In this document: piece by piece, positions 1 through 64,000 of the stretch
Numbering within the stretch: the first letter of the stretch is position 1
How the letters are laid out: the number at the start of each line of letters is the position of its first letter
Source: Streptomyces sp. NBC_00442
GTDB lineage: Bacteria; Actinomycetota; Actinomycetes; Streptomycetales; Streptomycetaceae
DNA length: 64,000 bases
Assembly (NCBI RefSeq): GCF_036014195.1
Contig: NZ_CP107918.1
Location: forward strand, 4,712,001 to 4,776,000
Reading direction: 5' to 3'
Translations under genes and position numbers: made by a program
The notes under the pieces: generated by a model
Database searches by the model: none
What the model was told of the DNA's origin: nothing
Seen by the model: only the letters and a program-made list of their open reading frames with translations

Positions 1-1
1 C

Positions 2-1357
2 CCGCTGGCGCAGGAGGAGAAGTCGCTCACGCTGGTCAAGACGACGCTGGCGACCGCCGGGCTGTTCGTCGTGGTGCTGCTCGGGGCGATCGCGTGGCTC
101 GTGGTGCGGCAGGTGGTGACGCCGGTCCGGATGGCGGCCGGCGTGGCCGAGCGCCTGTCCACGGGCGTCCTCAGAGAGCGCATGAAGGTGACCGGTGAGG
201 ACGACATCGCCCGGCTCGGCGAGGCCTTCAACAAGATGGCGCAGAACCTCCAGATCAAGATCAACCAGCTGGAGGAGCTGTCGCGGATGCAGCGGCGCTT
301 CGTCTCCGACGTGTCGCACGAGCTGCGCACCCCCCTGACGACCGTGCGGATGGCGGCCGACGTCATCCATGAGGCGCGCGTCGACTTCGACCCCGTCACG
401 GCGCGCTCGGCCGAGCTGCTCGCCGGGCAGCTGGACCGGTTCGAGTCGCTGCTCGCCGACCTCCTGGAGATCAGCCGGTTCGACGCGGGCGCGGCGGCCC
501 TGGAGGCCGAACCGATAGACCTGCGCGAGGTGGTGCGCCGGGTGATCTACGGCGCCGAGCCGCTCGCCGAGCGCAAGGGCACCCGGATACGCGTGTCCGG
601 CGACGAACAGCCCGTGGTGGCCGAGGCCGACGCCCGCCGGGTCGAGCGAGTACTGCGCAACCTGGTCGTCAACGCGGTGGAGCACGGCGAGGGCCGGGAC
701 GTCGTGGTGCGCCTCGCGGCGGCGGGCGGCGCCGTCGCCGTCGCCGTGCGGGACTACGGCGTGGGGCTCAAGCCGGGCGAGGCGACCCGGGTGTTCAACC
801 GCTTCTGGCGGGCCGACCCGGCCCGCGCCCGCACCACCGGTGGCACCGGGCTCGGCCTCTCGATCGCCGTCGAGGACGCCCGGCTGCACGGCGGATGGCT
901 GCAGGCCTGGGGCGAGCCCGGCGGCGGATCCCAGTTCCGGCTGACGCTGCCGCGTACCGCCGACGAGCCGTTGCGCGGCTCGCCGATACCGCTGGAACCG
1001 GAGGATTCGCGGGCCGCCCGCGAACGCGCCAAGACCGAGGCGGGCGCGGGACAGGCGCAGGGAAACCGGCTGTCCACCGTGCCCACACCGCGCCTCGACC
1101 GTTCGACCCTCCCGGTGCCGCCGACGGCCCCGGCGCGCCCGCGCACCACGGGCCCGGCGGCCAGCCCGGCTGGTCTCCCCGGAGGCGGCGGGGCGCGGGT
1201 GGTGGCCCGCTTCGGCGACGCGGAACCGGGCGAGCGGCCGGGCGGGGAGCGTGCGGACGACAGGGCGGACGACAGGGCGGACGGCGGGACGGACGACAGG
1301 GCGGGCGAGCGGCTCGCGAAAGCCAGTGAGCAGGAGGGATCGGCCCGTGGGCGCTGA
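2..1357 (+). CDS. mtrB: Sensor histidine kinase MtrB (5' truncated)
   Basis: This is the C-terminal part of the membrane sensor kinase of the MtrAB two-component system, which in actinobacteria controls cell-wall and developmental genes. The window opens inside the gene. The frame is open from base 2 and starts in the second transmembrane helix, followed by a HAMP linker, the HisKA helix with the phospho-accepting H-box (SHELRTPL, His codon 317-319), the N-box (NLVVNAVEHG), the G1 box (DYGVGL) and the G2 box (GGTGLGLSIA). About 120 residues after the ATPase domain form a Pro/Arg/Asp-rich disordered tail ending in tandem DDRA repeats. The stop overlaps the start of lpqB, the usual mtrA-mtrB-lpqB operon order; mtrA should lie just upstream of the window. 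Identity is firm from domains plus the lpqB neighbour. Confidence 0.93.
   Translation, partial: PLAQEEKSLTLVKTTLATAGLFVVVLLGAIAWLVVRQVVTPVRMAAGVAERLSTGVLRERMKVTGEDDIARLGEAFNKMAQNLQIKINQLEELSRMQRRFVSDVSHELRTPLTTVRMAADVIHEARVDFDPVTARSAELLAGQLDRFESLLADLLEISRFDAGAAALEAEPIDLREVVRRVIYGAEPLAERKGTRIRVSGDEQPVVAEADARRVERVLRNLVVNAVEHGEGRDVVVRLAAAGGAVAVAVRDYGVGLKPGEATRVFNRFWRADPARARTTGGTGLGLSIAVEDARLHGGWLQAWGEPGGGSQFRLTLPRTADEPLRGSPIPLEPEDSRAARERAKTEAGAGQAQGNRLSTVPTPRLDRSTLPVPPTAPARPRTTGPAASPAGLPGGGGARVVARFGDAEPGERPGGERADDRADDRADGGTDDRAGERLAKASEQEGSARGR
1254..1301 (+). repeat. Four tandem 12-bp repeats in the mtrB tail
   Basis: Units of cggacgacaggg follow one another at 1254, 1266 and 1290, with a diverged copy at 1278. 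Because 12 is a multiple of 3 the repeats stay in frame and encode Asp/Arg/Ala tetrapeptides at the MtrB C-terminus. Such a tract can change copy number by slippage without breaking the frame. Confidence 0.85.
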
Positions 1358-3269
1358 CCGGGGGAGGGCCCGCGGCAAGCTGCTGGGGCCGGTGGTGGCG
1401 CTGGGCTGCGGCTCGCTGCTGGTGTCGGGATGTGCGTCCATGCCGAGCAGCGGCGACGTCCATTCGGTCTCGGCGTCCCAGCGGGCCGACTCGCAGGTGC
1501 AGGTGTACGCCGTGCCGCCGCGGCCCGGCGCCGAGCCCAACGAGATAGTCGCCGGCTTCCTCGAAGCGATGACCAGCGATGATCCGCAGTTCGCGATGGC
1601 CCGCCAGTACCTGACCGTGAAGGCGGCGAAGGACTGGCAGGCCGACCAGGTCACGGTCCTGGCCGAAGGCCCCGACCCGCAGCCGAACCGGTCGGGGGAC
1701 CGGGGTGCGGACGCGACCGGCTTCACCTTCACGCTCTCCGGCAAGACCGTCGCGACCGTCGACAAGCAGCGCGCCTACCAGCCGGCCAAGCCGCAGGAGA
1801 CGTACAGCCAGAGCATCCACCTGGTGCGGCAGAGCGGTCCTGACGGCACCGGCAAGGAGTGGCGCATCGACGCGCTGCCGGAGGGGCTGCTCCTCGGGCA
1901 GTCCGACTTCCAGCGCATCTACCGCTCCGTCAACAAGTACTACTTCGCGGCGGGCCAGGACCGCCTGGTCGCGGACCCGGTGTATGTGCGCCAGCGCACC
2001 GATCCCGAGACGCAGATGAACCTCATCACGCAGACCGTGCAGTCGGTCCTCGACGGACCGACCAGATGGCTGGAACCCGTCGTCACATCGAAGTTTCCGT
2101 CGGGAACGGCGCTGAAGGGCGACACCAAGACCCTGACGTTCGACGACCGCAACGCCCTGAAGATCCCGTTGAACGAGCGGGCCTCCAACGCCGGTGAGGC
2201 GCTGTGCAAGCGGATGGCGGCGCAGCTCCTGTTCACGTTGCGGGACCTGACGGCGACCCGGGTCGGCTCGGTGGAGCTCGACCGGGCCAACGGCTCCCAG
2301 CTCTGTGTGCTCAGCGGTGACCAGGCCGAGACGTACGCCCCCGACCGGATGTCGACCAGTCCCGGCCAGTACTTCGTGGACGCCGGCGGCCATGTGGAGC
2401 GCATGCGCGCCGACGCGGGCTCGGACGGGTCGGGCGGTCCCGCGCACGGGGCGAGCGGCCCGGAGGACGGCTCCGACGATGCGGACGACTCGGTGGTGAC
2501 GGAGCCGGTGCAGGGCCCGTTCGGCAAGGGCGCGCAGCAGGTGCGTACGGTCGCGGTGTCGCGGGACGAGAAGCGTGCGGCCGGGGTGTCGACGGACGGC
2601 AAGTCGCTGTCCGTGGCCCCCCTCACGGCCGGTGGCGAACTGGTGCGTACGGCGGTGACCAGCGCCGACAAGGACGTGAACGGTGGCCTTTCGGCGCCGA
2701 GTTGGGACGGTCGCGGCGACTTGTGGGTCGCCGACCGTGATCCGGCCGCGCCGCGGCTGCTGCGCCTCGTGCAGGGCGCGGGGCAGCCCCAGGTGGTCGA
2801 CGTGGCGGGTCTTGGCGACGGGCGCATCCAGCAGGTGCGCATGTCGGCGGACGGGGTGCGGGCCGCGCTGCTCGTCCTCCAGGGCGGACGTACGACGCTG
2901 CAGATCGGCCGGGTCGAGCGCAGTGGCGACGGCGCCGACAGCGTGCTCTCGGTGGTCGGACTGCGGCCCGCCGCGCCCCAGATGGAGGACGTGGCGGCGG
3001 TGTCCTGGGCGGGGCGCAGCCGTCTGGTGGTGGTCGGCAAGGAGATCGGCGGGGTGTCGCAGCAGCTGCGCTACGTACAGACGGACGGCTCGACCTCCGC
3101 GGCCGGCACCTTGCCGAGCGTCAACAAGGTCACGGACGTCGCCGCCACGGACGACGACCGGATGCCTCTGGTGGCGCACTCGCAGGAGGACGGCATCGTC
3201 CGGTTGCCGCCGGGCGCGAACTGGAAGACCGCGGTCAAGAAGGGCTCGGCGCCCGCCTACCCGGGCTGA
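1347..3269 (+). CDS. lpqB: Lipoprotein LpqB, MtrB accessory protein
   Basis: LpqB is a membrane-anchored lipoprotein that in mycobacteria binds the extracytoplasmic part of MtrB and modulates MtrA phosphorylation. The chosen start is GTG at 1347, preceded by a good ribosome site (caggaggga, 1331-1339) and overlapping the mtrB stop. It places a lipobox (LVSGC, Cys29) after a short basic N-terminus and hydrophobic stretch. The product is 640 residues, close to the family norm. The N-terminal half looks like the GerMN-type region and the C-terminal half like a beta-propeller, as in the family. An acidic, Gly/Ser-rich linker around residues 355-390 joins them. An in-frame ATG at 1251 would bury the signal sequence and is less likely. 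Confidence 0.93.
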   Translation: MGADRGRARGKLLGPVVALGCGSLLVSGCASMPSSGDVHSVSASQRADSQVQVYAVPPRPGAEPNEIVAGFLEAMTSDDPQFAMARQYLTVKAAKDWQADQVTVLAEGPDPQPNRSGDRGADATGFTFTLSGKTVATVDKQRAYQPAKPQETYSQSIHLVRQSGPDGTGKEWRIDALPEGLLLGQSDFQRIYRSVNKYYFAAGQDRLVADPVYVRQRTDPETQMNLITQTVQSVLDGPTRWLEPVVTSKFPSGTALKGDTKTLTFDDRNALKIPLNERASNAGEALCKRMAAQLLFTLRDLTATRVGSVELDRANGSQLCVLSGDQAETYAPDRMSTSPGQYFVDAGGHVERMRADAGSDGSGGPAHGASGPEDGSDDADDSVVTEPVQGPFGKGAQQVRTVAVSRDEKRAAGVSTDGKSLSVAPLTAGGELVRTAVTSADKDVNGGLSAPSWDGRGDLWVADRDPAAPRLLRLVQGAGQPQVVDVAGLGDGRIQQVRMSADGVRAALLVLQGGRTTLQIGRVERSGDGADSVLSVVGLRPAAPQMEDVAAVSWAGRSRLVVVGKEIGGVSQQLRYVQTDGSTSAAGTLPSVNKVTDVAATDDDRMPLVAHSQEDGIVRLPPGANWKTAVKKGSAPAYPG

Positions 3270-3450
3270 CGGGCCCAACCGGCCCCGCGCGTGGGCCGGT
3301 TGCCCGTACGTGAGGGCGGCGCGGCCCTGGCGCGTGCCCCTCGGGGCCCCCGGGGTTGCCCCCCTCAGGTTGTCCGCAGGGCGCCCCGGCTCGGCCCCGG
3401 GTTGTCCACAGGGGTGGCCCGTCCCGATTCCCGTTGGCACAGTGGAGGTC

Positions 3451-4278
3451 ATGCGGGGGTGGTGGCGGGAGTTCTCCGGCCTTGTGCTGCCGACCGCCTG
3501 CGGCGGCTGCGGCAGGCAGCGTACGGCCCTGTGCGAGCGGTGCCGGGCGGCGCTGCTCGGCGCCAGGGTCCGGCGGGTGCGCCCGGCGCCCGAGCCCGCC
3601 GGGCTGCCCACGGTGTTCGCGGCGGCGCGCTACGAGGACGCCGTGCGCGCGGTGCTGCTCGATCACAAGGAGCGGGGCGCCCTCGGTCTTGCCGGGGTGC
3701 TCGGGCAGGCGCTCGCGGGCGCGGTGCGGGCGGCCGCGGGGCCCGGCGGGCAGGGGCGGCTCGTGCTGGTCCCGGTGCCGTCGTCGCGGCGCGCGGTGCG
3801 CTCGCGGGGGCACGACGCGACCCGCCGGATGGCGTTCGCCGCGGCCGCGGAACTGAGGCGGACGGGGACGGACGCGCGGGTGGCCGCGGTCCTGCGCCAG
3901 CGCCACGGGGTGGCCGACCAGACAGGCCTGAGCGCCCCGGAGAGGCTCGCGAACCTCTCCGGAGCCCTGACGGTGGCGGGCGGTGGCGTGGGCCTGCTGA
4001 CGGGCGGCCAGGTGGTCCTGGTGGACGATCTGATGACCACGGGTGCGTCGCTCGTGGAAGCGGCGCGGGCGGTCCGTGGAGCGGGGGTACGGGAACCCCG
4101 TACGGGTTTCCCCGCGCGAGATGGATGCCTCAGGCAGGGAATTGCGGGATTTTCACTGCGGGAACCCGCGCATCATCTGCGGAGAACCGGGGAGGCGCAG
4201 AGCGATGCAGGACAACCGCCGCTCGTGGCAGCGGTTGTCGCGGCCACTCCGGAATCGTTCGCGATAAACCGGAACTGA
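3451..4278 (+). CDS. ComF-family phosphoribosyltransferase-like protein
   Basis: ComF-type proteins carry an N-terminal zinc-ribbon and a type I phosphoribosyltransferase fold. Their role outside DNA uptake is unclear. The start is ATG at 3451 after gtggagg. Visible features are cysteines near the N-terminus (CGGCGRQ, CERC), the RSRGHDATRRM segment, and the PRPP-binding loop VVLVDDLMTTGASL around residues 189-202. The normal C-terminal strand and INRN ending follow (VVAATPESFAINRN). Between the PRPP loop and this ending lie about 40 residues that do not look like the family and are rich in Arg, Gly and His, encoded by 4087-4200 with short inverted repeats. The frame stays open through it, so the gene may still work. 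It sits between lpqB and hpf, as in other Streptomyces. Confidence 0.8.
   Translation: MRGWWREFSGLVLPTACGGCGRQRTALCERCRAALLGARVRRVRPAPEPAGLPTVFAAARYEDAVRAVLLDHKERGALGLAGVLGQALAGAVRAAAGPGGQGRLVLVPVPSSRRAVRSRGHDATRRMAFAAAAELRRTGTDARVAAVLRQRHGVADQTGLSAPERLANLSGALTVAGGGVGLLTGGQVVLVDDLMTTGASLVEAARAVRGAGVREPRTGFPARDGCLRQGIAGFSLREPAHHLRRTGEAQSDAGQPPLVAAVVAATPESFAINRN
4087..4200. repeat. Inverted-repeat-rich segment inserted in the comF-like gene
   Basis: The segment opens with a palindrome (gtacggg aac cccgtac, 4087-4103) that also overlaps a second imperfect inverted repeat (gggaacc to gggtttccc). It contains a third short hairpin near 4155-4175 (gcggg aa cccgc). Its codon third positions are less GC-biased than the flanking gene. 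It may be a small REP-like or MITE-like insertion that kept the reading frame; this is inference. Confidence 0.45.
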
Positions 4279-4297
4279 CCGAGAATCTGCATCGTTG
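4271..4297 (+). promoter_or_regulatory. Possible SigR-type promoter upstream of hpf
   Basis: ggaac (4271-4275), an 18-base gap and gttg (4294-4297) resemble the thiol-stress sigma factor SigR consensus (GGAAT, 18 bases, GTT). It overlaps the end of the comF-like gene and lies about 300 bases before hpf. The gene-free stretch 4279-4592 holds no other recognisable element and no convincing ORF. One base differs from consensus, so this is only a candidate. Confidence 0.3.
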
Positions 4298-4592
4298 CAG
4301 GTAGTGAGAGGACGGAAACACCTGACTGGGGGTACGTGCCAGTAGCGGGTGCCGACATCGCGTCGGGCGAGCTATGTTCGGTTGTGAGGAATGGCGAAAG
4401 CCCGTTCACTTAATGCACGACTGAGCTTCGGCGCGTTTTCACTTACCCCCGACGTGGTGGGGTGGGGATCTTCTCGACGGGGGAGGAGGAGGTGATACGT
4501 CACCGAGTCCGAGGCTCCGGCACTCACCGGGGCCTGGTGCAAAAGGGAGCAGCTCCGCGTTGAGGCGGGGCGATCCGGGAACGGAGTTCTGC

Positions 4593-5279
4593 GTGGACAT
4601 CGTCGTCAAGGGCCGCAAGACCGAGGTGCCCGAGCGGTTCCGCAAGCACGTGGCCGAGAAGCTGAAGCTGGAGAAGATCCAGAAGCTCGACGGCAAGGTA
4701 ATCAGCCTCGACGTCGAGGTGTCCAAGGAACACAACCCGCGGCAGGCGGACCGTTCGGACCGAGTGGAGATCACCCTCCACTCGCGGGGGCCGGTCATCC
4801 GCGCGGAGGCTGCGGCAGCGGACCCGTACGCGGCGCTCGACCTGGCGACGGGCAAGCTGGAGGCGCGGCTGCGCAAGCAGCACGACAAGCGGTACACGCG
4901 CCGCGGCAACGGCCGGCTCTCGGCCGCCGAAGTCGTCGACGCCGTACCGGGTGTGGCGGAGTTGAACGGAAACGGTGAGCTCGTGGCCATGGCCGACGAG
5001 CCCGTCCCCACCACCAGGATCGGCTCGCTCGAAGTGCAGGGCGAAGGACCGCTGGTGGTGCGCGAGAAGACGCACACCGCAGCCCCCGTCACGCTCGACC
5101 AGGCGCTCTACGAGATGGAGCTGGTCGGGCACGACTTCTATCTGTTCGTCGACGCGGAGACCAAGCAGCCCAGTGTCGTCTACCGGCGACACGCCTACGA
5201 CTACGGCGTCATCCACCTGGAGACCGACCCGCTCGCCGGCGAGGACGCGGGCGGCGCGGGCGGTGCCCTGGGCGGCTGA
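4593..5279 (+). CDS. hpf: Ribosome hibernation promoting factor, long form
   Basis: Long HPF binds the decoding centre of the 30S subunit through its N-terminal domain. Its C-terminal domain dimerises to form inactive 100S ribosomes in stationary phase or stress. The start is GTG at 4593, giving MDIVVKGRKTEVPERFRKHV, which is how the family usually begins; an in-frame ATG at 4560 would add 11 unrelated residues. At 228 residues it is the long form. The S30AE domain spans about residues 1-105. The C-terminal dimerisation domain spans about 165-222, with its typical DFYLFVDAETKQPSVVYRR core. It is followed by a hairpin terminator and then a response regulator gene. Confidence 0.95.
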   Translation: MDIVVKGRKTEVPERFRKHVAEKLKLEKIQKLDGKVISLDVEVSKEHNPRQADRSDRVEITLHSRGPVIRAEAAAADPYAALDLATGKLEARLRKQHDKRYTRRGNGRLSAAEVVDAVPGVAELNGNGELVAMADEPVPTTRIGSLEVQGEGPLVVREKTHTAAPVTLDQALYEMELVGHDFYLFVDAETKQPSVVYRRHAYDYGVIHLETDPLAGEDAGGAGGALGG

Positions 5280-5363
5280 CCCCGGCCGGCGAAGCGCGCG
5301 ACCGGAACGGCCGGCCCGCGCGCTGAACGGTCGCGGCCCGCGTGCCGTACCAACGAGTGGTGG

Positions 5364-5398
5364 TGCCCCTGGAGAGCGCTTGTGCGCCCCCAGGGGCA
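5364..5398 (+). terminator. Hairpin downstream of hpf
   Basis: tgcccctgg (5364-5372) pairs with ccaggggca (5390-5398). Inside, gcgc ttgt gcgc forms a second small stem. It follows the hpf stop by about 85 bases and precedes the response regulator gene. Confidence 0.55.
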
Positions 5399-5459
5399 TC
5401 ATCGTGCGACCACTGGATCACCTTTCTGCGGGCCGGGCATGAAATCATGGCGTCGCACG

Positions 5460-5488
5460 CCAACCAAAGCTCCCTGGAGCGTGGTTGG
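5460..5488. promoter_or_regulatory. Inverted repeat upstream of the response regulator
   Basis: ccaacca (5460-5466) and tggttgg (5482-5488) form a 7-bp inverted repeat, with gctc/gagc nested inside. It ends 43 bases before the ATG of the response regulator gene, so it could be an operator, perhaps for autoregulation, or a leader hairpin. Confidence 0.35.
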
Positions 5489-5531
5489 TGCAGCACACCA
5501 ACGCGGGCCACGGCCTTCAGGGGGAGGAACG

Positions 5532-6290
5532 ATGGCGGACAGCTTCGGGCCGGTGCATGACGGTTCCCGTGCCGACAGCCCGAACGGTGGGGAGTTCGAG
5601 AACGGCACGGGCCCGGGGGGTTCCCGCAAGGAGCCGATCCGGGTCCTCGTGGTGGACGACCACGCCCTCTTCCGCCGCGGCCTGGAGATCGTGCTGGCCG
5701 CCGAGGAGGACATCCAGGTCGTCGGTGAGGCCGGGGACGGCGCGGAGGCGGTGGACAAGGCGGCCGACCTGCTGCCGGACATCGTCCTCATGGATGTGCG
5801 GATGCCCCGGCGCGGCGGCATCGAAGCCTGCACCTCCATCAAGGAGGTGGCCCCCAGCGCGAAGATCATCATGTTGACGATCAGCGACGAGGAGGCCGAC
5901 CTCTACGACGCGATCAAGGCCGGCGCGACCGGCTACCTCCTCAAGGAGATCTCCACCGACGAGGTGGCCACCGCGATCCGGGCGGTCGCCGACGGGCAGT
6001 CGCAGATCAGCCCCTCGATGGCCTCCAAGCTGCTCACCGAGTTCAAGTCGATGATCCAGCGCACCGACGAGCGCCGCCTGGTGCCCGCGCCCCGGCTCAC
6101 CGACCGTGAACTCGAAGTCCTCAAGCTCGTCGCGACGGGGATGAACAACCGCGACATCGCCAAGCAGCTGTTCATCTCCGAGAACACCGTGAAGAACCAT
6201 GTGCGCAACATCCTGGAGAAGCTCCAGTTGCACTCCAGGATGGAAGCGGTGGTCTACGCGATGCGCGAGAAGATCCTGGAGATCAGGTAG
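5532..6290 (+). CDS. LuxR/NarL-family response regulator
   Basis: This 252-residue protein has an N-terminal receiver domain (about residues 35-155) with the acidic pair D42/D43, phospho-acceptor D88 in IVLMDVRMP and a conserved Lys in YLLKE. The C-terminal helix-turn-helix is of the NarL/FixJ type ([22 protein letters not shown], about 190-245). The start at ATG 5532 is supported by ggggaggaac just upstream; upstream codons in the same frame do not resemble a receiver. No kinase gene is adjacent, so it is an orphan regulator in this window. The gene ends 8 bases into the convergent winged-helix gene. Its targets cannot be read from the sequence. Confidence 0.88.
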
Positions 6291-7449
6291 CGAGCGCCGC
6301 AGTCAGCGCGGCTGCCTCCTGAGGCGTCCCGGCCCGCTCGATCCGTACGGCGTCGCAGTCCACCCACCGGGCCGCTTCCACCAGGGCCTGGGCCATGGGC
6401 AGGACGGCCTTCGGCGAGGCCAGCGAGACCTGCCGCGCGACCAGGGTGCGGCCCTCGCGCGCCGGGTCGACCCGGCCGACCAGCCGGCCGCCGGAGAGCA
6501 GCGGCATCGCGAAGTACCCGTGGATCCGCCGGGGTTTGGGGACGTACGCCTCCAGACGGTGGGTGAAGCCGAAGATCCGCTCGGTGCGGGCGCGCTCCCA
6601 GACCAGCGAGTCGAACGGCGACAGCAAAGTGGTGCGGTGGCGGCCGCGCGGCGGAGCGGCCAGCGCCTCGGGATCCGCCCAGGCCGGCTTGGACCAGCCC
6701 TGCACGGTGACCGGAACGAGCCCGGATTCGGCGACCACCGCGTCGAACTGCTCGCCCTTGATGCGGTGGTAGTCGGCGATGTCCGACCGGGTGCCGACGC
6801 CGAGCGACTGCCCGGCGAGCCGCACCAGACGGCGTACGCACTCCGCGTCGTCCAGGTCGTCGTGGAGCAGCGCGTCCGGAATGGCACGCTCCGCAAGGTC
6901 GTAGACCCGCTTCCAGCCGCGCCGTTCGGTGCACACCACCTCGCCGTACATCAGCGCGCGCTCGACGGCGACCTTGGAGGCCGACCAGTCCCACCACTCG
7001 CCCTTGTTCTTGGCGCCGCCCAAGTCCGTTGCCGTGAGGGGGCCTTCGGCGCGCAGCTGCTTGATCACCTGCTCGTAGGTGCCGTCCGGCAGGTCGTGGT
7101 GCCAGTGCGGCCGCGAGCGGTAGGCGCGGCGGCGGAAGGCGAAGTGCGGCCACTCCTCGACGGGCAGGACGCACGCCGCGTGCGACCAGTATTCGAAGGC
7201 GTGGCCGCCGCTCCAGTACGCCTCTTCGACGGTGGCACGGCCGACGGCGCCGAGGCGGGCGTAGGCGACGAGTTCGTGCGAGCGGGCGAGCACGGAGATG
7301 GTGTCGAGCTGGACGGCGCCGAGATGGCGCAGCACCCCGCGCACCCCGCCCTTGCGGTCGGCCGCGCCCAGGAGGCCCTGCGCGCGCAGGGCGATCCGGC
7401 GGGCCTCGTCGGCGGACAGTTCCACGGCGGGAGGCGGCTGGCTGGTCAT
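6283..7449 (-). CDS. Winged-helix DNA-binding (HTH_42/YcaQ-like) protein
   Basis: The 388-residue product resembles the YcaQ/AlkZ family of winged-helix proteins. Members are DNA glycosylases that open interstrand crosslinks or repair bulky alkyl adducts. Family-like landmarks are [19 protein letters not shown] near the N-terminus, [17 protein letters not shown] around residue 90, and a C-terminal [12 protein letters not shown] then [18 protein letters not shown]. The AlkZ-type glutamine pattern QxD/QxQ should be sought at VQLD. The ATG at 7449 was chosen over a GTG at 7473 because gcggag lies just before it. The gene overlaps the convergent response regulator tail to tail by 8 bases. The specific reaction is inferred from family only. 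Confidence 0.8.
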
Positions 7450-7521
7450 GCTCCGCACGATAGTGGCCGCCACTGACAGCGCCCCCGGGTGCCGGGGCCG
7501 CGCCCGCGCGGCCCGCGTCGC

Positions 7522-8115
7522 TCACGGCCGCGCGGGCGCCGGCAGATGGGGAAGCGTGGCGGGCAGGCCCAGGTCGGAGGGGAGAAGGGAGCCGATCCAG
7601 GCGTCACGGCGGGTGCCCTTGTTGACCAGACCCGCGCGCAAGGTGCCCTCGATGGTGAACCCGGCCCGTTCGGCGACGGCCCGCGAGGCCGTGTTGCCGA
7701 CCTCGGCCCGCCACTCGAGGCGGTCGATGCCGGCCTGGGTGAACGCCCAGCGGGCGAGCCGAAGCAGGCCCTCCGTCACGAAGCCGTGGCCGCGGTGCTC
7801 GGCCACCGCCCAGAAGCCGATCTCGGCGGCGCCCTGGCCGCGCGCCATGACGCCCATGACGGCGAGCAGCGGACCGGGTTCCCGGCCGAGCGCGTTCCTG
7901 GGGAAGATCGCGAAGCAGTACTCGGTGCCCGCCTTCCAGGACTGGGGCGCGATCTGTCCGGCGAAGGTCTCGGCGTCGGAGCGCGCGTAGGGGGAGGGGA
8001 TGGTCGTCCAGCGCTGGATCGCCGGGTCCTGCGCGGCCGCGTGGACCGCGTCGGTGTCCTGGGGGCCGAGCGGACGCAGCAGCAGGCGCTCGGAGGTGAG
8101 CGTGACGGGTTCCAT
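7522..8115 (-). CDS. GNAT family N-acetyltransferase (RimJ/RimL-like)
   Basis: The 197-residue product opens with [20 protein letters not shown], typical of RimJ/RimL-like acetyltransferases. It carries the acetyl-CoA-binding loop [20 protein letters not shown] and the later [21 protein letters not shown] motif. These enzymes acetylate protein N-termini or small amines; the acceptor here is unknown. ATG 8115 is preferred over 8151 because homologous sequence begins there. It is divergent from secA, with a 16-bp palindrome between the two. Confidence 0.85.
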
Positions 8116-8178
8116 CGCCCGATTCTGCGGGGCCCCCGCCCGTCGGGCCATCCCATTTCGTCCTCAGCCCGGCACCTT

Positions 8179-8194
8179 CGGACAGTCCTGTCCG
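8179..8194. promoter_or_regulatory. 16-bp palindrome between GNAT gene and secA
   Basis: cggacag tc ctgtccg is a perfect 7-bp inverted repeat with a 2-base centre. It sits in the divergent intergenic region, 64 bases upstream of the GNAT start and 119 upstream of secA. A possible secA -10 (tacgat, 8237-8242) lies further downstream. A dimeric regulator could bind here. Confidence 0.4.
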
Positions 8195-8312
8195 TTGTCG
8201 TAACAGCAGACCTCCCGGCGCGGCCGGGTCCTCGCATACGATGACCGTTGCTGTACCCCTACCCATAGCCACTCGACCGCGCCAGGCCCGACCGGCAAGG
8301 AGACCAACCCCC

Positions 8313-11168
<2,856 letters not shown>

Positions 11169-11198
11169 CGGACGCTACGTCGTCGAGGGGTATGTCGT

Positions 11199-11235
11199 CG
11201 AGGGGCCCGGCACCGGGAAGGTGCCGGGCCCCTCG
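11199..11235. terminator. Bidirectional terminator between secA and the Rv3235-family gene
   Basis: cgaggggcccggcac (11199-11213) pairs perfectly with gtgccgggcccctcg (11221-11235) around a 7-base loop. It lies exactly between the two convergent stops. Confidence 0.85.
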
Positions 11236-11643
11236 CTATGCCGGGACGCGTTCGCCGCCCAGCTCCACCGCGGCGCACCGCCAGCGCAGGTCGGCGCCCC
11301 GCTCCAGCCGGAAGGCCATGGCCCGCACCTGCTCGCCCGCCGCGATGCAGGCGGCCGCCTCGACGATCCCGCGGTCCAGCGGGGCCGCGCGGCAGGACCG
11401 CACGACGGGCCGGGCGCCGCGGGTGCGGAAGGGGGTGCGCGGGGCGAGCCGCACCAGCTGCTCGTACGCCTCGCCGACGGTCAGGCCCAGCATCCAGTGC
11501 ACCGGCCGCTCGCCGCTGAGCACCGCGAGCAGTTTCTGCGCGAACAGCTCGTGCGGGGTCAGCCGCTGGGGCCTTCGGCTCCCGGTGCCGCCGGGCCTGC
11601 GCTGATCGTCGCGTCCCGCCGGCCCGGTCGTGGTCCTGCTCAT
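11236..11643 (-). CDS. Rv3235-family protein (DUF6459-like)
   Basis: This small 135-residue protein is basic at both ends. Its central region (PHELFAQKLLAVLSGERPVHWMLGLTVGEAYEQL, written here only to show the conserved core in parts: FAQKLLAVLSGERPVHW then LGLTVGEAYEQL) matches the actinobacterial Rv3235 family, which is encoded close to secA in mycobacteria too. No catalytic residues or membrane segment are visible, and its function is unknown. The start is ATG 11643; 18 bases upstream begin three tandem 14-bp repeats that may control it. The stop touches the secA terminator. Confidence 0.75.
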   Translation of the reverse strand: MSRTTTGPAGRDDQRRPGGTGSRRPQRLTPHELFAQKLLAVLSGERPVHWMLGLTVGEAYEQLVRLAPRTPFRTRGARPVVRSCRAAPLDRGIVEAAACIAAGEQVRAMAFRLERGADLRWRCAAVELGGERVPA

Positions 11644-11660
11644 GGCTGCCGCCCCCTTCG

Positions 11661-11702
11661 ATACCAGTGGGTCAATACCAGTGGGTCAATACCAGTGGGT
11701 AA
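11661..11702. repeat. Three tandem 14-bp repeats upstream of the Rv3235-family gene
   Basis: Copies of ataccagtgggtca begin at 11661 and 11675, and a third at 11689 differs only in its last two bases. They lie 18-60 bases upstream of the minus-strand ATG at 11643. The rest of the gene-free stretch 11644-11950 holds no ORF that looks real. Period and position suggest an iteron-like operator rather than coding sequence. Confidence 0.85.
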
Positions 11703-11950
11703 CCTCTGTTGGGGATCTTGTACGGGGACGGCGGCGGCGGCCGCAAGGAGCGTGCCCGGGGTGGGCGAGGGCGTACGGGTTCACCTATCCGGATGAGTGG
11801 TCCGCGCGTCATCCCAGGTGGAGGCGGGTGCGGTCGGCTCCGGAGGGGAGCGGCGCCGAGGAGGCACCGGCAGCTCGAAGGGGGACTCCCGCGCGTATCC
11901 TGAAGCCCGTCTCCCGACCCGATGAGACGACGAGAAGAGAGCGGTCTGTC

Positions 11951-12457
11951 ATGCGCGTGTACGTACCCCTGACCATCTCCGGTCTCGCGACGGCGCACGG
12001 TGCCGGAGAGCTCGGCCCCGGGCCGCTCACCGCCTACGCCGTCACACCGGGCCTGCGCGAGTGGTACGTCTCGGACGACATCGAGGAGCTGGAGTACGCG
12101 GCGCTCAGCCGGGCCGCGGCCGCCTCGCTGCGCCTGCTCGCCGGCGAGCCCGGCACGGTCAGGCGCCGCGTCGTGATCGCAGCCGACGTGCCGGACGACG
12201 CCGCGACCGCCGACCCGGACAGCGCCCTGGACGCGAGCTCGCTCGGCGAGGTCAGGATCGCTTCCGCCGTGGCACTGGCCAAGGCGGCCGCCGTGCACGT
12301 GGACGCCGAGGACGCCGTGGCCGACGTGACGGCCGCGGCGGACGCCCTCGGCGCCGCCGACCACGGCGACGACGACGCCCAGTTCACGGTGGACGGGGCC
12401 GAGGACCACGAGCTGCTGTGGTTCGGGGTGCAGGAGATCCCCAACCTGATCGCCTGA
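11951..12457 (+). CDS. DUF6912-family protein
   Basis: The 168-residue product starts MRVYVPLTISGLA and ends LLWFGVQEIPNLIA, both typical of a conserved actinobacterial family with no known role (DUF6912). Between these, residues are Ala/Asp-rich and acidic, with alternating helices predicted by eye. There is no signal peptide or membrane segment. ATG 11951 is used because the conserved N-terminus begins there; the longer frame back to 11630 has no family similarity. The next gene is a HAD hydrolase 105 bases downstream, possibly cotranscribed. Confidence 0.75.
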   Translation: MRVYVPLTISGLATAHGAGELGPGPLTAYAVTPGLREWYVSDDIEELEYAALSRAAAASLRLLAGEPGTVRRRVVIAADVPDDAATADPDSALDASSLGEVRIASAVALAKAAAVHVDAEDAVADVTAAADALGAADHGDDDAQFTVDGAEDHELLWFGVQEIPNLIA

Positions 12458-12562
12458 CCCCTGTCTCCCCCCTGTCTCCCCCTGCCTCGGCCATCCGCGG
12501 CCCTGACCAGGCGGTATACCGGCCCGCGGTCGATTGTCAGTCGGGGTGGGTACCGTTTGGGC

Positions 12563-13258
12563 ATGGGGAACGGCAGGCAGGAAACGGGGAAGCGCCCGGC
12601 GCATCTCGTCTGGGACTGGAACGGCACGCTGCTCGACGACATCGCGACGGTCATCGAGGCGACCAACGCCGCGTTCGCGCAGCTCGGCATCGCGCCGATC
12701 ACGCTGGAGCGCTACCGCGACCTGTACTGCGTGCCGATCCCCCGGTTCTACCAGCGGCTGATGGGCCGGCTGCCCACGGACGCCGAGTGGCTGGTCATGG
12801 ACGCGGCCTTCCACGAGCAGTACTGGTCGCGGGCCGACGGCTGCGGGCTCACCGAGGGCGCCGCGGAGCTGCTCGCCGGACGCCGGGCGGCCGGTCTCGG
12901 CCAGTCGCTGCTGTCCATGGCCCCCCACGAACACCTGGTGCCGATCGTGCGCCGGCACGGCATCACCGAACACTTCCTGCGGGTGGACGGACGCACCGGG
13001 CCCTCGCACGGCAGCAAGGCCGAGCACATGGTGCGTCACCTGACCGCGCTGCGCGCGGCCGATCCCCAGATATCCGGCGAGCGGCTCGTCGTGATCGGGG
13101 ACGCGGTGGACGACGCGGTGGCCGCGGCCGCGGTGGGCGCACGGGCCGTGCTGTTCACCGGCGGCTCGCACAGCCGGACCAGCCTCGCGGCCGCCGGGGT
13201 CCCCGTCGTCGACACCCTCGCGGAGGCGGTGGCGGTCGCCGAGGAACTCGTGGGCTGA
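12563..13258 (+). CDS. HAD-superfamily hydrolase
   Basis: This 231-residue HAD-fold protein has motif I at residues 18-23 (DWNGTLLDD, nucleophile Asp18, with Asn in place of the second Asp), a cap region, motif II Ser in SLLSMAPHEH, a Lys in HGSKAEHM and motif IV VIGDAVDDAVAA. It resembles phosphoglycolate phosphatase-like enzymes, but the D-x-N form makes the exact reaction uncertain. ATG 12563 is chosen; a TTG two codons upstream is possible. A short hairpin, ggctc atgac gagcc (13402-13416), lies further downstream. Confidence 0.85.
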   Translation: MGNGRQETGKRPAHLVWDWNGTLLDDIATVIEATNAAFAQLGIAPITLERYRDLYCVPIPRFYQRLMGRLPTDAEWLVMDAAFHEQYWSRADGCGLTEGAAELLAGRRAAGLGQSLLSMAPHEHLVPIVRRHGITEHFLRVDGRTGPSHGSKAEHMVRHLTALRAADPQISGERLVVIGDAVDDAVAAAAVGARAVLFTGGSHSRTSLAAAGVPVVDTLAEAVAVAEELVG

Positions 13259-13690
13259 GAAGCCTCGGGCTCGTGGGCCCGGCAGCCTCCGACCGGCCGG
13301 CCCGACACGGTGTGCCACCCGGGGGGCCGGCGGCCGGATCGTGCCGCCACACCGCCTCTGTCCAGAGTGTCCAACTACGGGCCCGGCTTTTGTACACAAG
13401 AGGCTCATGACGAGCCGGGGTGCAGGAGCGATAGCCTTGTCCCGTGATCAGCGCGATATGTCGCGGAGGCACTGCCGCCTCTGCCCTGCGCCCGGAGCGC
13501 CACGGCGTCCGGGCAGTCGCTGATTGCCTCCACCCGGAATCAAGGCCCGAGGCCACAAAATTGGCCGGTATGCGCCCGGGTATCTCTCATCGCGGCATAG
13601 CGTCGACACCGACCGGACACCCCGCGTCGTGGCGTTGCGTCGCTTCTTTCCCCTACGTCACGCAACGGCGCGCGACAGGAGCCAGAGGAC
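13259..13690 (+). other. 432-bp gap before the glutamate dehydrogenase gene
   Basis: The region has a promoter-like pair: tgacga (13408-13413), an 18-base gap and tagcct (13432-13437). Seven bases after the -10 there is a GTG (13444) that opens a 102-codon frame (MISAICRGGTAASA...) running into the dehydrogenase gene in another phase. Its third-position GC is only about 70%, lower than the neighbours, so I do not call it a gene. The stretch may therefore be a transcribed leader, with or without a leaderless peptide. Confidence 0.4.
13408..13437 (+). promoter_or_regulatory. Promoter-like hexamers upstream of gdh
   Basis: tgacga and tagcct with 18 bases between them fit the Streptomyces housekeeping consensus (TTGACr and TAGrrT) well. 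The predicted start falls at or beside G13444. It would give a leader of about 247 bases for the dehydrogenase. Confidence 0.45.
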
Positions 13691-16600
13691 ATGCAGACCA
13701 AGCTGGACGAAGCCAAGGCCGAGCTGCTCGCACGGGCGGCCCGGGTAGCTGAGAACAGCCCGGCCGGGGGGCCCGGAGCCCTGGGGGACACCCCCAGGAG
13801 CGACCGGGCGGCCACGACCGAGGCCACGAGCGAGGAAGGTCCCGACCAGGGCGTCCTCCTCGGATACCTCCAGCGCTACTACCTGCACACCGCACCCGAG
13901 GACCTCGCCGACCGCGACCCGGTCGATGTCTTCGGCGCGGCGCTCTCCCACTACCGCCTCGCGGAGAACCGGCCACAGGGCACCGCCAACGTCCGGGTGC
14001 ACACCCCGACCGTCGAGGAGAACGGCTGGACCTGCAGCCACTCCGTGGTCGAGGTCGTCACCGACGACATGCCCTTCCTGGTCGACTCGGTCACCAACGA
14101 GCTGTCCCGGCAGAGCCGCGGCATCCACGTGGTGATCCACCCGCAGGTCGTCGTGCGCCGTGACGTGACCGGCAAGCTCATCGAGGTGCTCGACACCGCG
14201 GCCCTGACCGCCGAGCTGCCGCACGACGCGCTCACCGAGTCCTGGATCCACGTCGAGATCGACCGCGAGACGGACCGGGCCGACCTGAAGCAGATCACCG
14301 CCGATCTGCTGCGCGTCCTGTCCGACGTGCGGGAGGCCGTCGAGGACTGGGAGAAGATGCGCGACGCCGCGCTGCGCATCGCCGACGAGCTGCCCAAGGA
14401 GCCGAAGGCCGGCGACCTCCTCGACGAGGACATCGACGAGGCCCGCGAGCTGCTGCGCTGGCTGTCCACCGACCACTTCACCTTCCTCGGCTACCGCGAG
14501 TACCAGCTCACCGACGACGACTCGCTGTCCGCCGTACCCGGCACCGGCCTCGGCATCCTGCGCTCCGACCCCAAGCACGGCGAGGACGACGCCCACCCCG
14601 TCTCCCCGTCCTTCAGCCGGCTGCCCGCCGACGCCCGCGCCAAGGCCCGCGAGCACAAGCTGCTCGTGCTGACCAAGGCCAACAGCCGCGCCACCGTGCA
14701 CCGCCCGTCCTACCTCGACTACGTCGGCGTGAAGAAGTTCGACGAGCAGGGCAACGTGATCGGCGAGCGCCGCTTCCTCGGCCTGTTCTCCTCGGCCGCG
14801 TACACCGAGTCGGTGCGCCGGGTTCCCGTGGTGCGCCGCAAGGTCCAGGAGGTCCTCAAGGGCGCGGGCTTCTCGCCCAACAGCCACGACGGCCGCGACC
14901 TGCTCCAGATCATGGAGACCTACCCGCGCGACGAGCTGTTCCAGACCCCCGCCGACCAGCTGCGCTCCATCGTGACGTCCGTCCTGTACCTCCAGGAGCG
15001 CCGCCGGCTGCGGCTCTACCTGCGCCAGGACGAGTACGGCCGCTACTACTCGGCGCTGATCTACCTGCCGCGCGACCGCTACACCACGGGCGTGCGGCTG
15101 CGGCTGATCGACATCCTCAAGGAGGAGCTCGGCGGCACCAGCGTCGACTTCACCGCCTGGAACACCGAGTCGATCCTGTCCCGGCTCCACTTCGTGGTCC
15201 GCGTCCCGGCCGGCACCGAGCTCACCGCGCTCACCGACGCCGACTCCGAGCGCATCGAGACCCGCCTGGTCGAGGCCGCCCGCTCCTGGGCCGACGGCTT
15301 CTCCGACGCGCTGAACGCCGAGTGCGGCGAGGAGCGCGCCGCCGAGCTGCTGCGCCGCTACGGGCACGCGTTCCCCGAGGGCTACAAGGCCGACCACTCG
15401 CCGCGCGCGGCCGTCGCCGACCTCGTCCACCTGGAGCAACTCACCCACGGGCGCCGCGACTTCGCGCTCTCCCTGTACGAGCCGGTCGGCGCAGCCCCCG
15501 GCGAGCGCCGCTTCAAGATCTACCGGATCGGCGAGCAGGTCTCGCTGTCCGCGGTGCTCCCGGTGCTCCAGCGCCTGGGCGTCGAGGTCACCGACGAGCG
15601 CCCCTACGAGCTGCGCTGCGCCGACCGTACGCACGCCTGGATCTACGACTTCGGCCTGCGCATGCCGAAGCGGACCAACGGCGCCGGCGACTACCTGGCC
15701 GACGACGCCCGCGAGCGCTTCCAGGAGGCCTTCTCCGCCACCTGGACCGGCGCCGCCGAGAACGACGGCTTCAACTCCCTGGTGCTGCGCGCCGGCCTCA
15801 ACTGGCGCCAGGCGATGGTGCTCCGCGCCTACGCCAAGTACCTGCGCCAGGCCGGCTCCACCTTCAGCCAGGACTACATGGAGGACACCCTCCGCGACAA
15901 CGTCCACACCACCCGGCTGCTGGTCTCGCTCTTCGAGGCGCGGCTCTCGCCGGAGCGCCAGAAGGCCGGCACCGAGCTCATCGACGGCCTGCTGGAAGAG
16001 CTCGACGGCGCCCTCGACCAGGTCGCGAGCCTGGACGAGGACCGCATCCTGCGCTCCTTCCTCACCGTCATCAAGGCGACGCTGCGGACCAACTACTGGC
16101 AGAAGAACGCGGAGGGCAACCCCCACGCGTACGTCTCGATGAAGTTCGACCCGCAGGCGATCCCCGATCTGCCCGCCCCCCGCCCGCAGTTCGAGATCTG
16201 GGTGTACTCGCCGCGCGTCGAGGGCGTCCACCTGCGCTTCGGCAAGGTCGCCCGAGGCGGCCTGCGCTGGTCCGACCGGCGTGAGGACTTCCGTACCGAG
16301 ATCCTCGGCCTGGTCAAGGCGCAGATGGTGAAGAACACCGTCATCGTGCCGGTCGGCGCCAAGGGCGGCTTCGTCGCCAAGCAGCTGCCCGACCCGTCCG
16401 TGGACCGCGACGCGTGGCTGGCGGAGGGCATCGCCAGCTACAAGATGTTCATCTCGGCGCTGCTCGACATCACCGACAACCTGGTCGCGGGCGAGGTCGT
16501 CCCGCCGGCCGACGTGGTCCGCCACGACGAGGACGACACCTACCTGGTGGTCGCCGCCGACAAGGGCACCGCGACGTTCTCGGACATCGCCAACGACGTG

Positions 16601-18682
16601 GCGATCAGCTACGACTTCTGGCTCGGCGACGCCTTCGCCTCCGGCGGCTCCGCCGGATACGACCACAAGGGCATGGGCATCACCGCCCGCGGCGCCTGGG
16701 AGTCCGTCAAGCGGCACTTCCGCGAGCTGGGCCACGACAGCCAGAGCGAGGACTTCACGGTCGTCGGCGTCGGCGACATGTCGGGCGACGTGTTCGGCAA
16801 CGGCATGCTGCTCTCCGAGCACATCCGCTTGGTCGCCGCCTTCGACCACCGCCACATCTTCATCGACCCGAAGCCCGACGCGGCCACCTCCTACGCCGAG
16901 CGCCGCCGCCTGTTCGACCTGCCGCGCTCCAGCTGGGCCGACTACGACACGAAGCTGCTCTCGGCGGGTGGCGGCATCCACCCCCGCACCGCCAAGTCGA
17001 TCCCGCTGAACGCCCACGTCCGTGAGGCCCTCGGCATCCCGGCCGGCATCACGAAGCTGACCCCGGCCGACCTGATGCAGGCCATCCTCAAGGCCCCGGT
17101 CGACCTGCTGTGGAACGGCGGCATCGGTACGTACGTGAAGTCCTCGGCGGAGTCCAACACGGACGTCGGCGACAAGGCCAACGACGCGATCCGCGTCAAC
17201 GGCGAGGACCTGCGGGTCAAGGTCGTCGGCGAGGGCGGCAATCTGGGCCTGACCCAGCTCGGCCGCATCGAGTTCGACCGCAAGGGCGGCCCCGACGGCG
17301 AGGGCGGCAAGGTCAACACCGACGCCATCGACAACAGCGCGGGCGTGGACACCTCCGACCACGAGGTGAACATCAAGATCCTGCTCAACGGGCTCGTCAC
17401 CGACGGCGACATGACCGTCAAGCAGCGCAACAAGATCCTCGCGGCGATGACCGACGAGGTCGGCCACCTGGTGCTGCGCAACAACTACGCGCAGAACGTG
17501 GCGCTGGCCAACGCGGTCGCGCAGTCGCCCTCGCTGCTCCACGCCCACCAGCGGTTCATGCGCCGCCTGGGCCGCGACGGCCACCTCGACCGGGCCCTGG
17601 AGTTCCTGCCCAACGACCGCCAGATCCGCGAGCTGCTCAACAGCGGCAAGGGGCTCAGCCAGCCCGAGCTCGCCGTGCTCCTCGCGTACACCAAGATCAC
17701 GGTGGCGGACGAGCTGATCCACACGGACCTGCCGGACGCCCCCTACCTCGCCAAGCTGCTGCACGCCTACTTCCCCGAGCAGCTCCGCGAGAAGTTCACC
17801 GAGGCCGTCGACGGGCACGCGCTGCGCCGCGAGATCATCACCACGGTGCTGGTCAACGACACCGTCAACATCGGTGGTTCGACCTTCCTGCACCGGCTCC
17901 GCGAGGAGACCGGGGCCTCCCTTGAGGAGATCGTGCGGGCGCATGTCGCGGCCCGCGAGATCTTCGGCGTGAACAAGGTGTGGGACGCCGTCGAGGCGCT
18001 CGACAACAAGGTCGACGCCGACGTCCAGACGCGCATCCGGCTGCACTCGCGCCGCCTGGTGGAGCGCGGCACCCGCTGGCTGCTCAACAACCGGCCGCAG
18101 CCGCTCCAGATGGCCGAGACGATCGAGGACTTCTCGGCCGGCGTGGCCCAGGTGTGGGACGCGCTCGCGGGTCTGCTCAAGGGCGCCGACACGGAGTGGC
18201 ACCAGAGCATCCTGGACGAGCTGACCGGCGCGGGCGTGCCGGAGGAGCTCGCGCGGCGGGTCGCCGGGTTCTCCTCGGCCTTCCCGGCGCTCGACATCGT
18301 GGCCATCGCGGCCCGCACCGGCAAGGAGCCGCTCGAGGTCGCCGAGGTCTACTACGACCTGGCCGACCGGCTGCGGATCACCCAGCTGCTCGACCGGATC
18401 ATCGAGCTGCCGCGGGCCGACCGCTGGCAGTCGATGGCCCGCGCCGCCATCCGCGAGGACCTGTTCGCGGCCCACGCCGGGCTGACGCAGGACGTGCTGT
18501 CGGCCGGCAATGGCGCGGGCTCTCCGGAGGAGCGCTTCAAGGAGTGGGAGGAGAAGAACGCGGCGATCCTTGGGCGTGCGCGCACGACCCTGGAGGAGAT
18601 CCAGTCCTCCGACGCGTTCGACCTGGCCAACCTCTCGGTCGCCATGCGCACCATGCGGACGCTGCTGCGCACGCACGTCTGA
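13691..18682 (+). CDS. gdh: NAD-specific glutamate dehydrogenase, 180-kDa class
   Basis: This 1663-residue enzyme belongs to the very large NAD-dependent glutamate dehydrogenases first described in Streptomyces and also found in mycobacteria. They convert glutamate to 2-oxoglutarate and ammonium, mainly in catabolism. The long N-terminal part carries ACT-like regulatory segments (about 50-700). The catalytic region includes GGLRWSDRREDFRTEI and MVKNTVIVPVGAKGGF (about residues 855-895), then GVGDMSGDVFGNGML and the Rossmann segment VVGEGGNLGLTQLGR. Next come a conserved HHE-like helical part and a C-terminal helical domain. ATG 13691 follows cagaggac. A short Gly/Pro-rich insertion lies near residues 23-50. 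It stands alone between a HAD gene and a convergent glycosyltransferase, with a perfect terminator after it. Confidence 0.95.
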   Translation: MQTKLDEAKAELLARAARVAENSPAGGPGALGDTPRSDRAATTEATSEEGPDQGVLLGYLQRYYLHTAPEDLADRDPVDVFGAALSHYRLAENRPQGTANVRVHTPTVEENGWTCSHSVVEVVTDDMPFLVDSVTNELSRQSRGIHVVIHPQVVVRRDVTGKLIEVLDTAALTAELPHDALTESWIHVEIDRETDRADLKQITADLLRVLSDVREAVEDWEKMRDAALRIADELPKEPKAGDLLDEDIDEARELLRWLSTDHFTFLGYREYQLTDDDSLSAVPGTGLGILRSDPKHGEDDAHPVSPSFSRLPADARAKAREHKLLVLTKANSRATVHRPSYLDYVGVKKFDEQGNVIGERRFLGLFSSAAYTESVRRVPVVRRKVQEVLKGAGFSPNSHDGRDLLQIMETYPRDELFQTPADQLRSIVTSVLYLQERRRLRLYLRQDEYGRYYSALIYLPRDRYTTGVRLRLIDILKEELGGTSVDFTAWNTESILSRLHFVVRVPAGTELTALTDADSERIETRLVEAARSWADGFSDALNAECGEERAAELLRRYGHAFPEGYKADHSPRAAVADLVHLEQLTHGRRDFALSLYEPVGAAPGERRFKIYRIGEQVSLSAVLPVLQRLGVEVTDERPYELRCADRTHAWIYDFGLRMPKRTNGAGDYLADDARERFQEAFSATWTGAAENDGFNSLVLRAGLNWRQAMVLRAYAKYLRQAGSTFSQDYMEDTLRDNVHTTRLLVSLFEARLSPERQKAGTELIDGLLEELDGALDQVASLDEDRILRSFLTVIKATLRTNYWQKNAEGNPHAYVSMKFDPQAIPDLPAPRPQFEIWVYSPRVEGVHLRFGKVARGGLRWSDRREDFRTEILGLVKAQMVKNTVIVPVGAKGGFVAKQLPDPSVDRDAWLAEGIASYKMFISALLDITDNLVAGEVVPPADVVRHDEDDTYLVVAADKGTATFSDIANDVAISYDFWLGDAFASGGSAGYDHKGMGITARGAWESVKRHFRELGHDSQSEDFTVVGVGDMSGDVFGNGMLLSEHIRLVAAFDHRHIFIDPKPDAATSYAERRRLFDLPRSSWADYDTKLLSAGGGIHPRTAKSIPLNAHVREALGIPAGITKLTPADLMQAILKAPVDLLWNGGIGTYVKSSAESNTDVGDKANDAIRVNGEDLRVKVVGEGGNLGLTQLGRIEFDRKGGPDGEGGKVNTDAIDNSAGVDTSDHEVNIKILLNGLVTDGDMTVKQRNKILAAMTDEVGHLVLRNNYAQNVALANAVAQSPSLLHAHQRFMRRLGRDGHLDRALEFLPNDRQIRELLNSGKGLSQPELAVLLAYTKITVADELIHTDLPDAPYLAKLLHAYFPEQLREKFTEAVDGHALRREIITTVLVNDTVNIGGSTFLHRLREETGASLEEIVRAHVAAREIFGVNKVWDAVEALDNKVDADVQTRIRLHSRRLVERGTRWLLNNRPQPLQMAETIEDFSAGVAQVWDALAGLLKGADTEWHQSILDELTGAGVPEELARRVAGFSSAFPALDIVAIAARTGKEPLEVAEVYYDLADRLRITQLLDRIIELPRADRWQSMARAAIREDLFAAHAGLTQDVLSAGNGAGSPEERFKEWEEKNAAILGRARTTLEEIQSSDAFDLANLSVAMRTMRTLLRTHV

Positions 18683-18745
18683 GCATCCGCACGCGGCTCG
18701 CTCTCCGCGCGCCGCGTGTGTCCGGCCGTGGAGTTCCCCGCCCTT

Positions 18746-20071
18746 TCAGGGGGTGCGGGTATCGCAGGTGAAGGGGCGCCCACCCTCCGGTGGGCGCCCC
18801 TTCACCGTAGTGGCCGACTCCGTCACCGTGGACGTCCACAACCGGCGGCAGGACACCAGCGCCGCAGCCACGAGCAGCGTGTTGCGGGCGGCCATGACGG
18901 CCGTGCCCAGGGCGCTCCCCGCGATGACCTCGTCGTACAGACAAGGGAAGGCCAGCGCGCTCAACGCGGCTGCCGGGAGCAGGAGTTGGGCCACCGGTCG
19001 CTGGGTGGTGCGGCCGGAGGTGAGGCAGACGGCGGCGAGGCCGAGGAGCCAGACGAGGTACTGGGGGCTGATCACCCGGCTCGTCACGGTGAACAGGAGG
19101 ACCGCGCACAGCGCCGCGTCCAGCGGCACCGCCACCGTCCGGCGACGGGCCCGCACCCGCCAGAACAGCAGCCAGCAGACGGCGAGACCGGTCAGGGCGA
19201 GGCTGAGGGTGGCGAGCGCGGAGGCGTACGCCCCGGTGAACTCCATGGCGCCGTAGCGGTAGACGACCCGGCCGGGGTGGCCCGTCGCGAGGTGGGCGAG
19301 CTGGAGGGCGGTGCCGCCGAGGGACTCGATCTGGAGTCCCCGCCCGCCCTGTTGGCGCGCGAAGTCCAGGGAGTGGTCGAAGGCGAGAACGAGCACGGTG
19401 AGCAGCGCCGACACCGATCCCAGCGCGCCGAGCAGGGCGCGGCGGGTGCCGCGGCCGGGCGGGGCACCGACGAGGGCGAGCAGGGGCCACACCTTGACCA
19501 GCGCGCCCAGGCCCGCGAGGACACCGCCGAGCCCCGGCCTGCGGCGCAACGCGAGCAGCGCGCCCACCGCGAGGGCGGTGACCTGTACGTCGTAGCGGGC
19601 GTACGGGATGTGGAGCAGGAGCGGGAGCCCGCCGACCCACAGCCAGGCCCCGGCCGCGCTGCCACCGGGCCGCGCGCCGGCCCGCACCAGGGCGAGGGCG
19701 ATCAGCGCGTCGCAGCCGAGGGTGACGGCGGTGAAGGCCTGGAAGAACGTGAGGAAGGGGAACAGGGAGGGGGTCAGCAGCACCGCGCCCGCGCCCGGCG
19801 GGTACTGCCAGGTGGGGTCCGCGAAGGGGAAGGCACCGGTGGTGAGCTGGTCGTACCAGCGGCGGTAGAGCACGTACACCTCGCCGCTCACGCCCCCGAC
19901 GCCGAGCCGGTCGGTGACCAGGAGGTGGAGCATCAAGGCGCGGGTGGCGAGCCAGCCGACGGCGAGCGCGGCGTACCGGGTACGGCGGCCGATGGCACCC
20001 GGGTCGGGCGCGGTCGCGGGGGCCGGGATGCGGACCCGGGCGGGCGGCGGGGGCATCTGAGAGGGCGTCAT
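18746..20071 (-). CDS. Glycosyltransferase family 87-like membrane mannosyltransferase
   Basis: The 441-residue integral membrane protein has about ten hydrophobic segments and resembles the DUF2029/GT87 polyprenyl-phosphate-mannose-dependent mannosyltransferases (PimE-like), which add mannose outside the membrane. Features are an N-terminal loop with YRRWYDQLTTGAFPFADPTWQYPPGAG, a segment the family uses near its catalytic Asp, and a later RVISPQYLVWLLGL motif. ATG 20071 is chosen because a Pro-rich cytoplasmic lead then precedes the first helix. The last 20 residues are encoded by the terminator hairpin and are probably not conserved. The acceptor lipid or glycan is unknown; the neighbouring exporter points to surface glycan work. 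Confidence 0.8.
   Translation of the reverse strand: MTPSQMPPPPARVRIPAPATAPDPGAIGRRTRYAALAVGWLATRALMLHLLVTDRLGVGGVSGEVYVLYRRWYDQLTTGAFPFADPTWQYPPGAGAVLLTPSLFPFLTFFQAFTAVTLGCDALIALALVRAGARPGGSAAGAWLWVGGLPLLLHIPYARYDVQVTALAVGALLALRRRPGLGGVLAGLGALVKVWPLLALVGAPPGRGTRRALLGALGSVSALLTVLVLAFDHSLDFARQQGGRGLQIESLGGTALQLAHLATGHPGRVVYRYGAMEFTGAYASALATLSLALTGLAVCWLLFWRVRARRRTVAVPLDAALCAVLLFTVTSRVISPQYLVWLLGLAAVCLTSGRTTQRPVAQLLLPAAALSALAFPCLYDEVIAGSALGTAVMAARNTLLVAAALVSCRRLWTSTVTESATTVKGRPPEGGRPFTCDTRTP
18767..18806. terminator. Perfect 18-bp stem terminator between gdh and the GT87 gene
   Basis: Bases 18767-18784 pair with 18789-18806 without a mismatch, around the loop ctcc. It lies between the convergent stops of gdh and within the last 20 codons of the GT87 gene, so it can end transcription from both sides. 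The palindrome is therefore translated into the near-palindromic tail KGRPPEGGRPF. Confidence 0.9.
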
Positions 20072-20119
20072 CGCGCGAAGTTTATGCGCGCTATGTCCAG
20101 ATTGCCGGGGGCGCCGCGA

Positions 20120-20165
20120 GGGCGATACGCGGCGCGGGGCGGGGGCGATACGCGGCGCGGGGCGG
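20120..20165. repeat. 23-bp tandem duplication upstream of the GT87 gene
   Basis: gggcgatacgcggcgcgggg plus cgg occurs twice in direct succession at 20120-20142 and 20143-20165. It lies about 50 bases upstream of the GT87 start, in the gap that separates it from the exporter operon. Confidence 0.85.
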
Positions 20166-20203
20166 GGGCTGTGGTGCGGGCGTGGTGGGGCGGGCCGGGA
20201 CGG

Positions 20204-20231
20204 CCTGGTGGGGGGGCGCCCCCGCACCAGG
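20204..20231 (-). terminator. Hairpin after the ABC exporter operon
   Basis: cctggtg and ggggg (20204-20215) pair with ccccc and caccagg (20219-20231), leaving one bulged base. It follows the stop of the minus-strand ATPase gene by about 60 bases and would end the exporter transcript before GT87. Confidence 0.55.
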
Positions 20232-20293
20232 GGGAATTGCCCGGTCCTTCTGCTTGCGCCCGCTTCCGCCTACGTCACCTGCTACTTCTTCTT

Positions 20294-21136
20294 CTACTTC
20301 TTCTTCGTGTACTGCTCGTACGCCGCGAGCACCTCGGACGTGGGGCCGTCCATCCGCAGCGTGCCCGACTCCAGCCAGAGCGTCCGCTCGCAGGTCTCCC
20401 TGATCGAGGCGTTGCTGTGGCTGACGAGGAAGACCGTTCCGGCCTCCTTGCGCAGCTCGTTGATGCGCTCCTGGCTGCGGCGCTGGAACCGGGCGTCGCC
20501 CGTGGCCAGGGCCTCGTCGATGAGCAGCACGTCGTGGTTCTTGGCGGCGGCGATGGAGAAGCGGAGACGGGCGCCCATGCCGGAGGAGTAGGTGCGCATG
20601 GGGAGCGAGATGAAGTCGTCCTTCTCGTTGATCCCGGAGAAGTCGACGATGTCGTCGTAGCGCTCGCGCACCTCCTCGCGGGACATGCCCATGGCGAGCC
20701 CGCCGAGGGTGACGTTGCGTTCGCCGGTCAGGTCGTTCATCAGCGCCGCGTTGACGCCGAGCAGCGACGGCTGGCCCTGCGTGTAGATCTTGCCCCGGGC
20801 CGTCGGGAGGAGGCCCGCGACCGCCTTGAGCAGGGTCGACTTGCCCGAGCCGTTGGAGCCGATGAGGCCGATCGCCTCGCCGCGCCGGGCCACGAAGCTC
20901 ACGCCCTTGACGGCGTGCACCTCGCGCATGCCGGGGCTCTCCTTGCGGGAGACGATCCGGTTGAGCGCGGCGGTGGCGCTGCCTCTGCCCTTGGAGCCCG
21001 CCCCGTTGACCTTGTAGACGATGTGTACGTCGTCGGCGATCACGGTCGGCGCGCCGAGCGGGTCGCCCGTGCCGGACGGGTCCGTCGCGGTGCCCAGGCC
21101 CGGAGCTTCGGTGTCCGCCATCTTGGTATCAGCCAC
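20294..21136 (-). CDS. ABC transporter ATPase for polysaccharide/teichoic acid export (TagH/Wzt-like)
   Basis: The 280-residue nucleotide-binding subunit has Walker A (GSNGSGKST), the signature YSSGMGARLRF and Walker B (VLLIDEALATGD), the pattern of O-antigen, teichoic acid and galactan exporters. The N-terminus includes VYKVNGAG..., with a short insertion before the Walker A strand. GTG 21136 is chosen: it overlaps the permease stop by 8 bases and has gaggag upstream, whereas ATG 21121 lacks a ribosome site. It pairs with the permease gene to export a lipid-linked or preformed glycan across the membrane. No C-terminal carbohydrate-binding domain is present, so substrate recognition must lie elsewhere. 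Confidence 0.9.
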   Translation of the reverse strand: MADTKMADTEAPGLGTATDPSGTGDPLGAPTVIADDVHIVYKVNGAGSKGRGSATAALNRIVSRKESPGMREVHAVKGVSFVARRGEAIGLIGSNGSGKSTLLKAVAGLLPTARGKIYTQGQPSLLGVNAALMNDLTGERNVTLGGLAMGMSREEVRERYDDIVDFSGINEKDDFISLPMRTYSSGMGARLRFSIAAAKNHDVLLIDEALATGDARFQRRSQERINELRKEAGTVFLVSHSNASIRETCERTLWLESGTLRMDGPTSEVLAAYEQYTKKK

Positions 21137-22088
21137 GGCCGTACTGCTCCTCTGCCTTCCAGAAGTAGATGAAGCCCGCCGCCAGCGCGAGGACCGCCCA
21201 GCCGCCGGCCACCGCCCACACGTGCGGGGGTAGCTGCTTGGCGTGGAAGCTCTTGATCATCGAGAACCGGATCAGGTCGATGTAGACCGCGACCGGGTTG
21301 AGGCCGAGCAGCCTGCCCACGACGTGCGGCAGCTTGTGGAGCTGCGGCGCGAGGTTCCACATCACGCCGGACATGTACATCCACGTCCGCAGGACGAACG
21401 GCATCACCTGGGCGATGTCCGGGGTCTTCGCGGTGACCCGGGCCATCACCAGGGCGAGGCCCGTGTTGAACATCGACTGCAGGAGCAGGGCCGGGACGAG
21501 CATCAGCCAGGAGACGCTGGGCAGCTGGCCGAAGCTCATGATGATGATCGCCAGCGCGGCCAGCGAGAAGAGCAGCTGCTGGAGCTGCTGGAGGGCGAGC
21601 GATACGGGCAGCGAGGCGCGCGGGAAGTGCAGCGCCCGGACGAGGCCGATGTTGCCGGTGATCGCACGGGTGCCCGACATGATCGAGTTGGCCGTGAAGG
21701 TCCAGATGAACACGCCCGTGACCAGCCACGGGATGTAGTCCGGGGTGCTGGACTTGTTGCCCATCAGGATGCCGAAGATGAAGTAGTACACCGCCGCGTT
21801 GAGGAGCGGTGTCATCAGCTGCCAGATCTGGCCCAGCTTCGCCTCGCTGTACTGCGCGGTCAGCTTGGCGGTGGCGAACGCGGTGATGAAGTGGCGCCGG
21901 GCCCACAGCTGGCGCACGTAGTCGGGCAGCGTCGGGCGGGCGCCGCTCACCTTGAGGCCGTACTTGGCGGCCAGCTCGGCCGGGGTGAGGGCCTGGTCGC
22001 CGCCGGTGCGGCGGCCGGACTGCATCGGAATGGAGGCCGGTGCGGCCGGTGGTGCTGCGGTCGGGCGCGCAGCTGCGGTCTGGCTCAC
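21129..22088 (-). CDS. ABC-2 type permease for polysaccharide/teichoic acid export (TagG/Wzm-like)
   Basis: This 319-residue protein has a long cytoplasmic N-terminus (about 65 residues) and six hydrophobic helices of the ABC2 membrane type, with LGQIWQLMTPLLNAAVYYFIFG in the first and NPVAVYIDLIRFSMI between the fifth and sixth. It is the membrane half of the exporter encoded with the overlapping ATPase gene. GTG 22088 (MSQTAAARPTA) is chosen over longer frames because it leaves room for the divergent TetR promoter. The TetR gene starts 179 bases away, so it may control this operon. Confidence 0.88.
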   Translation of the reverse strand: MSQTAAARPTAAPPAAPASIPMQSGRRTGGDQALTPAELAAKYGLKVSGARPTLPDYVRQLWARRHFITAFATAKLTAQYSEAKLGQIWQLMTPLLNAAVYYFIFGILMGNKSSTPDYIPWLVTGVFIWTFTANSIMSGTRAITGNIGLVRALHFPRASLPVSLALQQLQQLLFSLAALAIIIMSFGQLPSVSWLMLVPALLLQSMFNTGLALVMARVTAKTPDIAQVMPFVLRTWMYMSGVMWNLAPQLHKLPHVVGRLLGLNPVAVYIDLIRFSMIKSFHAKQLPPHVWAVAGGWAVLALAAGFIYFWKAEEQYGRG

Positions 22089-22225
22089 TACGGTCGCTTT
22101 CGCCGGGGCCCGGGAGGCTTCCCGGGGCGGAGGGATCACCCGCGACCGGGAGGATTCCCGGGGCGGGGGACGGGGGCGACGGGACGGAACCGTATCGTCG
22201 CTACGGCGAGAGTAGGACGCCTTGA

Positions 22226-22255
22226 CGTCGCAACGCAACCGTCTCGTCGCAACGC
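22226..22255. promoter_or_regulatory. Direct-repeat operator candidate between exporter and TetR genes
   Basis: cgtcgcaacgc occurs at 22226-22236 and again at 22245-22255, 19 bases apart, ending 12 bases before the TetR ATG. It is well placed for control of the divergent genes. TetR proteins usually bind palindromes, so either the site is atypical or each copy is a half-site. Confidence 0.4.
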
Positions 22256-22267
22256 TATGCTCAAGCC

Positions 22268-22903
22268 ATGACCAAGACGGACCCGGAGACCGCCGCCACC
22301 AGCCGCCCGACGTCGCGCCGCGCACCCGCCGGCGCCGCCGTGCTGCGCGAGGACGTGACGGTCGCGATCCGGGGGGCCGTCTTCGAGGAACTCGCCGCGG
22401 TCGGCTTCGCCCGCATGTCCATCGAGGGCATCGCGCGGCGCGCGGGCGTCGGTAAGACGGCGGTCTACCGGCGCTGGAAGTCCAAGCTCGCCATGGTCCT
22501 CGATCTGGTGTCGGTCTTCGCGGAGCAGGGGCTTCCGGTGCCGCACACGGGGTCGCTGTACGGGGACATCCGGGCGCTGCTCGCGGTGGCCTCGATGGCC
22601 CTGCGCCACCCGATCGCCTCGCAGGTCATCCCGGACCTGCTCGTCGAGTCGGTGCGGCATCCGGAGATCGCCGACGCGATCAAGGCCGCGCTGCTGGACG
22701 GGCAGCAGGGGGTTGCGGTCGTGGTCGTACGGGAGGCGGTCGAGCGGGGGGAGCTGCCGGCCGGGGCGGATCCGGACCGGGCGCTGGATCTGATCGTGGG
22801 GCCGTTGTACTGGCGGCTCGTGGTGGTTAAGGGTGGGCTTCCCAAGGGGTATCTGGACGACTTGGCCAAGTCGGCCGTGGCCGCGCTGAAGGCCACGGCC
22901 TAG
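22268..22903 (+). CDS. TetR-family transcriptional regulator
   Basis: The 211-residue protein has the N-terminal TetR helix-turn-helix (FARMSIEGIARRAGVGKTAVYRRWKSK, here split as SIEGIARRAGVGKTAVYRRW at about residues 53-72). A C-terminal ligand-binding helical domain follows, with the ALLDGQQGVAVVVVREAVERGEL segment common in Streptomyces TetR proteins. It is divergent from the polysaccharide exporter and probably represses it and itself; the ligand is unknown. The 3' end is followed by a dense block of GC-rich repeats. Confidence 0.9.
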   Translation: MTKTDPETAATSRPTSRRAPAGAAVLREDVTVAIRGAVFEELAAVGFARMSIEGIARRAGVGKTAVYRRWKSKLAMVLDLVSVFAEQGLPVPHTGSLYGDIRALLAVASMALRHPIASQVIPDLLVESVRHPEIADAIKAALLDGQQGVAVVVVREAVERGELPAGADPDRALDLIVGPLYWRLVVVKGGLPKGYLDDLAKSAVAALKATA

Positions 22904-23378
22904 CCCTTGGGGGGGCCCACCCACCCGCCCGTGCGGCGACTTGAGGGCCTCAGCTCCCTGGGGCTGCGCCCCAGACCCCGGGGGGTTTTCCCACCCTCCC
23001 GCCCGTGCAAGGGGTTGAAGGGTTCGGCTCCCTGGGGCTGCGCCCCAGACCCCCTGAGGGGCTCCGCCCCTCGAACCCCGGCGGGGGCTCCGCCCCCTGC
23101 ACCCCCGTTCGCGCCTGAAGGGCGCTCGTCCTCAATCTCCCCCAAGGCCTTAAGGGCCAGGGGGGACCCCCATGACGGGCTGAGGTTGCCTTGACTGGGC
23201 ACCCTGCCAAGATCAGCCCCGTCAGGGGCGCGGGGAACTGCGCGAGAAGCGGGCACGGTTCGCAGGTGAACCGGGTTTTAAGGGGCGCGGGGAACTGCCG
23301 TCCGATCGGGCGGGCAAGTCCGTGGCGCGTGGCCCCCGTTCGCTTCCGCCCGGACCGCCGCGCCCGCGTCCTCGCCAC
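22904..23378. repeat. 475-bp block of GC-rich Streptomyces intergenic repeats
   Basis: The gene-free stretch has a 27-base element (gctccctggggctgcgcccc then agacccc) at 22953 and again 74 bases later at 23027, each within a longer similar unit beginning with cccaccc. It also contains hairpins such as gaggggctccgcccctc and gcgggggctccgccccc. Finally, the element ggggcgcggggaactgc occurs twice (about 23224 and 23281). Such elements are scattered through Streptomyces genomes. I see no gene here; some hairpins may terminate transcription from both sides. Confidence 0.8.
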
Positions 23379-24260
23379 TCACTTCACCGCGCCGGCCATC
23401 ACCCCCGTCACGAACTGCCGCTGGAAGGCGAAGAAGACGGCGAGCGGGATGACCATCGAGACGAACGCGCCCGGCGCGAGCACGTCGATGTTGTTGCCGA
23501 ACTGGCGGACCTGCTGCTGCAACGCCACCGTGATCGGCGGGTGCTTGGAGTCCGCGAAGATCAGCGCGACCAGCATGTCGTTCCAGACCCACAGGAACTG
23601 GAAGATGCCGAGCGAGGCGATCGCCGGGCCGCCGAGCGGCATCACCACGCGGGTGAACAGCCGGATCTCGCCCGCCCCGTCGAGCCGGGCCGCCTCGAGG
23701 AGCTCCCTGGGGATCTCCGCGAAGAAGTTGCGGAGCAGGAAGATCGCGAAGGGCAGGCCGAAGGCGACGTGGAAGATGATCACGCCGATCGTCGTCTCAA
23801 AGATCCCGATCTGCCCGAAGAGTTTGGCGACGGGCACGAGGGCGACCTGCACCGGCACCACGAGCAGGCTCACGACGACCATGAACCACCAGTCGCGCCC
23901 GGGGAAGTCCATCCACGCGAACGCGTAGCCGGCGAACGAGCCGATGACGACGACCAGGAGGGTGGCCGGGACCGTGATCGCGACCGTGGAGAGGAGGGAG
24001 TTGGTGATCGTGCTGTTGTCGAGCAGGTTCGCGTAGTTGTGGACGGTGAACTGGGACGGGTCGGCGAACGTCTTCCACCAGCCGGTCGAGGCGATGTCGG
24101 CGGGGCTGCGCACGGAGGAGAGCAGCAGCCCGATGGTCGGCATCAGCCAGAAGAGGCCCACCAGGATGAGGAACACCCGCAGGACACCGCCGCCCGCGCG
24201 CGACGCGATCCGCGCGGGCAGCGACTGCCGGGCCTTGACGATCCCTTCGACAGCGGTCAT
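23379..24260 (-). CDS. Sugar ABC transporter permease (MalG-like)
   Basis: This 293-residue permease has six helices and the EAA loop, here EAARLDGAGEIRLFTRVVMPLGGP, which docks onto the ATPase. It ends with QFVTGVMAGAVK, typical of CUT1-family sugar uptake systems. ATG 24260 overlaps the stop of a tiny duplicated ORF (ATGA), so translation may be coupled. It is the last gene of a minus-strand operon with a MalF-like permease and a binding protein. As usual in Streptomyces, no ATPase gene is adjacent; the shared ATPase MsiK probably serves it. The sugar is not known. Confidence 0.93.
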   Translation of the reverse strand: MTAVEGIVKARQSLPARIASRAGGGVLRVFLILVGLFWLMPTIGLLLSSVRSPADIASTGWWKTFADPSQFTVHNYANLLDNSTITNSLLSTVAITVPATLLVVVIGSFAGYAFAWMDFPGRDWWFMVVVSLLVVPVQVALVPVAKLFGQIGIFETTIGVIIFHVAFGLPFAIFLLRNFFAEIPRELLEAARLDGAGEIRLFTRVVMPLGGPAIASLGIFQFLWVWNDMLVALIFADSKHPPITVALQQQVRQFGNNIDVLAPGAFVSMVIPLAVFFAFQRQFVTGVMAGAVK

Positions 24261-24391
24261 CCCTTGGCCTCCCTGCGCATGCGCCGGATGTTGCTGTGCT
24301 GTCCCGGGGGCCGACCCCCGGACCCCCGGCCGGAGGCGGTTGCCGTGCGGGCGGTCATCGCTTGGCCTCCCTGCGCATGCGCCGGATGTTG
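24253..24391. repeat. 41-bp direct duplication at the malF-like/malG-like junction
   Basis: Bases 24253-24293 and 24351-24391 are identical at 40 of 41 positions. The sequence covers the end of the MalF-like gene, its stop and the overlapping start of the next gene, so the ATGA stop-start overlap exists twice. The 57 bases between are GC-rich. Confidence 0.95.
24257..24358 (-). CDS. Tiny ORF created by duplication between two permease genes
   Basis: The frame starts with ATG overlapping the MalF-like stop and ends with a stop overlapping the MalG-like ATG. It encodes 33 residues ending NIRRMRREAKG, a copy of the MalF-like C-terminal tail (NIRRMRREAKR). Its first half is encoded by the linker and resembles nothing. 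It is probably an accidental by-product of the duplication, but with both junctions preserved it may be translated and may keep coupling intact. Confidence 0.4.
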   Translation of the reverse strand: MTARTATASGRGSGGRPPGQHSNIRRMRREAKG

Positions 24392-25707
24392 AAGAGCATC
24401 ACCGGGATCACGAGGAGCAGCAGCAGGACCGCGATCGCGCTGCCGATGCCGAGGTCGGCCTCGGTGCCGAAGGACGAGCGGTAGAGCTGCAGGGCCAGGA
24501 CGTTCGCGTCGGCCTGGCTGGAGCCTGGCGCGATGATGAAGACCAGGTCGAAGATCTTCAGGACGTTGATCATCAGAGTGACGAGGACGACCGCGAGCAC
24601 CGGCGCGAGCAGCGGGACGGTGACCCGGCGGAAGACCTGCCACTCGTTGGCCCCGTCCACCCGTGCCGCTTCGAGGAGTTCGCGAGGCAGCCCGGCGAGG
24701 CCCGCCGCGATGAGGACCATCGCGAATCCGGCCCACATCCAGATGTACGAGCCGATGATGGCCGGGGTGACGAGCCCCGGGCCCAGCCATTCCACGCCGT
24801 TGTAGGGGGCGTGGAAGTTGCTTTCGGGGAGCCGGAGTTGGGCCCCGTCGGCCGAGGCGGGCAGCGCGAACGTGCCGTCGGCGGCGGCGGTCGCCGACGC
24901 GACCACCTTGCCGTTCCGCACGGCTTCGACCTTCATGCCCTTGAGGCCGAGCTCCTTGGGGTCGATGACGGTCGGATGCCCGCCGCCGCCCTTGGTGAAG
25001 TCGAGCCAGACCGTGCCGGTGACCTTGCCCGGGGTGCTCGGAGCGGCCTTCGCGGGCGTGGCCGATGACGGCATCGCGTCGGCGGCCACCCCCACCAGGG
25101 GCAGCAGCACGGGGGAGCCCGCACGCACCTGGCCCCGGGTGACGAACGTGCCGCCGCCGCCGTCCTTCAGCGGCGCGGTGGGCAGCGGATGCGCCTTGGG
25201 GTAGCCCGCCGCGTCGGTGAACGTGTCGTGCACGCCCACCACCACCGCGTTCGCGACCCCGCGCGCCGGGTCCTGCTCGTACACCAGGCGGAAGATGATG
25301 CCCGCGGCGAGCATGGAGATCGCCATCGGCATGAAGACGACGAGCTTGAACGCCGTTCCCCAGCGCACCCGTTCGGTCAGCACGGCGAAGATCAGACCGA
25401 GTGCGGTGGCGATGGTCGGGGCGCAGACGACCCAGATCGCGTTGTTCTTCACCGCGGTGCGGATGGTGTGGTCGGTGAACAGGGTCTTGTAGTTGTCGAA
25501 TCCGGCGAACGAGTTCCCCGACTGGTCGAAGAACGACCGGTAGACGGAGAAGCCGATCGGATAGACGACGAGCGCACCGAGCAGCACGAGCGCGGGCAGC
25601 AGGAACACGGCCGCGATCCACTTGCGCGTGGCGGTGACGCTCTTGAGGGTCCTGGGCGCGGGAGGCGTGGCGGGAGGCGGGGCGCCTCCCGCCGTGGCGG
25701 TGGTCAT
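24355..25707 (-). CDS. Sugar ABC transporter permease (MalF-like) with large extracytoplasmic insertion
   Basis: The 450-residue permease has the CUT1 layout with the EAA loop EAARVDGANEWQVFRRVTVPLLAP. It is about 150 residues longer than simple family members because of an insertion between early helices (about residues 150-290). That insertion contains a beta-sandwich-like, carboxypeptidase-regulatory type stretch (GTVWLDFTKGG, VEAVRNGKVVASATAAADGTFALP). Similar inserted domains occur in other actinobacterial MalF homologues. ATG 25707 follows the binding-protein gene after 7 bases. It works with the other permease and the binding protein. Confidence 0.88.
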   Translation of the reverse strand: MTTATAGGAPPPATPPAPRTLKSVTATRKWIAAVFLLPALVLLGALVVYPIGFSVYRSFFDQSGNSFAGFDNYKTLFTDHTIRTAVKNNAIWVVCAPTIATALGLIFAVLTERVRWGTAFKLVVFMPMAISMLAAGIIFRLVYEQDPARGVANAVVVGVHDTFTDAAGYPKAHPLPTAPLKDGGGGTFVTRGQVRAGSPVLLPLVGVAADAMPSSATPAKAAPSTPGKVTGTVWLDFTKGGGGHPTVIDPKELGLKGMKVEAVRNGKVVASATAAADGTFALPASADGAQLRLPESNFHAPYNGVEWLGPGLVTPAIIGSYIWMWAGFAMVLIAAGLAGLPRELLEAARVDGANEWQVFRRVTVPLLAPVLAVVLVTLMINVLKIFDLVFIIAPGSSQADANVLALQLYRSSFGTEADLGIGSAIAVLLLLLVIPVMLFNIRRMRREAKR

Positions 25708-25714
25708 CGCCGGA

Positions 25715-27127
25715 TCAGTTCTTGAACGCCGCGGCCGCGTCGGCCTCCAGCTTGGACTGGGTGCCCGCGATGTCGGACGGGTTCTTCAGGAAGTCCTGAA
25801 GGTCCTTCCACTCACCCTTGCCGGGGGTGCCGCCGAAGGACTGCGGGGCCTGGTCCGACATGTCGAAGCGCACGTTGTCGCCCGCGCCGATCAGCGCCTT
25901 GGCGATGCCGCGCTGCACGTCGTTGGGGTACGCGCCGAGGTCCAGGGCCTTGTTCGGCGAGATGAAGCCGCCCGACCCGGCCGCGATCTTCGCGGCGTCC
26001 GTGGACCCCAGCCACGTCAGGAGCGCCTGCGCGCCCTTGGTGTCCTTCAGGGCCACCGCCGCGTCGCCGCCGGTGACGACCGGGGCCTTGTCGCCCACGG
26101 CCGGGAACGGGAACGCCTTGGCGTCGGTGCCGAGCTTGGCGGAGGTCTCCGCGATGTTGACCGCCGCGAAGTCGCCCTCGAAGACCATGCCCGCCTTGGG
26201 CTGGTCGCCGCCGGTGAAGGTCTGGGTGACGGAGGCGGGGAACTCGGTCTGGAGCGCCCCGTTGGCGCCGCCCGCGATCAGGTTCGGCTTGCCGAAGAGC
26301 TGGGCGAGCGTGGTGAGCGCGTCCTTGACGGACGGATCGGTCCACTTGATCGCGTGCTTGGCCAGCTGGTCGTACTTGTCGGGGCCGGCCTGGGAGAGAT
26401 CGACGTTCTCGAACCAGTCGGTGAGGGTCCAGCCGTCCGCGCCGCCCACCGACACCGGGGTCACACCCGAGGCGGAGATCGTGTCGGCGGTGGCCAGGAA
26501 GTCCTTCCACGTCGCGGGCGGGGTGGCGCCCGCGTTGTCGAAGACCTTGGTGTTGTACCAGACGAGGGACTTGTTGGCGGCCTTGAAGTACACCCCGTAC
26601 TGGGTGCCGTCGACCGAGCCCAGGTCCTGCCACACCTTCGAATAGTTCGCGGCGAGCTGCGCCTTGGCCTCGGGCCCGGCCGGCTTGGCCCACTTCTTCG
26701 CCACGGCCTGCTGGATCGCGCCGACCTGGGGGAGCATCGCCACATCGGGCGGACTGCCACCGGCGATCTTGGTGCCGAGGAAGTTGACGATCGGGTCCTG
26801 GGCGGGGACGAAGGTGACGGTGGCGCCGGTGCGCTTCTCGAACTCCTTGAGCACCTTGACGAAGTTGGTCTGCTCGGCCCCCGTCCACACCGCGGCGACC
26901 TCGATCTTCTCCCCGTCGAGCTTGGGGAGTTGGACGCCGCCCGCCGATGTCGTGGCGCCGCCGCTCGCGGACGGCGTGCTCTTCTTGCCGTCGTCGCTGC
27001 CGCCGCACGCGGCGGCACCGAGCGCGAGACCGCCGACGGCCAGGACGGCCACCAAGGTGCGGCCCGTCGTGGTGCGGCCTGTCGTGCCGGTGCGTGTGGT
27101 GGTGCGGCCTGTGCGAGTGGTGCGCAT
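25715..27127 (-). CDS. Extracellular sugar-binding lipoprotein
   Basis: This 470-residue solute-binding protein delivers a sugar to the adjacent permeases. ATG 27127 is preferred because it gives a basic N-terminus, a hydrophobic stretch and a lipobox (GAAAC, Cys41); the frame back to 27253 would add an unrelated leader. The N-terminal 24 residues are almost only Arg, Thr and Gly in short repeats, an unusual signal peptide. The mature part has the alternating two-lobe pattern of family 1 binding proteins (VFVKVLKEFEKRTGATV-like start, then TLTDWFENVDLSQAGPDKYDQL). It leads the operon with the MalF- and MalG-like permeases. Confidence 0.9.
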   Translation of the reverse strand: MRTTRTGRTTTRTGTTGRTTTGRTLVAVLAVGGLALGAAACGGSDDGKKSTPSASGGATTSAGGVQLPKLDGEKIEVAAVWTGAEQTNFVKVLKEFEKRTGATVTFVPAQDPIVNFLGTKIAGGSPPDVAMLPQVGAIQQAVAKKWAKPAGPEAKAQLAANYSKVWQDLGSVDGTQYGVYFKAANKSLVWYNTKVFDNAGATPPATWKDFLATADTISASGVTPVSVGGADGWTLTDWFENVDLSQAGPDKYDQLAKHAIKWTDPSVKDALTTLAQLFGKPNLIAGGANGALQTEFPASVTQTFTGGDQPKAGMVFEGDFAAVNIAETSAKLGTDAKAFPFPAVGDKAPVVTGGDAAVALKDTKGAQALLTWLGSTDAAKIAAGSGGFISPNKALDLGAYPNDVQRGIAKALIGAGDNVRFDMSDQAPQSFGGTPGKGEWKDLQDFLKNPSDIAGTQSKLEADAAAAFKN

Positions 27128-27360
27128 GCGTGCCCCGTCTCTCCCGTGCGCGTACGAACCGCCGCGCCCGGTGACGCAGGCGCCGCCGCTCTCGTCCCGT
27201 GCGACAGTCCTACGCCGGGTGCGGGGGCGCCGCAATACCGCCTTCGCCGTCACCCTGATGATCGTGATGGGCTTGTGACGTTGGGTGTTGCGGGATGTCC
27301 CAACTACCCTCCATTACTGCCGTGTTGATCACCGGAGCGGCCGGCGCCGGCCGCTCGCCC

Positions 27361-30300
27361 TCAGGACAGCGGCGCCACGGGGGCGGCGTTGACCAAGGAC
27401 GCGGCACGGTCGAGGGCGCTCGCCAGCAGGGCGAGGTCGGTCGGGCCGTTGCCGAGCTCGCGGACCGGCCGGCGGGCCGGGGGGTCGCCCATCCGCTCCC
27501 ACTCCAGGACCACGACCGTCGGCCGCTGCGTCGCCGTGCGCGGTATGCGCCCGGTGACCCGGCCGCCCTGGAACGGAACGGACACCCCGTCCGCCTGATG
27601 GAGCCGGCCACGGCCCGGGGACGGCTCGTCGGGCGACGGGGTGGCGGGCGGCGCGTCGAGGACCACCCGGTGCCGGGCGCCGCGCGCCAGCTCCGTGTCG
27701 GCCGTGCGCTCGGGCCGGGCCGAGGACGCCACGAGGTGCACCCCGAGCCGCTCGCCGTCCCTGGCCACCGCCTCAAGGGCCCGCACCACCGACCCCGCGG
27801 CCGGTCGGCCGGGGCTGCCGAGGGCGGGCGCGACCAGCGCGTCCAGATCGTCGACCAGGACCACGAGGCGGGGCAGCGAGGGGCCCTCCTCGGTGCGGCC
27901 GCGCGTGACCGGACGCAGCCGCAGGGTGCTGCTGCCCGGCGGGTCGAGGTCGCCGCGGGTCTCCGCCGCGGGCGCCTGCCGCTGGCCCACCAGGCGTCCC
28001 GCGACCTCGCGCTGGGACTGCCACTGGGCGAAGCCGAGCCCGCCGAGCAGCTCGGCCCGGCGCTTCAGCTCGGCCCCGAGCGCCTGGGCGAACTCCCGCA
28101 TCCGGACCGGATCGGAGGCGATCAAGTGGGTGGACACATGCGGCAGTTCGGTACAGGGACGCAGTCCCTCGCCGCGCTCGCCGCCCGCGCCGTCGACCAG
28201 GATCATGCCGAGCCGGTCGGGCCGCGCACCTGCCGCGAGCGAGGCGGCGACGGCCCGGAGCAGCTCCGTACGGCCGCTGCCGGGCGGCCCTTCGATCAGG
28301 AGGTGGGGGCCGTCGGACGCGAGGTCCGCACCGAGTGGGCCGCGCGGCCCGGTGCCGAGCACGACCGCTCCGTCGGGCGCCGACTCCCAACGGGCCATCA
28401 GGGACGCGGGGGTGGCCCGCGCGAGCCCCAACTCGTCAAGGAGGCGGGAGGTGGCGGGCAGTGAGGAGGCGATGCGGCCGGCCGACGCGGCGGAGCCGTC
28501 CCCGCTGCGCAGCGGGGCGAGCGCGCGGGCGAACCGCTCGGCCCAGGGGCGCGACACCCCGTCCACCCGCGCCACCGTGCCGTGCCCCGCGGGGCGCCCG
28601 CCCGCGATGCGGACCAGGCGCAGGGCGGTGGCCACATCCCCGCTGAGCAGGGCGACCGCCCCGCACTCCCGGAAGGCGAGCGAGGCCGCGCACGCCGTCT
28701 CGTACGTGGCGTCGACGGGGGACGCGGCGGACGCGGCCGGGGTCTCGGCCAGGCACAGCAGATGGATGCCGGCGGCGGCGCCGGCCGCGGCGAGCCGCGC
28801 GGTGGTCTCGCGCAGCGGCGCCGAGCCGGGGTCGCCGTCCACCACGACCACCGTGAACGGGCCGGTGTGGCCCGCGGCCGCCTCGGCCACCGCCGCCCGG
28901 TCCGCCGAGGCCCAGCCCGGCCCGAGCGGGCCCGCGTCGAGCCGTCTGACCAGCTCGGAGGTGCGGGCCGTCGCCTGGTCGCGGTCGTAGGCGAGGAGCA
29001 GCCGGCAGTCCTGACCGTGGGCGGGGCGCGCCTGGGGGAGCCAGCCGAGCCACTCCCATTCGGCGGTGCGCGCCTGGAGGCCTCGCGCCCGGTCCGTGCT
29101 GATGAGGACGATCTCCAGGGTGGCCGGCGCGTGCAGCGCGGCGAGCTGGGCGATCACCGAGCGGGCCAGGCCGGACAGCCGCTCGCGCGGCCCCGCCAGG
29201 CCCAGCGAGCCCGCTTCGCGCAGCCCCACCGTGACCGGCACGGCCGCCAGTTCGCCCCGGTCGGCGGTGCCGACCCGGACCGCGAGCGCCTCCGGATGGC
29301 CGGGCTCGCGCTCCCACAGCCGGGGGCCGGGGCCGAGCGCGGTCAGCAGCAGCGCCGCCGGATCGGGCCAGCTCTCCGGGGCGGGCTCGGCCGGACGGTG
29401 CCGCCGTTCCGCGGGCGCCGGCTCGGGCAGCGGCTCGCCGCGGCCGCCGGTCAGCCGCCGCGCCCAGGCCCCTATCCCGCCCCGCCTGCGCCCGCCGTCC
29501 GGCAGGTCCGCGCGGGCGTGCTCGGCCTCGTCCGTCCCCGGCAGGCGCTCGGGCAGCCGGGTGCCGCGCAGCGGAGTGCCCTGGCGTGCGCTGGGCCGCG
29601 CATCGCGCCGGCCGTCCTCGCCGTCGTGCCCATGACCCTGCCGCGCCCCGGACGTGTCGGCGGGGCCTCCGTACGAGGGGTCGTACGGGCTCTCGTCCGT
29701 GATCCCGTACGCGCTCTCGTGCGACGGCTCCCCGTACGGCGGCCTCTCGTGCGGGCCGGCGGACGGCTCGCCGTGGAGCGGGGGCGGGGGCGTGGCCGAG
29801 GGAGGGAGGGCTTCGGGCCGCGGGGCGCCCAACTGGGCTGCGGAGCGCGCCTGTTGAACGCCCGGTGTGCCCCGTGTGCCCGGTGTGCGCGGGGCCGCCG
29901 GGGCCGGGGTGACGCGCAGATGACCCTCGCCGTCCGGCGTGGCCGCGAGCGACGGCTCCGCATCGGGGCCGCCCGGCGCGAGCCGCAGCGCCGACTCGCC
30001 GATCCGCAGCAGCGCCCCGGGGGCGAGCCGCACCGGGCGGGAGCCGATCTCCCTGCCATCGACACGGGTGCCGTTGGTGGAGTCGAGGTCGGCGACGGCC
30101 ACGCCGCCGTCCTCGCCGATCGTCACCGTGCAGTGCCGGCGCGACACGTCCGGATCGTCGAGCGCGACGTCGGACTCGGTGGAGCGGCCGATGGTGACCC
30201 GGCCGCCGTGCAGCAGGTGGACGCCGCCCGCGTCGGGCCCCGCCACGACGTGGAGCCGGGCCGGCGCCGAGCCGTCGTGGGCCGGCTCGTCCTCGGCGGG

Positions 30301-30552
30301 TGCCGCGAGCGAGAGCACCGCGCCATCGACCAGGGGTGGCTCGCCCAGGACGCGGCGTTGGGCGTCGAGCCGCTCGCGGCCCGCGTACAGCACCACGGAG
30401 GCGCCCGAGACCTCGGCGCCGGACGCGGCCGACGCCAGGCCGGAGGCGACGGCCGCGAGTGCCGTCCCCGCCGGGGCGGTGACGAGCACGTCGCAGGCGC
30501 GCGCCACAGCGTGGCCGCTGCGCGGCGCGAGGACGGTCAGCCGGATCTGCAT
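27361..30552 (-). CDS. FHA domain and FtsK/SpoIIIE-like ATPase fusion protein
   Basis: The 1063-residue protein has an N-terminal ubiquitin-like region, then an FHA phosphothreonine-binding domain (about 110-175; RVTIGRSTESDVALDDPDVSRRHC and STNGTRVDG). A disordered Pro/Gly/Tyr linker (about 200-400) follows, then a C-terminal ATPase region like the FtsK/EccC motors. Its P-loop, GPPGSGRTELL, near residue 755, has Arg in place of the usual Lys; the Walker B is LVVLVDDLDAL. It lies divergent from the kinase gene pkaA, so its FHA domain may bind phosphoproteins made by that kinase or by pkaB. It could be a secretion or DNA-handling factor; that is inference. The upstream ORF extension seen to 32343 is a shadow. 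Confidence 0.82.
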   Translation of the reverse strand: MQIRLTVLAPRSGHAVARACDVLVTAPAGTALAAVASGLASAASGAEVSGASVVLYAGRERLDAQRRVLGEPPLVDGAVLSLAAPAEDEPAHDGSAPARLHVVAGPDAGGVHLLHGGRVTIGRSTESDVALDDPDVSRRHCTVTIGEDGGVAVADLDSTNGTRVDGREIGSRPVRLAPGALLRIGESALRLAPGGPDAEPSLAATPDGEGHLRVTPAPAAPRTPGTRGTPGVQQARSAAQLGAPRPEALPPSATPPPPLHGEPSAGPHERPPYGEPSHESAYGITDESPYDPSYGGPADTSGARQGHGHDGEDGRRDARPSARQGTPLRGTRLPERLPGTDEAEHARADLPDGGRRRGGIGAWARRLTGGRGEPLPEPAPAERRHRPAEPAPESWPDPAALLLTALGPGPRLWEREPGHPEALAVRVGTADRGELAAVPVTVGLREAGSLGLAGPRERLSGLARSVIAQLAALHAPATLEIVLISTDRARGLQARTAEWEWLGWLPQARPAHGQDCRLLLAYDRDQATARTSELVRRLDAGPLGPGWASADRAAVAEAAAGHTGPFTVVVVDGDPGSAPLRETTARLAAAGAAAGIHLLCLAETPAASAASPVDATYETACAASLAFRECGAVALLSGDVATALRLVRIAGGRPAGHGTVARVDGVSRPWAERFARALAPLRSGDGSAASAGRIASSLPATSRLLDELGLARATPASLMARWESAPDGAVVLGTGPRGPLGADLASDGPHLLIEGPPGSGRTELLRAVAASLAAGARPDRLGMILVDGAGGERGEGLRPCTELPHVSTHLIASDPVRMREFAQALGAELKRRAELLGGLGFAQWQSQREVAGRLVGQRQAPAAETRGDLDPPGSSTLRLRPVTRGRTEEGPSLPRLVVLVDDLDALVAPALGSPGRPAAGSVVRALEAVARDGERLGVHLVASSARPERTADTELARGARHRVVLDAPPATPSPDEPSPGRGRLHQADGVSVPFQGGRVTGRIPRTATQRPTVVVLEWERMGDPPARRPVRELGNGPTDLALLASALDRAASLVNAAPVAPLS

Positions 30553-30960
30553 CGCCTCGGCGGTCCCTTCTGCGCGGGGGTGCCCAGAAGGGGGACCGGA
30601 CCAGCCCTGTGATTCCCCCCACCCGGCACACAATTCGTGCTGAGGGCATCCTCGCACCTGCCACTGACAACACGCCCGTCGCCCGCCTCGAATTGATCTT
30701 GAATGGTCGGCTCGCGACGCAAATGTGGACGGAAAAGTGGCTGGTTGCGACCGAGTGAGGCATTCGCAGGAGATGCCGCGCACGACCGTTCGGCAACCTT
30801 CTGTGCGAGGACCGCGTCTTAGCGGATCCCCGGAGAAGCATGAGAAGACGGTGAACAACCTGGTGGCGCCGGAGCCACGACCCGTCGCCGCTCTGGGGAG
30901 CGGCACTAGAGTGGGCCGGAAACCCACAGCAATCGACGCGAGCAGCAGGGAGCGCATGAC
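30553..30960. other. 408-bp divergent intergenic region, FHA gene and pkaA
   Basis: This gap should hold promoters for both genes. On the plus strand a -10-like tagagt lies at 30907-30912, 49 bases before pkaA. I see no convincing ORF, long inverted repeat or RNA fold. AT content is higher near 30690-30740. Confidence 0.5.
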
Positions 30961-32652
30961 GTGCGGCCGGTAGGCAGTAAATACCTGCTTGAGGAGCCGC
31001 TCGGACGCGGCGCCACGGGCACGGTCTGGCGAGCCCGCCAGCGAGAGACCGCCGGCTCCGAGGCGTCCGTCGCGGGCCAGCCGGGCGAGACCGTGGCGAT
31101 CAAGGTCCTCAAGGAGGAGCTCGCCGGCGACGCGGACGTGGTGATGCGCTTCCTGCGCGAACGCTCCGTGCTGCTGAGGCTGCGCCACGACAACATCGTG
31201 CGTACCCGCGACCTGGTGGTCGAGGGCGATCTGCTCGCCCTGGTCATGGACCTGGTCGACGGCCCGGACCTGCACCGCTACCTCCGCGAGAACGGCCCGC
31301 TCACCCCGGTCGCCGCGTCCCTGCTGACCGCGCAGATCGCGGACGCCCTCGCCGCCAGTCACGCCGACGGCGTCGTGCACCGCGACCTGAAGCCCGCCAA
31401 CGTCCTCCTGGACGAGCGCGACGGCGCGATGCACCCGATGCTGACCGACTTCGGCATCGCCCGCCTCGCCGACTCCCCGGGCCTGACCCGCACGCACGAG
31501 TTCGTGGGCACCCCCGCCTATGTCGCACCGGAGTCCGCCGAGGGCCGCCCGCAGACCTCCGCCGTCGACATCTACGGCGCGGGCATCCTGCTGTACGAGC
31601 TGGTCACGGGCCGCCCGCCGTTCGCCGGCGGCACCGCGCTCGAAGTGCTGCACCGCCACCTGAGCGAGGAACCGCGCCGGCCCACCACCGTGCCGGCCCC
31701 GCTGTGGACGGTCATCGAGCGCTGCCTCAGCAAGGACCCCGAGCGGCGCCCCAGCGCGCAGAACCTGGCGCGCGGGCTGCGCGTCGTCGCCTCCGGCATC
31801 GGGGTGCACTCCACCCCGGCCCAGGTCGAGGCGGCCGACGGGGTGGGCGCGCTGCTCGCCCCCGACCCGGCGCCCGCCCCGGTCCCGGACGCGCCGGGCG
31901 CGGCCGACCCGACCCAGGTGCTGCCGAGCAACGCGGCCTCGTACGACCCGGCGGCGCGCACCTCGGTGCTGCCCCAGACCGGCCAGGGCGGCCACGCCGA
32001 CCCGACGGCCGTCATGCCGCCGGTCCCGCCGGGGCAGCCCGCGCCGCAGGACCCGCACCCCTGGCAGTCCCAGCTCCAGGCGGCGCGCGACCGCAACGAG
32101 CAGACGCAGGTCGGCTACCTCTCGCCCGACGAGGACCCGCTGCGCCGCCGCCCGCACCGCCAGCAGCAGCCCCCGCAGGGCTACGGCCAGCAGGGCCGGC
32201 AGGGTCAGCAGGGCTATGACCAGCAGGGCCGGCGGCCCCAGCAGGGCTACGGGCAGCAGCCGCAGCAGGGTCAGCAGCGGCCGCCCCAGCACCAGCGGTA
32301 CGCCCCGCCGCCGCAGCCCTACCAGCAGCAGCCGCAGCAGCACGTGCCGCAGCGTCAGCAGTACGCGCCCCCGCAGCAGCCCCAGCAGCCGCAGGCCCCG
32401 GCGCGGGAGCCGAGGGAGCCCCGCGAGCCTCGCCGGCGCAGCCCGAACCGGATGCGGATCCCCGGCCTCGGCTGTCTGAAGGGCTGTCTGTTCACGTTCG
32501 TGCTGCTCTTCGTGGCGGGCTGGCTGATCTGGGAGCTGACACCGCTCCAGGACTGGGTCGCCCAGGGCAAGAGCTACTGGCAGGCGATCGGTGACGGGAT
32601 TTCGACGGTATCCGGCTGGATCAAGAGCATCGGCGACTCGACGGGCCAGTGA
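30961..32652 (+). CDS. pkaA: Serine/threonine protein kinase PkaA
   Basis: This Hanks-type kinase has an N-terminal catalytic domain (residues 1-270) with Gly-rich loop GRGATGTV, catalytic loop HRDLKPAN (Asp142), DFG (TDFGIARL) and the APE-like VAPES. A long Gln/Pro-rich linker (about 290-490) and one transmembrane helix (about 508-527) follow, so the kinase is cytoplasmic with a short external tail. GTG 30961 follows agggagcg. From memory, S. coelicolor has pkaA and pkaB side by side before prfB, matching this order. The Gln-rich linker is encoded by a repetitive cagcag-rich stretch. Confidence 0.9.
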   Translation: MRPVGSKYLLEEPLGRGATGTVWRARQRETAGSEASVAGQPGETVAIKVLKEELAGDADVVMRFLRERSVLLRLRHDNIVRTRDLVVEGDLLALVMDLVDGPDLHRYLRENGPLTPVAASLLTAQIADALAASHADGVVHRDLKPANVLLDERDGAMHPMLTDFGIARLADSPGLTRTHEFVGTPAYVAPESAEGRPQTSAVDIYGAGILLYELVTGRPPFAGGTALEVLHRHLSEEPRRPTTVPAPLWTVIERCLSKDPERRPSAQNLARGLRVVASGIGVHSTPAQVEAADGVGALLAPDPAPAPVPDAPGAADPTQVLPSNAASYDPAARTSVLPQTGQGGHADPTAVMPPVPPGQPAPQDPHPWQSQLQAARDRNEQTQVGYLSPDEDPLRRRPHRQQQPPQGYGQQGRQGQQGYDQQGRRPQQGYGQQPQQGQQRPPQHQRYAPPPQPYQQQPQQHVPQRQQYAPPQQPQQPQAPAREPREPREPRRRSPNRMRIPGLGCLKGCLFTFVLLFVAGWLIWELTPLQDWVAQGKSYWQAIGDGISTVSGWIKSIGDSTGQ

Positions 32653-32816
32653 TCACCGGGCCGTACGCGGGCCGCGCACGGGCCGCGAACACCCCGGCCA
32701 GGACGCGACTTCGGGGATTTGTCGACTTCCAGAGGGTGATTTCGGCGCCGGAAGTGAAGGTTGCCGTCCCGGCCGCGTAGCCTCAGCGTGCACAGCCAGC
32801 CGCTGAGGGAGCAGTC

Positions 32817-34061
32817 TTGGCACGGAATATCGGCAGCCGGTACACCGCCCACCAGATCCTGGGCCGGGGGAGCGCCGGCACGGTGTGGCTCGGCGAGGGG
32901 CCCGAGGGCCCCGTCGCCATCAAGCTGCTGCGCGAAGACCTCGCGGCCGATCAGGAGCTGGTCGGACGCTTCGTCCAGGAGCGCACCGCCCTGCTCGGCC
33001 TCGACCACCCGCACGTGGTGGGCGTCCGCGACCTGGTGGTGGACGGCAACGACCTCGCCCTCGTCATGGACCTGATCCGCGGCACCGACGTCCGCACCCG
33101 CCTCGACCGCGAGCGCAGGCTCGCCCCCGAAGCCGCCGTGGCCATCGCGGCCGACGTGGCGGACGGGCTCGCCGCCGCCCACGCCGCGGGCATCGTGCAC
33201 CGCGACGTCAAGCCCGAGAACATCCTCCTGGACATGCAGGGACCGCTCGGCCCCGGCGGCGCCCACCCCGCGCTGCTCACCGACTTCGGCGTGGCCAAGC
33301 TCATCGACACCCCGCGCCGCACCAAGGCCACCCGCATCATCGGCACCCCGGACTATCTGGCACCCGAGATCGTCGAGGGCCTCCCGCCGCGCGCCGCGGT
33401 CGACATCTACGCGCTCGCGACCGTCCTGTACGAGCTGCTCGCCGGCTTCACGCCCTTCGGCGGCGGCCACCCCGGTGCCGTCCTGCGCCGTCACGTGACC
33501 GAGACCGTGGTCCCGCTGCCCGGCATCCCCGACGAGCTGTGGCAGCTGATCGTCCAGTGCCTCGCCAAGGCTCCGGCGTCCCGCCTGCGCGCCTCCGAGC
33601 TCTCGGTCCGGCTGCGCGAACTGCTTCCCCTGGTCGCGGGCATGCCCCCGCTCGACGTGGACGAGCCGGACGCCGAGGGCGCGGAGGACGAGGAGACGTA
33701 CGAGGACCCGTACCCGAGCGCCCCCACCACCCCCCGCCGCGGTGCGGTCCCGCTGGTGCCCGGGGCGCCGCACGACTCCGCGAACCGCGACACCCACACC
33801 AGCATGCGCGTGCCCGCCCCCGACGAACTGGCCGGCGGCCCGCTCGGCACCGCCCGCGCGCCGCGCTCGGCCGGCGCCCCCCGGCCCGGCTCCGCCCGGC
33901 ACCGGGCCGAGCAGGTGCGCAAGCGCCGCCTCGTCCTGACGACGACGGCGGTCGTCCTCGCCGCGGCGGTCGGCGTCGGCGGCTGGCTGGCCCTGAGCGA
34001 CGACTCGGGGCCGCAGTCGCCCCCGCAGGACACCAAGAACTCGGCGCCCGTCCTTCCCTAG
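32817..34061 (+). CDS. pkaB: Serine/threonine protein kinase PkaB
   Basis: The 414-residue kinase has Gly-rich loop GRGSAGTV, catalytic HRDVKPEN (Asp130), DFG (TDFGVAKL) and the APE box (LAPEI). A Pro-rich linker and a single membrane segment follow (about 372-393), with a short outer tail. The start is TTG 32817, well placed after tgaggga; no ATG fits. It is 164 bases after pkaA and likely regulated separately or by readthrough. Substrates are unknown; both kinases adjoin an FHA protein. Confidence 0.9.
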
Positions 34062-34120
34062 GGGTCCCGCGATCCGATGGCCCGGGGAACGCCGGAGCGC
34101 GCAGCCGTTACGCTGGACCC

Positions 34121-35227
34121 GTGGCAGTCGTCGATGTATCCGAAGAGCTGAAGTCCCTCTCCTCGACCATGGGGTCGATCGAGGCCGTCCTGGACCTCGA
34201 CACGATGCGGGCGGACATCGCCGTGCTCGAGGAGCAGGCGGCCGCCCCGTCCCTGTGGGACGACCCGGAGGCCGCGCAGAAGATCACCAGCAAGCTTTCC
34301 CACCTCCAGGCGGAACTGCGCAAGACCGAGGCCCTGCGCTCCCGGATCGACGATCTCGCGGTGCTCTTCGAGCTCGCCGAGGAGATGGACGACCCGGACA
34401 CCCGCACCGAGGCCCAGGCCGAGCTGGAGTCCGTGCGCAAGGCGCTGGACGAGATGGAGGTCCGTACCCTTCTGTCCGGCGAGTACGACTCCCGTGAGGC
34501 GCTGGTCAACATCCGCGCCGAGGCCGGTGGCGTCGACGCCTCCGACTTCGCCGAGCGCCTCCAGCGCATGTACCTGCGCTGGGCCGAGCGGCACGGCTAC
34601 AAGACCGAGGTGTACGAGACCTCGTTCGCGGAAGAGGCCGGCATCAAGTCGACCACCTTCGTGGTCAGCGCGCCCTACGCCTACGGCACGCTCTCCGTGG
34701 AGCAGGGCACGCACCGCCTGGTCCGCATCTCGCCCTTCGACAACCAGGGCCGCCGCCAGACGTCCTTCGCGGGCGTCGAGGTGCTGCCGGTCGTCGAGCA
34801 GTCCGACCACGTCGAGATCGACGAGTCCGAGCTGCGCATCGACGTCTACCGTGCGTCGGGCCCCGGCGGTCAGGGCGTCAACACCACGGACTCCGCGGTC
34901 CGCATCACCCACCTCCCGACCGGCATCGTGGTCTCCTGCCAGAACGAGCGCTCGCAGATCCAGAACAAGGCGAGCGCCATGAACGTCCTGCAGGCCAAGC
35001 TCCTCGAGCGCCGCCGCCAGGAGGAGCAGGCGCTGATGGACTCGCTCAAGGGCGACGGCGGCAACTCCTGGGGCAACCAGATGCGTTCGTACGTCCTGCA
35101 CCCGTACCAGATGGTGAAGGACCTGCGCACCGAGTTCGAGGTCGGCAACCCGCAGGCGGTCCTCGACGGCGAGATCGACGGCTTCCTCGAAGCGGGCATC
35201 CGCTGGCGCAAGCAGCAGGAGAAGTAG
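34121..35227 (+). CDS. prfB: Peptide chain release factor 2
   Basis: RF2 reads UAA and UGA stop codons and releases the peptide. The 368-residue protein has the codon-reading tripeptide SPF (residues 204-206) and the catalytic GGQ (249-251, in GPGGQGVN). The start is GTG 34121. No in-frame UGA or shift-prone sequence is present near the start, so the programmed +1 frameshift known in enterobacterial prfB is absent. It precedes smpB/ssrA by a few kilobases, with ftsEX between. A terminator follows the stop. Confidence 0.97.
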
Positions 35228-35250
35228 ACCCCGCGCAGACCCCACGCACC

Positions 35251-35290
35251 CGAAGGCGCCGGCCCCCTCCTCAGGGGAACGGCGCCTTCG
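35251..35290 (+). terminator. Hairpin downstream of prfB
   Basis: cgaaggcgcc (35251-35260) pairs with ggcgccttcg (35281-35290). The central part ggcccc/ggggaac strengthens the inner stem. It lies 23 bases after the prfB stop. Confidence 0.8.
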
Positions 35291-35628
35291 AGTTGTGCGG
35301 GTCGTGTGAACGGCAGCGGCGCGACCTGCTTCGCCGGTGCAAGCGGGAATTGAGCCGCGCGGCGCTTTGTCGACATGGGAACTCGCCTGTGGGATACGTC
35401 AGTTCGGGGTTTCTGTCACAGTCGTATTCCCGTACGCCCGGCAAGTGGGTCGATGTCGGACATTGCGTACGCAACGACCTTGACGCCCTCTTTAAAACTG
35501 GCAAAGCTAACGCGCGGCATGCGTAACTCTGGGGCGCGTGCGACGGGGGAGGGGCTTCATGGCCCGCCCGGTGTTGCCGCCCCGGGCGCTGCTCCATGAC
35601 GAGATCGGCTACTGGGGGTAGCAAGCAG
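35291..35628 (+). other. Upstream region of the surface protein gene
   Basis: The gap is relatively AT-rich near 35485-35515. It contains the 12-bp palindrome ttgcgtacgcaa (35463-35474) and a -35-like ttgacg (35480-35485), but no clean -10 at the right spacing. An in-frame ATG at 35596 is less likely as start than 35629. No other gene is visible. Confidence 0.4.
35463..35474. promoter_or_regulatory. 12-bp palindrome before a -35-like element
   Basis: ttgcgtacgcaa is self-complementary and lies 6 bases upstream of ttgacg (35480-35485). The pair could be an operator-promoter for the repetitive surface protein gene that starts at 35629. Confidence 0.4.
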
Positions 35629-36582
35629 ATGACCAAGAACACGCGGGTCCGCTTCGCGCGGATAGCTGCCGGTGCGGTGATTGCCGCCGGCGCGTCCTTG
35701 ACCGCCGCGGGGGCGGCCCAGGCCGTCGGCTCCGACGCCGGCGACAGCAATACGCCCGCGATCACCCTGGGCGGCACGTGCGCCCCGACCGACCCGCTGT
35801 GCACCACGACGGGCGGTTCCGGTTCCACGGGCTCGACGACGGACGGCACGACCGGTTCGACGACGGACGGTTCGACCGGTTCGACGACGGCGGGCTCGAC
35901 GGGCTCGACGACGGACGGTTCGACGGGCTCCACCACGGCGGGTTCGACCGGTTCGACGACGGACGGTTCGACCGGTTCGACGACGGCGGGCTCGACCGGT
36001 TCGACGACGGACGGTTCGACGGGCTCCACCACGGCGGGTTCGACCGGTTCGACGACGGACGGTTCGACCGGTTCGACGACGGCGGGCTCGACGGGCTCCA
36101 CCACGGCCGGTTCGACCGGTTCGACGACGGACGGTTCGACCGGTTCGACCACGTCCGGCACCTCGGGTACGGCGGGTACGTCCGGGACCTCGGGCACGTC
36201 GGGCACCTCGGGCACGTCGGGCACCTCGGGTACGTCCGGCACCTCGGGCACCTCGGGTACGTCCGGCACCTCGGGCACCTCGGGTACGTCCGGCACCTCG
36301 GGCTCGACCGGCACCTCGGGTACCTCCGGCACTACCGGAACCACTGGTACCACCGGCGCCACCACCGGCTCGACCGGAACCACCGGCACCACGGGTAACA
36401 CCGGCACCACCCCCGACAACGTCGGGTCGCAGCCCGTCGAGCAGGGGCAGCAGAAGGAGGAGCTGGCCGCCACCGGTGCGGGCGGGACCACCTTCCTGAT
36501 CATCGGCGCCGCGACCATGATCGCGGGCGGCATCGGCTTCCGCTTCATGCCGCGCCTGGTCAACGGCCGTAACGTCGCGTAA
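35629..36582 (+). CDS. Thr/Ser/Gly-repeat cell-wall protein with LAXTG sortase signal
   Basis: The 317-residue protein has a signal peptide (basic start then [19 protein letters not shown]), a short mature N-terminus with a cysteine pair (CAPTDPLC) and a long low-complexity region. That region is first built of 8-residue GSTGSTTD/A units and then of 3-residue SGT-like units. A C-terminal sorting signal follows: LAATG, a hydrophobic segment and a basic tail ([10 protein letters not shown]). LAXTG is the motif of Streptomyces sortase E, so the protein is probably anchored to peptidoglycan. ATG 35629 follows gggggt. The repeat tract may extend the protein through the wall; its function is unknown. 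Confidence 0.85.
35820..36390 (+). repeat. Coding tandem repeats of the surface protein
   Basis: About 570 bases are made of near-identical 24-base units (such as ggttcgaccggttcgacgac), later changing to short units encoding Ser-Gly-Thr triplets. Copy number could vary between strains. A shadow ORF on the other strand reads as Val-Glu-Pro repeats and is not real. Confidence 0.9.
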
Positions 36583-36607
36583 CCGCCAGCGGTAGCGACC
36601 GCCACGC

Positions 36608-36647
36608 AAGAGGGCCCCGGGTGCGATCACGCACTCGGGGCCCTCTT
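36608..36647. terminator. Terminator between the surface protein and zinc-ribbon genes
   Basis: An 18-bp stem (36608-36625 with 36630-36647, one G-U pair) closes a 4-base loop. It lies between two convergent stops and serves both. Confidence 0.9.
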
Positions 36648-36673
36648 CGCGTACGAACGACGTGAGGACCGTC

Positions 36674-36865
36674 TCAGACGGTCTGGTGGGCCAGCAGGGC
36701 CAGGGCCCCGACCAGCACGATCAGCAGGGTGATCAGCGTGGCGGGGGTGAGGCCACCCCACTGGTTCTCCTGCTGGAGGCGCTCCCGGTTCGCCCGGCAG
36801 ACGCTACAGCGGCCCTCGCTCACGGGCGCCGCGCAGTTGGCGCACACCAATCGGTCATAGGTCAT
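36674..36865 (-). CDS. Small zinc-ribbon membrane protein
   Basis: The 63-residue protein has two CxxC knuckles (CANC, CSVC), a short polar spacer and a C-terminal hydrophobic segment (TLITLLIVLVGALALL), so it is likely a tail-anchored zinc-ribbon protein. ATG 36865 follows an excellent gaggagga ribosome site; an upstream in-frame start adds only an Arg-rich leader. It is convergent with the surface protein gene. The function is unknown. Confidence 0.7.
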   Translation of the reverse strand: MTYDRLVCANCAAPVSEGRCSVCRANRERLQQENQWGGLTPATLITLLIVLVGALALLAHQTV

Positions 36866-37101
36866 GCGCTGTCCTCCTCCCGCGCGGCGGAGCCGACGCA
36901 TCCAGCAGTCAAACCGCTATCTCTCCGCTCAACGCTCAGGGAAACGCAACCGTTCCCCCTACCACTGTGCCAGCTCCCGCGCGTTTCGGCGCGCCCCGCC
37001 GGATTCACGCCGTCCCCCACCCCGAGACCCGGGGGACATAAGGGGCATCCCCGGACGGGGCCTGCGCGGGCTCGTTCCGTTCGCGTAAGGTCACGCACAC
37101 C

Positions 37102-37107
37102 TATACT
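37102..37107 (+). promoter_or_regulatory. -10 element upstream of ftsE
   Basis: tatact matches the -10 consensus and lies 23 bases before the GTG of ftsE. No clear -35 is visible 17-18 bases upstream. Confidence 0.4.
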
Positions 37108-37130
37108 CCCGGCCGACCCGTGGTGCACCC

Positions 37131-37820
37131 GTGATCCGATTCGACAATGTCTCCAAGACCTATCCCAAGCAGAACCGACCAGCCCTGCGGGATGTCTCCC
37201 TCGACATCGAGAAGGGCGAGTTCGTCTTCCTCGTCGGCTCGTCCGGTTCCGGGAAGTCGACCTTCCTGAGGCTCGTCCTGCGTGAAGAGCGCGCCAGCCA
37301 GGGGCAGGTGCACGTGCTCGGCAAGGACCTGGCCCGGCTCTCCAACTGGAAGGTGCCGCACATGCGGCGCCAACTGGGCACCGTCTTCCAGGACTTCCGA
37401 CTGCTCCCCAACAAGACCGTCGCGGAGAACGTCGCGTTCGCCCAGGAGGTCATCGGAAAGCCGCGCGGCGAGATCCGCAAGGCCGTGCCGCAAGTCCTCG
37501 ACCTGGTCGGACTCGGTGGCAAGGAGGACCGCAGGCCCGGTGAGCTCTCCGGTGGTGAGCAGCAGCGCGTGGCCATTGCCCGCGCCTTCGTCAACCGGCC
37601 CATGCTGCTCATCGCGGACGAGCCGACCGGCAACCTCGACCCGCAGACCTCCGTCGGCATCATGAAACTGCTCGACCGGATCAACCGGACCGGCACGACC
37701 GTAATCATGGCGACCCACGACCAGAACATCGTCGACCAGATGCGCAAGCGCGTCATCGAGCTGGAATCCGGCCGTCTCGTACGCGACCAGGCGCGCGGCG
37801 TCTACGGCTACCAGCACTGA
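37131..37820 (+). CDS. ftsE: Cell division ATP-binding protein FtsE
   Basis: FtsE is the ATPase of the FtsEX complex, which activates peptidoglycan hydrolases during division. The 229-residue product has Walker A (GSSGSGKST), Q-loop (FQDF), signature LSGGEQQR, Walker B ([12 protein letters not shown]) and the switch His (ATHDQ). GTG 37131 gives the standard [12 protein letters not shown] start. ftsX follows after 46 bases. Confidence 0.97.
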
Positions 37821-37866
37821 GCGCCGTAGAGCACTCGTCGAGCACTGAAAGGCTGAAATAGTCGCC

Positions 37867-38784
37867 ATGCGCGCCCAGTTCGTACTCTCGGAGATCGGGG
37901 TCGGTCTCCGCCGCAACCTGACCATGACGATCGCCGTCGTCGTGTCCGTGGCCCTCTCGCTCGCCCTGTTCGGCGGCACGCTGCTGATGCGGGACCAGGT
38001 CAACAGCATGAAGGACTACTGGTACGACAAGGTCAACGTCTCCCTCTTCCTGTGCAACAAGGCGGACGCCGAGACCGTCTCGCAGTGCGCCAAGGGCGCG
38101 GTGACGGCGCAGCAGAAGAAGGACATAGAGGCCGACCTCAAGAAGCTCGACATCGTGCAGAGCGTGGTGTACGAGTCGCAGGACGAGGCGTACAAGCACT
38201 ACAAGGACCAGTACGGCTCCACCCCGATGGCCAGCTCCATCACCCCCGACCAGATGCCGGAGTCCTTCCGGGTCAAGCTCAAGGACCCGCAGAAGTACAA
38301 GGTCGTGGCGACCGCCTTCGCCGGCCGGGACGGCATCGAGTCGGTGCAGGACCAGCGCGGCACCCTGGACACCCTCTTCAAGATCCTCAACGGCATGAAC
38401 GCGGCGGCCCTCGCGGTCATGGCGATCATGCTGATCGTCGCCGTGATGCTGATCGTCAACACGGTGCGGGTGTCGGCGTTCAGCCGCCGCCGCGAGACCG
38501 GCATCATGCGCCTAGTGGGCGCGTCCAGCTTCTACATCCAGGCCCCGTTCATCATGGAGGCCGCCTTCGCCGGGCTGCTCGGCGGCATCGGGGCGGCCGG
38601 ACTCCTCGTCATGGCGCGCTACTTCATAATCGATCACGGCATGTCGCTGGCGCAGAACCTGAGCCTCATCAAGTTCATCGGATGGGACGCCGTGCTCGCC
38701 AAGCTGCCGCTGGTGCTCGCCTCCAGCGTCCTGATGCCCGCGGTGGCGGCCTTCCTGGCCCTGCGCAAGTACCTCAAGGTCTGA
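37867..38784 (+). CDS. ftsX: Cell division permease-like protein FtsX
   Basis: FtsX is the membrane partner of FtsE; its extracellular loop contacts a hydrolase or its adaptor. The 305-residue product has an N-terminal helix, a large outer domain (about residues 55-170) and three later helices, the usual four-helix plan. It follows ftsE closely. Its terminator, gggcgccatagg with cctatggcgccc (38818-38851), overlaps the start of the next gene's promoter region. Confidence 0.96.
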   Translation: MRAQFVLSEIGVGLRRNLTMTIAVVVSVALSLALFGGTLLMRDQVNSMKDYWYDKVNVSLFLCNKADAETVSQCAKGAVTAQQKKDIEADLKKLDIVQSVVYESQDEAYKHYKDQYGSTPMASSITPDQMPESFRVKLKDPQKYKVVATAFAGRDGIESVQDQRGTLDTLFKILNGMNAAALAVMAIMLIVAVMLIVNTVRVSAFSRRRETGIMRLVGASSFYIQAPFIMEAAFAGLLGGIGAAGLLVMARYFIIDHGMSLAQNLSLIKFIGWDAVLAKLPLVLASSVLMPAVAAFLALRKYLKV

Positions 38785-38817
38785 CCGCGGCTCGACCCCG
38801 TGTGTGACGTACGCCCC

Positions 38818-38851
38818 GGGCGCCATAGGAGCAACACCCCCTATGGCGCCC
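38818..38851 (+). terminator. Hairpin downstream of ftsX
   Basis: A perfect 12-bp stem (38818-38829 with 38840-38851) encloses a 10-base loop, 33 bases after the ftsX stop. Confidence 0.8.
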
Positions 38852-38862
38852 GACGCTTGTCC

Positions 38863-38868
38863 TAGACT
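38863..38868 (+). promoter_or_regulatory. -10 element directly before the S41 protease gene
   Basis: tagact matches the -10 consensus and ends 7 bases before ATG 38876. The predicted transcript would start at or next to the ATG, so the mRNA would be leaderless. No ribosome site is visible before the ATG, which fits. Confidence 0.5.
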
Positions 38869-38875
38869 CGGCGCC

Positions 38876-40075
38876 ATGCTCGGCCCGGACCTCTGTCCCA
38901 GGCCCCGCGGCGTGCGCCGCGGGGCTGCTCTGGCGTTGGTCTTCGTGACCGTTCTGGCGACCGCGGCCGCCACCAACTGCCTGCCGGGCGCCGAGCGCGA
39001 GCCCGTCGCGTTACCGGCCGGGGCCTCCGCCGCCCAGGGCGTGGACGCGCGGCAGGGGCACACGACGCGCGGCGGCGACCGCACCGCCGAGGACGTGGCG
39101 CGCGCGGCCGCCGAGGCCGAGGCCGACGGCAAGTCGGGCACCCGGGCCGCCGAGGAGGCGGTCGGGCGCAGCGGGGACCGGTGGGGCGCGGTCTACGACA
39201 AGGCGGAGTACGAGCAGTACGCGGACGCCCTCGAAGGCCGCTACACCGGTGTCGGCCTCTGGCTCGCCCTGACCGGCGACGGACGGACCCAGGTGACCCG
39301 GGTCGAGGCCGGCGGGCCCGCCGCCCGCGCCGGGATCGAGCCCGGGGACTTCCTGCACAGCGTCGACCAGTGGTCCGCGGACGGCCGCCCCGTCACCGAC
39401 GCCGTCGCCCGGCTCCGCGGGGACGCGGCCGGCAGCAAGGTCGTGGTCGGCCTGAGCCGGGGCTCGCGCAGCTGGACCCGGACGCTGGACCGGGCGGTCC
39501 TCGGCACTCACGACGTGTCCGTCACCGACCTCTCCGCCAAGGCCGTGGTGATCAAGGTGGCCGCCTTCTCCAAGGGCTCGGGCGCGCTGGTGCGCGACGC
39601 GGTGCGCCGGGCCCCGAAGGGCGCCGGGATCCTGCTCGACCTGCGGGGCAACAGCGGCGGCCTGGTCACCGAGGCCACCGCCGCCGCCTCCGCCTTCCTC
39701 GACGGCGGCCTGGTCGCCACGTACGACGTGCACGGCCGTCAGCGCGCTCTGTACGCGCAGGGCGGCGGCGACGGCGCGAGGCCCCTGGTCGTGCTGATCG
39801 ACGGCGGCACCATGAGCGCGGCCGAGCTGCTGACCGGCGCGCTCCAGGACCGCGGCCGGGCGGTCACCGTCGGCTCGCGCACCTTTGGCAAGGGCTCGGT
39901 CCAGATGCCCACCGGGCTGCCGGGCGGATCGGTGGCCGAGCTGACCGTGGGCCACTACCGCACCCCGGCCGGGCACGGCCTCGACGGCTCGGGCATCACC
40001 CCGGACCTGCCCGTCACCGAGCACGCCCTCGAACACGCCGAGACGGTTCTGAGCGGCCTCGGCGGCGCGACGTAA
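38876..40075 (+). CDS. S41-family C-terminal processing protease
   Basis: This secreted or membrane-anchored serine protease has 399 residues: an N-terminal hydrophobic helix (about residues 20-35), an Ala/Glu-rich stretch, a PDZ domain (about 125-195; GVGLWLALTG, AGIEPGDFLHSVD) and the S41 catalytic core. The Ser-Lys dyad is in GGTMSAAEL and TFGKGSVQ. Such proteases trim exported or cell-envelope proteins. ATG 38876 is chosen as the likely leaderless start. It lies between ftsX and smpB, as in other Streptomyces. Confidence 0.88.
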   Translation: MLGPDLCPRPRGVRRGAALALVFVTVLATAAATNCLPGAEREPVALPAGASAAQGVDARQGHTTRGGDRTAEDVARAAAEAEADGKSGTRAAEEAVGRSGDRWGAVYDKAEYEQYADALEGRYTGVGLWLALTGDGRTQVTRVEAGGPAARAGIEPGDFLHSVDQWSADGRPVTDAVARLRGDAAGSKVVVGLSRGSRSWTRTLDRAVLGTHDVSVTDLSAKAVVIKVAAFSKGSGALVRDAVRRAPKGAGILLDLRGNSGGLVTEATAAASAFLDGGLVATYDVHGRQRALYAQGGGDGARPLVVLIDGGTMSAAELLTGALQDRGRAVTVGSRTFGKGSVQMPTGLPGGSVAELTVGHYRTPAGHGLDGSGITPDLPVTEHALEHAETVLSGLGGAT

Positions 40076-40109
40076 ACCGCTTGCGCGGGGGTGAGAAAAT
40101 GGCCGCACT

Positions 40110-40637
40110 ATGGCTAAGAACACGGGCAAGGACAAAGAGAAGGACAGCAAGCGCAAGATCGTCGCGCAGAACAAGAAGGCACGGCACGACTACCTCGTCA
40201 TCGACACCTACGAGTGCGGTCTCGTGCTCACCGGCACCGAGGTGAAGTCGCTGCGGCAGGGCCGGGCGTCGCTGGTCGACGGGTTCGTGCAGATCGACGG
40301 TGGCGAGGCGTGGCTGCACAACGTGCACGTGCCGGAGTACGCGCAGGGCACGTGGACCAACCACAGCGCGCGGCGCAAGCGGAAGCTGCTGCTGCACCGT
40401 GCCGAGATCGACAAGCTGGAGTCGAAGTCGGGGGAGTCGGGTCACACGATCGTGCCCCTCGCGCTCTACTTCAAGGACGGCCGCGCCAAGATCGAGATCG
40501 CGCTGGCCAAGGGCAAGAAGGAGTACGACAAGCGGCAGACCCTGCGCGAGAAGCAGGACCGGCGCGAGACGGACCGCGCCATCTCGGCGGTCAAGCGCAA
40601 GGAGCGGGCGAGCCTTCGCCAGGCCCGCCCGGAATAA
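40110..40637 (+). CDS. smpB: SsrA-binding protein SmpB
   Basis: SmpB binds tmRNA and guides it to stalled ribosomes. The 175-residue protein has the OB fold core ([31 protein letters not shown], here cited from [19 protein letters not shown]), the [12 protein letters not shown] motif and a long basic C-terminal tail that enters the mRNA channel. Its partner ssrA starts 77 bases after the stop, the common arrangement. Confidence 0.97.
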
Positions 40638-40663
40638 GCTGGCACCGTCGGCCGTTGGTCACG

Positions 40664-40669
40664 TACGAT
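40664..40669 (+). promoter_or_regulatory. -10 element upstream of ssrA
   Basis: tacgat lies about 45 bases before the mature tmRNA 5' end and could start a precursor that is trimmed by RNase P. Confidence 0.4.
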
Positions 40670-40714
40670 GGGCCGTGCACCTCACAGCGGGTGCGCGTTT
40701 TGGAAACACCACAT

Positions 40715-41083
40715 GGGGATGATCGGTTTCGACAGCGGATGTCGAAGCAGGGGAAGCGTGTCGAGGAAGCGACAATGATCTCGTAAACCATATGTCGCAA
40801 ACAATAATCGCCAACACCAAGCGCGATTCCTTCGCCCTCGCTGCCTAAGTAGCGACTTGCGAAGTGTCAGCCCGGGGCTGTTCCCGACCCGGATCCTGGC
40901 ATCAGCTAGGGAACTAAACTTCTAGACCCGGTCACGGGGTTTAGAAGGAAATCAAACAGTGGCTGGGCCCGTCGGCGACTTGTTCGCGTGATTGCCGGGG
41001 CCGAGAAAATCGCAGCGAACTGCACACGGAGAAGCCCTGTTTTTGCACCGTTGGACGCGGGTTCGATTCCCGCCATCTCCACC
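40715..41083 (+). ncRNA. ssrA: Transfer-messenger RNA
   Basis: tmRNA rescues ribosomes stalled on mRNAs lacking a stop codon and tags the product for degradation. The 5' end (ggggatg) pairs with catctcc near the 3' end to form the tRNA-like acceptor stem, followed by the T-arm with ggttcgattcc. The terminal A of CCA is not encoded after acc (41081-41083). The tag frame starts at 40810. smpB is directly upstream. Confidence 0.97.
40810..40848 (+). other. tmRNA tag reading frame
   Basis: The resume codon GCC at 40810 starts the peptide ANTKRDSFALAA, ending at TAA 40846-40848. The C-terminal ALAA is the signal for ClpP-type proteases. Confidence 0.93.
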
Positions 41084-41133
41084 GTCGAGGAGAATCCGGA
41101 TGATGTCCGGACCCCCTCGCCCCATGTAGGCAG

Positions 41134-41163
41134 AGGCCCGGTCGCTTTCGAGCGGCCGGGCCT
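41134..41163. terminator. tmRNA terminator
   Basis: A 13-bp stem (41134-41146 with 41151-41163) closes a ttcg loop. It lies 50 bases after the tmRNA end and 20 bases before the convergent hypothetical gene's stop. Confidence 0.85.
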
Positions 41164-41182
41164 TTGTCGTCGCTCCTGCCGG

Positions 41183-41602
41183 TCAGACGGTCGGCTGCCC
41201 GGTCAGCATGCCGAGGAGCTGGTCCATTTCGTTGCGCCATATGCGGTGCACGTTCATGCGGATCGGCTTCGGCTGGCCGGGCAGCTGGCAGCGGAACGAG
41301 CTCCACAGCGTGTTCCGGCGGACGTCGCTGATCATCTGCATCGCCTCGTGCGGCGGAATCGCGGTGACGATCTCCTGCGGGCGGTTGCTCATCCGGCTGG
41401 CCCGGTGCAGCAGCACGGCCTGCTGGGTCACGGTGACGAAGTAGTACGTCAGGAAGGCCTGGCCTATGACGCCGATGAGGCTCATCAGCCACACGCTCGG
41501 GCCGGCTATCGCCTGGATCGTGACGATCGGGCGGTCCTGGGGATTGGCCTGCGCGATCGCCTCGGCGACCTGCCGCTGAATCGTCGACTTCTTCATGGCC
41601 AT
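41183..41602 (-). CDS. Hypothetical membrane protein
   Basis: The 139-residue protein has a polar N-terminus (KKSTIQRQVAEAIAQ), one or two hydrophobic stretches (VWLMSLIGVIGQAFLTYYF, about residues 37-56) and a cytoplasmic-looking C-terminal half with several Arg and Trp. I do not recognise a family. ATG 41602 is chosen because aggaaagg lies about 11 bases upstream; a start at 41638 is also possible. It is convergent with tmRNA and upstream of the MFS gene on the same strand. Confidence 0.65.
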   Translation of the reverse strand: MAMKKSTIQRQVAEAIAQANPQDRPIVTIQAIAGPSVWLMSLIGVIGQAFLTYYFVTVTQQAVLLHRASRMSNRPQEIVTAIPPHEAMQMISDVRRNTLWSSFRCQLPGQPKPIRMNVHRIWRNEMDQLLGMLTGQPTV

Positions 41603-41656
41603 GGGGATAGGCCTTTCCTGACACACGGTCATACTCAAGGGGGGACGTCCCGCTCA

Positions 41657-42892
41657 TCAGCGGGGCGGTGCAGCGTACCGCCCGCGTCCGGCGGCGCTCA
41701 CCACCAGGGCGAGGGCCGCCGCGCAGACCGGGACCACGTAGCCCACCCCGGGGCCCGCTCGCTCCACGACCTGCCCGCCGACGGCCGAGCCGGCCGCGAT
41801 GCCGCCGAGGATCGCGGTGACGGCGAGGGTCATGCCCTCGTTCAACTGCCCCGGCGGGGTGAGCCGCTGCACCAGCGTCATGGCGGTGACCATGGTGGGC
41901 GCGGTGGCGGCGCCCGCGCACAGCAGCGCCGCCGCGAGCAGGGGCAGCGGTCCGCCGGAGCGCGCCGTGAGCAGCGGCAGCCACATCAGGAGGCTCATGG
42001 CGCCGACGCACCCGACGAGCCGGCCCGCCACGTCGCGCGCGGGCCGCGCCGCGCCATAGGCGAGTCCCGCGGCGCACGAGCCGGCCGCCTGGAGCGCGAG
42101 CACCGCGCCCGCGGCGGAGCGGTGGCCGAGACCGTCGGCGTACGCGATGGTCGTGATCTCCAGCGCGCCGAACACCGCGCCCGTGGCGAGGAAAACGGCC
42201 AGCAGCGGCGCGAACCCCCGTGCACGCACAGGGGAGTTGGAGCCGGCCGTACGCGGCGATGCGGGCGGCTCGGTCGTGCGCTGGGCGGCGAACAGCAGCA
42301 CGCCCGTCATCAGCAGGACCGCCCCGACAAGGGTGCCGGCCTCGGGGAACAGTGCCGAGCACAGGAACGCGGCGGCGACCGGGCCGACCATGAAGCACAG
42401 TTCGTCGGCGGCCTGCTCGAAGGAATTGGCCGTGTGCAGGGCTGCCGCGTCGAGGGGCGAGGGGCCCCGGTGCAGATGGGCCCAGCGGGCGCGGGACATG
42501 CCGCCGGTGTTGGGGGTGGTGGCGGTCGCGGCGTAGGAGGCGAACAGGGTCCAGTCCGGGGCGCCGAAGCGCACGCACAGGAGCAGGGAGAGCGAGCCGA
42601 GTACCGCGACCGCCGTGGCGGGCACGGCGATCCTGGCCTGGCCGTGCCGGTCCACGAGCCGGGCCGTCCAGGGGGCGACCAGCGCGGTCGCGGCGAGCCC
42701 GGTCGCGGTGACCGCGCCCGCGAGGCCGTACGAACCGCGGGCCCCCGCGATCATGATCACGGCGCTGACGCCGAACATGCCCATGGGGAGCCGGGCGACG
42801 AGGTTGGGCAGGGTGAAGGCGCGGGCGCCGGGGGTGCGGAACAGGCATATGTACGGGTTCGGGCGGCGGGGGAGGAGGGTCGGATGCGGCAT
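41657..42892 (-). CDS. MFS transporter
   Basis: The 411-residue protein has about twelve hydrophobic helices and the MFS loop motif (RLVDRHGQARI) after the second helix. It resembles Streptomyces MFS exporters of unknown substrate. ATG 42892 follows ggaaagga. A divergent LysR gene starts 101 bases away, with a GTCAAC/GTTGAC inverted repeat between, so the regulator likely controls it. The substrate could be a drug or metabolite; nothing here identifies it. Confidence 0.85.
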   Translation of the reverse strand: MPHPTLLPRRPNPYICLFRTPGARAFTLPNLVARLPMGMFGVSAVIMIAGARGSYGLAGAVTATGLAATALVAPWTARLVDRHGQARIAVPATAVAVLGSLSLLLCVRFGAPDWTLFASYAATATTPNTGGMSRARWAHLHRGPSPLDAAALHTANSFEQAADELCFMVGPVAAAFLCSALFPEAGTLVGAVLLMTGVLLFAAQRTTEPPASPRTAGSNSPVRARGFAPLLAVFLATGAVFGALEITTIAYADGLGHRSAAGAVLALQAAGSCAAGLAYGAARPARDVAGRLVGCVGAMSLLMWLPLLTARSGGPLPLLAAALLCAGAATAPTMVTAMTLVQRLTPPGQLNEGMTLAVTAILGGIAAGSAVGGQVVERAGPGVGYVVPVCAAALALVVSAAGRGRYAAPPR

Positions 42893-42962
42893 GCGCCAAT
42901 CCTTTCCGGCGCGGCGCGAAGCGGTCCAACACCTGATCGGCGCCCATTCACGCACTCTTGTT

Positions 42963-42986
42963 GTCAACGCCCGCGGTGCGGTTGAC
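42963..42986. promoter_or_regulatory. LysR-type operator candidate
   Basis: gtcaac (42963-42968), a 12-base gap and gttgac (42981-42986) form a perfect inverted repeat between the divergent MFS and LysR genes, a typical position for LysR-family binding. Confidence 0.5.
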
Positions 42987-42993
42987 TGCCCGC

Positions 42994-44004
42994 GTGCCCC
43001 GCGATGCCGACCCCCGCCTGCTGCGCTGCTTCGTCGCCGTCGCCGAAGAGCTGCACTTCACCCGCGCCGCCGCCCGGCTCTTCGTCGCCCAGCAGGCGCT
43101 GAGCCGCGATGTCCGGCGCCTGGAGCGGGAGTTGGGCGCCGAGCTCCTCATCCGCACCACCCGCGCCGTGGCGCTCACCCCCGACGGGGAGCGGCTCCTT
43201 CCGTACGCCCGCCGGGTGCTCGCCGCGCACGACGAACTGCGCGACGCCTGGACGGATCAGGGCCGGGAGCGGCCGCTCCTGGTCGACGTCTCGGCGCCCG
43301 TGGGCACCGGCGCGCGGGTGCTCGCCGCGGCCCGCGCGGCGGCTCCGGGCGCCGAGTTCGTGGCCCGGTTCATCAGCGGCCTCACCGGCGCGGCCGCCGA
43401 GATCCTCGCCGGGCGGCTCGACGTCTCGTTCGGCCGGGTGGCCGGCCTCGACCCGGCCGTCCGCGCGGCCCTCGGCCACCAGGCGGTGCGCTTCGAGCGG
43501 ATGGCGGTGCTGCTCGACGCGGACCACCGGCTCGCGCGCCTCGCCGAGGTGGCGCTGGAGGCGCTGGCCGGCGAGACGCTGTACGTGGCGGCGGGCAACC
43601 CGGCCACCCTGGAGTGGACCGACCTGGCCGGGCGGCTCTTCGCGGGCCGCGGCATCGAGGCGGCCGCTCCGTTCCCGGAGATCGCGGGCGAGGAGGAGTT
43701 CGTACGGGTGGTGCGCAAGCGGGGCTGGTCGGTGCTTGCCAGTACCGACTTCATGGAAGTGCCCGGCATGGTCGTGCGTCCGCTGACCGCGCCCGTGCCG
43801 CTCTCGCCGGTGTCGATGGTGTGGCGCAAGGGGATCACCCATCCCGGAGTCCGCGTCCTGCGCAGGGCCGCGGCCGAGGCGTCGGCCGCGCACGGATGGC
43901 TGACGCGCCCCGCCGGCAGCTGGCTCCCCGAGCCCGACTTGTCCCTGATGATGGCCGATGCCCCGGATGTGGGCCGCCTAAGGCGAACATCACGCGATAC
44001 GTGA
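42994..44004 (+). CDS. LysR-family transcriptional regulator
   Basis: The 336-residue protein has the N-terminal winged HTH of the family (LLRCFVAVAEELHFTRAAARL, cited from FVAVAEELHFTRAAARLFVA) and a C-terminal effector-binding domain. GTG 42994 is chosen; the frame from TTG 42958 is open but adds an odd leader, and no clear ribosome site is seen for either. It is divergent from the MFS gene, the usual layout for a local activator. The effector is unknown. Confidence 0.85.
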   Translation: MPRDADPRLLRCFVAVAEELHFTRAAARLFVAQQALSRDVRRLERELGAELLIRTTRAVALTPDGERLLPYARRVLAAHDELRDAWTDQGRERPLLVDVSAPVGTGARVLAAARAAAPGAEFVARFISGLTGAAAEILAGRLDVSFGRVAGLDPAVRAALGHQAVRFERMAVLLDADHRLARLAEVALEALAGETLYVAAGNPATLEWTDLAGRLFAGRGIEAAAPFPEIAGEEEFVRVVRKRGWSVLASTDFMEVPGMVVRPLTAPVPLSPVSMVWRKGITHPGVRVLRRAAAEASAAHGWLTRPAGSWLPEPDLSLMMADAPDVGRLRRTSRDT

Positions 44005-44156
44005 ACACATGTCCACAGCGGCGTGCGCTACATTCAACGCCCGGGTGCGGCGGGATGGTGGGGGCGCGAGGAACGGGTGGGGTTTCCCTGTTCCGGATGT
44101 GGCGCCCGGGAGTCGTGCGCGCAACCCGCGAAACACATCAGGGAGTGCGTACGAAC

Positions 44157-44984
44157 ATGGACAGTCGGATAGAGAACGGGCCGGGCGGTCAGACCCGCAC
44201 CGGTCACACCGCCAAGGGACACCCGCAGCACGACGCGACGATGCAACTCGGCGTCTTCGCGGAGCAGTTGATCAAGCCCGGGGCGACGGAACGGGCCACC
44301 GAGCGGGCCACCGACCGGACGCCCGAACGGGCGACGGCGGGGCGCGAGCCGGCGGTCCTGCCGGTCAGGACCGAGTCGGTCAGGGCCGAGACGGTCAGGA
44401 CCGAGACGCTGGACCGGATGGTCAAGCCCGCGCAGGCGGAACGGGCGGCCGAGCCCGAGCCGGTGGAGCGGTCCGCGACCCAGAAGATCCCCATCTTCCG
44501 GCCGCTCGCCGCCATCCCGAGCCAGCGGGGCCACGACCGGCCCGTATTCGTCGACTCCAGCGGGCGCCGGGGCAAGAAGCTGCGCTGGCTCGGCTGGATC
44601 TTCGGGCTCGCCGCGACCGGCTTCGCCGTGGCGCTCGTCGGATCGCTGCTCGGCGGAAGCGCCAGCGCCCCCGGCCTGACCATCCCCGACGGCAAGGCCG
44701 ACGCCGTGACGGCCCCGCCCAAGGCGACCGCGACCGCGTCGCAGGCCGCCAAGTCCCCGCGGCCCAAAGCGTCCCCGAAGGAGATCGTGGCCCCCACGCA
44801 CAGCGCCCCCAAGGCGCCGTCGCCCAAGGCCTCCAAGTCCTCCCGGTCCGCCGCGAGCTCGCACAGCGCGACCCCCGTCACGGGGCACAGCCCGGTGAAC
44901 ACCAAGGCCTCCCCGTCCGTCGGCGCCTCGACCAGGCCGACCGGCCACGTCGTCTCGCCCTCCGGCGGCGCGACCGGCGCCTGA
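44157..44984 (+). CDS. matA: MatA-like membrane protein of the mat locus
   Basis: The 275-residue protein has a basic/acidic N-terminus with a repeated ATER/ATDR stretch, an IPIFRPL motif, one transmembrane helix (about 141-163; WLGWIFGLAATGFAVALVGS) and an Ala/Pro/Ser/Lys-rich outer domain. It sits directly before the matB-type gene. In S. coelicolor and S. lividans, the mat genes make a poly-N-acetylglucosamine-like polymer that glues hyphae into pellets (established work on matAB); the role of the first protein is not clear. ATG 44157 follows agggag. Assignment by position and topology is likely but not certain. Confidence 0.65.
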   Translation: MDSRIENGPGGQTRTGHTAKGHPQHDATMQLGVFAEQLIKPGATERATERATDRTPERATAGREPAVLPVRTESVRAETVRTETLDRMVKPAQAERAAEPEPVERSATQKIPIFRPLAAIPSQRGHDRPVFVDSSGRRGKKLRWLGWIFGLAATGFAVALVGSLLGGSASAPGLTIPDGKADAVTAPPKATATASQAAKSPRPKASPKEIVAPTHSAPKAPSPKASKSSRSAASSHSATPVTGHSPVNTKASPSVGASTRPTGHVVSPSGGATGA

Positions 44985-45210
44985 CGGGCGCCCGACGCGC
45001 CGTCGTCGCCGCCCCGCCCCGCCCACGGCGGCCGGGACCGCACCCCCAGCACTCCACCTCGCCGGCCCGTCCGGCGCAGCACCGCCGGCTCGTCCGGCGT
45101 CCGAACACCGCCCTTCAGGACCGCCCGCAGCGGTCCGGACCGGCGGCCCTGTGCACCAACCCCGTACGGCCTCCACGGCGTACCGGCCCGAAGGCGTAAC
45201 GACACCTGCC

Positions 45211-47364
45211 ATGAGAACCACCCAGGCCAAGCCGCGGCCGACGCGGCGCAAGCGGCTGCCCATGCGCTACCTGCTGCCGCTCCTGCTGCTCGTCGCGCTC
45301 GTCGCGATGCTGATGCTGCGCGGCTATGTGCACAGCGAGATCTCCGCGGACCACCGCGTGCGCGACCCCGCACCCACCGACCGGGTGCCGGACAAGATCA
45401 TCGACGGCGGTCCGGTCATCGACGCGCGCGACCCCGCCAAGCCGGTCAGCCTCCAGATCCCGGACCACAAGATCGTCATCACCTTCGACGACGGCCCGGA
45501 CCCCACGTGGACCCCGAAGGTCCTCGACGAGCTGAAGAAGTACCACGCGCACGCCGTCTTCTTCGTCACCGGAACCAACGCCTCGCGCTACCCGGACCTC
45601 ATCAAGCGCATGGTCGCCGAGGGCCACGAGGTGGGGCTGCACACCTTCAACCACCCCGACCTGTCCTACCAGTCCAAGTCGCGCATCGACCGGGAGCTCT
45701 CCGAGAACCAGCTCGCGCTCGCGGGCGCCGCCGGCGTGCACAGCTCGCTCTTCCGGCCGCCGTACTCCTCCTTCGCCGACGCCATGGACAACGACACCTG
45801 GCCGATCGTCCAGTACGTCGGCAGCAAGGGCTACGTCGTGGCGCTCGACTCCACCGACAGCGAGGACTGGCAGCGCCCCGGCGTCAAGAAGATCATCCAC
45901 AATGCCACCCCGGAGGACGACAAGGGCGCCATCGTGCTCATGCACGACTTCGGCGGCGACCGCTCGCAGACCGTGGCCGCGCTCGACAAGTTCCTGCCGG
46001 ACATGCAGGAGTCGGGGTACACCTTCGTCAACCTCACCACCGCGCTCGGCGCGCCCAGTGCGCTGACTCCGGTCAGCGGGATGGACCTGTGGAAGGGCGA
46101 GGCGTTCGTCGGCGCCGTCCAGGTCGCCGAGCACACCACCGACTTCCTCGTCGTCGGCCTCGCCATCATCGGTGTGCTGGTCTTCGCCCGCTTCGGCCTG
46201 ATGCTGGTGCTCTCCTTCGTGCACGCCCGCAGGGTCCGCAGGAAGGACTTCCAGTGGGGGCCGCCGGTCACCGAACCGGTCTCGGTGCTCGTGCCCGCGT
46301 ACAACGAACGCGAATGCATCGCCAACACCGTCCGTTCGCTCATGGAGAGCGATCATCCGATCGAAGTGATCGTGATCGACGACGGTTCGAGCGACGGCAC
46401 CGCCGACATCGTCGAGGCGCTCGGCCACCCCAATGTGCGCGTGGTGCGCCAGGAGAACGCCGGCAAGCCCGCGGCCCTCAACAACGGCATCGCGCACGCC
46501 CGTTACGAGATCGTCGTGATGATGGACGGCGACACCGTCTTCGAGCCGTCGACCGTACGCGAACTCGTGCAGCCCTTCGGCAACACGCGCGTCGGCGCCG
46601 TGGCCGGCAACGCCAAGGTCGGCAACCGCAACTCGCTGATCGGCGCCTGGCAGCACATCGAGTACGTGATGGGCTTCAACCTCGACCGCCGCATGTACGA
46701 CCTGATGGGCATCATGCCCACCATCCCCGGCGCGGTCGGCGCCTTCCGCCGCCAGGCCCTGGAACGGGTCGGCGGCATGAGCGAGGACACCCTCGCCGAG
46801 GACACCGACATCACCATGGCCATCCACCGCGACGGCTGGCGCGTGGTCTACTCCGAGAACGCCCGCGCCTGGACCGAGGCGCCCGAGTCCGTCCAGCAGC
46901 TGTGGTCGCAGCGCTACCGCTGGTCGTACGGCACCATGCAGGCGATCTGGAAGCACCGCGGCGCCATCAAGGACCGCGGCGCGTCCGGCCGCTTCGGCCG
47001 CGTCGGCCTCCCGCTGGTCGCCCTGTTCATGGTGGTGGCGCCGCTGCTCGCGCCGCTCATCGACATCTTCCTGCTCTACGGCATCGTCTTCGGCAAGACC
47101 GAACAGACCATCGTGGCCTGGCTCGTCGTCCTCGCGATCCAGGGGGTGTGCGCGGCGTACGCCTTCCGGCTCGACAAGGAACGCCTCACCCACCTCCTCT
47201 CGCTCCCCCTCCAGCAGGTCCTCTACCGGCAGTTGATGTACGTCGTGCTGCTCCAGTCCTGGATCACCGCGGTGACCGGCGGCCGGCTGCGCTGGCAGAA
47301 GCTGCGCCGCACCGGCGTCGTCGAGGCGCCGGGCAACCCGGCCGAGCGGAAGGCCGCACGATGA
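45211..47364 (+). CDS. matB: MatB-like bifunctional glycosyltransferase/polysaccharide deacetylase
   Basis: This 717-residue protein has an N-terminal membrane helix, an extracellular polysaccharide deacetylase domain (about residues 75-300, with the NodB-type metal motif ITFDDGPDPTWTP and HTFNHPDLS), a second membrane segment and a cytoplasmic family 2 glycosyltransferase (DDGSSDGT, MDGDTVF, EDTDI, QRYRW). Three to four membrane helices follow. Linking polymerisation and deacetylation in one chain fits poly-beta-1,6-N-acetylglucosamine synthesis, as shown for matB. ATG 45211 is chosen, but GTG 45151 cannot be excluded. Its stop overlaps the next start (ATGA). Confidence 0.88.
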   Translation: MRTTQAKPRPTRRKRLPMRYLLPLLLLVALVAMLMLRGYVHSEISADHRVRDPAPTDRVPDKIIDGGPVIDARDPAKPVSLQIPDHKIVITFDDGPDPTWTPKVLDELKKYHAHAVFFVTGTNASRYPDLIKRMVAEGHEVGLHTFNHPDLSYQSKSRIDRELSENQLALAGAAGVHSSLFRPPYSSFADAMDNDTWPIVQYVGSKGYVVALDSTDSEDWQRPGVKKIIHNATPEDDKGAIVLMHDFGGDRSQTVAALDKFLPDMQESGYTFVNLTTALGAPSALTPVSGMDLWKGEAFVGAVQVAEHTTDFLVVGLAIIGVLVFARFGLMLVLSFVHARRVRRKDFQWGPPVTEPVSVLVPAYNERECIANTVRSLMESDHPIEVIVIDDGSSDGTADIVEALGHPNVRVVRQENAGKPAALNNGIAHARYEIVVMMDGDTVFEPSTVRELVQPFGNTRVGAVAGNAKVGNRNSLIGAWQHIEYVMGFNLDRRMYDLMGIMPTIPGAVGAFRRQALERVGGMSEDTLAEDTDITMAIHRDGWRVVYSENARAWTEAPESVQQLWSQRYRWSYGTMQAIWKHRGAIKDRGASGRFGRVGLPLVALFMVVAPLLAPLIDIFLLYGIVFGKTEQTIVAWLVVLAIQGVCAAYAFRLDKERLTHLLSLPLQQVLYRQLMYVVLLQSWITAVTGGRLRWQKLRRTGVVEAPGNPAERKAAR

Positions 47365-48518
47365 CCTCCTACGTGGAGGTGCCGGAGGCGGCGGCGACCC
47401 CGCCCGCCCCGGCACCCCGGACGCCCGTGCGCGACCGGTACTTCGACTTCCTGCGCGCCCTGGCCCTGTTCCGGGTGGTGCTCTACCACCTGATGGGCTG
47501 GGCCTGGCTGCCGCTCGCCTTCCCCTCCATGGGCGTGATGTTCGCGCTCGCCGGCAACCTGATGGCCCGCTCCCTCAAGCGTCCCGCCGTCCAGGTCGTA
47601 CGCGGCCGGCTGCGCCGGCTCCTGCCGCCGATGTGGCTGCTCGGCGCCGTCGGCATCACCGGCATGCTCGCCCAGGGCTGGGGCCCCGACTCCGAAGGGC
47701 ACCCCGCCTGGTGGTGGGGGCACCTGCTGTTCTGGGTGGTCCCGCTCAGCGATCCGCCGTACGCCGCAGGCCTGCCCGGCATCCACCACGTGCTCGGCGA
47801 CGACTGGGGCGCCAACCTCGCCGAACCGCTCTGGTACCTGCGCGCCTACCTGTGGTTCGTGCTGCTCTCGCCGCTGTTCCGGGCCATGCTCCGCCGCGCC
47901 GCGTGGCCGACGATCCTGGCGCCGGTCGCGCTCTCCGCGCTCCTGGAGTTCGTCGACCTCGGGCTTCCCGAGCGCATCGACTCCGCGCTCACCGACTTCG
48001 CCACCTTCGGCGCCTGCTGGATCCTCGGCATGGCCCACCAGGCCGGAGTCCTGCGGAAGCTGCCCGGCTATCTCGTGCCGTCACTCGCGCCCATCGTGAT
48101 GGCCGTCGGCTACGGGTGGGCGGTGCACGGCGGGTTCTCGATCACCGGCTCCACCGAACTCGACTCGATCCCGCTCGCCCAGGCCCTGTGGTCGCTCGGG
48201 TCGGTGCTCCTGCTGCTCCACATCAGCCCCTCGTGGGCCCAGTGGCCGGCCGCGCTGCGCCGCTGGGACCGGCTGATCACCCTGCTCAACTCCCGAGCCG
48301 TCACGGTCTACCTGTGGCACAACCTGTGCATCCTGGTCGCCGCCACCGTCTGGGACGACCTGTGGAGCATCGACGCGCTCGCGGGCGCGGGCGAGTTCCT
48401 CAACAGCTCGTGGCCGGTGCTCGCCGTGACCTGGGTCCTCATCGGCCTGTGCGTGCTGTGCTTCGGCTGGGTCGAGGACGTGGCGGCCAAGCGCCGCCCA
48501 CGGCTCTGGCCCGTCTGA
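47361..48518 (+). CDS. Membrane acyltransferase (OafA/OpgC-like) in the mat locus
   Basis: The 385-residue protein has about ten hydrophobic helices, starts near YFDFLRALALFRVVLYH with the conserved His, and resembles acyltransferase 3 family enzymes that move acyl groups onto surface glycans. Its ATG overlaps the matB stop, implying cotranscription and coupling. It may O-acylate the mat polymer. The pairing with a deacetylase-synthase gene supports a shared product. Confidence 0.85.
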   Translation: MTSYVEVPEAAATPPAPAPRTPVRDRYFDFLRALALFRVVLYHLMGWAWLPLAFPSMGVMFALAGNLMARSLKRPAVQVVRGRLRRLLPPMWLLGAVGITGMLAQGWGPDSEGHPAWWWGHLLFWVVPLSDPPYAAGLPGIHHVLGDDWGANLAEPLWYLRAYLWFVLLSPLFRAMLRRAAWPTILAPVALSALLEFVDLGLPERIDSALTDFATFGACWILGMAHQAGVLRKLPGYLVPSLAPIVMAVGYGWAVHGGFSITGSTELDSIPLAQALWSLGSVLLLLHISPSWAQWPAALRRWDRLITLLNSRAVTVYLWHNLCILVAATVWDDLWSIDALAGAGEFLNSSWPVLAVTWVLIGLCVLCFGWVEDVAAKRRPRLWPV

Positions 48519-48661
48519 CCCGAGGGCAGGGCGGCGGTCTCACCGCCGCCGCCCGCCCCGCGTGAACACACGGTTGCACCCCGGTCACCGGGCGGCACGC
48601 GGCCGAAACCCGCCCTTCCTACGGTCGCTCCCACGAGAGGCGAACCGACCGTGGAGGCAAG

Positions 48662-49999
48662 ATGACCGGCCGCTGGATCGAACGGTGGGACCCGGAGGAC
48701 GACACCTTCTGGCGCGAGGGCGGCGCACGCGTCGCCCGGCGCAACCTCGTCCTGTCCGTGTTCTGCGAACACATCGGGTTCTCCCTGTGGAGCCTGTGGT
48801 CGGTCATGGTCCTGTTCATGGGCCCGGCCTACGGCGTGGATCCGGCGGGCAAGTTCTTCCTCATCTCGCTCGCGACCCTCGTCGGCGCCCTCGCCCGCAT
48901 CCCCTACACCTTCGCCGTCGCCCGTTTCGGCGGCCGCAACTGGAGCGTCTTCAGCTCCCTGCTGCTCCTGGTCCCGGCCGGCGCCGCCTGGTTCGCGATG
49001 GAGCCCGGCACCTCCTACGCCACGTTCCTGCTCGTCGCGGCCCTGGCCGGCGTCGGCGGAGGCAACTTCGCCTCCTCGATGACCAACATCAACGCCTTCT
49101 TCCCGCTGCGCGAGAAGGGCTGGGCGCTCGGCCTCAACGCGGGCGGCGGCAACATCGGCGTACCGGTCGTACAACTCGTCGGGCTGCTCGTCATCGCGAC
49201 GGCGGGCGCCGCACACCCGCGCCTCGTGCTCGCCGTGTACCTGCCGCTCATCGTGGCCGCCGGGCTCGGCGCCGCCCTCGGAATGGACAACCTGGCGCCG
49301 GTGCGCAACGACACCGGGGCCGTCCGGGAGGCGCTGCGCGACGCGCACACCTGGATCATGGCCCTCCTCTACCTCGGCACGTTCGGCTCGTTCATCGGCT
49401 ACAGCTTCGCCTTCGGCCTGGTGCTCCAGACCCAGTTCGGGCGCACCCCGCTGGGGGCCGCCTCGCTCACCTTCATCGGGCCGCTGATCGGCTCGGTGAT
49501 CCGGCCGCTCGGCGGCCGCCTCGCCGACCGCTACGGCGGCGCCCGCATCACCCTGGGCACCTTCGCCGCCATGGCCGCCGCCACCGGCGTCGTCCTGTAC
49601 GCCTCCGTCCACACCTCGCTGCCCGTCTTCCTCACCGGGTTCATCGCCCTGTTCGCGCTGAGCGGGCTCGGCAACGGCTCCACGTACAAGATGATCCCCG
49701 CCATCTTCCAGGCGAAGGCGTACGCCCGCGGCCTGACGGGTGAGACGGCCGCGGCGCACGGGCGGCGCCTTTCGGGGGCGGCCATGGGCCTGGTCGGGGC
49801 GGTCGGCGCGCTCGGCGGCCTCGCCGTCAACCTCGCCTTCCGCCAGTCCTTCCAGAGCTCGGGCACCGGCACCGCCGCCTTCACCGCCTTCCTCGGCTGC
49901 TACGCGGCGTGCTCAGCGGTGACCTGGGCCGTATACGTGCGCAGGCCCGCACCGGCCCCCTCCCGCGCCGAACCCGCGCCCGCAGGCGCCAAGGTGTGA
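48662..49999 (+). CDS. narK: Nitrate/nitrite transporter (NarK-like)
   Basis: The 445-residue MFS protein has about twelve helices and NNP-family nitrate signatures (GGGNFASSMTNINAFFP, GLNAGGGNIGVP). A ribosome site (gtggaggc) precedes ATG 48662. It neighbours nnaR, a regulator of nitrate assimilation. It probably imports or exchanges nitrate and nitrite. I checked the upstream 140 bases for a GlnR site; the nearest matches (gtcac at 48584, gaaac at 48605) have the wrong spacing. Confidence 0.9.
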   Translation: MTGRWIERWDPEDDTFWREGGARVARRNLVLSVFCEHIGFSLWSLWSVMVLFMGPAYGVDPAGKFFLISLATLVGALARIPYTFAVARFGGRNWSVFSSLLLLVPAGAAWFAMEPGTSYATFLLVAALAGVGGGNFASSMTNINAFFPLREKGWALGLNAGGGNIGVPVVQLVGLLVIATAGAAHPRLVLAVYLPLIVAAGLGAALGMDNLAPVRNDTGAVREALRDAHTWIMALLYLGTFGSFIGYSFAFGLVLQTQFGRTPLGAASLTFIGPLIGSVIRPLGGRLADRYGGARITLGTFAAMAAATGVVLYASVHTSLPVFLTGFIALFALSGLGNGSTYKMIPAIFQAKAYARGLTGETAAAHGRRLSGAAMGLVGAVGALGGLAVNLAFRQSFQSSGTGTAAFTAFLGCYAACSAVTWAVYVRRPAPAPSRAEPAPAGAKV

Positions 50000-50102
50000 T
50001 CCTGGTCGGCGGGGCGGGACGTAACAGCGGGGAAACCGAGGTGAACCGCGCACGTCACGCCCCGTTGGCAGGCTCGGCCGTCACCGCACCACCTGGAGAG
50101 TC

Positions 50103-51257
50103 ATGACCGCAGCACCACCAGCGGCCGCACCCCACGGGCCGCTCGCCGGGTTCACCGTCGGGGTCACCGCCGCCCGCCGCGCCGACGAACTCGCCGCGCT
50201 GCTCACCCGGCGCGGCGCCGCCGTCCTCCACGCGCCCGCACTGCGCATCGTGCCGCTCGCCGACGACAGCGAACTCCTCGCCACCACACGCCAGTTGATC
50301 GCCGACACCCCCGACACGGTGGTGGCCACCACCGCCATCGGATTCCGCGGCTGGATCGAGGCCGCCGACGGCTGGGGCATGGGCGACGCACTCCTCGACA
50401 CTCTCAGGGGCGTCGAACTCCTCGCCCGCGGCCCCAAGGTGAAGGGCGCGGTACGGGCGGCGGGGCTCACCGAACGCTGGTCGCCCGCCTCCGAGTCGAT
50501 GGCCGAGGTCCTGGACCGGCTGCTCGACGAGGGCGTGGCGGGCCGGCGCATCGCGATCCAGCTGCACGGCGAACCCCTGCCGGGGTTCGTGGAATCGCTG
50601 CGCGCGGGCGGCGCGCAGGTCGTCGGAGTACCGGTCTACCGGTGGATGCCGCCGCAGGACATGGCGCCGCTCGACCGGCTCCTGGACGCCACCGTCTCGC
50701 GCGGCCTGGACGCGCTCACCTTCACCAGCGCCCCCGCCGCGGCCTCGCTCCTGAAGCGGGCCGAGGAACGCGGCCTGCTCGACGCGCTGCTCGCCGCCCT
50801 GCACGACGACGTCCTCACGGTCTGCGTCGGCCCCGTCACCGCACTCCCGCTCCAGGCGCGCGGCGTGACCACGCTCGCCCCCGAACGCTTCCGCCTGGGA
50901 CCCCTTGTCCAGCTCCTGTGCGCCGAACTCCCGGCGCGGGCACCGGTGTTGCCCCTGGCGGGAAGCCGCGTCGAGATCCGCGGCCAAGCGGCGCTCGTGG
51001 ACGGCGAGTTGAAGCCGGTGCCGCCCGCCGGCATGGCCCTGCTGCGCACCCTGGCCCGCCGCCCCGGCTGGGTGGTGCCCCGCGCCGAACTGCTCCGCGC
51101 GCTGCCCGGCTCGGGCACCGACGAACACGCGGTGGAGACGGCAATGGCCCGCCTGCGCACGGCACTTGACGCCCCGCGCGTCATCCAGACCGTGGTCAAG
51201 CGCGGCTACCGACTCGCGCTCGACCCGGCGGTGGACGCGAAGTACGCGGACGACTGA
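50103..51257 (+). CDS. nnaR: Nitrogen regulator NnaR, HemD-like domain plus winged HTH
   Basis: The 384-residue protein fuses a uroporphyrinogen-III synthase (HemD)-like domain (about residues 15-265) with a C-terminal OmpR-type winged helix (about 285-375; RRPGWVVPRAELLRALPG, ETAMARLRTALDAPRVIQTVVKRGYRLA). In S. coelicolor, a protein of this design (NnaR) cooperates with GlnR to control nitrate and nitrite genes. ATG 50103 follows ggagag. It lies directly after narK. The HemD part may sense a metabolite; catalysis has not been shown. Confidence 0.9.
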   Translation: MTAAPPAAAPHGPLAGFTVGVTAARRADELAALLTRRGAAVLHAPALRIVPLADDSELLATTRQLIADTPDTVVATTAIGFRGWIEAADGWGMGDALLDTLRGVELLARGPKVKGAVRAAGLTERWSPASESMAEVLDRLLDEGVAGRRIAIQLHGEPLPGFVESLRAGGAQVVGVPVYRWMPPQDMAPLDRLLDATVSRGLDALTFTSAPAAASLLKRAEERGLLDALLAALHDDVLTVCVGPVTALPLQARGVTTLAPERFRLGPLVQLLCAELPARAPVLPLAGSRVEIRGQAALVDGELKPVPPAGMALLRTLARRPGWVVPRAELLRALPGSGTDEHAVETAMARLRTALDAPRVIQTVVKRGYRLALDPAVDAKYADD

Positions 51258-51306
51258 GGCCACCTCGCGCGACGCGGCCGGCCGCGTCACGCGTTACCGT
51301 ACGCCC

Positions 51307-51828
51307 ATGACGACACTGCGCCCGGCCGAGCCATCCGACACCCCCGCGATAGCCGCCGCCCTGCTGCGCAACCGGGAGCACATGCGGCCCTGGGAGCCGT
51401 ACCGGCCCGAGTCCTTCTACACCGCAGACGGTCTCGCGGAGCGGTTCGCCGAGCCGGGCGTGCGGCGCTGGCTGCGCGTCGACGGGGAGCGGGTGGTGGG
51501 GCAGTTCACGCTGAGCGGCATCGTGCTCGGCCCGCTGTGCAGCGCGAGCCTGGGGTACTGGGTCGACGCCGAATACAACGGACGGGGCATCGCCACCAGC
51601 AGCGTCGAGGAGGTCTGCCGCCTCGCCGTCGACGAGCTGGGCCTGCACCGGATCGAGGCGGGCACCGTGCTGCACAACCACGCCTCCCAGCGGGTCCTCG
51701 CCAAGGCCGGGTTCGAGGAGTACGGCCTCGCGCCGCGCTATCTGCACATCCACGGCGAGTGGCGCGACCACCGGCTCTTCCAGCGCATCCTGCACGACGG
51801 CCCGCCCGTGGAGGCCGCGGGCCGGTAG
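51307..51828 (+). CDS. GNAT family N-acetyltransferase
   Basis: The 173-residue RimJ/RimL-like enzyme has TLRPAEPSDTPAIAAAL at the start, acetyl-CoA loop YNGRGIATSSVEEVCRLAVDEL and HNHASQRVLAKAGFEEYG. Its acceptor is unknown. ATG 51307 is used since homology starts there; the longer frame overlaps nnaR. It follows nnaR after 49 bases. Confidence 0.87.
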   Translation: MTTLRPAEPSDTPAIAAALLRNREHMRPWEPYRPESFYTADGLAERFAEPGVRRWLRVDGERVVGQFTLSGIVLGPLCSASLGYWVDAEYNGRGIATSSVEEVCRLAVDELGLHRIEAGTVLHNHASQRVLAKAGFEEYGLAPRYLHIHGEWRDHRLFQRILHDGPPVEAAGR

Positions 51829-51906
51829 GAGGGCTACCGGGGGCGGCCCCGGACGGGCACTCTGGGTGTAGGCACTCACCGGTAACCCCTAGGCGGTGAC
51901 AGGCGC

Positions 51907-52467
51907 ATGGTGCGGTTCGACTCCGGGCGGATCTGTCTGGATCTGCTGGCGACCGGGGCGTACGAGAGGGAACAGCTGGGCAGCACCGAGGAGCTGGGCC
52001 GCTGGCTGCTCGGCGCCGGGCTCGTCCCGAGCGGCACCCCGCTCGCCGGCCTCGACGGCGACTGGCCCGCCCGGTTCGTCGAACTGCGGCGCTGCATCAG
52101 CCGGTTGGTCTACGTCGAGCTCGGCGGGCCGGCCCAGGGCGCGCCCGCCGCGCTGGACCGCATCAACGCGCTCGCCGCGGCCCCGACGCCGGGCGTGCGC
52201 GCGATCCGGGGCGCGGACGGCGCTCTCGTACGGGCCCTGGACCGCGCCCCCGAGTGCGGCGCGCTGCTCGCCGCGCTCGCCCGGGACGCCATCGATCTGC
52301 TCACCGACCCCGGCGCCCGTGCCCTGCTGCGCCAGTGCGAGGGCGACGCCTGCCGGCTGCTCTACCTCGACACCTCACGCGGGCGCAGGCGCCGCTGGTG
52401 CTCCAGCGAGGTGTGCGGGAACCGCGAGCGGGTGGCCCGGCACCGGCGCCGCGTGGCCGCGCCGTGA
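51907..52467 (+). CDS. CGNR zinc-finger protein
   Basis: The 186-residue protein has an ABATE-type N-terminal domain (start FDSGRICLDLLATG) and the C-terminal CGNR zinc-finger (QCEGDACRLLYLDTSRGRRRRW region, then CSSEVCGNRERVARHRRR). Such proteins are predicted stress-related transcription regulators in actinobacteria. It ends in a basic tail. No neighbour clearly links to it. Confidence 0.83.
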   Translation: MVRFDSGRICLDLLATGAYEREQLGSTEELGRWLLGAGLVPSGTPLAGLDGDWPARFVELRRCISRLVYVELGGPAQGAPAALDRINALAAAPTPGVRAIRGADGALVRALDRAPECGALLAALARDAIDLLTDPGARALLRQCEGDACRLLYLDTSRGRRRRWCSSEVCGNRERVARHRRRVAAP

Positions 52468-52581
52468 AGGACTGCCCGAGAAAATCGCCGCCGCTTTGAA
52501 TGGTTCCCGACAACCGCCCGTATGGAGAGACGTACCGGCGCGCGGCCGCGCACCGGGATGGTCTCGACCTGGAGGTGCCGG

Positions 52582-53145
52582 TTGCGCAAGGATGCCGCCG
52601 TGGCCGATGACCGTCCGCGCGGCGCCCGACACCGCTCCGCGCCCGACGAGGAGCTGATGCGAGCGCTGTACCGCGAACACGCGGGGCCGCTGCTCGGGTA
52701 CGTCATGCGTCTCGTGGCCGGCGACCGCCAGCGGGCCGAGGACGTCGTGCAGGAGACGCTCATCCGTGCCTGGAAGAACGCCGGTCAGCTCAACCGGGCC
52801 ACCGGTTCGGTCCGCCCCTGGCTGGTGACGGTCGCGCGTCGCATCGTCATCGACGGCCACCGCAGCCGGCAGGCCCGGCCGCAGGAGGTCGATCCGTCGC
52901 CGCTGGAGGTCATGCCCGCGGAGGACGAGATCGACAAGGCGTTGTGGCTGATGACCCTCTCGGACGCGCTCGACGACCTCACCCCGGCCCATCGGGAGGC
53001 CCTCGTCGAGACGTACTTCAAGGGACGTACGGTCAATGAGGCTGCCCAGGCGCTCGGCGTGCCCAGCGGGACCGTGCGGTCCCGGGTGTTCTACGCCCTG
53101 CGCTCGATGAAGCTCGCACTGGAGGAACGGGGGGTGACGGCATGA
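52582..53145 (+). CDS. sigU: ECF sigma factor (likely SigU)
   Basis: The 187-residue sigma-70 factor has region 2 (YREHAGPLLGYVMRLVAGD, EDVVQETLIRAW) and region 4 (LTPAHREALVETYFKG, GVPSGTVRSRVFYALRSM). It overlaps the following anti-sigma gene by ATGA. From memory, S. coelicolor has sigU and rsuA between nnaR and the helD-like gene, matching this order; SigU there affects secreted proteins and development. The start is unsure: TTG 52582 has ggaggt 5 bases upstream, while GTG 52600 and ATG 52522 are alternatives. Confidence 0.78.
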   Translation: MRKDAAVADDRPRGARHRSAPDEELMRALYREHAGPLLGYVMRLVAGDRQRAEDVVQETLIRAWKNAGQLNRATGSVRPWLVTVARRIVIDGHRSRQARPQEVDPSPLEVMPAEDEIDKALWLMTLSDALDDLTPAHREALVETYFKGRTVNEAAQALGVPSGTVRSRVFYALRSMKLALEERGVTA

Positions 53146-53903
53146 CGACCGGGGAGTACGCCGAGGGCTCGGTGCACGAGGCGGTCGGCGCGTACGCGCT
53201 CGGCATCCTCGACGACGCCGAGGCCACCGCCTTCGAGGCCCACCTCGCGGGGTGCGAGTGGTGCGCCGCCGAGCTGGACGCCCTGGCCGGCATGGAGCCG
53301 ATGCTGGCCACCCTCAAGGAGTTCCCGGGCCCCGCCGCCCAGCCGCTGCGGCCGGTGCCGCCCGGGATGACGCAGGGCCTGATCAACGAGGTCGCGGCCC
53401 AGCGCGCCCGGCGCAGGCGCCGCACCACGTACCTGGTGGCGGCCGCGGCCGCGCTGATCGTGGGAGGGCCCGCGATCGCGGTGGTGGCGACCTCGTCGGG
53501 CACCGGCACCCACCAGAGCGCCTCGGCCGATCCGACGAGCCCGGCCGAGGACGCCTTCTTCAACCACATGACCCAGAAGGTCTCCGCGACCGACCCGACG
53601 ACGGGAACCACCGCGACCGTCGGCACCGAGCCCAAGGCCTGGGGCACCCACACCGTCCTGGAGCTCAAGAACGTCAAGGGTCCGCTGAAGTGCAGCCTGA
53701 TCGCGGTCGGCAAGAACGGCGACAAGGAGACCGTGACGTCCTGGGCGGTCCCCGCCTGGGGCTACGGCATCGCGGACAGCCCGCACGTGTCGGCGCGCTA
53801 CCCGCTGTACGTGCACGGCGGCACCGCGCTGAACCGCGACCAGATCGACCACTTCGAGGTCCGTACGTTCGACGGGAAGGCGCTGGTGGACGTCCCGGCG
53901 TGA
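53142..53903 (+). CDS. rsuA: Zinc-binding anti-sigma factor (likely RsuA)
   Basis: The 253-residue protein has the ZAS motif HLAGCEWC (HxxxCxxC, about residues 38-45), which binds the partner sigma factor. A transmembrane helix (about 100-121; YLVAAAAALIVGGPAIAVVA) and an outer domain follow. ATG overlaps the sigma gene stop, so they form a coupled pair. The sequence of the outer domain does not show what signal it senses. Confidence 0.85.
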   Translation: MTTGEYAEGSVHEAVGAYALGILDDAEATAFEAHLAGCEWCAAELDALAGMEPMLATLKEFPGPAAQPLRPVPPGMTQGLINEVAAQRARRRRRTTYLVAAAAALIVGGPAIAVVATSSGTGTHQSASADPTSPAEDAFFNHMTQKVSATDPTTGTTATVGTEPKAWGTHTVLELKNVKGPLKCSLIAVGKNGDKETVTSWAVPAWGYGIADSPHVSARYPLYVHGGTALNRDQIDHFEVRTFDGKALVDVPA

Positions 53904-54020
53904 GCCACCTGCCGGGACATGGGTCCCGACATGCGGTGTCGCGCCGGATTGTGGCCTGACAAGGGGCCCCCCTTCGCGTACGGTTGACGGCTGCCCAATG
54001 CACGTCAGAAGGGGGCCTCG

Positions 54021-56414
54021 GTGGCCGCGCAGGATGCCGCTGTCGATTCCGCTGCCGGTACCTCCGAATCCGCGGTGGATTCGGTCCGGGAACGCGAAAT
54101 CGCTGGTGAACAGGTACATCTGGACCAGGTGTACCGCCGCCTGGAGGAGAAGATCCATGAGGCGGAGTTCCTGATGAACGACGCCGCCAAGCGCGGTCAG
54201 GTCGGGACGCCAGGCGCCCTCGCCGAACGTGACGCCCAGGTCTTCCGGGCGGGGGTCCATCTGAACCGGCTCAACAACGAGTTCGAGGACTTCCTCTTCG
54301 GCCGGATCGACCTGCTGCTCGGAAAGGACGGCAAGAAGGGCCCGGACGGCGCGTACACCTCGATCGAGCCCGCCGAGGACGCGGTGCGTCCCGACGGCAC
54401 GGCCGACATCGCGGAGACCCTGCACATCGGCCGGATCGGCGTTCTGGACGCCGACTACTCGCCGCTGGTCATCGACTGGCGGGCGCCGGCCGCGGCGCCC
54501 TTCTACCGCTCGACGCCGGTCGACCCCGGCCGTGTCGTACGCCGCCGCGTCATCCGCTCCAAGGGCCGCAAGGTGCTCGGTGTCGAGGACGACCTCATGC
54601 GCCCGGAGCTCACGGCGACCCTGAACGGCGCCGGGCTGCCCGTCATCGGCGACGGCGCCCTGATGGCGGCGCTCGGCCAGGCCCGCAGCCACACCATGCG
54701 CGACATCGTCGCCTCCATCCAGGCTGAGCAGGACATGGTGATCAGGGCGCCCGCCGCCTCCGTCACCTACGTCGAGGGCGGCCCCGGCACCGGGAAGACC
54801 GCCGTCGCGCTGCACCGCGCGGCCTACCTGCTCTACCAGGACCGGCGCCGCTACGCGGGCGGCATCCTGATCGTCTCGCCGACGCCGCTGCTCGTCTCGT
54901 ACACCGAGGGCGTGCTGCCCTCGCTCGGCGAGGAGGGCCAGGTCGCGATCCGCGCGGTCGGCAACCTCGTGGACGGCGCGGAGGCCACCGAGTACGACGA
55001 TCCCGCGGTCGCCCGCATCAAGGGCTCCTCCCGCATGCTCCACGTGCTGCGCAAGGCCGCCAGGGGCGCCCTCGAAGGGCCGGGGGAGCGCTCCGGGCGG
55101 TCCAGACGGCGCGGCGGCGAACAGCTCGCCCTCGGCGAACAGGCGCCCGCACCGGAACCCGCCCAGCGGCTGCGCGTCGTCGCGTTCGGCGCCCGCGTCG
55201 AGCTGGAGGCCGACGAGCTGCGGCGCATCCGGCAGACCGTGCTCAGCGGCACCGCGCCCGTCAACCTGCTGCGCCCGCGCGCCCGCAGGCTGCTGCTCGA
55301 TGCCCTGTGGTCGAAGTCCGGCGCGAACGGCCGCCACACCGACCCCGAGCTGGCCGCCGAACTGCGCTCCTCCTTCGACGACGACATCGCGTCCGAGGAC
55401 GCCTTCATCGCCTTCCTCGACGCCTGGTGGCCGGAGCTGACCCCGCGCGGGGTGCTCGCCGCGATGGCCGACGAGCGGCGCCTGGCGCGCTGGGCCCGCC
55501 GGGTGCTCAATCAGGGCGAGGTGCGGCGCCTGGCCCGCTCGCTCGCCCGGACCGCGAACGGCGCGTTCTCGGTGCACGACGTGGCCCTGCTCGACGAGCT
55601 GGAGACGCTGCTCGGCGCCCCGGCCCGGCCCAAGCGCAAGCGCGAGTACGACCCGCTGGACGCGCTCACCGGCCTCGAAGAGCTCATGCCCCACCGGGAG
55701 GAGACCCAGCGCGAGCGCGCCGAGCGGCTCGCCCTCGAACGCACCGAGTACGCGCACGTCATCGTCGACGAGGCGCAGGACCTCACGCCGATGCAGTGGC
55801 GCATGGTCGGGCGGCGCGGGCGTACCGCCACCTGGACGATCGTGGGCGACCCCGCGCAGTCCTCCTGGTCCGACCCGGACGAAGCGGCCGAGGCCCGCGA
55901 CGAGGCGCTCGGCAGCCGCCCGCGCCGCCGCTTCGAGCTGACCGTCAACTACCGCAACCCCGCCGAGATCGCCGAACTGGCTGCGAAGGTACTGGAGTTG
56001 GCGATGCCGGGCATGAAGTCGCCGGCCGCCGTCCGCTCCACGGGCGTGGAGCCCCGGTTCGCGGTCGTGCGCGACGGGGACCTGGCCCGCTCGGTGCGCG
56101 AGGAGGCGGGTCGGCTGCTCGACCGGGTGGACGGCACGGTGGGCGTGGTCGTCGCGATGCGGCGCCGCGAGCAGGCCGCGCGCTGGCTCGCGGGGCTCGG
56201 CGACCGCGTGGTGGCGCTCGGCAGCCTGGAGGCCAAGGGCCTGGAGTACGACGCCACGGTGGTCGTCTCCCCGGCCGAGATCGCGGACGAGTCCCCGGCC
56301 GGACTGCGGGTGCTGTACGTGGCGTTGACCCGGGCGACGCAGCAGCTCACGGTCGTCTCGGGGGACCGGGACGAGCCCGACGCGGACGGGGTGCCGGACC
56401 TGCTCCGCGATTAA
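54021..56414 (+). CDS. helD: HelD-family RNA polymerase recycling ATPase
   Basis: HelD proteins, related to UvrD-type helicases, free stalled or rifamycin-bound RNA polymerase from DNA. The 797-residue protein has a coiled-coil N-terminal part (about residues 25-75) that reaches the polymerase channel, Walker A (GGPGTGKTAV, about 257-266), DEAQDLTPMQW motif, motif III/IV (VGDPAQSSWSDPDEA) and C-terminal LYVALTRATQQL. Some relatives give rifampicin tolerance and are induced through a rifamycin-associated element; I see no such element upstream. GTG 54021 follows agaaggggg. Confidence 0.88.
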   Translation: MAAQDAAVDSAAGTSESAVDSVREREIAGEQVHLDQVYRRLEEKIHEAEFLMNDAAKRGQVGTPGALAERDAQVFRAGVHLNRLNNEFEDFLFGRIDLLLGKDGKKGPDGAYTSIEPAEDAVRPDGTADIAETLHIGRIGVLDADYSPLVIDWRAPAAAPFYRSTPVDPGRVVRRRVIRSKGRKVLGVEDDLMRPELTATLNGAGLPVIGDGALMAALGQARSHTMRDIVASIQAEQDMVIRAPAASVTYVEGGPGTGKTAVALHRAAYLLYQDRRRYAGGILIVSPTPLLVSYTEGVLPSLGEEGQVAIRAVGNLVDGAEATEYDDPAVARIKGSSRMLHVLRKAARGALEGPGERSGRSRRRGGEQLALGEQAPAPEPAQRLRVVAFGARVELEADELRRIRQTVLSGTAPVNLLRPRARRLLLDALWSKSGANGRHTDPELAAELRSSFDDDIASEDAFIAFLDAWWPELTPRGVLAAMADERRLARWARRVLNQGEVRRLARSLARTANGAFSVHDVALLDELETLLGAPARPKRKREYDPLDALTGLEELMPHREETQRERAERLALERTEYAHVIVDEAQDLTPMQWRMVGRRGRTATWTIVGDPAQSSWSDPDEAAEARDEALGSRPRRRFELTVNYRNPAEIAELAAKVLELAMPGMKSPAAVRSTGVEPRFAVVRDGDLARSVREEAGRLLDRVDGTVGVVVAMRRREQAARWLAGLGDRVVALGSLEAKGLEYDATVVVSPAEIADESPAGLRVLYVALTRATQQLTVVSGDRDEPDADGVPDLLRD

Positions 56415-56462
56415 ATTCGAGGTCAACTCGCGATGCGGGGATCACTTCCCGGGGTGGTTTGT

Positions 56463-56468
56463 TAGCCT
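56463..56468 (+). promoter_or_regulatory. -10 element before the structured RNA candidate
   Basis: tagcct matches the -10 consensus; the predicted start is G56475, exactly the first base of the closing stem. No good -35 is seen at 17-18 bases upstream. Confidence 0.5.
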
Positions 56469-56474
56469 GGTTGT

Positions 56475-56611
56475 GGCACCGGCTCGATCCAAGCCCCCGG
56501 GCCCAACCTTAGTCGCTCAGAGCGACCACTTGCCGCGAGGCGAGCATGGCGGGCCGGTGTCATCAACGTGAGAGACAGGCCCACGTCGTCTTCGGACGGC
56601 GTGGGCCTGTC
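56475..56611 (+). ncRNA. Structured small RNA or leader RNA candidate
   Basis: A multi-branched fold is readable. A closing stem pairs 56475-56483 with 56553-56561 (9 bp, one G-U). Inside are hairpins at 56512-56526 (6 bp perfect, 3-base loop) and 56529-56544 (6 bp with loop gcga, a GNRA type). A 17-bp terminator (56574-56611, uucg loop) follows. A tagcct -10 begins 12 bases before the first base. It lies between helD and the malic enzyme gene and has no coding frame with normal codon use. It could be a stand-alone sRNA or a terminated leader of the malic enzyme gene. The remaining stretch to 56864 holds only a short inverted repeat. Confidence 0.5.
56574..56611 (+). terminator. 17-bp terminator with UUCG loop
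   Basis: 56574-56590 pairs with 56595-56611 with one U-G pair; the loop is ttcg closed by C-G. It ends the RNA candidate upstream of the malic enzyme gene. Confidence 0.85.
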
Positions 56612-56733
56612 GTCGTTGCCGGAGCCTTGAGCGCGGGCCCCCTCCGTCGTGGCCCTCCGGCGCGGCGCCTCGGGCCCTCCGGCCGAGGTCTCCCGGTTGG
56701 GGCTTCCGCCGGACCACCACTTTCTCGTATGGT

Positions 56734-56747
56734 GGAAACAACTTTCC
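56734..56747. promoter_or_regulatory. Short inverted repeat upstream of the malic enzyme gene
   Basis: ggaaa caac tttcc lies 117 bases before the malic enzyme ATG and just after a -10-like tatggt (56728-56733). It is a possible operator but short. Confidence 0.3.
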
Positions 56748-56864
56748 GAAAAGGGCCGCCCATTATCGGCTACCAGCCAGTAGGTGCGACCATCGGATGG
56801 CACCGCCGCGCCACAGCCGAGGCGGTGCTAGCAACGAAGCTAGGGAAAGCAGAGGAACACGGTC

Positions 56865-58298
56865 ATGGCAACGGCGCCCAGCGTCTCGTACTCGATGACG
56901 GTCCGCCTTGAGGTGCCCGCAAGCGGCACGGCGGTCTCCCAGCTCACCACGGTCGTCGAGTCCTCGGGCGGTTCGGTCACCGGCCTCGACGTGACCGCCT
57001 CCGGCCACGAGAAGCTGCGGATCGACGTCACCATCGCGGCCACCTCCACGTCGCACGCCGACGAGATCGTCGAGGAGCTGCGCCGCATCGAGGGCGTCAC
57101 CCTCGGCAAGGTCTCCGACCGTACGTTCCTGATGCACCTCGGGGGCAAGATCGAGATGCAGTCGAAGCACCCCATCCGCAACCGTGACGACCTCTCGATG
57201 ATCTACACCCCGGGTGTCGCCCGGGTGTGCATGGCGATCGCCGAGAACCCCGAGGACGCCCGGCGCCTGACCATCAAGCGCAACACCGTCGCAGTCGTGA
57301 CGGACGGTTCCGCGGTGCTCGGCCTCGGCAACATCGGCCCGATGGCGGCCATGCCGGTCATGGAGGGCAAGGCGGCCCTCTTCAAGCGCTTCGCCGACAT
57401 CGATGCCTGGCCGATCTGCCTGGACACCCAGGACACCGACGAGATCGTGACCATCGTCAAGGCGATCGCCCCCGGCTTCGCGGGCATCAACCTCGAAGAC
57501 ATCTCCGCGCCGCGCTGCTTCGAGATCGAGGCCCGGCTGCGCGAGGCCCTCGACATCCCCGTCTTCCACGACGACCAGCACGGCACCGCGATCGTGGTGC
57601 TGGCCTCGCTGACCAACGCACTGCGCGTGGTGGGCAAGGGAATTGGCGACGTACGCGTCGTCATGTCCGGTGCCGGAGCGGCCGGCACGGCCATCCTCAA
57701 GCTGCTGCTCGCCGCCGGTGTCAAGAACGCGGTCGTCGCCGACATCCACGGCGTGGTGCACGCGGGCCGCGCCGACCTCGTCGACGCGGACCCCGAGTCG
57801 GCGCTGCGCTGGATCGCCGACAACACCAACCCCGAGGGCCTCACCGGCACGCTCAAGGAGGCCGTGGTCGGCGCCGACGTCTTCATCGGCGTCTCCGCCC
57901 CCAACGTCCTGAACGGCGACGACGTCGCGGCGATGGCCGACGGCGCGATCGTGTTCGCGCTCGCGAACCCGGACCCCGAGGTGGACCCGGCGATCGCCCG
58001 CGAGACCGCGGCAGTTGTCGCCACCGGCCGCTCGGACTTCCCCAACCAGATCAACAACGTGCTGGTCTTCCCGGGTGTCTTCCGCGGTCTGCTGGACGCG
58101 CAGTCCCGCACCGTCAACACCGAGATGATGCTGGCGGCGGCCGGCGCGCTGGCCGACGTCGTCGCCGAGGACGAACTCAACGCGAACTACATCATCCCGT
58201 CGGTCTTCAACGACAAGGTGGCCGGAGCGGTCGCCGGGGCCGTCCGCAACGCCGCCAAGGCCGCCGGCGCCGCTGTGACGGGCCCCACGTCGGCCTGA
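56865..58298 (+). CDS. NAD-dependent malic enzyme (ACT domain type)
   Basis: The 477-residue enzyme converts malate to pyruvate plus CO2 with NAD, linking the TCA cycle to gluconeogenesis and acetyl-CoA supply. It has an N-terminal ACT-like regulatory domain (about 1-85), a malic enzyme N-terminal domain (IYTPGVARVCMAIAENPEDA, KRNTVAVVTDGSAVLGLG) and the NAD-binding domain (VVMSGAGAAGTAILKLLLAAGV). The metal-binding signature NLEDISAPRCFEIE is present. ATG 56865 follows agaggaac. S. coelicolor has an orthologue here beside hupA. It may be controlled by the upstream RNA element. Confidence 0.95.
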   Translation: MATAPSVSYSMTVRLEVPASGTAVSQLTTVVESSGGSVTGLDVTASGHEKLRIDVTIAATSTSHADEIVEELRRIEGVTLGKVSDRTFLMHLGGKIEMQSKHPIRNRDDLSMIYTPGVARVCMAIAENPEDARRLTIKRNTVAVVTDGSAVLGLGNIGPMAAMPVMEGKAALFKRFADIDAWPICLDTQDTDEIVTIVKAIAPGFAGINLEDISAPRCFEIEARLREALDIPVFHDDQHGTAIVVLASLTNALRVVGKGIGDVRVVMSGAGAAGTAILKLLLAAGVKNAVVADIHGVVHAGRADLVDADPESALRWIADNTNPEGLTGTLKEAVVGADVFIGVSAPNVLNGDDVAAMADGAIVFALANPDPEVDPAIARETAAVVATGRSDFPNQINNVLVFPGVFRGLLDAQSRTVNTEMMLAAAGALADVVAEDELNANYIIPSVFNDKVAGAVAGAVRNAAKAAGAAVTGPTSA

Positions 58299-58671
58299 GC
58301 TACGGCGCGTCGCGGGATGCGGGCCCAGTAACGCCCCCTTAGGGTGGCGGACCATGACCCGCATCCGCACCGGCCCTGGTCGGGGAGTCCCACCGTGTCG
58401 ACGGAGCGTCACCTCGCTGAGGCGTTGGCGCTTTTCGTGTGACCCGGTGTGACTCGGGAGAGTGCCGGATTGGCTTTCCCGCCGTAGGTGGGGGCAGGAT
58501 GCTTCCCCAAGGACTTCGTCCAGGGGGGACCCCCAGGACGCGAGGTCGTGCAAGCGGACCCGAGTCCGGGGACTGTCCGAGGGCCCTGGCAGCATCGGCT
58601 TCGCTGTATTCAACATGCGGCTTCCGCCGCGTGGCACGCCTCACAGGCAAGAAGAACACGGGAGTAAGAAC
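58299..58671 (+). other. 373-bp gap upstream of hupA
   Basis: No ORF with normal codon use is visible. There are short hairpins (for example near 58505-58530, cccc-ggac-ttc-gtcc-gggg) and a purine-poor stretch just before the hupA ribosome site gggagtaag. The promoter should lie here; I cannot place it. Confidence 0.35.
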
Positions 58672-58953
58672 ATGAACCGCAGTGAGCTGGTGGCCGCGCT
58701 GGCCGACCGCGCAGAGGTGACCCGCAAGGACGCCGACGCCGTGCTGGCCGCTCTCGCCGAGACCGTCGGCGAGATCGTCGCCAAGGGCGACGAGAAGGTC
58801 ACCATCCCCGGCTTCCTGACCTTCGAGCGCACCCACCGTGCCGCTCGTACCGCTCGTAACCCGCAGACCGGCGACCCGATCAACATCCCGGCCGGCTACA
58901 GCGTGAAGGTCTCCGCGGGCTCGAAGCTCAAGGAAGCCGCCAAGGGCAAGTAA
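58672..58953 (+). CDS. hupA: DNA-binding protein HU
   Basis: HU is a small nucleoid protein that bends and compacts DNA. The 93-residue product starts MNRSELVAALADRAEVTRKDAD, given here as MNRSELVAALADRAEV, and has the conserved GFLTFERTHRAARTARNPQTG beta-arm segment with the DNA-inserting Pro. It is of the short form, without the Lys-rich tail of HupS. A strong terminator follows. Confidence 0.96.
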   Translation: MNRSELVAALADRAEVTRKDADAVLAALAETVGEIVAKGDEKVTIPGFLTFERTHRAARTARNPQTGDPINIPAGYSVKVSAGSKLKEAAKGK

Positions 58954-58992
58954 GCGTCCTCTGCTCCGCAGGGTCGCTCAGCAGCAACACAG

Positions 58993-59026
58993 AGGGCGGC
59001 CACCCTGGAAACAGGGTGGCCGCCCT
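58993..59026 (+). terminator. hupA terminator
   Basis: A perfect 15-bp stem (58993-59007 with 59012-59026) closes a gaaa tetraloop and is followed by tttt, unusually close to the classic Rho-independent form for this genome. Confidence 0.95.
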
Positions 59027-59138
59027 TTTGCGTACCCGCTTTCGTGTGCGGACCGTTCGCGCGGTTTCCCGCCCCTTACGGGGCTCGGTGGAGTCCACCG
59101 CCGGCGCGCACGGGGGCCGGGGCGGAGCCCCGGCGGGG

Positions 59139-60479
59139 TCAGATCAGGGAACCGTTGGGGAGTTCTACCTTCGCGCCGAGGCTTTCGAGCTTCTCCATGA
59201 AGTTCTCGTAGCCCCGGTTGATCAGGTCGATCCCGTGCACCCGGGACGTGCCCTGGGCCGCCAGCGCCGCGATGAGGTACGAGAACCCGCCCCGCAGGTC
59301 CGGGATGACCAGATCGGCGCCCTGGAGCTTCGTGGGGCCGCTCACGACCGCGGAGTGCAGGAAGTTGCGCTGGCCGAAGCGACAGTTCGAGCCGCCCAGG
59401 CACTCGCGGTACAGCTGGATGTGCGCACCCATCTGGTTGAGCGCCGAGGTGAAGCCGAGCCGCGACTCGTACACCGTCTCGTGGACGATGGACAGGCCGG
59501 TGGCCTGCGTGAGGGCGACGACCAGCGGCTGCTGCCAGTCGGTCTGGAAGCCCGGGTGCACGTCGGTTTCGAGCGCGATGGACTTGAGCGAGCCGCCGGG
59601 GTGCCAGAAGCGGATGCCCTCGTCGTCGATCTCGAAGGCGCCACCCACCTTCCGGTAGGTGTTCAGGAACGTCATCATCGAGCGCTGCTGGGCGCCGCGG
59701 ACGTAGATGTTGCCCTCGGTCGCCAGCGCGGCGGACGCCCACGAGGCGGCCTCCAGGCGGTCCGAGAGGGCGCGGTGGGTGTACCCGCCGAGCACGTCGA
59801 CACCGGTGACCCGGATGGTCCGGTCGGTGTCCATGGCGATGATCGCGCCCATTTTCTGCAGCACGCAGATGAGGTCCTCGATCTCCGGCTCGACCGCCGC
59901 GTTGGACAGCTCGGTCACGCCCTCCGCGAGGACGGCCGTCAGGAGCACCTGCTCCGTCGCGCCGACCGAGGGGTACGGCAGCGTGATCTTGCAGCCGCGA
60001 AGGCGCTGGGGGGCCTCCAGGTACTGGCCGTCCGCCCGCTTCTCGATGGTCGCGCCGAACTGGCGCAGCACCTCGAAGTGGAAGTCGATGGGCCGGCCGC
60101 CGATGTCGCAGCCGCCGAGGCCGGGGATGAAGGCGTGGCCCAGGCGGTGCAGGAGCGGGCCGCACAGCAGGATCGGGATCCGCGAGGAACCCGCGTGGGC
60201 GTCGATGTCGGCGACGTTGGCGGACTCGACGTGGGAGGGGTCGAGGATCAGCTCGCCCGGCTCGTCGCCGGGGCGCACCGTGACGCCGTGCAGCTGCAGC
60301 AGGCCCCGTACGACGCGTACGTCGCGGATGTCGGGCACATTGCGCAGTCTGCTGGGGCCGCTGCCGAGCAGGGCGGCGACCATCGCCTTCGGCACGAGGT
60401 TCTTCGCGCCGCGGACGCGGATCTCGCCCTCGAGCGGGGTTCCGCCGTGGACAAGCAGTACATCGTCTGTGCCGGTCAT
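59139..60479 (-). CDS. murA: UDP-N-acetylglucosamine 1-carboxyvinyltransferase MurA
   Basis: MurA starts peptidoglycan synthesis by adding enolpyruvate to UDP-GlcNAc. The 446-residue protein has the Lys in GAKNLVPK (Lys27) and the catalytic loop GGCDIGGRPID with Cys124, the residue attacked by fosfomycin in many bacteria (mycobacteria have Asp there). ATG 60479 gives MTGTDDVLLVHGGTPLEGEI. The gene is convergent with hupA. Streptomyces often has a second copy elsewhere. Confidence 0.96.
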   Translation of the reverse strand: MTGTDDVLLVHGGTPLEGEIRVRGAKNLVPKAMVAALLGSGPSRLRNVPDIRDVRVVRGLLQLHGVTVRPGDEPGELILDPSHVESANVADIDAHAGSSRIPILLCGPLLHRLGHAFIPGLGGCDIGGRPIDFHFEVLRQFGATIEKRADGQYLEAPQRLRGCKITLPYPSVGATEQVLLTAVLAEGVTELSNAAVEPEIEDLICVLQKMGAIIAMDTDRTIRVTGVDVLGGYTHRALSDRLEAASWASAALATEGNIYVRGAQQRSMMTFLNTYRKVGGAFEIDDEGIRFWHPGGSLKSIALETDVHPGFQTDWQQPLVVALTQATGLSIVHETVYESRLGFTSALNQMGAHIQLYRECLGGSNCRFGQRNFLHSAVVSGPTKLQGADLVIPDLRGGFSYLIAALAAQGTSRVHGIDLINRGYENFMEKLESLGAKVELPNGSLI

Positions 60480-60712
60480 GAATCTCGCGTTCCGGAGTCG
60501 TCGGGCAGGGGGCAGGGATAAAGGGTAAGCGGCTTTCACCCGTGCCCCATAAGGCCGGGGACGGTTCACGTGTGTAATGAATTCGCTACAGCACGCTCCG
60601 CGCAGGTCAGCTCTGCGGAGTGTCACGGATACGGGCCGAATCCGGGCCGTTTCCCGGCGCGTGGCGGCGGCCACGTCTCCCGCGCGGGCCCGTTGTGCGG
60701 GATCATGTCGCC

Positions 60713-61312
60713 ATGACCGAGGTGTCCTCGCTCACGGGGCGGCTGCTCGTCGCCACTCCCGCCCTGACGGATCCGAACTTCGACCGCGCGGTGGTGCTGC
60801 TCCTCGACCACGACGAGGAGGGCACGCTCGGCGTGGTCCTGAACCGTCCGACGCCGGTCGGCGTCGGCGACATCCTGGAGTCCTGGGCGGCTCTCGCGGG
60901 CGAGCCGGGGGTGGTGTTCCAGGGCGGCCCGGTCTCCCTCGACTCCGCGCTGGGCATCGCGGTGATTCCCGGCGAGGAGGGCCCTTCCCCGAGCTCTCGG
61001 CCTCGTCCGGGCGGGGGAGACCCCCTTGGCTGGCGGCGGGTGTACGGGGCGATCGGCCTGGTCGATCTGGAGGCGCCGCCGGAGCTGCTCGCGGCCGCCC
61101 TCGGCTCGTTGCGGATCTTCGCCGGGTACTCGGGCTGGGGGCCGGGCCAGCTGGAGGACGAGCTCTCGGAGGGGGCCTGGTACGTGGTCGAGTCGGAGCC
61201 GGGCGACGTGTCGTCCCCGGAACCGGAGAACCTGTGGCGGGCGGTGCTGCGCCGCCAGCGCAACGAGCTCGCGATGGTGGCGACCTATCCGGACGATCCC
61301 TCGCTCAACTGA
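60713..61312 (+). CDS. YqgE/AlgH-family protein
   Basis: The 199-residue protein has the family core (LTGRLLVATPALTDPNFDRAVV split as GRLLVATPALTDPNFDRAV; LGVVLNRPTPV; FQGGPV; YSGWGPGQLEDEL). A short Pro/Gly-rich insertion near residue 90-105 is odd. The function is unknown; it is sometimes listed as a transcription-related protein. ATG 60713 is used. It is divergent from murA. Confidence 0.9.
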   Translation: MTEVSSLTGRLLVATPALTDPNFDRAVVLLLDHDEEGTLGVVLNRPTPVGVGDILESWAALAGEPGVVFQGGPVSLDSALGIAVIPGEEGPSPSSRPRPGGGDPLGWRRVYGAIGLVDLEAPPELLAAALGSLRIFAGYSGWGPGQLEDELSEGAWYVVESEPGDVSSPEPENLWRAVLRRQRNELAMVATYPDDPSLN

Positions 61313-61316
61313 CACC

Positions 61317-61388
61317 GGGACCGGCACTCGGGCCGCCCGGACCGGCACCCGGACCCATGCCCGGACCGACGCCCGGACCGGCACCCGG
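61317..61388. repeat. 12-bp tandem repeats between the YqgE and DUF3039 genes
   Basis: Four consecutive 12-base units related to cggaccggcacc run from 61338 to 61385, with partial copies on both sides. They follow the YqgE stop at once and resemble a minisatellite. Confidence 0.8.
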
Positions 61389-61421
61389 TGACACCCCTCC
61401 ACTCAATCCGGTTGCCTTCAG

Positions 61422-61427
61422 TACCCT
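61422..61427 (+). promoter_or_regulatory. -10 element before the DUF3039 gene
   Basis: taccct resembles the -10 consensus and ends 8 bases before ATG 61436, with ttgcct (61412-61417) close upstream but at short spacing. The transcript may be leaderless. Confidence 0.35.
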
Positions 61428-61435
61428 TGGTGGTT

Positions 61436-61723
61436 ATGAGCACTCTTGAGCCCGAGCGCGGGGCAGGTACGGGGACCCTCGTAGAGCCGACACCCCAGGT
61501 GTCGAACGGCGACGGCGACCACGAGCGCTTCGCCCACTACGTCCAGAAGGACAAGATCATGGCGAGCGCGCTCGACGGCACGCCCGTCGTCGCGCTCTGC
61601 GGCAAGGTCTGGGTGCCGGGGCGCGACCCGAAGAAGTACCCGGTCTGCCCGATGTGCAAGGAGATCTACGAGTCCATGAGCGCCGGCGGGGACAAGGACA
61701 AGGGCGGCAAGGACAAGAAGTAG
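61436..61723 (+). CDS. DUF3039-family protein
   Basis: The 95-residue protein matches a small actinobacterial family (DUF3039) with conserved HERFAHYVQKDKIMASALDGTPV, shown here as FAHYVQKDKIMASA, and VALCGKVWVPGRDPKKYPVCPMC with possible zinc-binding cysteines. ATG 61436 gives MSTLEPERG and a short distance to a -10-like element. The function is unknown. Confidence 0.85.
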   Translation: MSTLEPERGAGTGTLVEPTPQVSNGDGDHERFAHYVQKDKIMASALDGTPVVALCGKVWVPGRDPKKYPVCPMCKEIYESMSAGGDKDKGGKDKK

Positions 61724-61799
61724 CGAAGCAGCGAAGCGGCGAAGTAACGGAGTAGCAGGGAGCGACGTAGCAGGAAGCTCCTGCCGCCTCCACTTCAAC

Positions 61800-61836
61800 G
61801 GCCCCCGGGGTGTGCGTGACGCACACCCCGGGGGCC
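61800..61836 (+). terminator. Hairpin downstream of the DUF3039 gene
   Basis: A perfect 17-bp stem (61800-61816 with 61820-61836) encloses loop tga and is followed by gtttt. Confidence 0.9.
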
Positions 61837-61921
61837 GTTTTGCGTCGGTCGGCGGCTACGGGTTGTCCAGACCTCTTGCCGCGAGCTTTGCCTCCGCCAT
61901 AACCTCCTCCCTGTTGTGCAG

Positions 61922-61952
61922 TATGCGAAACGCTCGTTGCGTATGTTGCAAC
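61922..61952. promoter_or_regulatory. LacI-type operator candidate before the second sugar ABC operon
   Basis: atgcgaaacg (61923-61932) and cgttgcgtat (61935-61944) are inverted with 8 of 10 matches. gttgc/gcaac (61936-61952) form a second repeat. This resembles LacI-family operators and lies right before the ribosome site of the binding-protein gene. Confidence 0.5.
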
Positions 61953-61973
61953 GCCATGGGGAGGATTTCTGCC

Positions 61974-63290
61974 GTGAAGCTGCCCGAGACGTCCAAGCTG
62001 TCCGCCCGAACCGCCTTTCCACTGGCGGCCCTTGCCCTCGTCGCGCTCGCCGCGTGCGCCCCGCAGACGTCCGGCGACGGAGCGAAGGGGGACGACAAGA
62101 ACGGCACCCTGCGGGTCTGGCTCTTCCAGGAGGTGAGCAACGGCCCCAAGCAGAAGGTGGTGGACAGGGCCGTGGCCGCCTTCGAGCAGGCCCACCACGG
62201 CGCCGACGTGCAGGTGGAGTACATACCCGTCGACACCCGGGCCCAGCGGATCAAGGCCGCCTTCAACGACCCCGGCTCCGCGCCCGACCTGATCGAGTAC
62301 GGCAACACCGATACGGCCGGCTACGTGAAGGACGGCGGACTCGCCGACGTCAGCGCCGAGTTCGCGGCGTGGAGCGAGGCGAAGGACACCGACCCGACGG
62401 CGAAGCAGTCCGTCACGGTCGGCGGAAAGGTCTACGGCGCCCCGCTGTTCGTCGGCGTCCGAGCGCTGTACTACCGCACCGACGTCCTCAAGGACCTCGG
62501 CATCGCCGTGCCGAAGACCCAGGACGAACTGATCGCGACCGCCAAGAAGATCCACCGGGCCCAACCCGGCCTGTACGGACTCGCGGTGGGCGGTGCCTAC
62601 ACATACGGGGCGCTGCCGTTCCTCTGGGCCAACGGCGGCGAACTGGCCACCGAGAACGGCGGGAAATACACCTCCGCCCTCGACGGCGACGCCGCCCGCA
62701 AGGGCATCGCCGCCTACACCTCGCTCTTCGGCGACGACAACTGCCCCGCCGCCAAGTGCGCCCAGATGGGCGGCAACGCCACCGTCACCGCCTTCGCGAA
62801 CGGCAAAGCGGCCATGGCGATCGGCGGGGACTTCAACCACGCAGCCGTCGAGGCCGGCACGGTCAAGGGCAAGTACGCCGTCGTGCCGCTGCCGGGCCTC
62901 GCGCCGGGCTCCGTCGCCCCGGCCTTCGCCGGCGGCAACAACATCGGTGTACTGAAGAGCAGTTCGCACCGCACGCTCGCCGTCGCCCTCATGGAGCAGC
63001 TCACCGGTAAGGCGACCCAGCGCGAGATGTTCGACGCGATGGGCTTCCTGCCGACCTACACCGACGTACGGGCCGATGTCGCGAAGAAGCAGCCGTTCGT
63101 CGAGCCCTTCGTCCGCACGCTCGCCGCGGGCGCCAAGTTCGTTCCCGCGTCGCCCGGTTGGGGCCAGATCGACTCCTCGCTCGTCCTGCCCACGATGTTC
63201 CAGGAGGTCGTCAGCGGAAAGAAGGACGTGGCCACGGCGTCGTCGGACGCGGCGAAGAAGATGAACGAGGCGTTCGGAGCGGCGGGTTGA
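61974..63290 (+). CDS. Extracellular sugar-binding lipoprotein
   Basis: The 438-residue solute-binding protein has a signal peptide with lipobox (LAAC, Cys28) and a two-lobe CUT1 pattern (LRVWLFQEVSNGPKQKVVDRAV, shown as VSNGPKQKVVDRAV; ALYYRTDVLKDLGI). GTG 61974 is chosen because ggggagga lies 8 bases upstream; ATG 61956 would be nearer to the operator. It leads an operon with a permease gene that is cut by the window end. Confidence 0.92.
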   Translation: MKLPETSKLSARTAFPLAALALVALAACAPQTSGDGAKGDDKNGTLRVWLFQEVSNGPKQKVVDRAVAAFEQAHHGADVQVEYIPVDTRAQRIKAAFNDPGSAPDLIEYGNTDTAGYVKDGGLADVSAEFAAWSEAKDTDPTAKQSVTVGGKVYGAPLFVGVRALYYRTDVLKDLGIAVPKTQDELIATAKKIHRAQPGLYGLAVGGAYTYGALPFLWANGGELATENGGKYTSALDGDAARKGIAAYTSLFGDDNCPAAKCAQMGGNATVTAFANGKAAMAIGGDFNHAAVEAGTVKGKYAVVPLPGLAPGSVAPAFAGGNNIGVLKSSSHRTLAVALMEQLTGKATQREMFDAMGFLPTYTDVRADVAKKQPFVEPFVRTLAAGAKFVPASPGWGQIDSSLVLPTMFQEVVSGKKDVATASSDAAKKMNEAFGAAG

Positions 63291-64000
63291 GCCCCTTGAC
63301 GGCCGAGCGCGGCGCGGCCGCACGGACGACGGCGGCGCCGAAGCCACCGTCCCGACGTCCGCGCGGCGGAGCGCGCGGCCGCGCGCTCCGGGGGGCGGGC
63401 TGGACGCCGTGGCTCTACCTGGCCCCCGCCCTCGCCGTCCTCGGCGCGCTGCTCGTCTACCCGGTCTGTCAACTCGGCCTGATCTCCTTCCTGCAGTACA
63501 CCCAGGCCCAGGTCAGCGGCGGCGAGCCGACCCGTTTCCAGGGCCTGGACAACTACGCCACGCTGTTCTCGGACAGCCAGTTCTGGTCGGTTCTGCTCGC
63601 CACCCTCGTCTTCGCGGCGGCCTGCGTCCTGAGCACCCTCGCGATCGGCTGCGCGCTCGCCGTCCTCCTGACACGCGTACGGGCCCTGCCGCGGCTCGCG
63701 CTGATGCTGGCCGCGCTGGGGGCGTGGGCGACCCCCGCGATCACCGGCTCGACGGTCTGGATGTTCCTCTTCGACCCCGACTTCGGCCCCGTGAACCGGG
63801 TGCTGGGCCTCGGGGACCACTCCTGGACGTACGGCCGCTACAGCGCGTTCCTGCTCGTTCTGCTCGAAGTGGTGTGGTGTTCGTTCCCGTTCGTGATGAT
63901 CACGGTGTACGCCGGGATCCGGGCCATTCCGGGCGAGGTGCTCGAAGCGGCCGCCCTCGACGGCGCATCGCAGTGGCGGATCTGGCGGTCCGTCATGGCG
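63287..64000 (+). CDS. Sugar ABC transporter permease (MalF-like), 3' truncated
   Basis: This permease reading frame is open to the window end (238 codons). Its TTG at 63287 overlaps the binding-protein stop (TTGA), giving tight coupling. The N-terminus is Arg/Pro/Ala-rich and cytoplasmic, followed by helix WLYLAPALAVLGALLVYPV and later membrane segments, then the start of the EAA loop (LEAAALDGASQWRIWRSVM) at the end. It is the inner-membrane partner of the preceding binding protein. Confidence 0.88.
   Translation, partial: MSPLTAERGAAARTTAAPKPPSRRPRGGARGRALRGAGWTPWLYLAPALAVLGALLVYPVCQLGLISFLQYTQAQVSGGEPTRFQGLDNYATLFSDSQFWSVLLATLVFAAACVLSTLAIGCALAVLLTRVRALPRLALMLAALGAWATPAITGSTVWMFLFDPDFGPVNRVLGLGDHSWTYGRYSAFLLVLLEVVWCSFPFVMITVYAGIRAIPGEVLEAAALDGASQWRIWRSVMA

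Follow-up and report, generated by a model that had tools for sequence, protein, structure and literature searches.

Between a HelD-like helicase gene and a malic enzyme gene of Streptomyces sp. NBC_00442 lies a compact structured RNA whose homologues recur throughout the class Actinomycetes, and which we take, with somewhat more confidence than doubt, to be an independently transcribed, stress-linked small RNA (sRNA) that would act in trans by pairing through a conserved C-rich strand. The class-wide family to which it belongs, a three-way junction built around that strand (CCCCGGGYYCCA in its commonest form) and including a subfamily with a long P3 arm as well as copies on Rhodococcus plasmids, could, by an evenly balanced judgement, be the OxyS-like RNA component of the thiol-oxidative stress regulon in actinomycetes. 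The stretch of DNA analysed, hereafter the window, comprises 64,000 nt of the forward strand (GCF_036014195.1, NZ_CP107918.1, positions 4,712,001-4,776,000).

The core of the RNA (56475..56561, plus strand, as are all features of the fold given here) is closed by the P1 stem, whose 5′ strand (56475..56486) pairs with its 3′ strand (56550..56561). The initial annotation had described a closing stem of 9 bp; the stem is present and is longer, with 12 bp followed by a CCA/UGG continuation (56489-56491 with 56547-56549). Within it lie the C-rich conserved strand CCCCCGGGCCCAACC (56494..56508), a candidate pairing site whose columns are invariant or nearly invariant in the alignments A1 and A3 described below, and a weak 3-bp GCC/GGC hairpin predicted at 56493-56502. 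There follow two hairpins of 6 bp each, P3 (56512..56526), for which the forms GUCGCU/AGCGAC, GUCCCU/AGGGAC and GCCGCU/AGCGGC are seen, and P4 (56529..56544), which has a GCGA loop in the window and a GNGA loop, of the GNRA type, in the family at large. Both inner hairpins, one of them with a GNRA tetraloop, had been noted before, as had the 17-bp terminator-like hairpin with a UUCG loop, which we find at 56574..56611 with a weak T tract after it; a strict scan of 56380-56900 listed no terminator and no sigma-70-type promoter. The whole stretch from 56475 to 56611 folds at -81.9 kcal/mol (shuffle mean -55.4, z -6.1, none of 200 shuffles as good), in keeping with the earlier statement that its structure exceeds chance. 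The core alone (56475-56561) reaches -43.9 kcal/mol at a z of only -3.0, with 3 of 200 shuffles as good, and therefore much of the z for the whole stretch is owed to the terminator hairpin. The decisive evidence for an RNA is comparative, rather than a matter of folding energy.

First, the element is widely distributed. A DNA search matched 37 of 61 genomes, namely the window's own and all 36 others of the same genus, and none of the 24 remaining. Across 30 Streptomyces loci (alignment A1), positions 56473-56562 are gap-free with 96% mean column identity, and this nearly invariant core stands between flanks that drift quickly, the linker and terminator after it varying freely in sequence. A covariance model built from A1 (R1) matches 248 of 249 sampled Streptomycetaceae genomes. 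From the class Actinomycetes 296 genomes were sampled, and R1 matches 140 of them, 28 being of the own genus. For comparative reading, 60 regions around R1 matches outside Streptomycetaceae were taken, and a pattern scan gave at least 120 stretches, of which 80 among the matches listed were used as named loci. R1 recovers 74 of these 80 listed loci at E ≤1, the six without a match being L149 and L150, which are class members, and L186, L188, L194 and L213, which are titled outside the class; when loci that R1 had missed were retested with a second model, R2, built from 88 diverse copies, L150 gave a weak match (28.2 bits) and L149, L213 and L186 gave none. R2 matches 189 of the 296 class genomes (own genus 28/28, outside it 161/268), as well as 15 of 15 genomes of the same order outside Streptomycetaceae. 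In a phylum sample of 198 genomes it finds 14 matches, all within the class, and leaves without a match three listed class members that share a genus with several carriers. These class-wide counts are lower bounds, because large genome searches apply stricter filters and lose weak matches. The carriers include Mycobacterium, Nocardia, Gordonia, Williamsia, Nakamurella, Geodermatophilus, Cellulomonas and Georgenia, together with Microbacterium, Leifsonia, Arthrobacter, Rothia, Brevibacterium, Nocardioides and Tessaracoccus. Carrier genomes mostly hold a single copy, and the window's genome holds one, with the next-best match at E 5.4.

Second, the copies covary. Streptomyces itself offers little variation with which to test the fold, a single pair showing double changes, in 8 of the 30 rows of A1. 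We therefore turn to alignment A3, which has 88 rows (87 copies and the window), was made with MAFFT without structure, and was selected from 132 distinct cores, reduced to 112 under 92% identical and then by hand to the 87; it omits, among others, L117, which has a long P3. The consensus structure tested on it consists of P1 (10 pairs), P1c (2 pairs, immediately 5′ of the C-rich strand and 3′ of P4), P3 and P4, amounting to 22 pairs and 1910 cells. Paired cells make up 92.3%, compared with 82.0% after shuffling and at most 47.7% after sliding; double-change cells number 208 against 64.7 shuffled; pairs with double changes are 13 of 22 against 9.9 shuffled; and the covariation score is 0.334 against 0.145. 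Covariation is strong in P1 and P1c, where all 10 and both pairs, respectively, carry double changes, and touches P3 at one pair. P4, too invariant for covariation, shows no double changes in A3, which speaks neither for nor against it. The initial annotation had proposed covariation among orthologous copies as the check to make, and its reading of the element as a small RNA gains support from the outcome. P1c is a tentative part of the model. In the window and close relatives it is out of register, with its GC step in competition with P4, and only 20 of 88 single-sequence folds give it a probability above 0.5. RNAalifold offers an alternative in which the C-rich strand pairs with the P4 sequence; single-sequence ensembles favour P4. 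That the element might be no RNA at all, its very high conservation in Streptomyces reflecting instead a conserved DNA element or a short coding sequence, is highly improbable given the compensatory changes in P1, P1c and P3, the single-base shifts in core length between copies of A3, and the placement of a promoter motif at one end and a hairpin at the other.

The family also carries variations of its own. In all 15 same-order genomes outside Streptomycetaceae the matches are 113-115 nt long, and by this length they would belong to a long-P3 subfamily; an enlarged P3 arm is seen in the eight same-order copies that were read and in L273-L275, which are second copies of 110-112 nt in Streptomyces. 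An apical segment resembling GGAAUACCGU..GGCUGGAGCC is kept in the eight same-order copies read (L293-L300) and in L117, and is possibly a domain added to the subfamily; the Streptomyces second copies (L273, L274 and L275) differ at this apical segment. Locus L101 holds two copies in tandem (3988-4076 and 4170-4258, with starts 182 nt apart), each preceded by a GGAA[C/T]-N18-GTT motif. Copies occur on Rhodococcus plasmids as well, near a Rep gene in L265 (2491-2582) and near transposases in L266 (2460-2551), and one Rhodococcus plasmid has five BLAST places, one of which was read.

Third, a recurrent promoter motif precedes the RNA. The published SigR consensus is GGAAT-N18-19-GTT (PMC9205884), as is that of Corynebacterium glutamicum SigH, with GGAAC listed for SigH/SigE (PMC10012870); for Mycobacterium tuberculosis SigH it is GGAAYR-N17-18-GTT with positions 2, 5 and 6 tolerant (PMC4803200). 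Promoter counts outside Streptomycetaceae were made on 135 copies, which include two plasmid copies and omit L276, L277 and, for lying at locus edges, L179 and L198. In the 60 nt before the core, GGAA[C/T]-N17-19-GTT is present in 62 of these 135 copies, compared with 0/134, 0/135, 1/133 and 0/135 in four control stretches and a mean of 0.42 of 135 (maximum 2) in shuffled upstreams. The spacer is 18 in 51 of the 62, and in 55 of them the distance from the end of GTT to the core is 3-12 nt. Within 55 nt of these cores, 42 motifs have T as their fifth base and 16 have C; the GGAAC forms could be read by SigE as well. For Streptomycetaceae, counts were made on 79 loci of L001-L082 that have a certain 12-base word in identical form; these yield 76 different upstreams and 77 different downstreams. 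Exact GGAAT stands before GTT in 67 of the 76 upstreams when the best of four spacings (17-20) is taken, the best spacing being 18 in 37, 19 in 38 and 20 in one. Just before its 5′ end the family has, in many of its copies, the SigR/SigH-type element, and the window copy has it with one mismatch.

In the window itself, the -35-like element GGGAT (56438..56442, plus strand) lies 18 nt before GTT and departs from GGAAT at the third base. The -10 region GTTAGCCT (56461..56468, plus strand) superimposes the SigR-type GTT on TAGCCT, a housekeeping-type TANNNT preceded by TGT, which had already been pointed out and does begin 12 bases before 56475 (56463-56468). Since the third position is outside the tolerance listed for M. 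tuberculosis SigH, transcription of the window copy may depend more on the housekeeping-type -10; the mismatch concerns this copy, not the RNA family. Might the RNA then be a constitutive housekeeping RNA to which the ECF motif merely lends a stress boost in some lineages? Near-universality in Streptomycetaceae and the off-consensus -35 of the window would suit such a role, as would the overlap of SigR-type and housekeeping-type -10 elements in Streptomyces and the presence of TANNNT in place in 70 of the 135 copies outside Streptomycetaceae, 21 of which have the ECF motif too. The ECF motif is missing from 73 of the 135, and 24 of these are without TANNNT as well, some of them with TTGACA-like stretches; the TANNNT-only copies and those with neither make clear that the stress motif is not universal. 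We nevertheless find such a role rather unlikely, for the ECF motif persists across distant lineages while the surrounding bases drift, and in 10 copies from a family that we take to be Mycobacteriaceae it is present in 9, with TANNNT in place in none.

The downstream end and the neighbouring genes bear on how the RNA would act. Of 77 Streptomycetaceae loci, 75 have after the core a hairpin with 12 pairs or more, a number that drops to 6 on shuffling. Outside Streptomycetaceae terminator hairpins are weak: such a stem is present in 34 of 135 loci (5 after shuffling), and if a T-tract is required as well the count is 32 of 135, with 6 to 18 after shuffling. The gene for the HelD-like helicase (54021..56414, plus strand, in the window; a probable orthologue of SCO2952) precedes the RNA in the same orientation in 73 of 79 Streptomycetaceae loci, and the malic enzyme gene (56865..58298, plus strand) comes after it, again in the same orientation, in 72 of 79. 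Both names are our own readings checked by synteny, the exceptions among the 79 loci including the incomplete locus L024. This arrangement speaks for the other suggestion of the initial annotation, a cis-acting leader that would sense a metabolite and stop transcription short of the malic enzyme gene. Yet the position upstream of that gene is constant only within the family, for neither malic enzyme nor HelD is matched in any of the 134 loci outside Streptomycetaceae within the flanks examined; the linker and terminator vary freely beyond the invariant core; and the malic enzyme start is ~250 nt beyond the terminator hairpin. On these three grounds the leader reading is unsupported and, in our estimation, very improbable, and the malic enzyme gene is a neighbour, not evidently a target. 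Neighbours differ between lineages and recur inside each lineage (a gene that we read from sequence as WhiB-like stands beside the RNA in L105-L108, for example), and since synteny is thus lineage-bound while the neighbours change, the RNA most likely acts in trans. Upstream of the malic enzyme gene the window also has, at 56732-56748, a palindrome TGGAAACAACTTTCCG behind CTCGTATGG, with similar stretches in several Streptomyces loci; the palindrome resembles an IclR-type operator. Elsewhere the window contains a raiA-hairpin RNA (RF03059, 4501-4548) and a tmRNA (RF00023, 40715-41084).

Another recurrent neighbour is a gene of a single protein family, which in 62 of 135 loci outside Streptomycetaceae precedes the RNA in the same orientation at a distance of at most 250 nt. 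Its products have ~200 residues (e.g., L104:3410-4042, L276:2028-2687 and L183:4542-5132), and of 7998 scored, 3617 match at E ≤0.001; in four members tested, neither Pfam nor NCBIfam gave a match that passed its cut-off, and several members are labelled DNA-directed RNA polymerase subunit beta in the source annotation. One member is predicted to be all-helical (mean pLDDT 80), and its fold matches are middling ones to helical bundles. On the other side of the RNA, on the same strand, is a DUF47/PhoU-like gene, clear in L104 (4263-4883) and below cut-off in L276 (1152-1769), after which comes what we read as a phosphate-permease-like gene; groups of 17 and 19 loci look like these two.

This neighbour lends some interest to the main rival of the pairing model, in which a rigid fold with an invariant junction binds a protein, titrating or guiding an anti-sigma factor, a ribonuclease or a part of RNA polymerase. 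Near-invariance extends to paired and unpaired bases alike, which also suits the binding of a protein or a ligand and is a point against the pairing model; the third G of the tetraloop is kept in almost every row, although a GNRA loop alone would do; and the gene for the predicted all-helical protein precedes the RNA in the loci just counted. Against these points, the protein was not found in a search of the window's own genome, the grouping used placed no such gene close to the RNA in the remaining 73 of the 135 loci, and the fold matches are the middling ones given above. Taken together, we regard protein binding as a tentative alternative of real but lesser probability.

How, then, would an sRNA acting through its C-rich strand work? 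An RNA of ~90-140 nt would be transcribed from its own promoter, which in many lineages would be read by the ECF sigma factors of thiol-oxidative and heat stress, proposed here to be SigR in Streptomyces and SigH in mycobacteria and corynebacteria. The scaffold of P1-P1c, P3 and P4 would present the CCCCGGGYYCCA strand, nearly invariant in A3, which would most likely base-pair with G-rich stretches near the ribosome-binding sites of target mRNAs and, once stress switches the RNA on, lower their translation or stability. A crude search of the window's own genome for sites complementary to the C-rich strand found 12, counting the gene itself, and a reversed control 24; as such sites are not enriched, it lends no support to the pairing model. 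Recurrence through the class, mostly in single copy, together with a frequent stress-type promoter makes the RNA a candidate arm of the oxidative and heat stress response. SigR/SigH controls the disulfide and heat stress response in Streptomyces, mycobacteria and corynebacteria, and if the proposal is true, a conserved sRNA in this regulon could add target repression to what the sigma factor does alone. We know of no well-known Hfq-type helper in actinomycetes, and the family would then also provide a deep and well-bounded setting in which to study sRNA action without one. Its covariance model is usable for genome annotation.

Is the RNA new, as it looked to the initial annotation? In part. 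No Rfam 15 family reaches its gathering cut-off at the window locus, relaxed searches (to E 10 and E 5) give only low-scoring matches far below it, and in 16 distant loci Rfam 15 finds tRNAs elsewhere and leaves the RNA itself unmatched. The transcript of S. coelicolor has probably been reported already, as scr2952, which is reportedly the sRNA of that species from the 2011 study of Vockenhuber; we make this probable identification by the name, which carries the number of the HelD gene SCO2952, and by the HelD neighbour. SCO2952 is a HelD gene (PMC8655204), eleven sRNAs of the Vockenhuber study were confirmed by Northern blot (PMC11655288), and scr2952 has confirmed expression and is conserved in over half of the Streptomyces tested (PMC8388888). 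The class-wide family, its fold and its promoter link appear undescribed, as no account of them was found in the text of the open-licence papers searched.

Comparison with established RNAs places the family more closely. By its number scr2952 adjoins SCO2952, just as the window RNA adjoins a HelD-like gene; what is added here, as far as the accessible scr2952 literature goes, are class-wide homologues, a consensus fold and a SigR-type promoter, of which we found no report there. 6C RNA, whose definition calls for a pair of stem-loops with at least six C apiece (PMC8388888), is likewise an actinomycete RNA with C-rich unpaired bases; its C runs are in two hairpin loops, whereas those of the window RNA are in a junction strand, and neither A1 nor A3 contains such loops, nor does the window contain a match to RF01066. 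For Ms1/6S, the available text of PMC9130861 sets a length of 150 nt or more and describes Ms1/scr3559 as binding the RNA-polymerase core (PMC9130861), and the window RNA, at 137 nt to the end of its terminator hairpin, is shorter than that. Ms1/scr3559 is likewise widespread in Actinobacteria and located between unrelated genes, but is ~230 nt long as opposed to ~137 nt and belongs to a different locus. A likeness in manner of working would be to the OxyS-type oxidative-stress sRNAs, which are small, stress-induced and trans-acting; a similar working is what we propose here, for an RNA that differs from OxyS in phylum, regulator, sequence and fold, and for which we claim the resemblance rather than membership.
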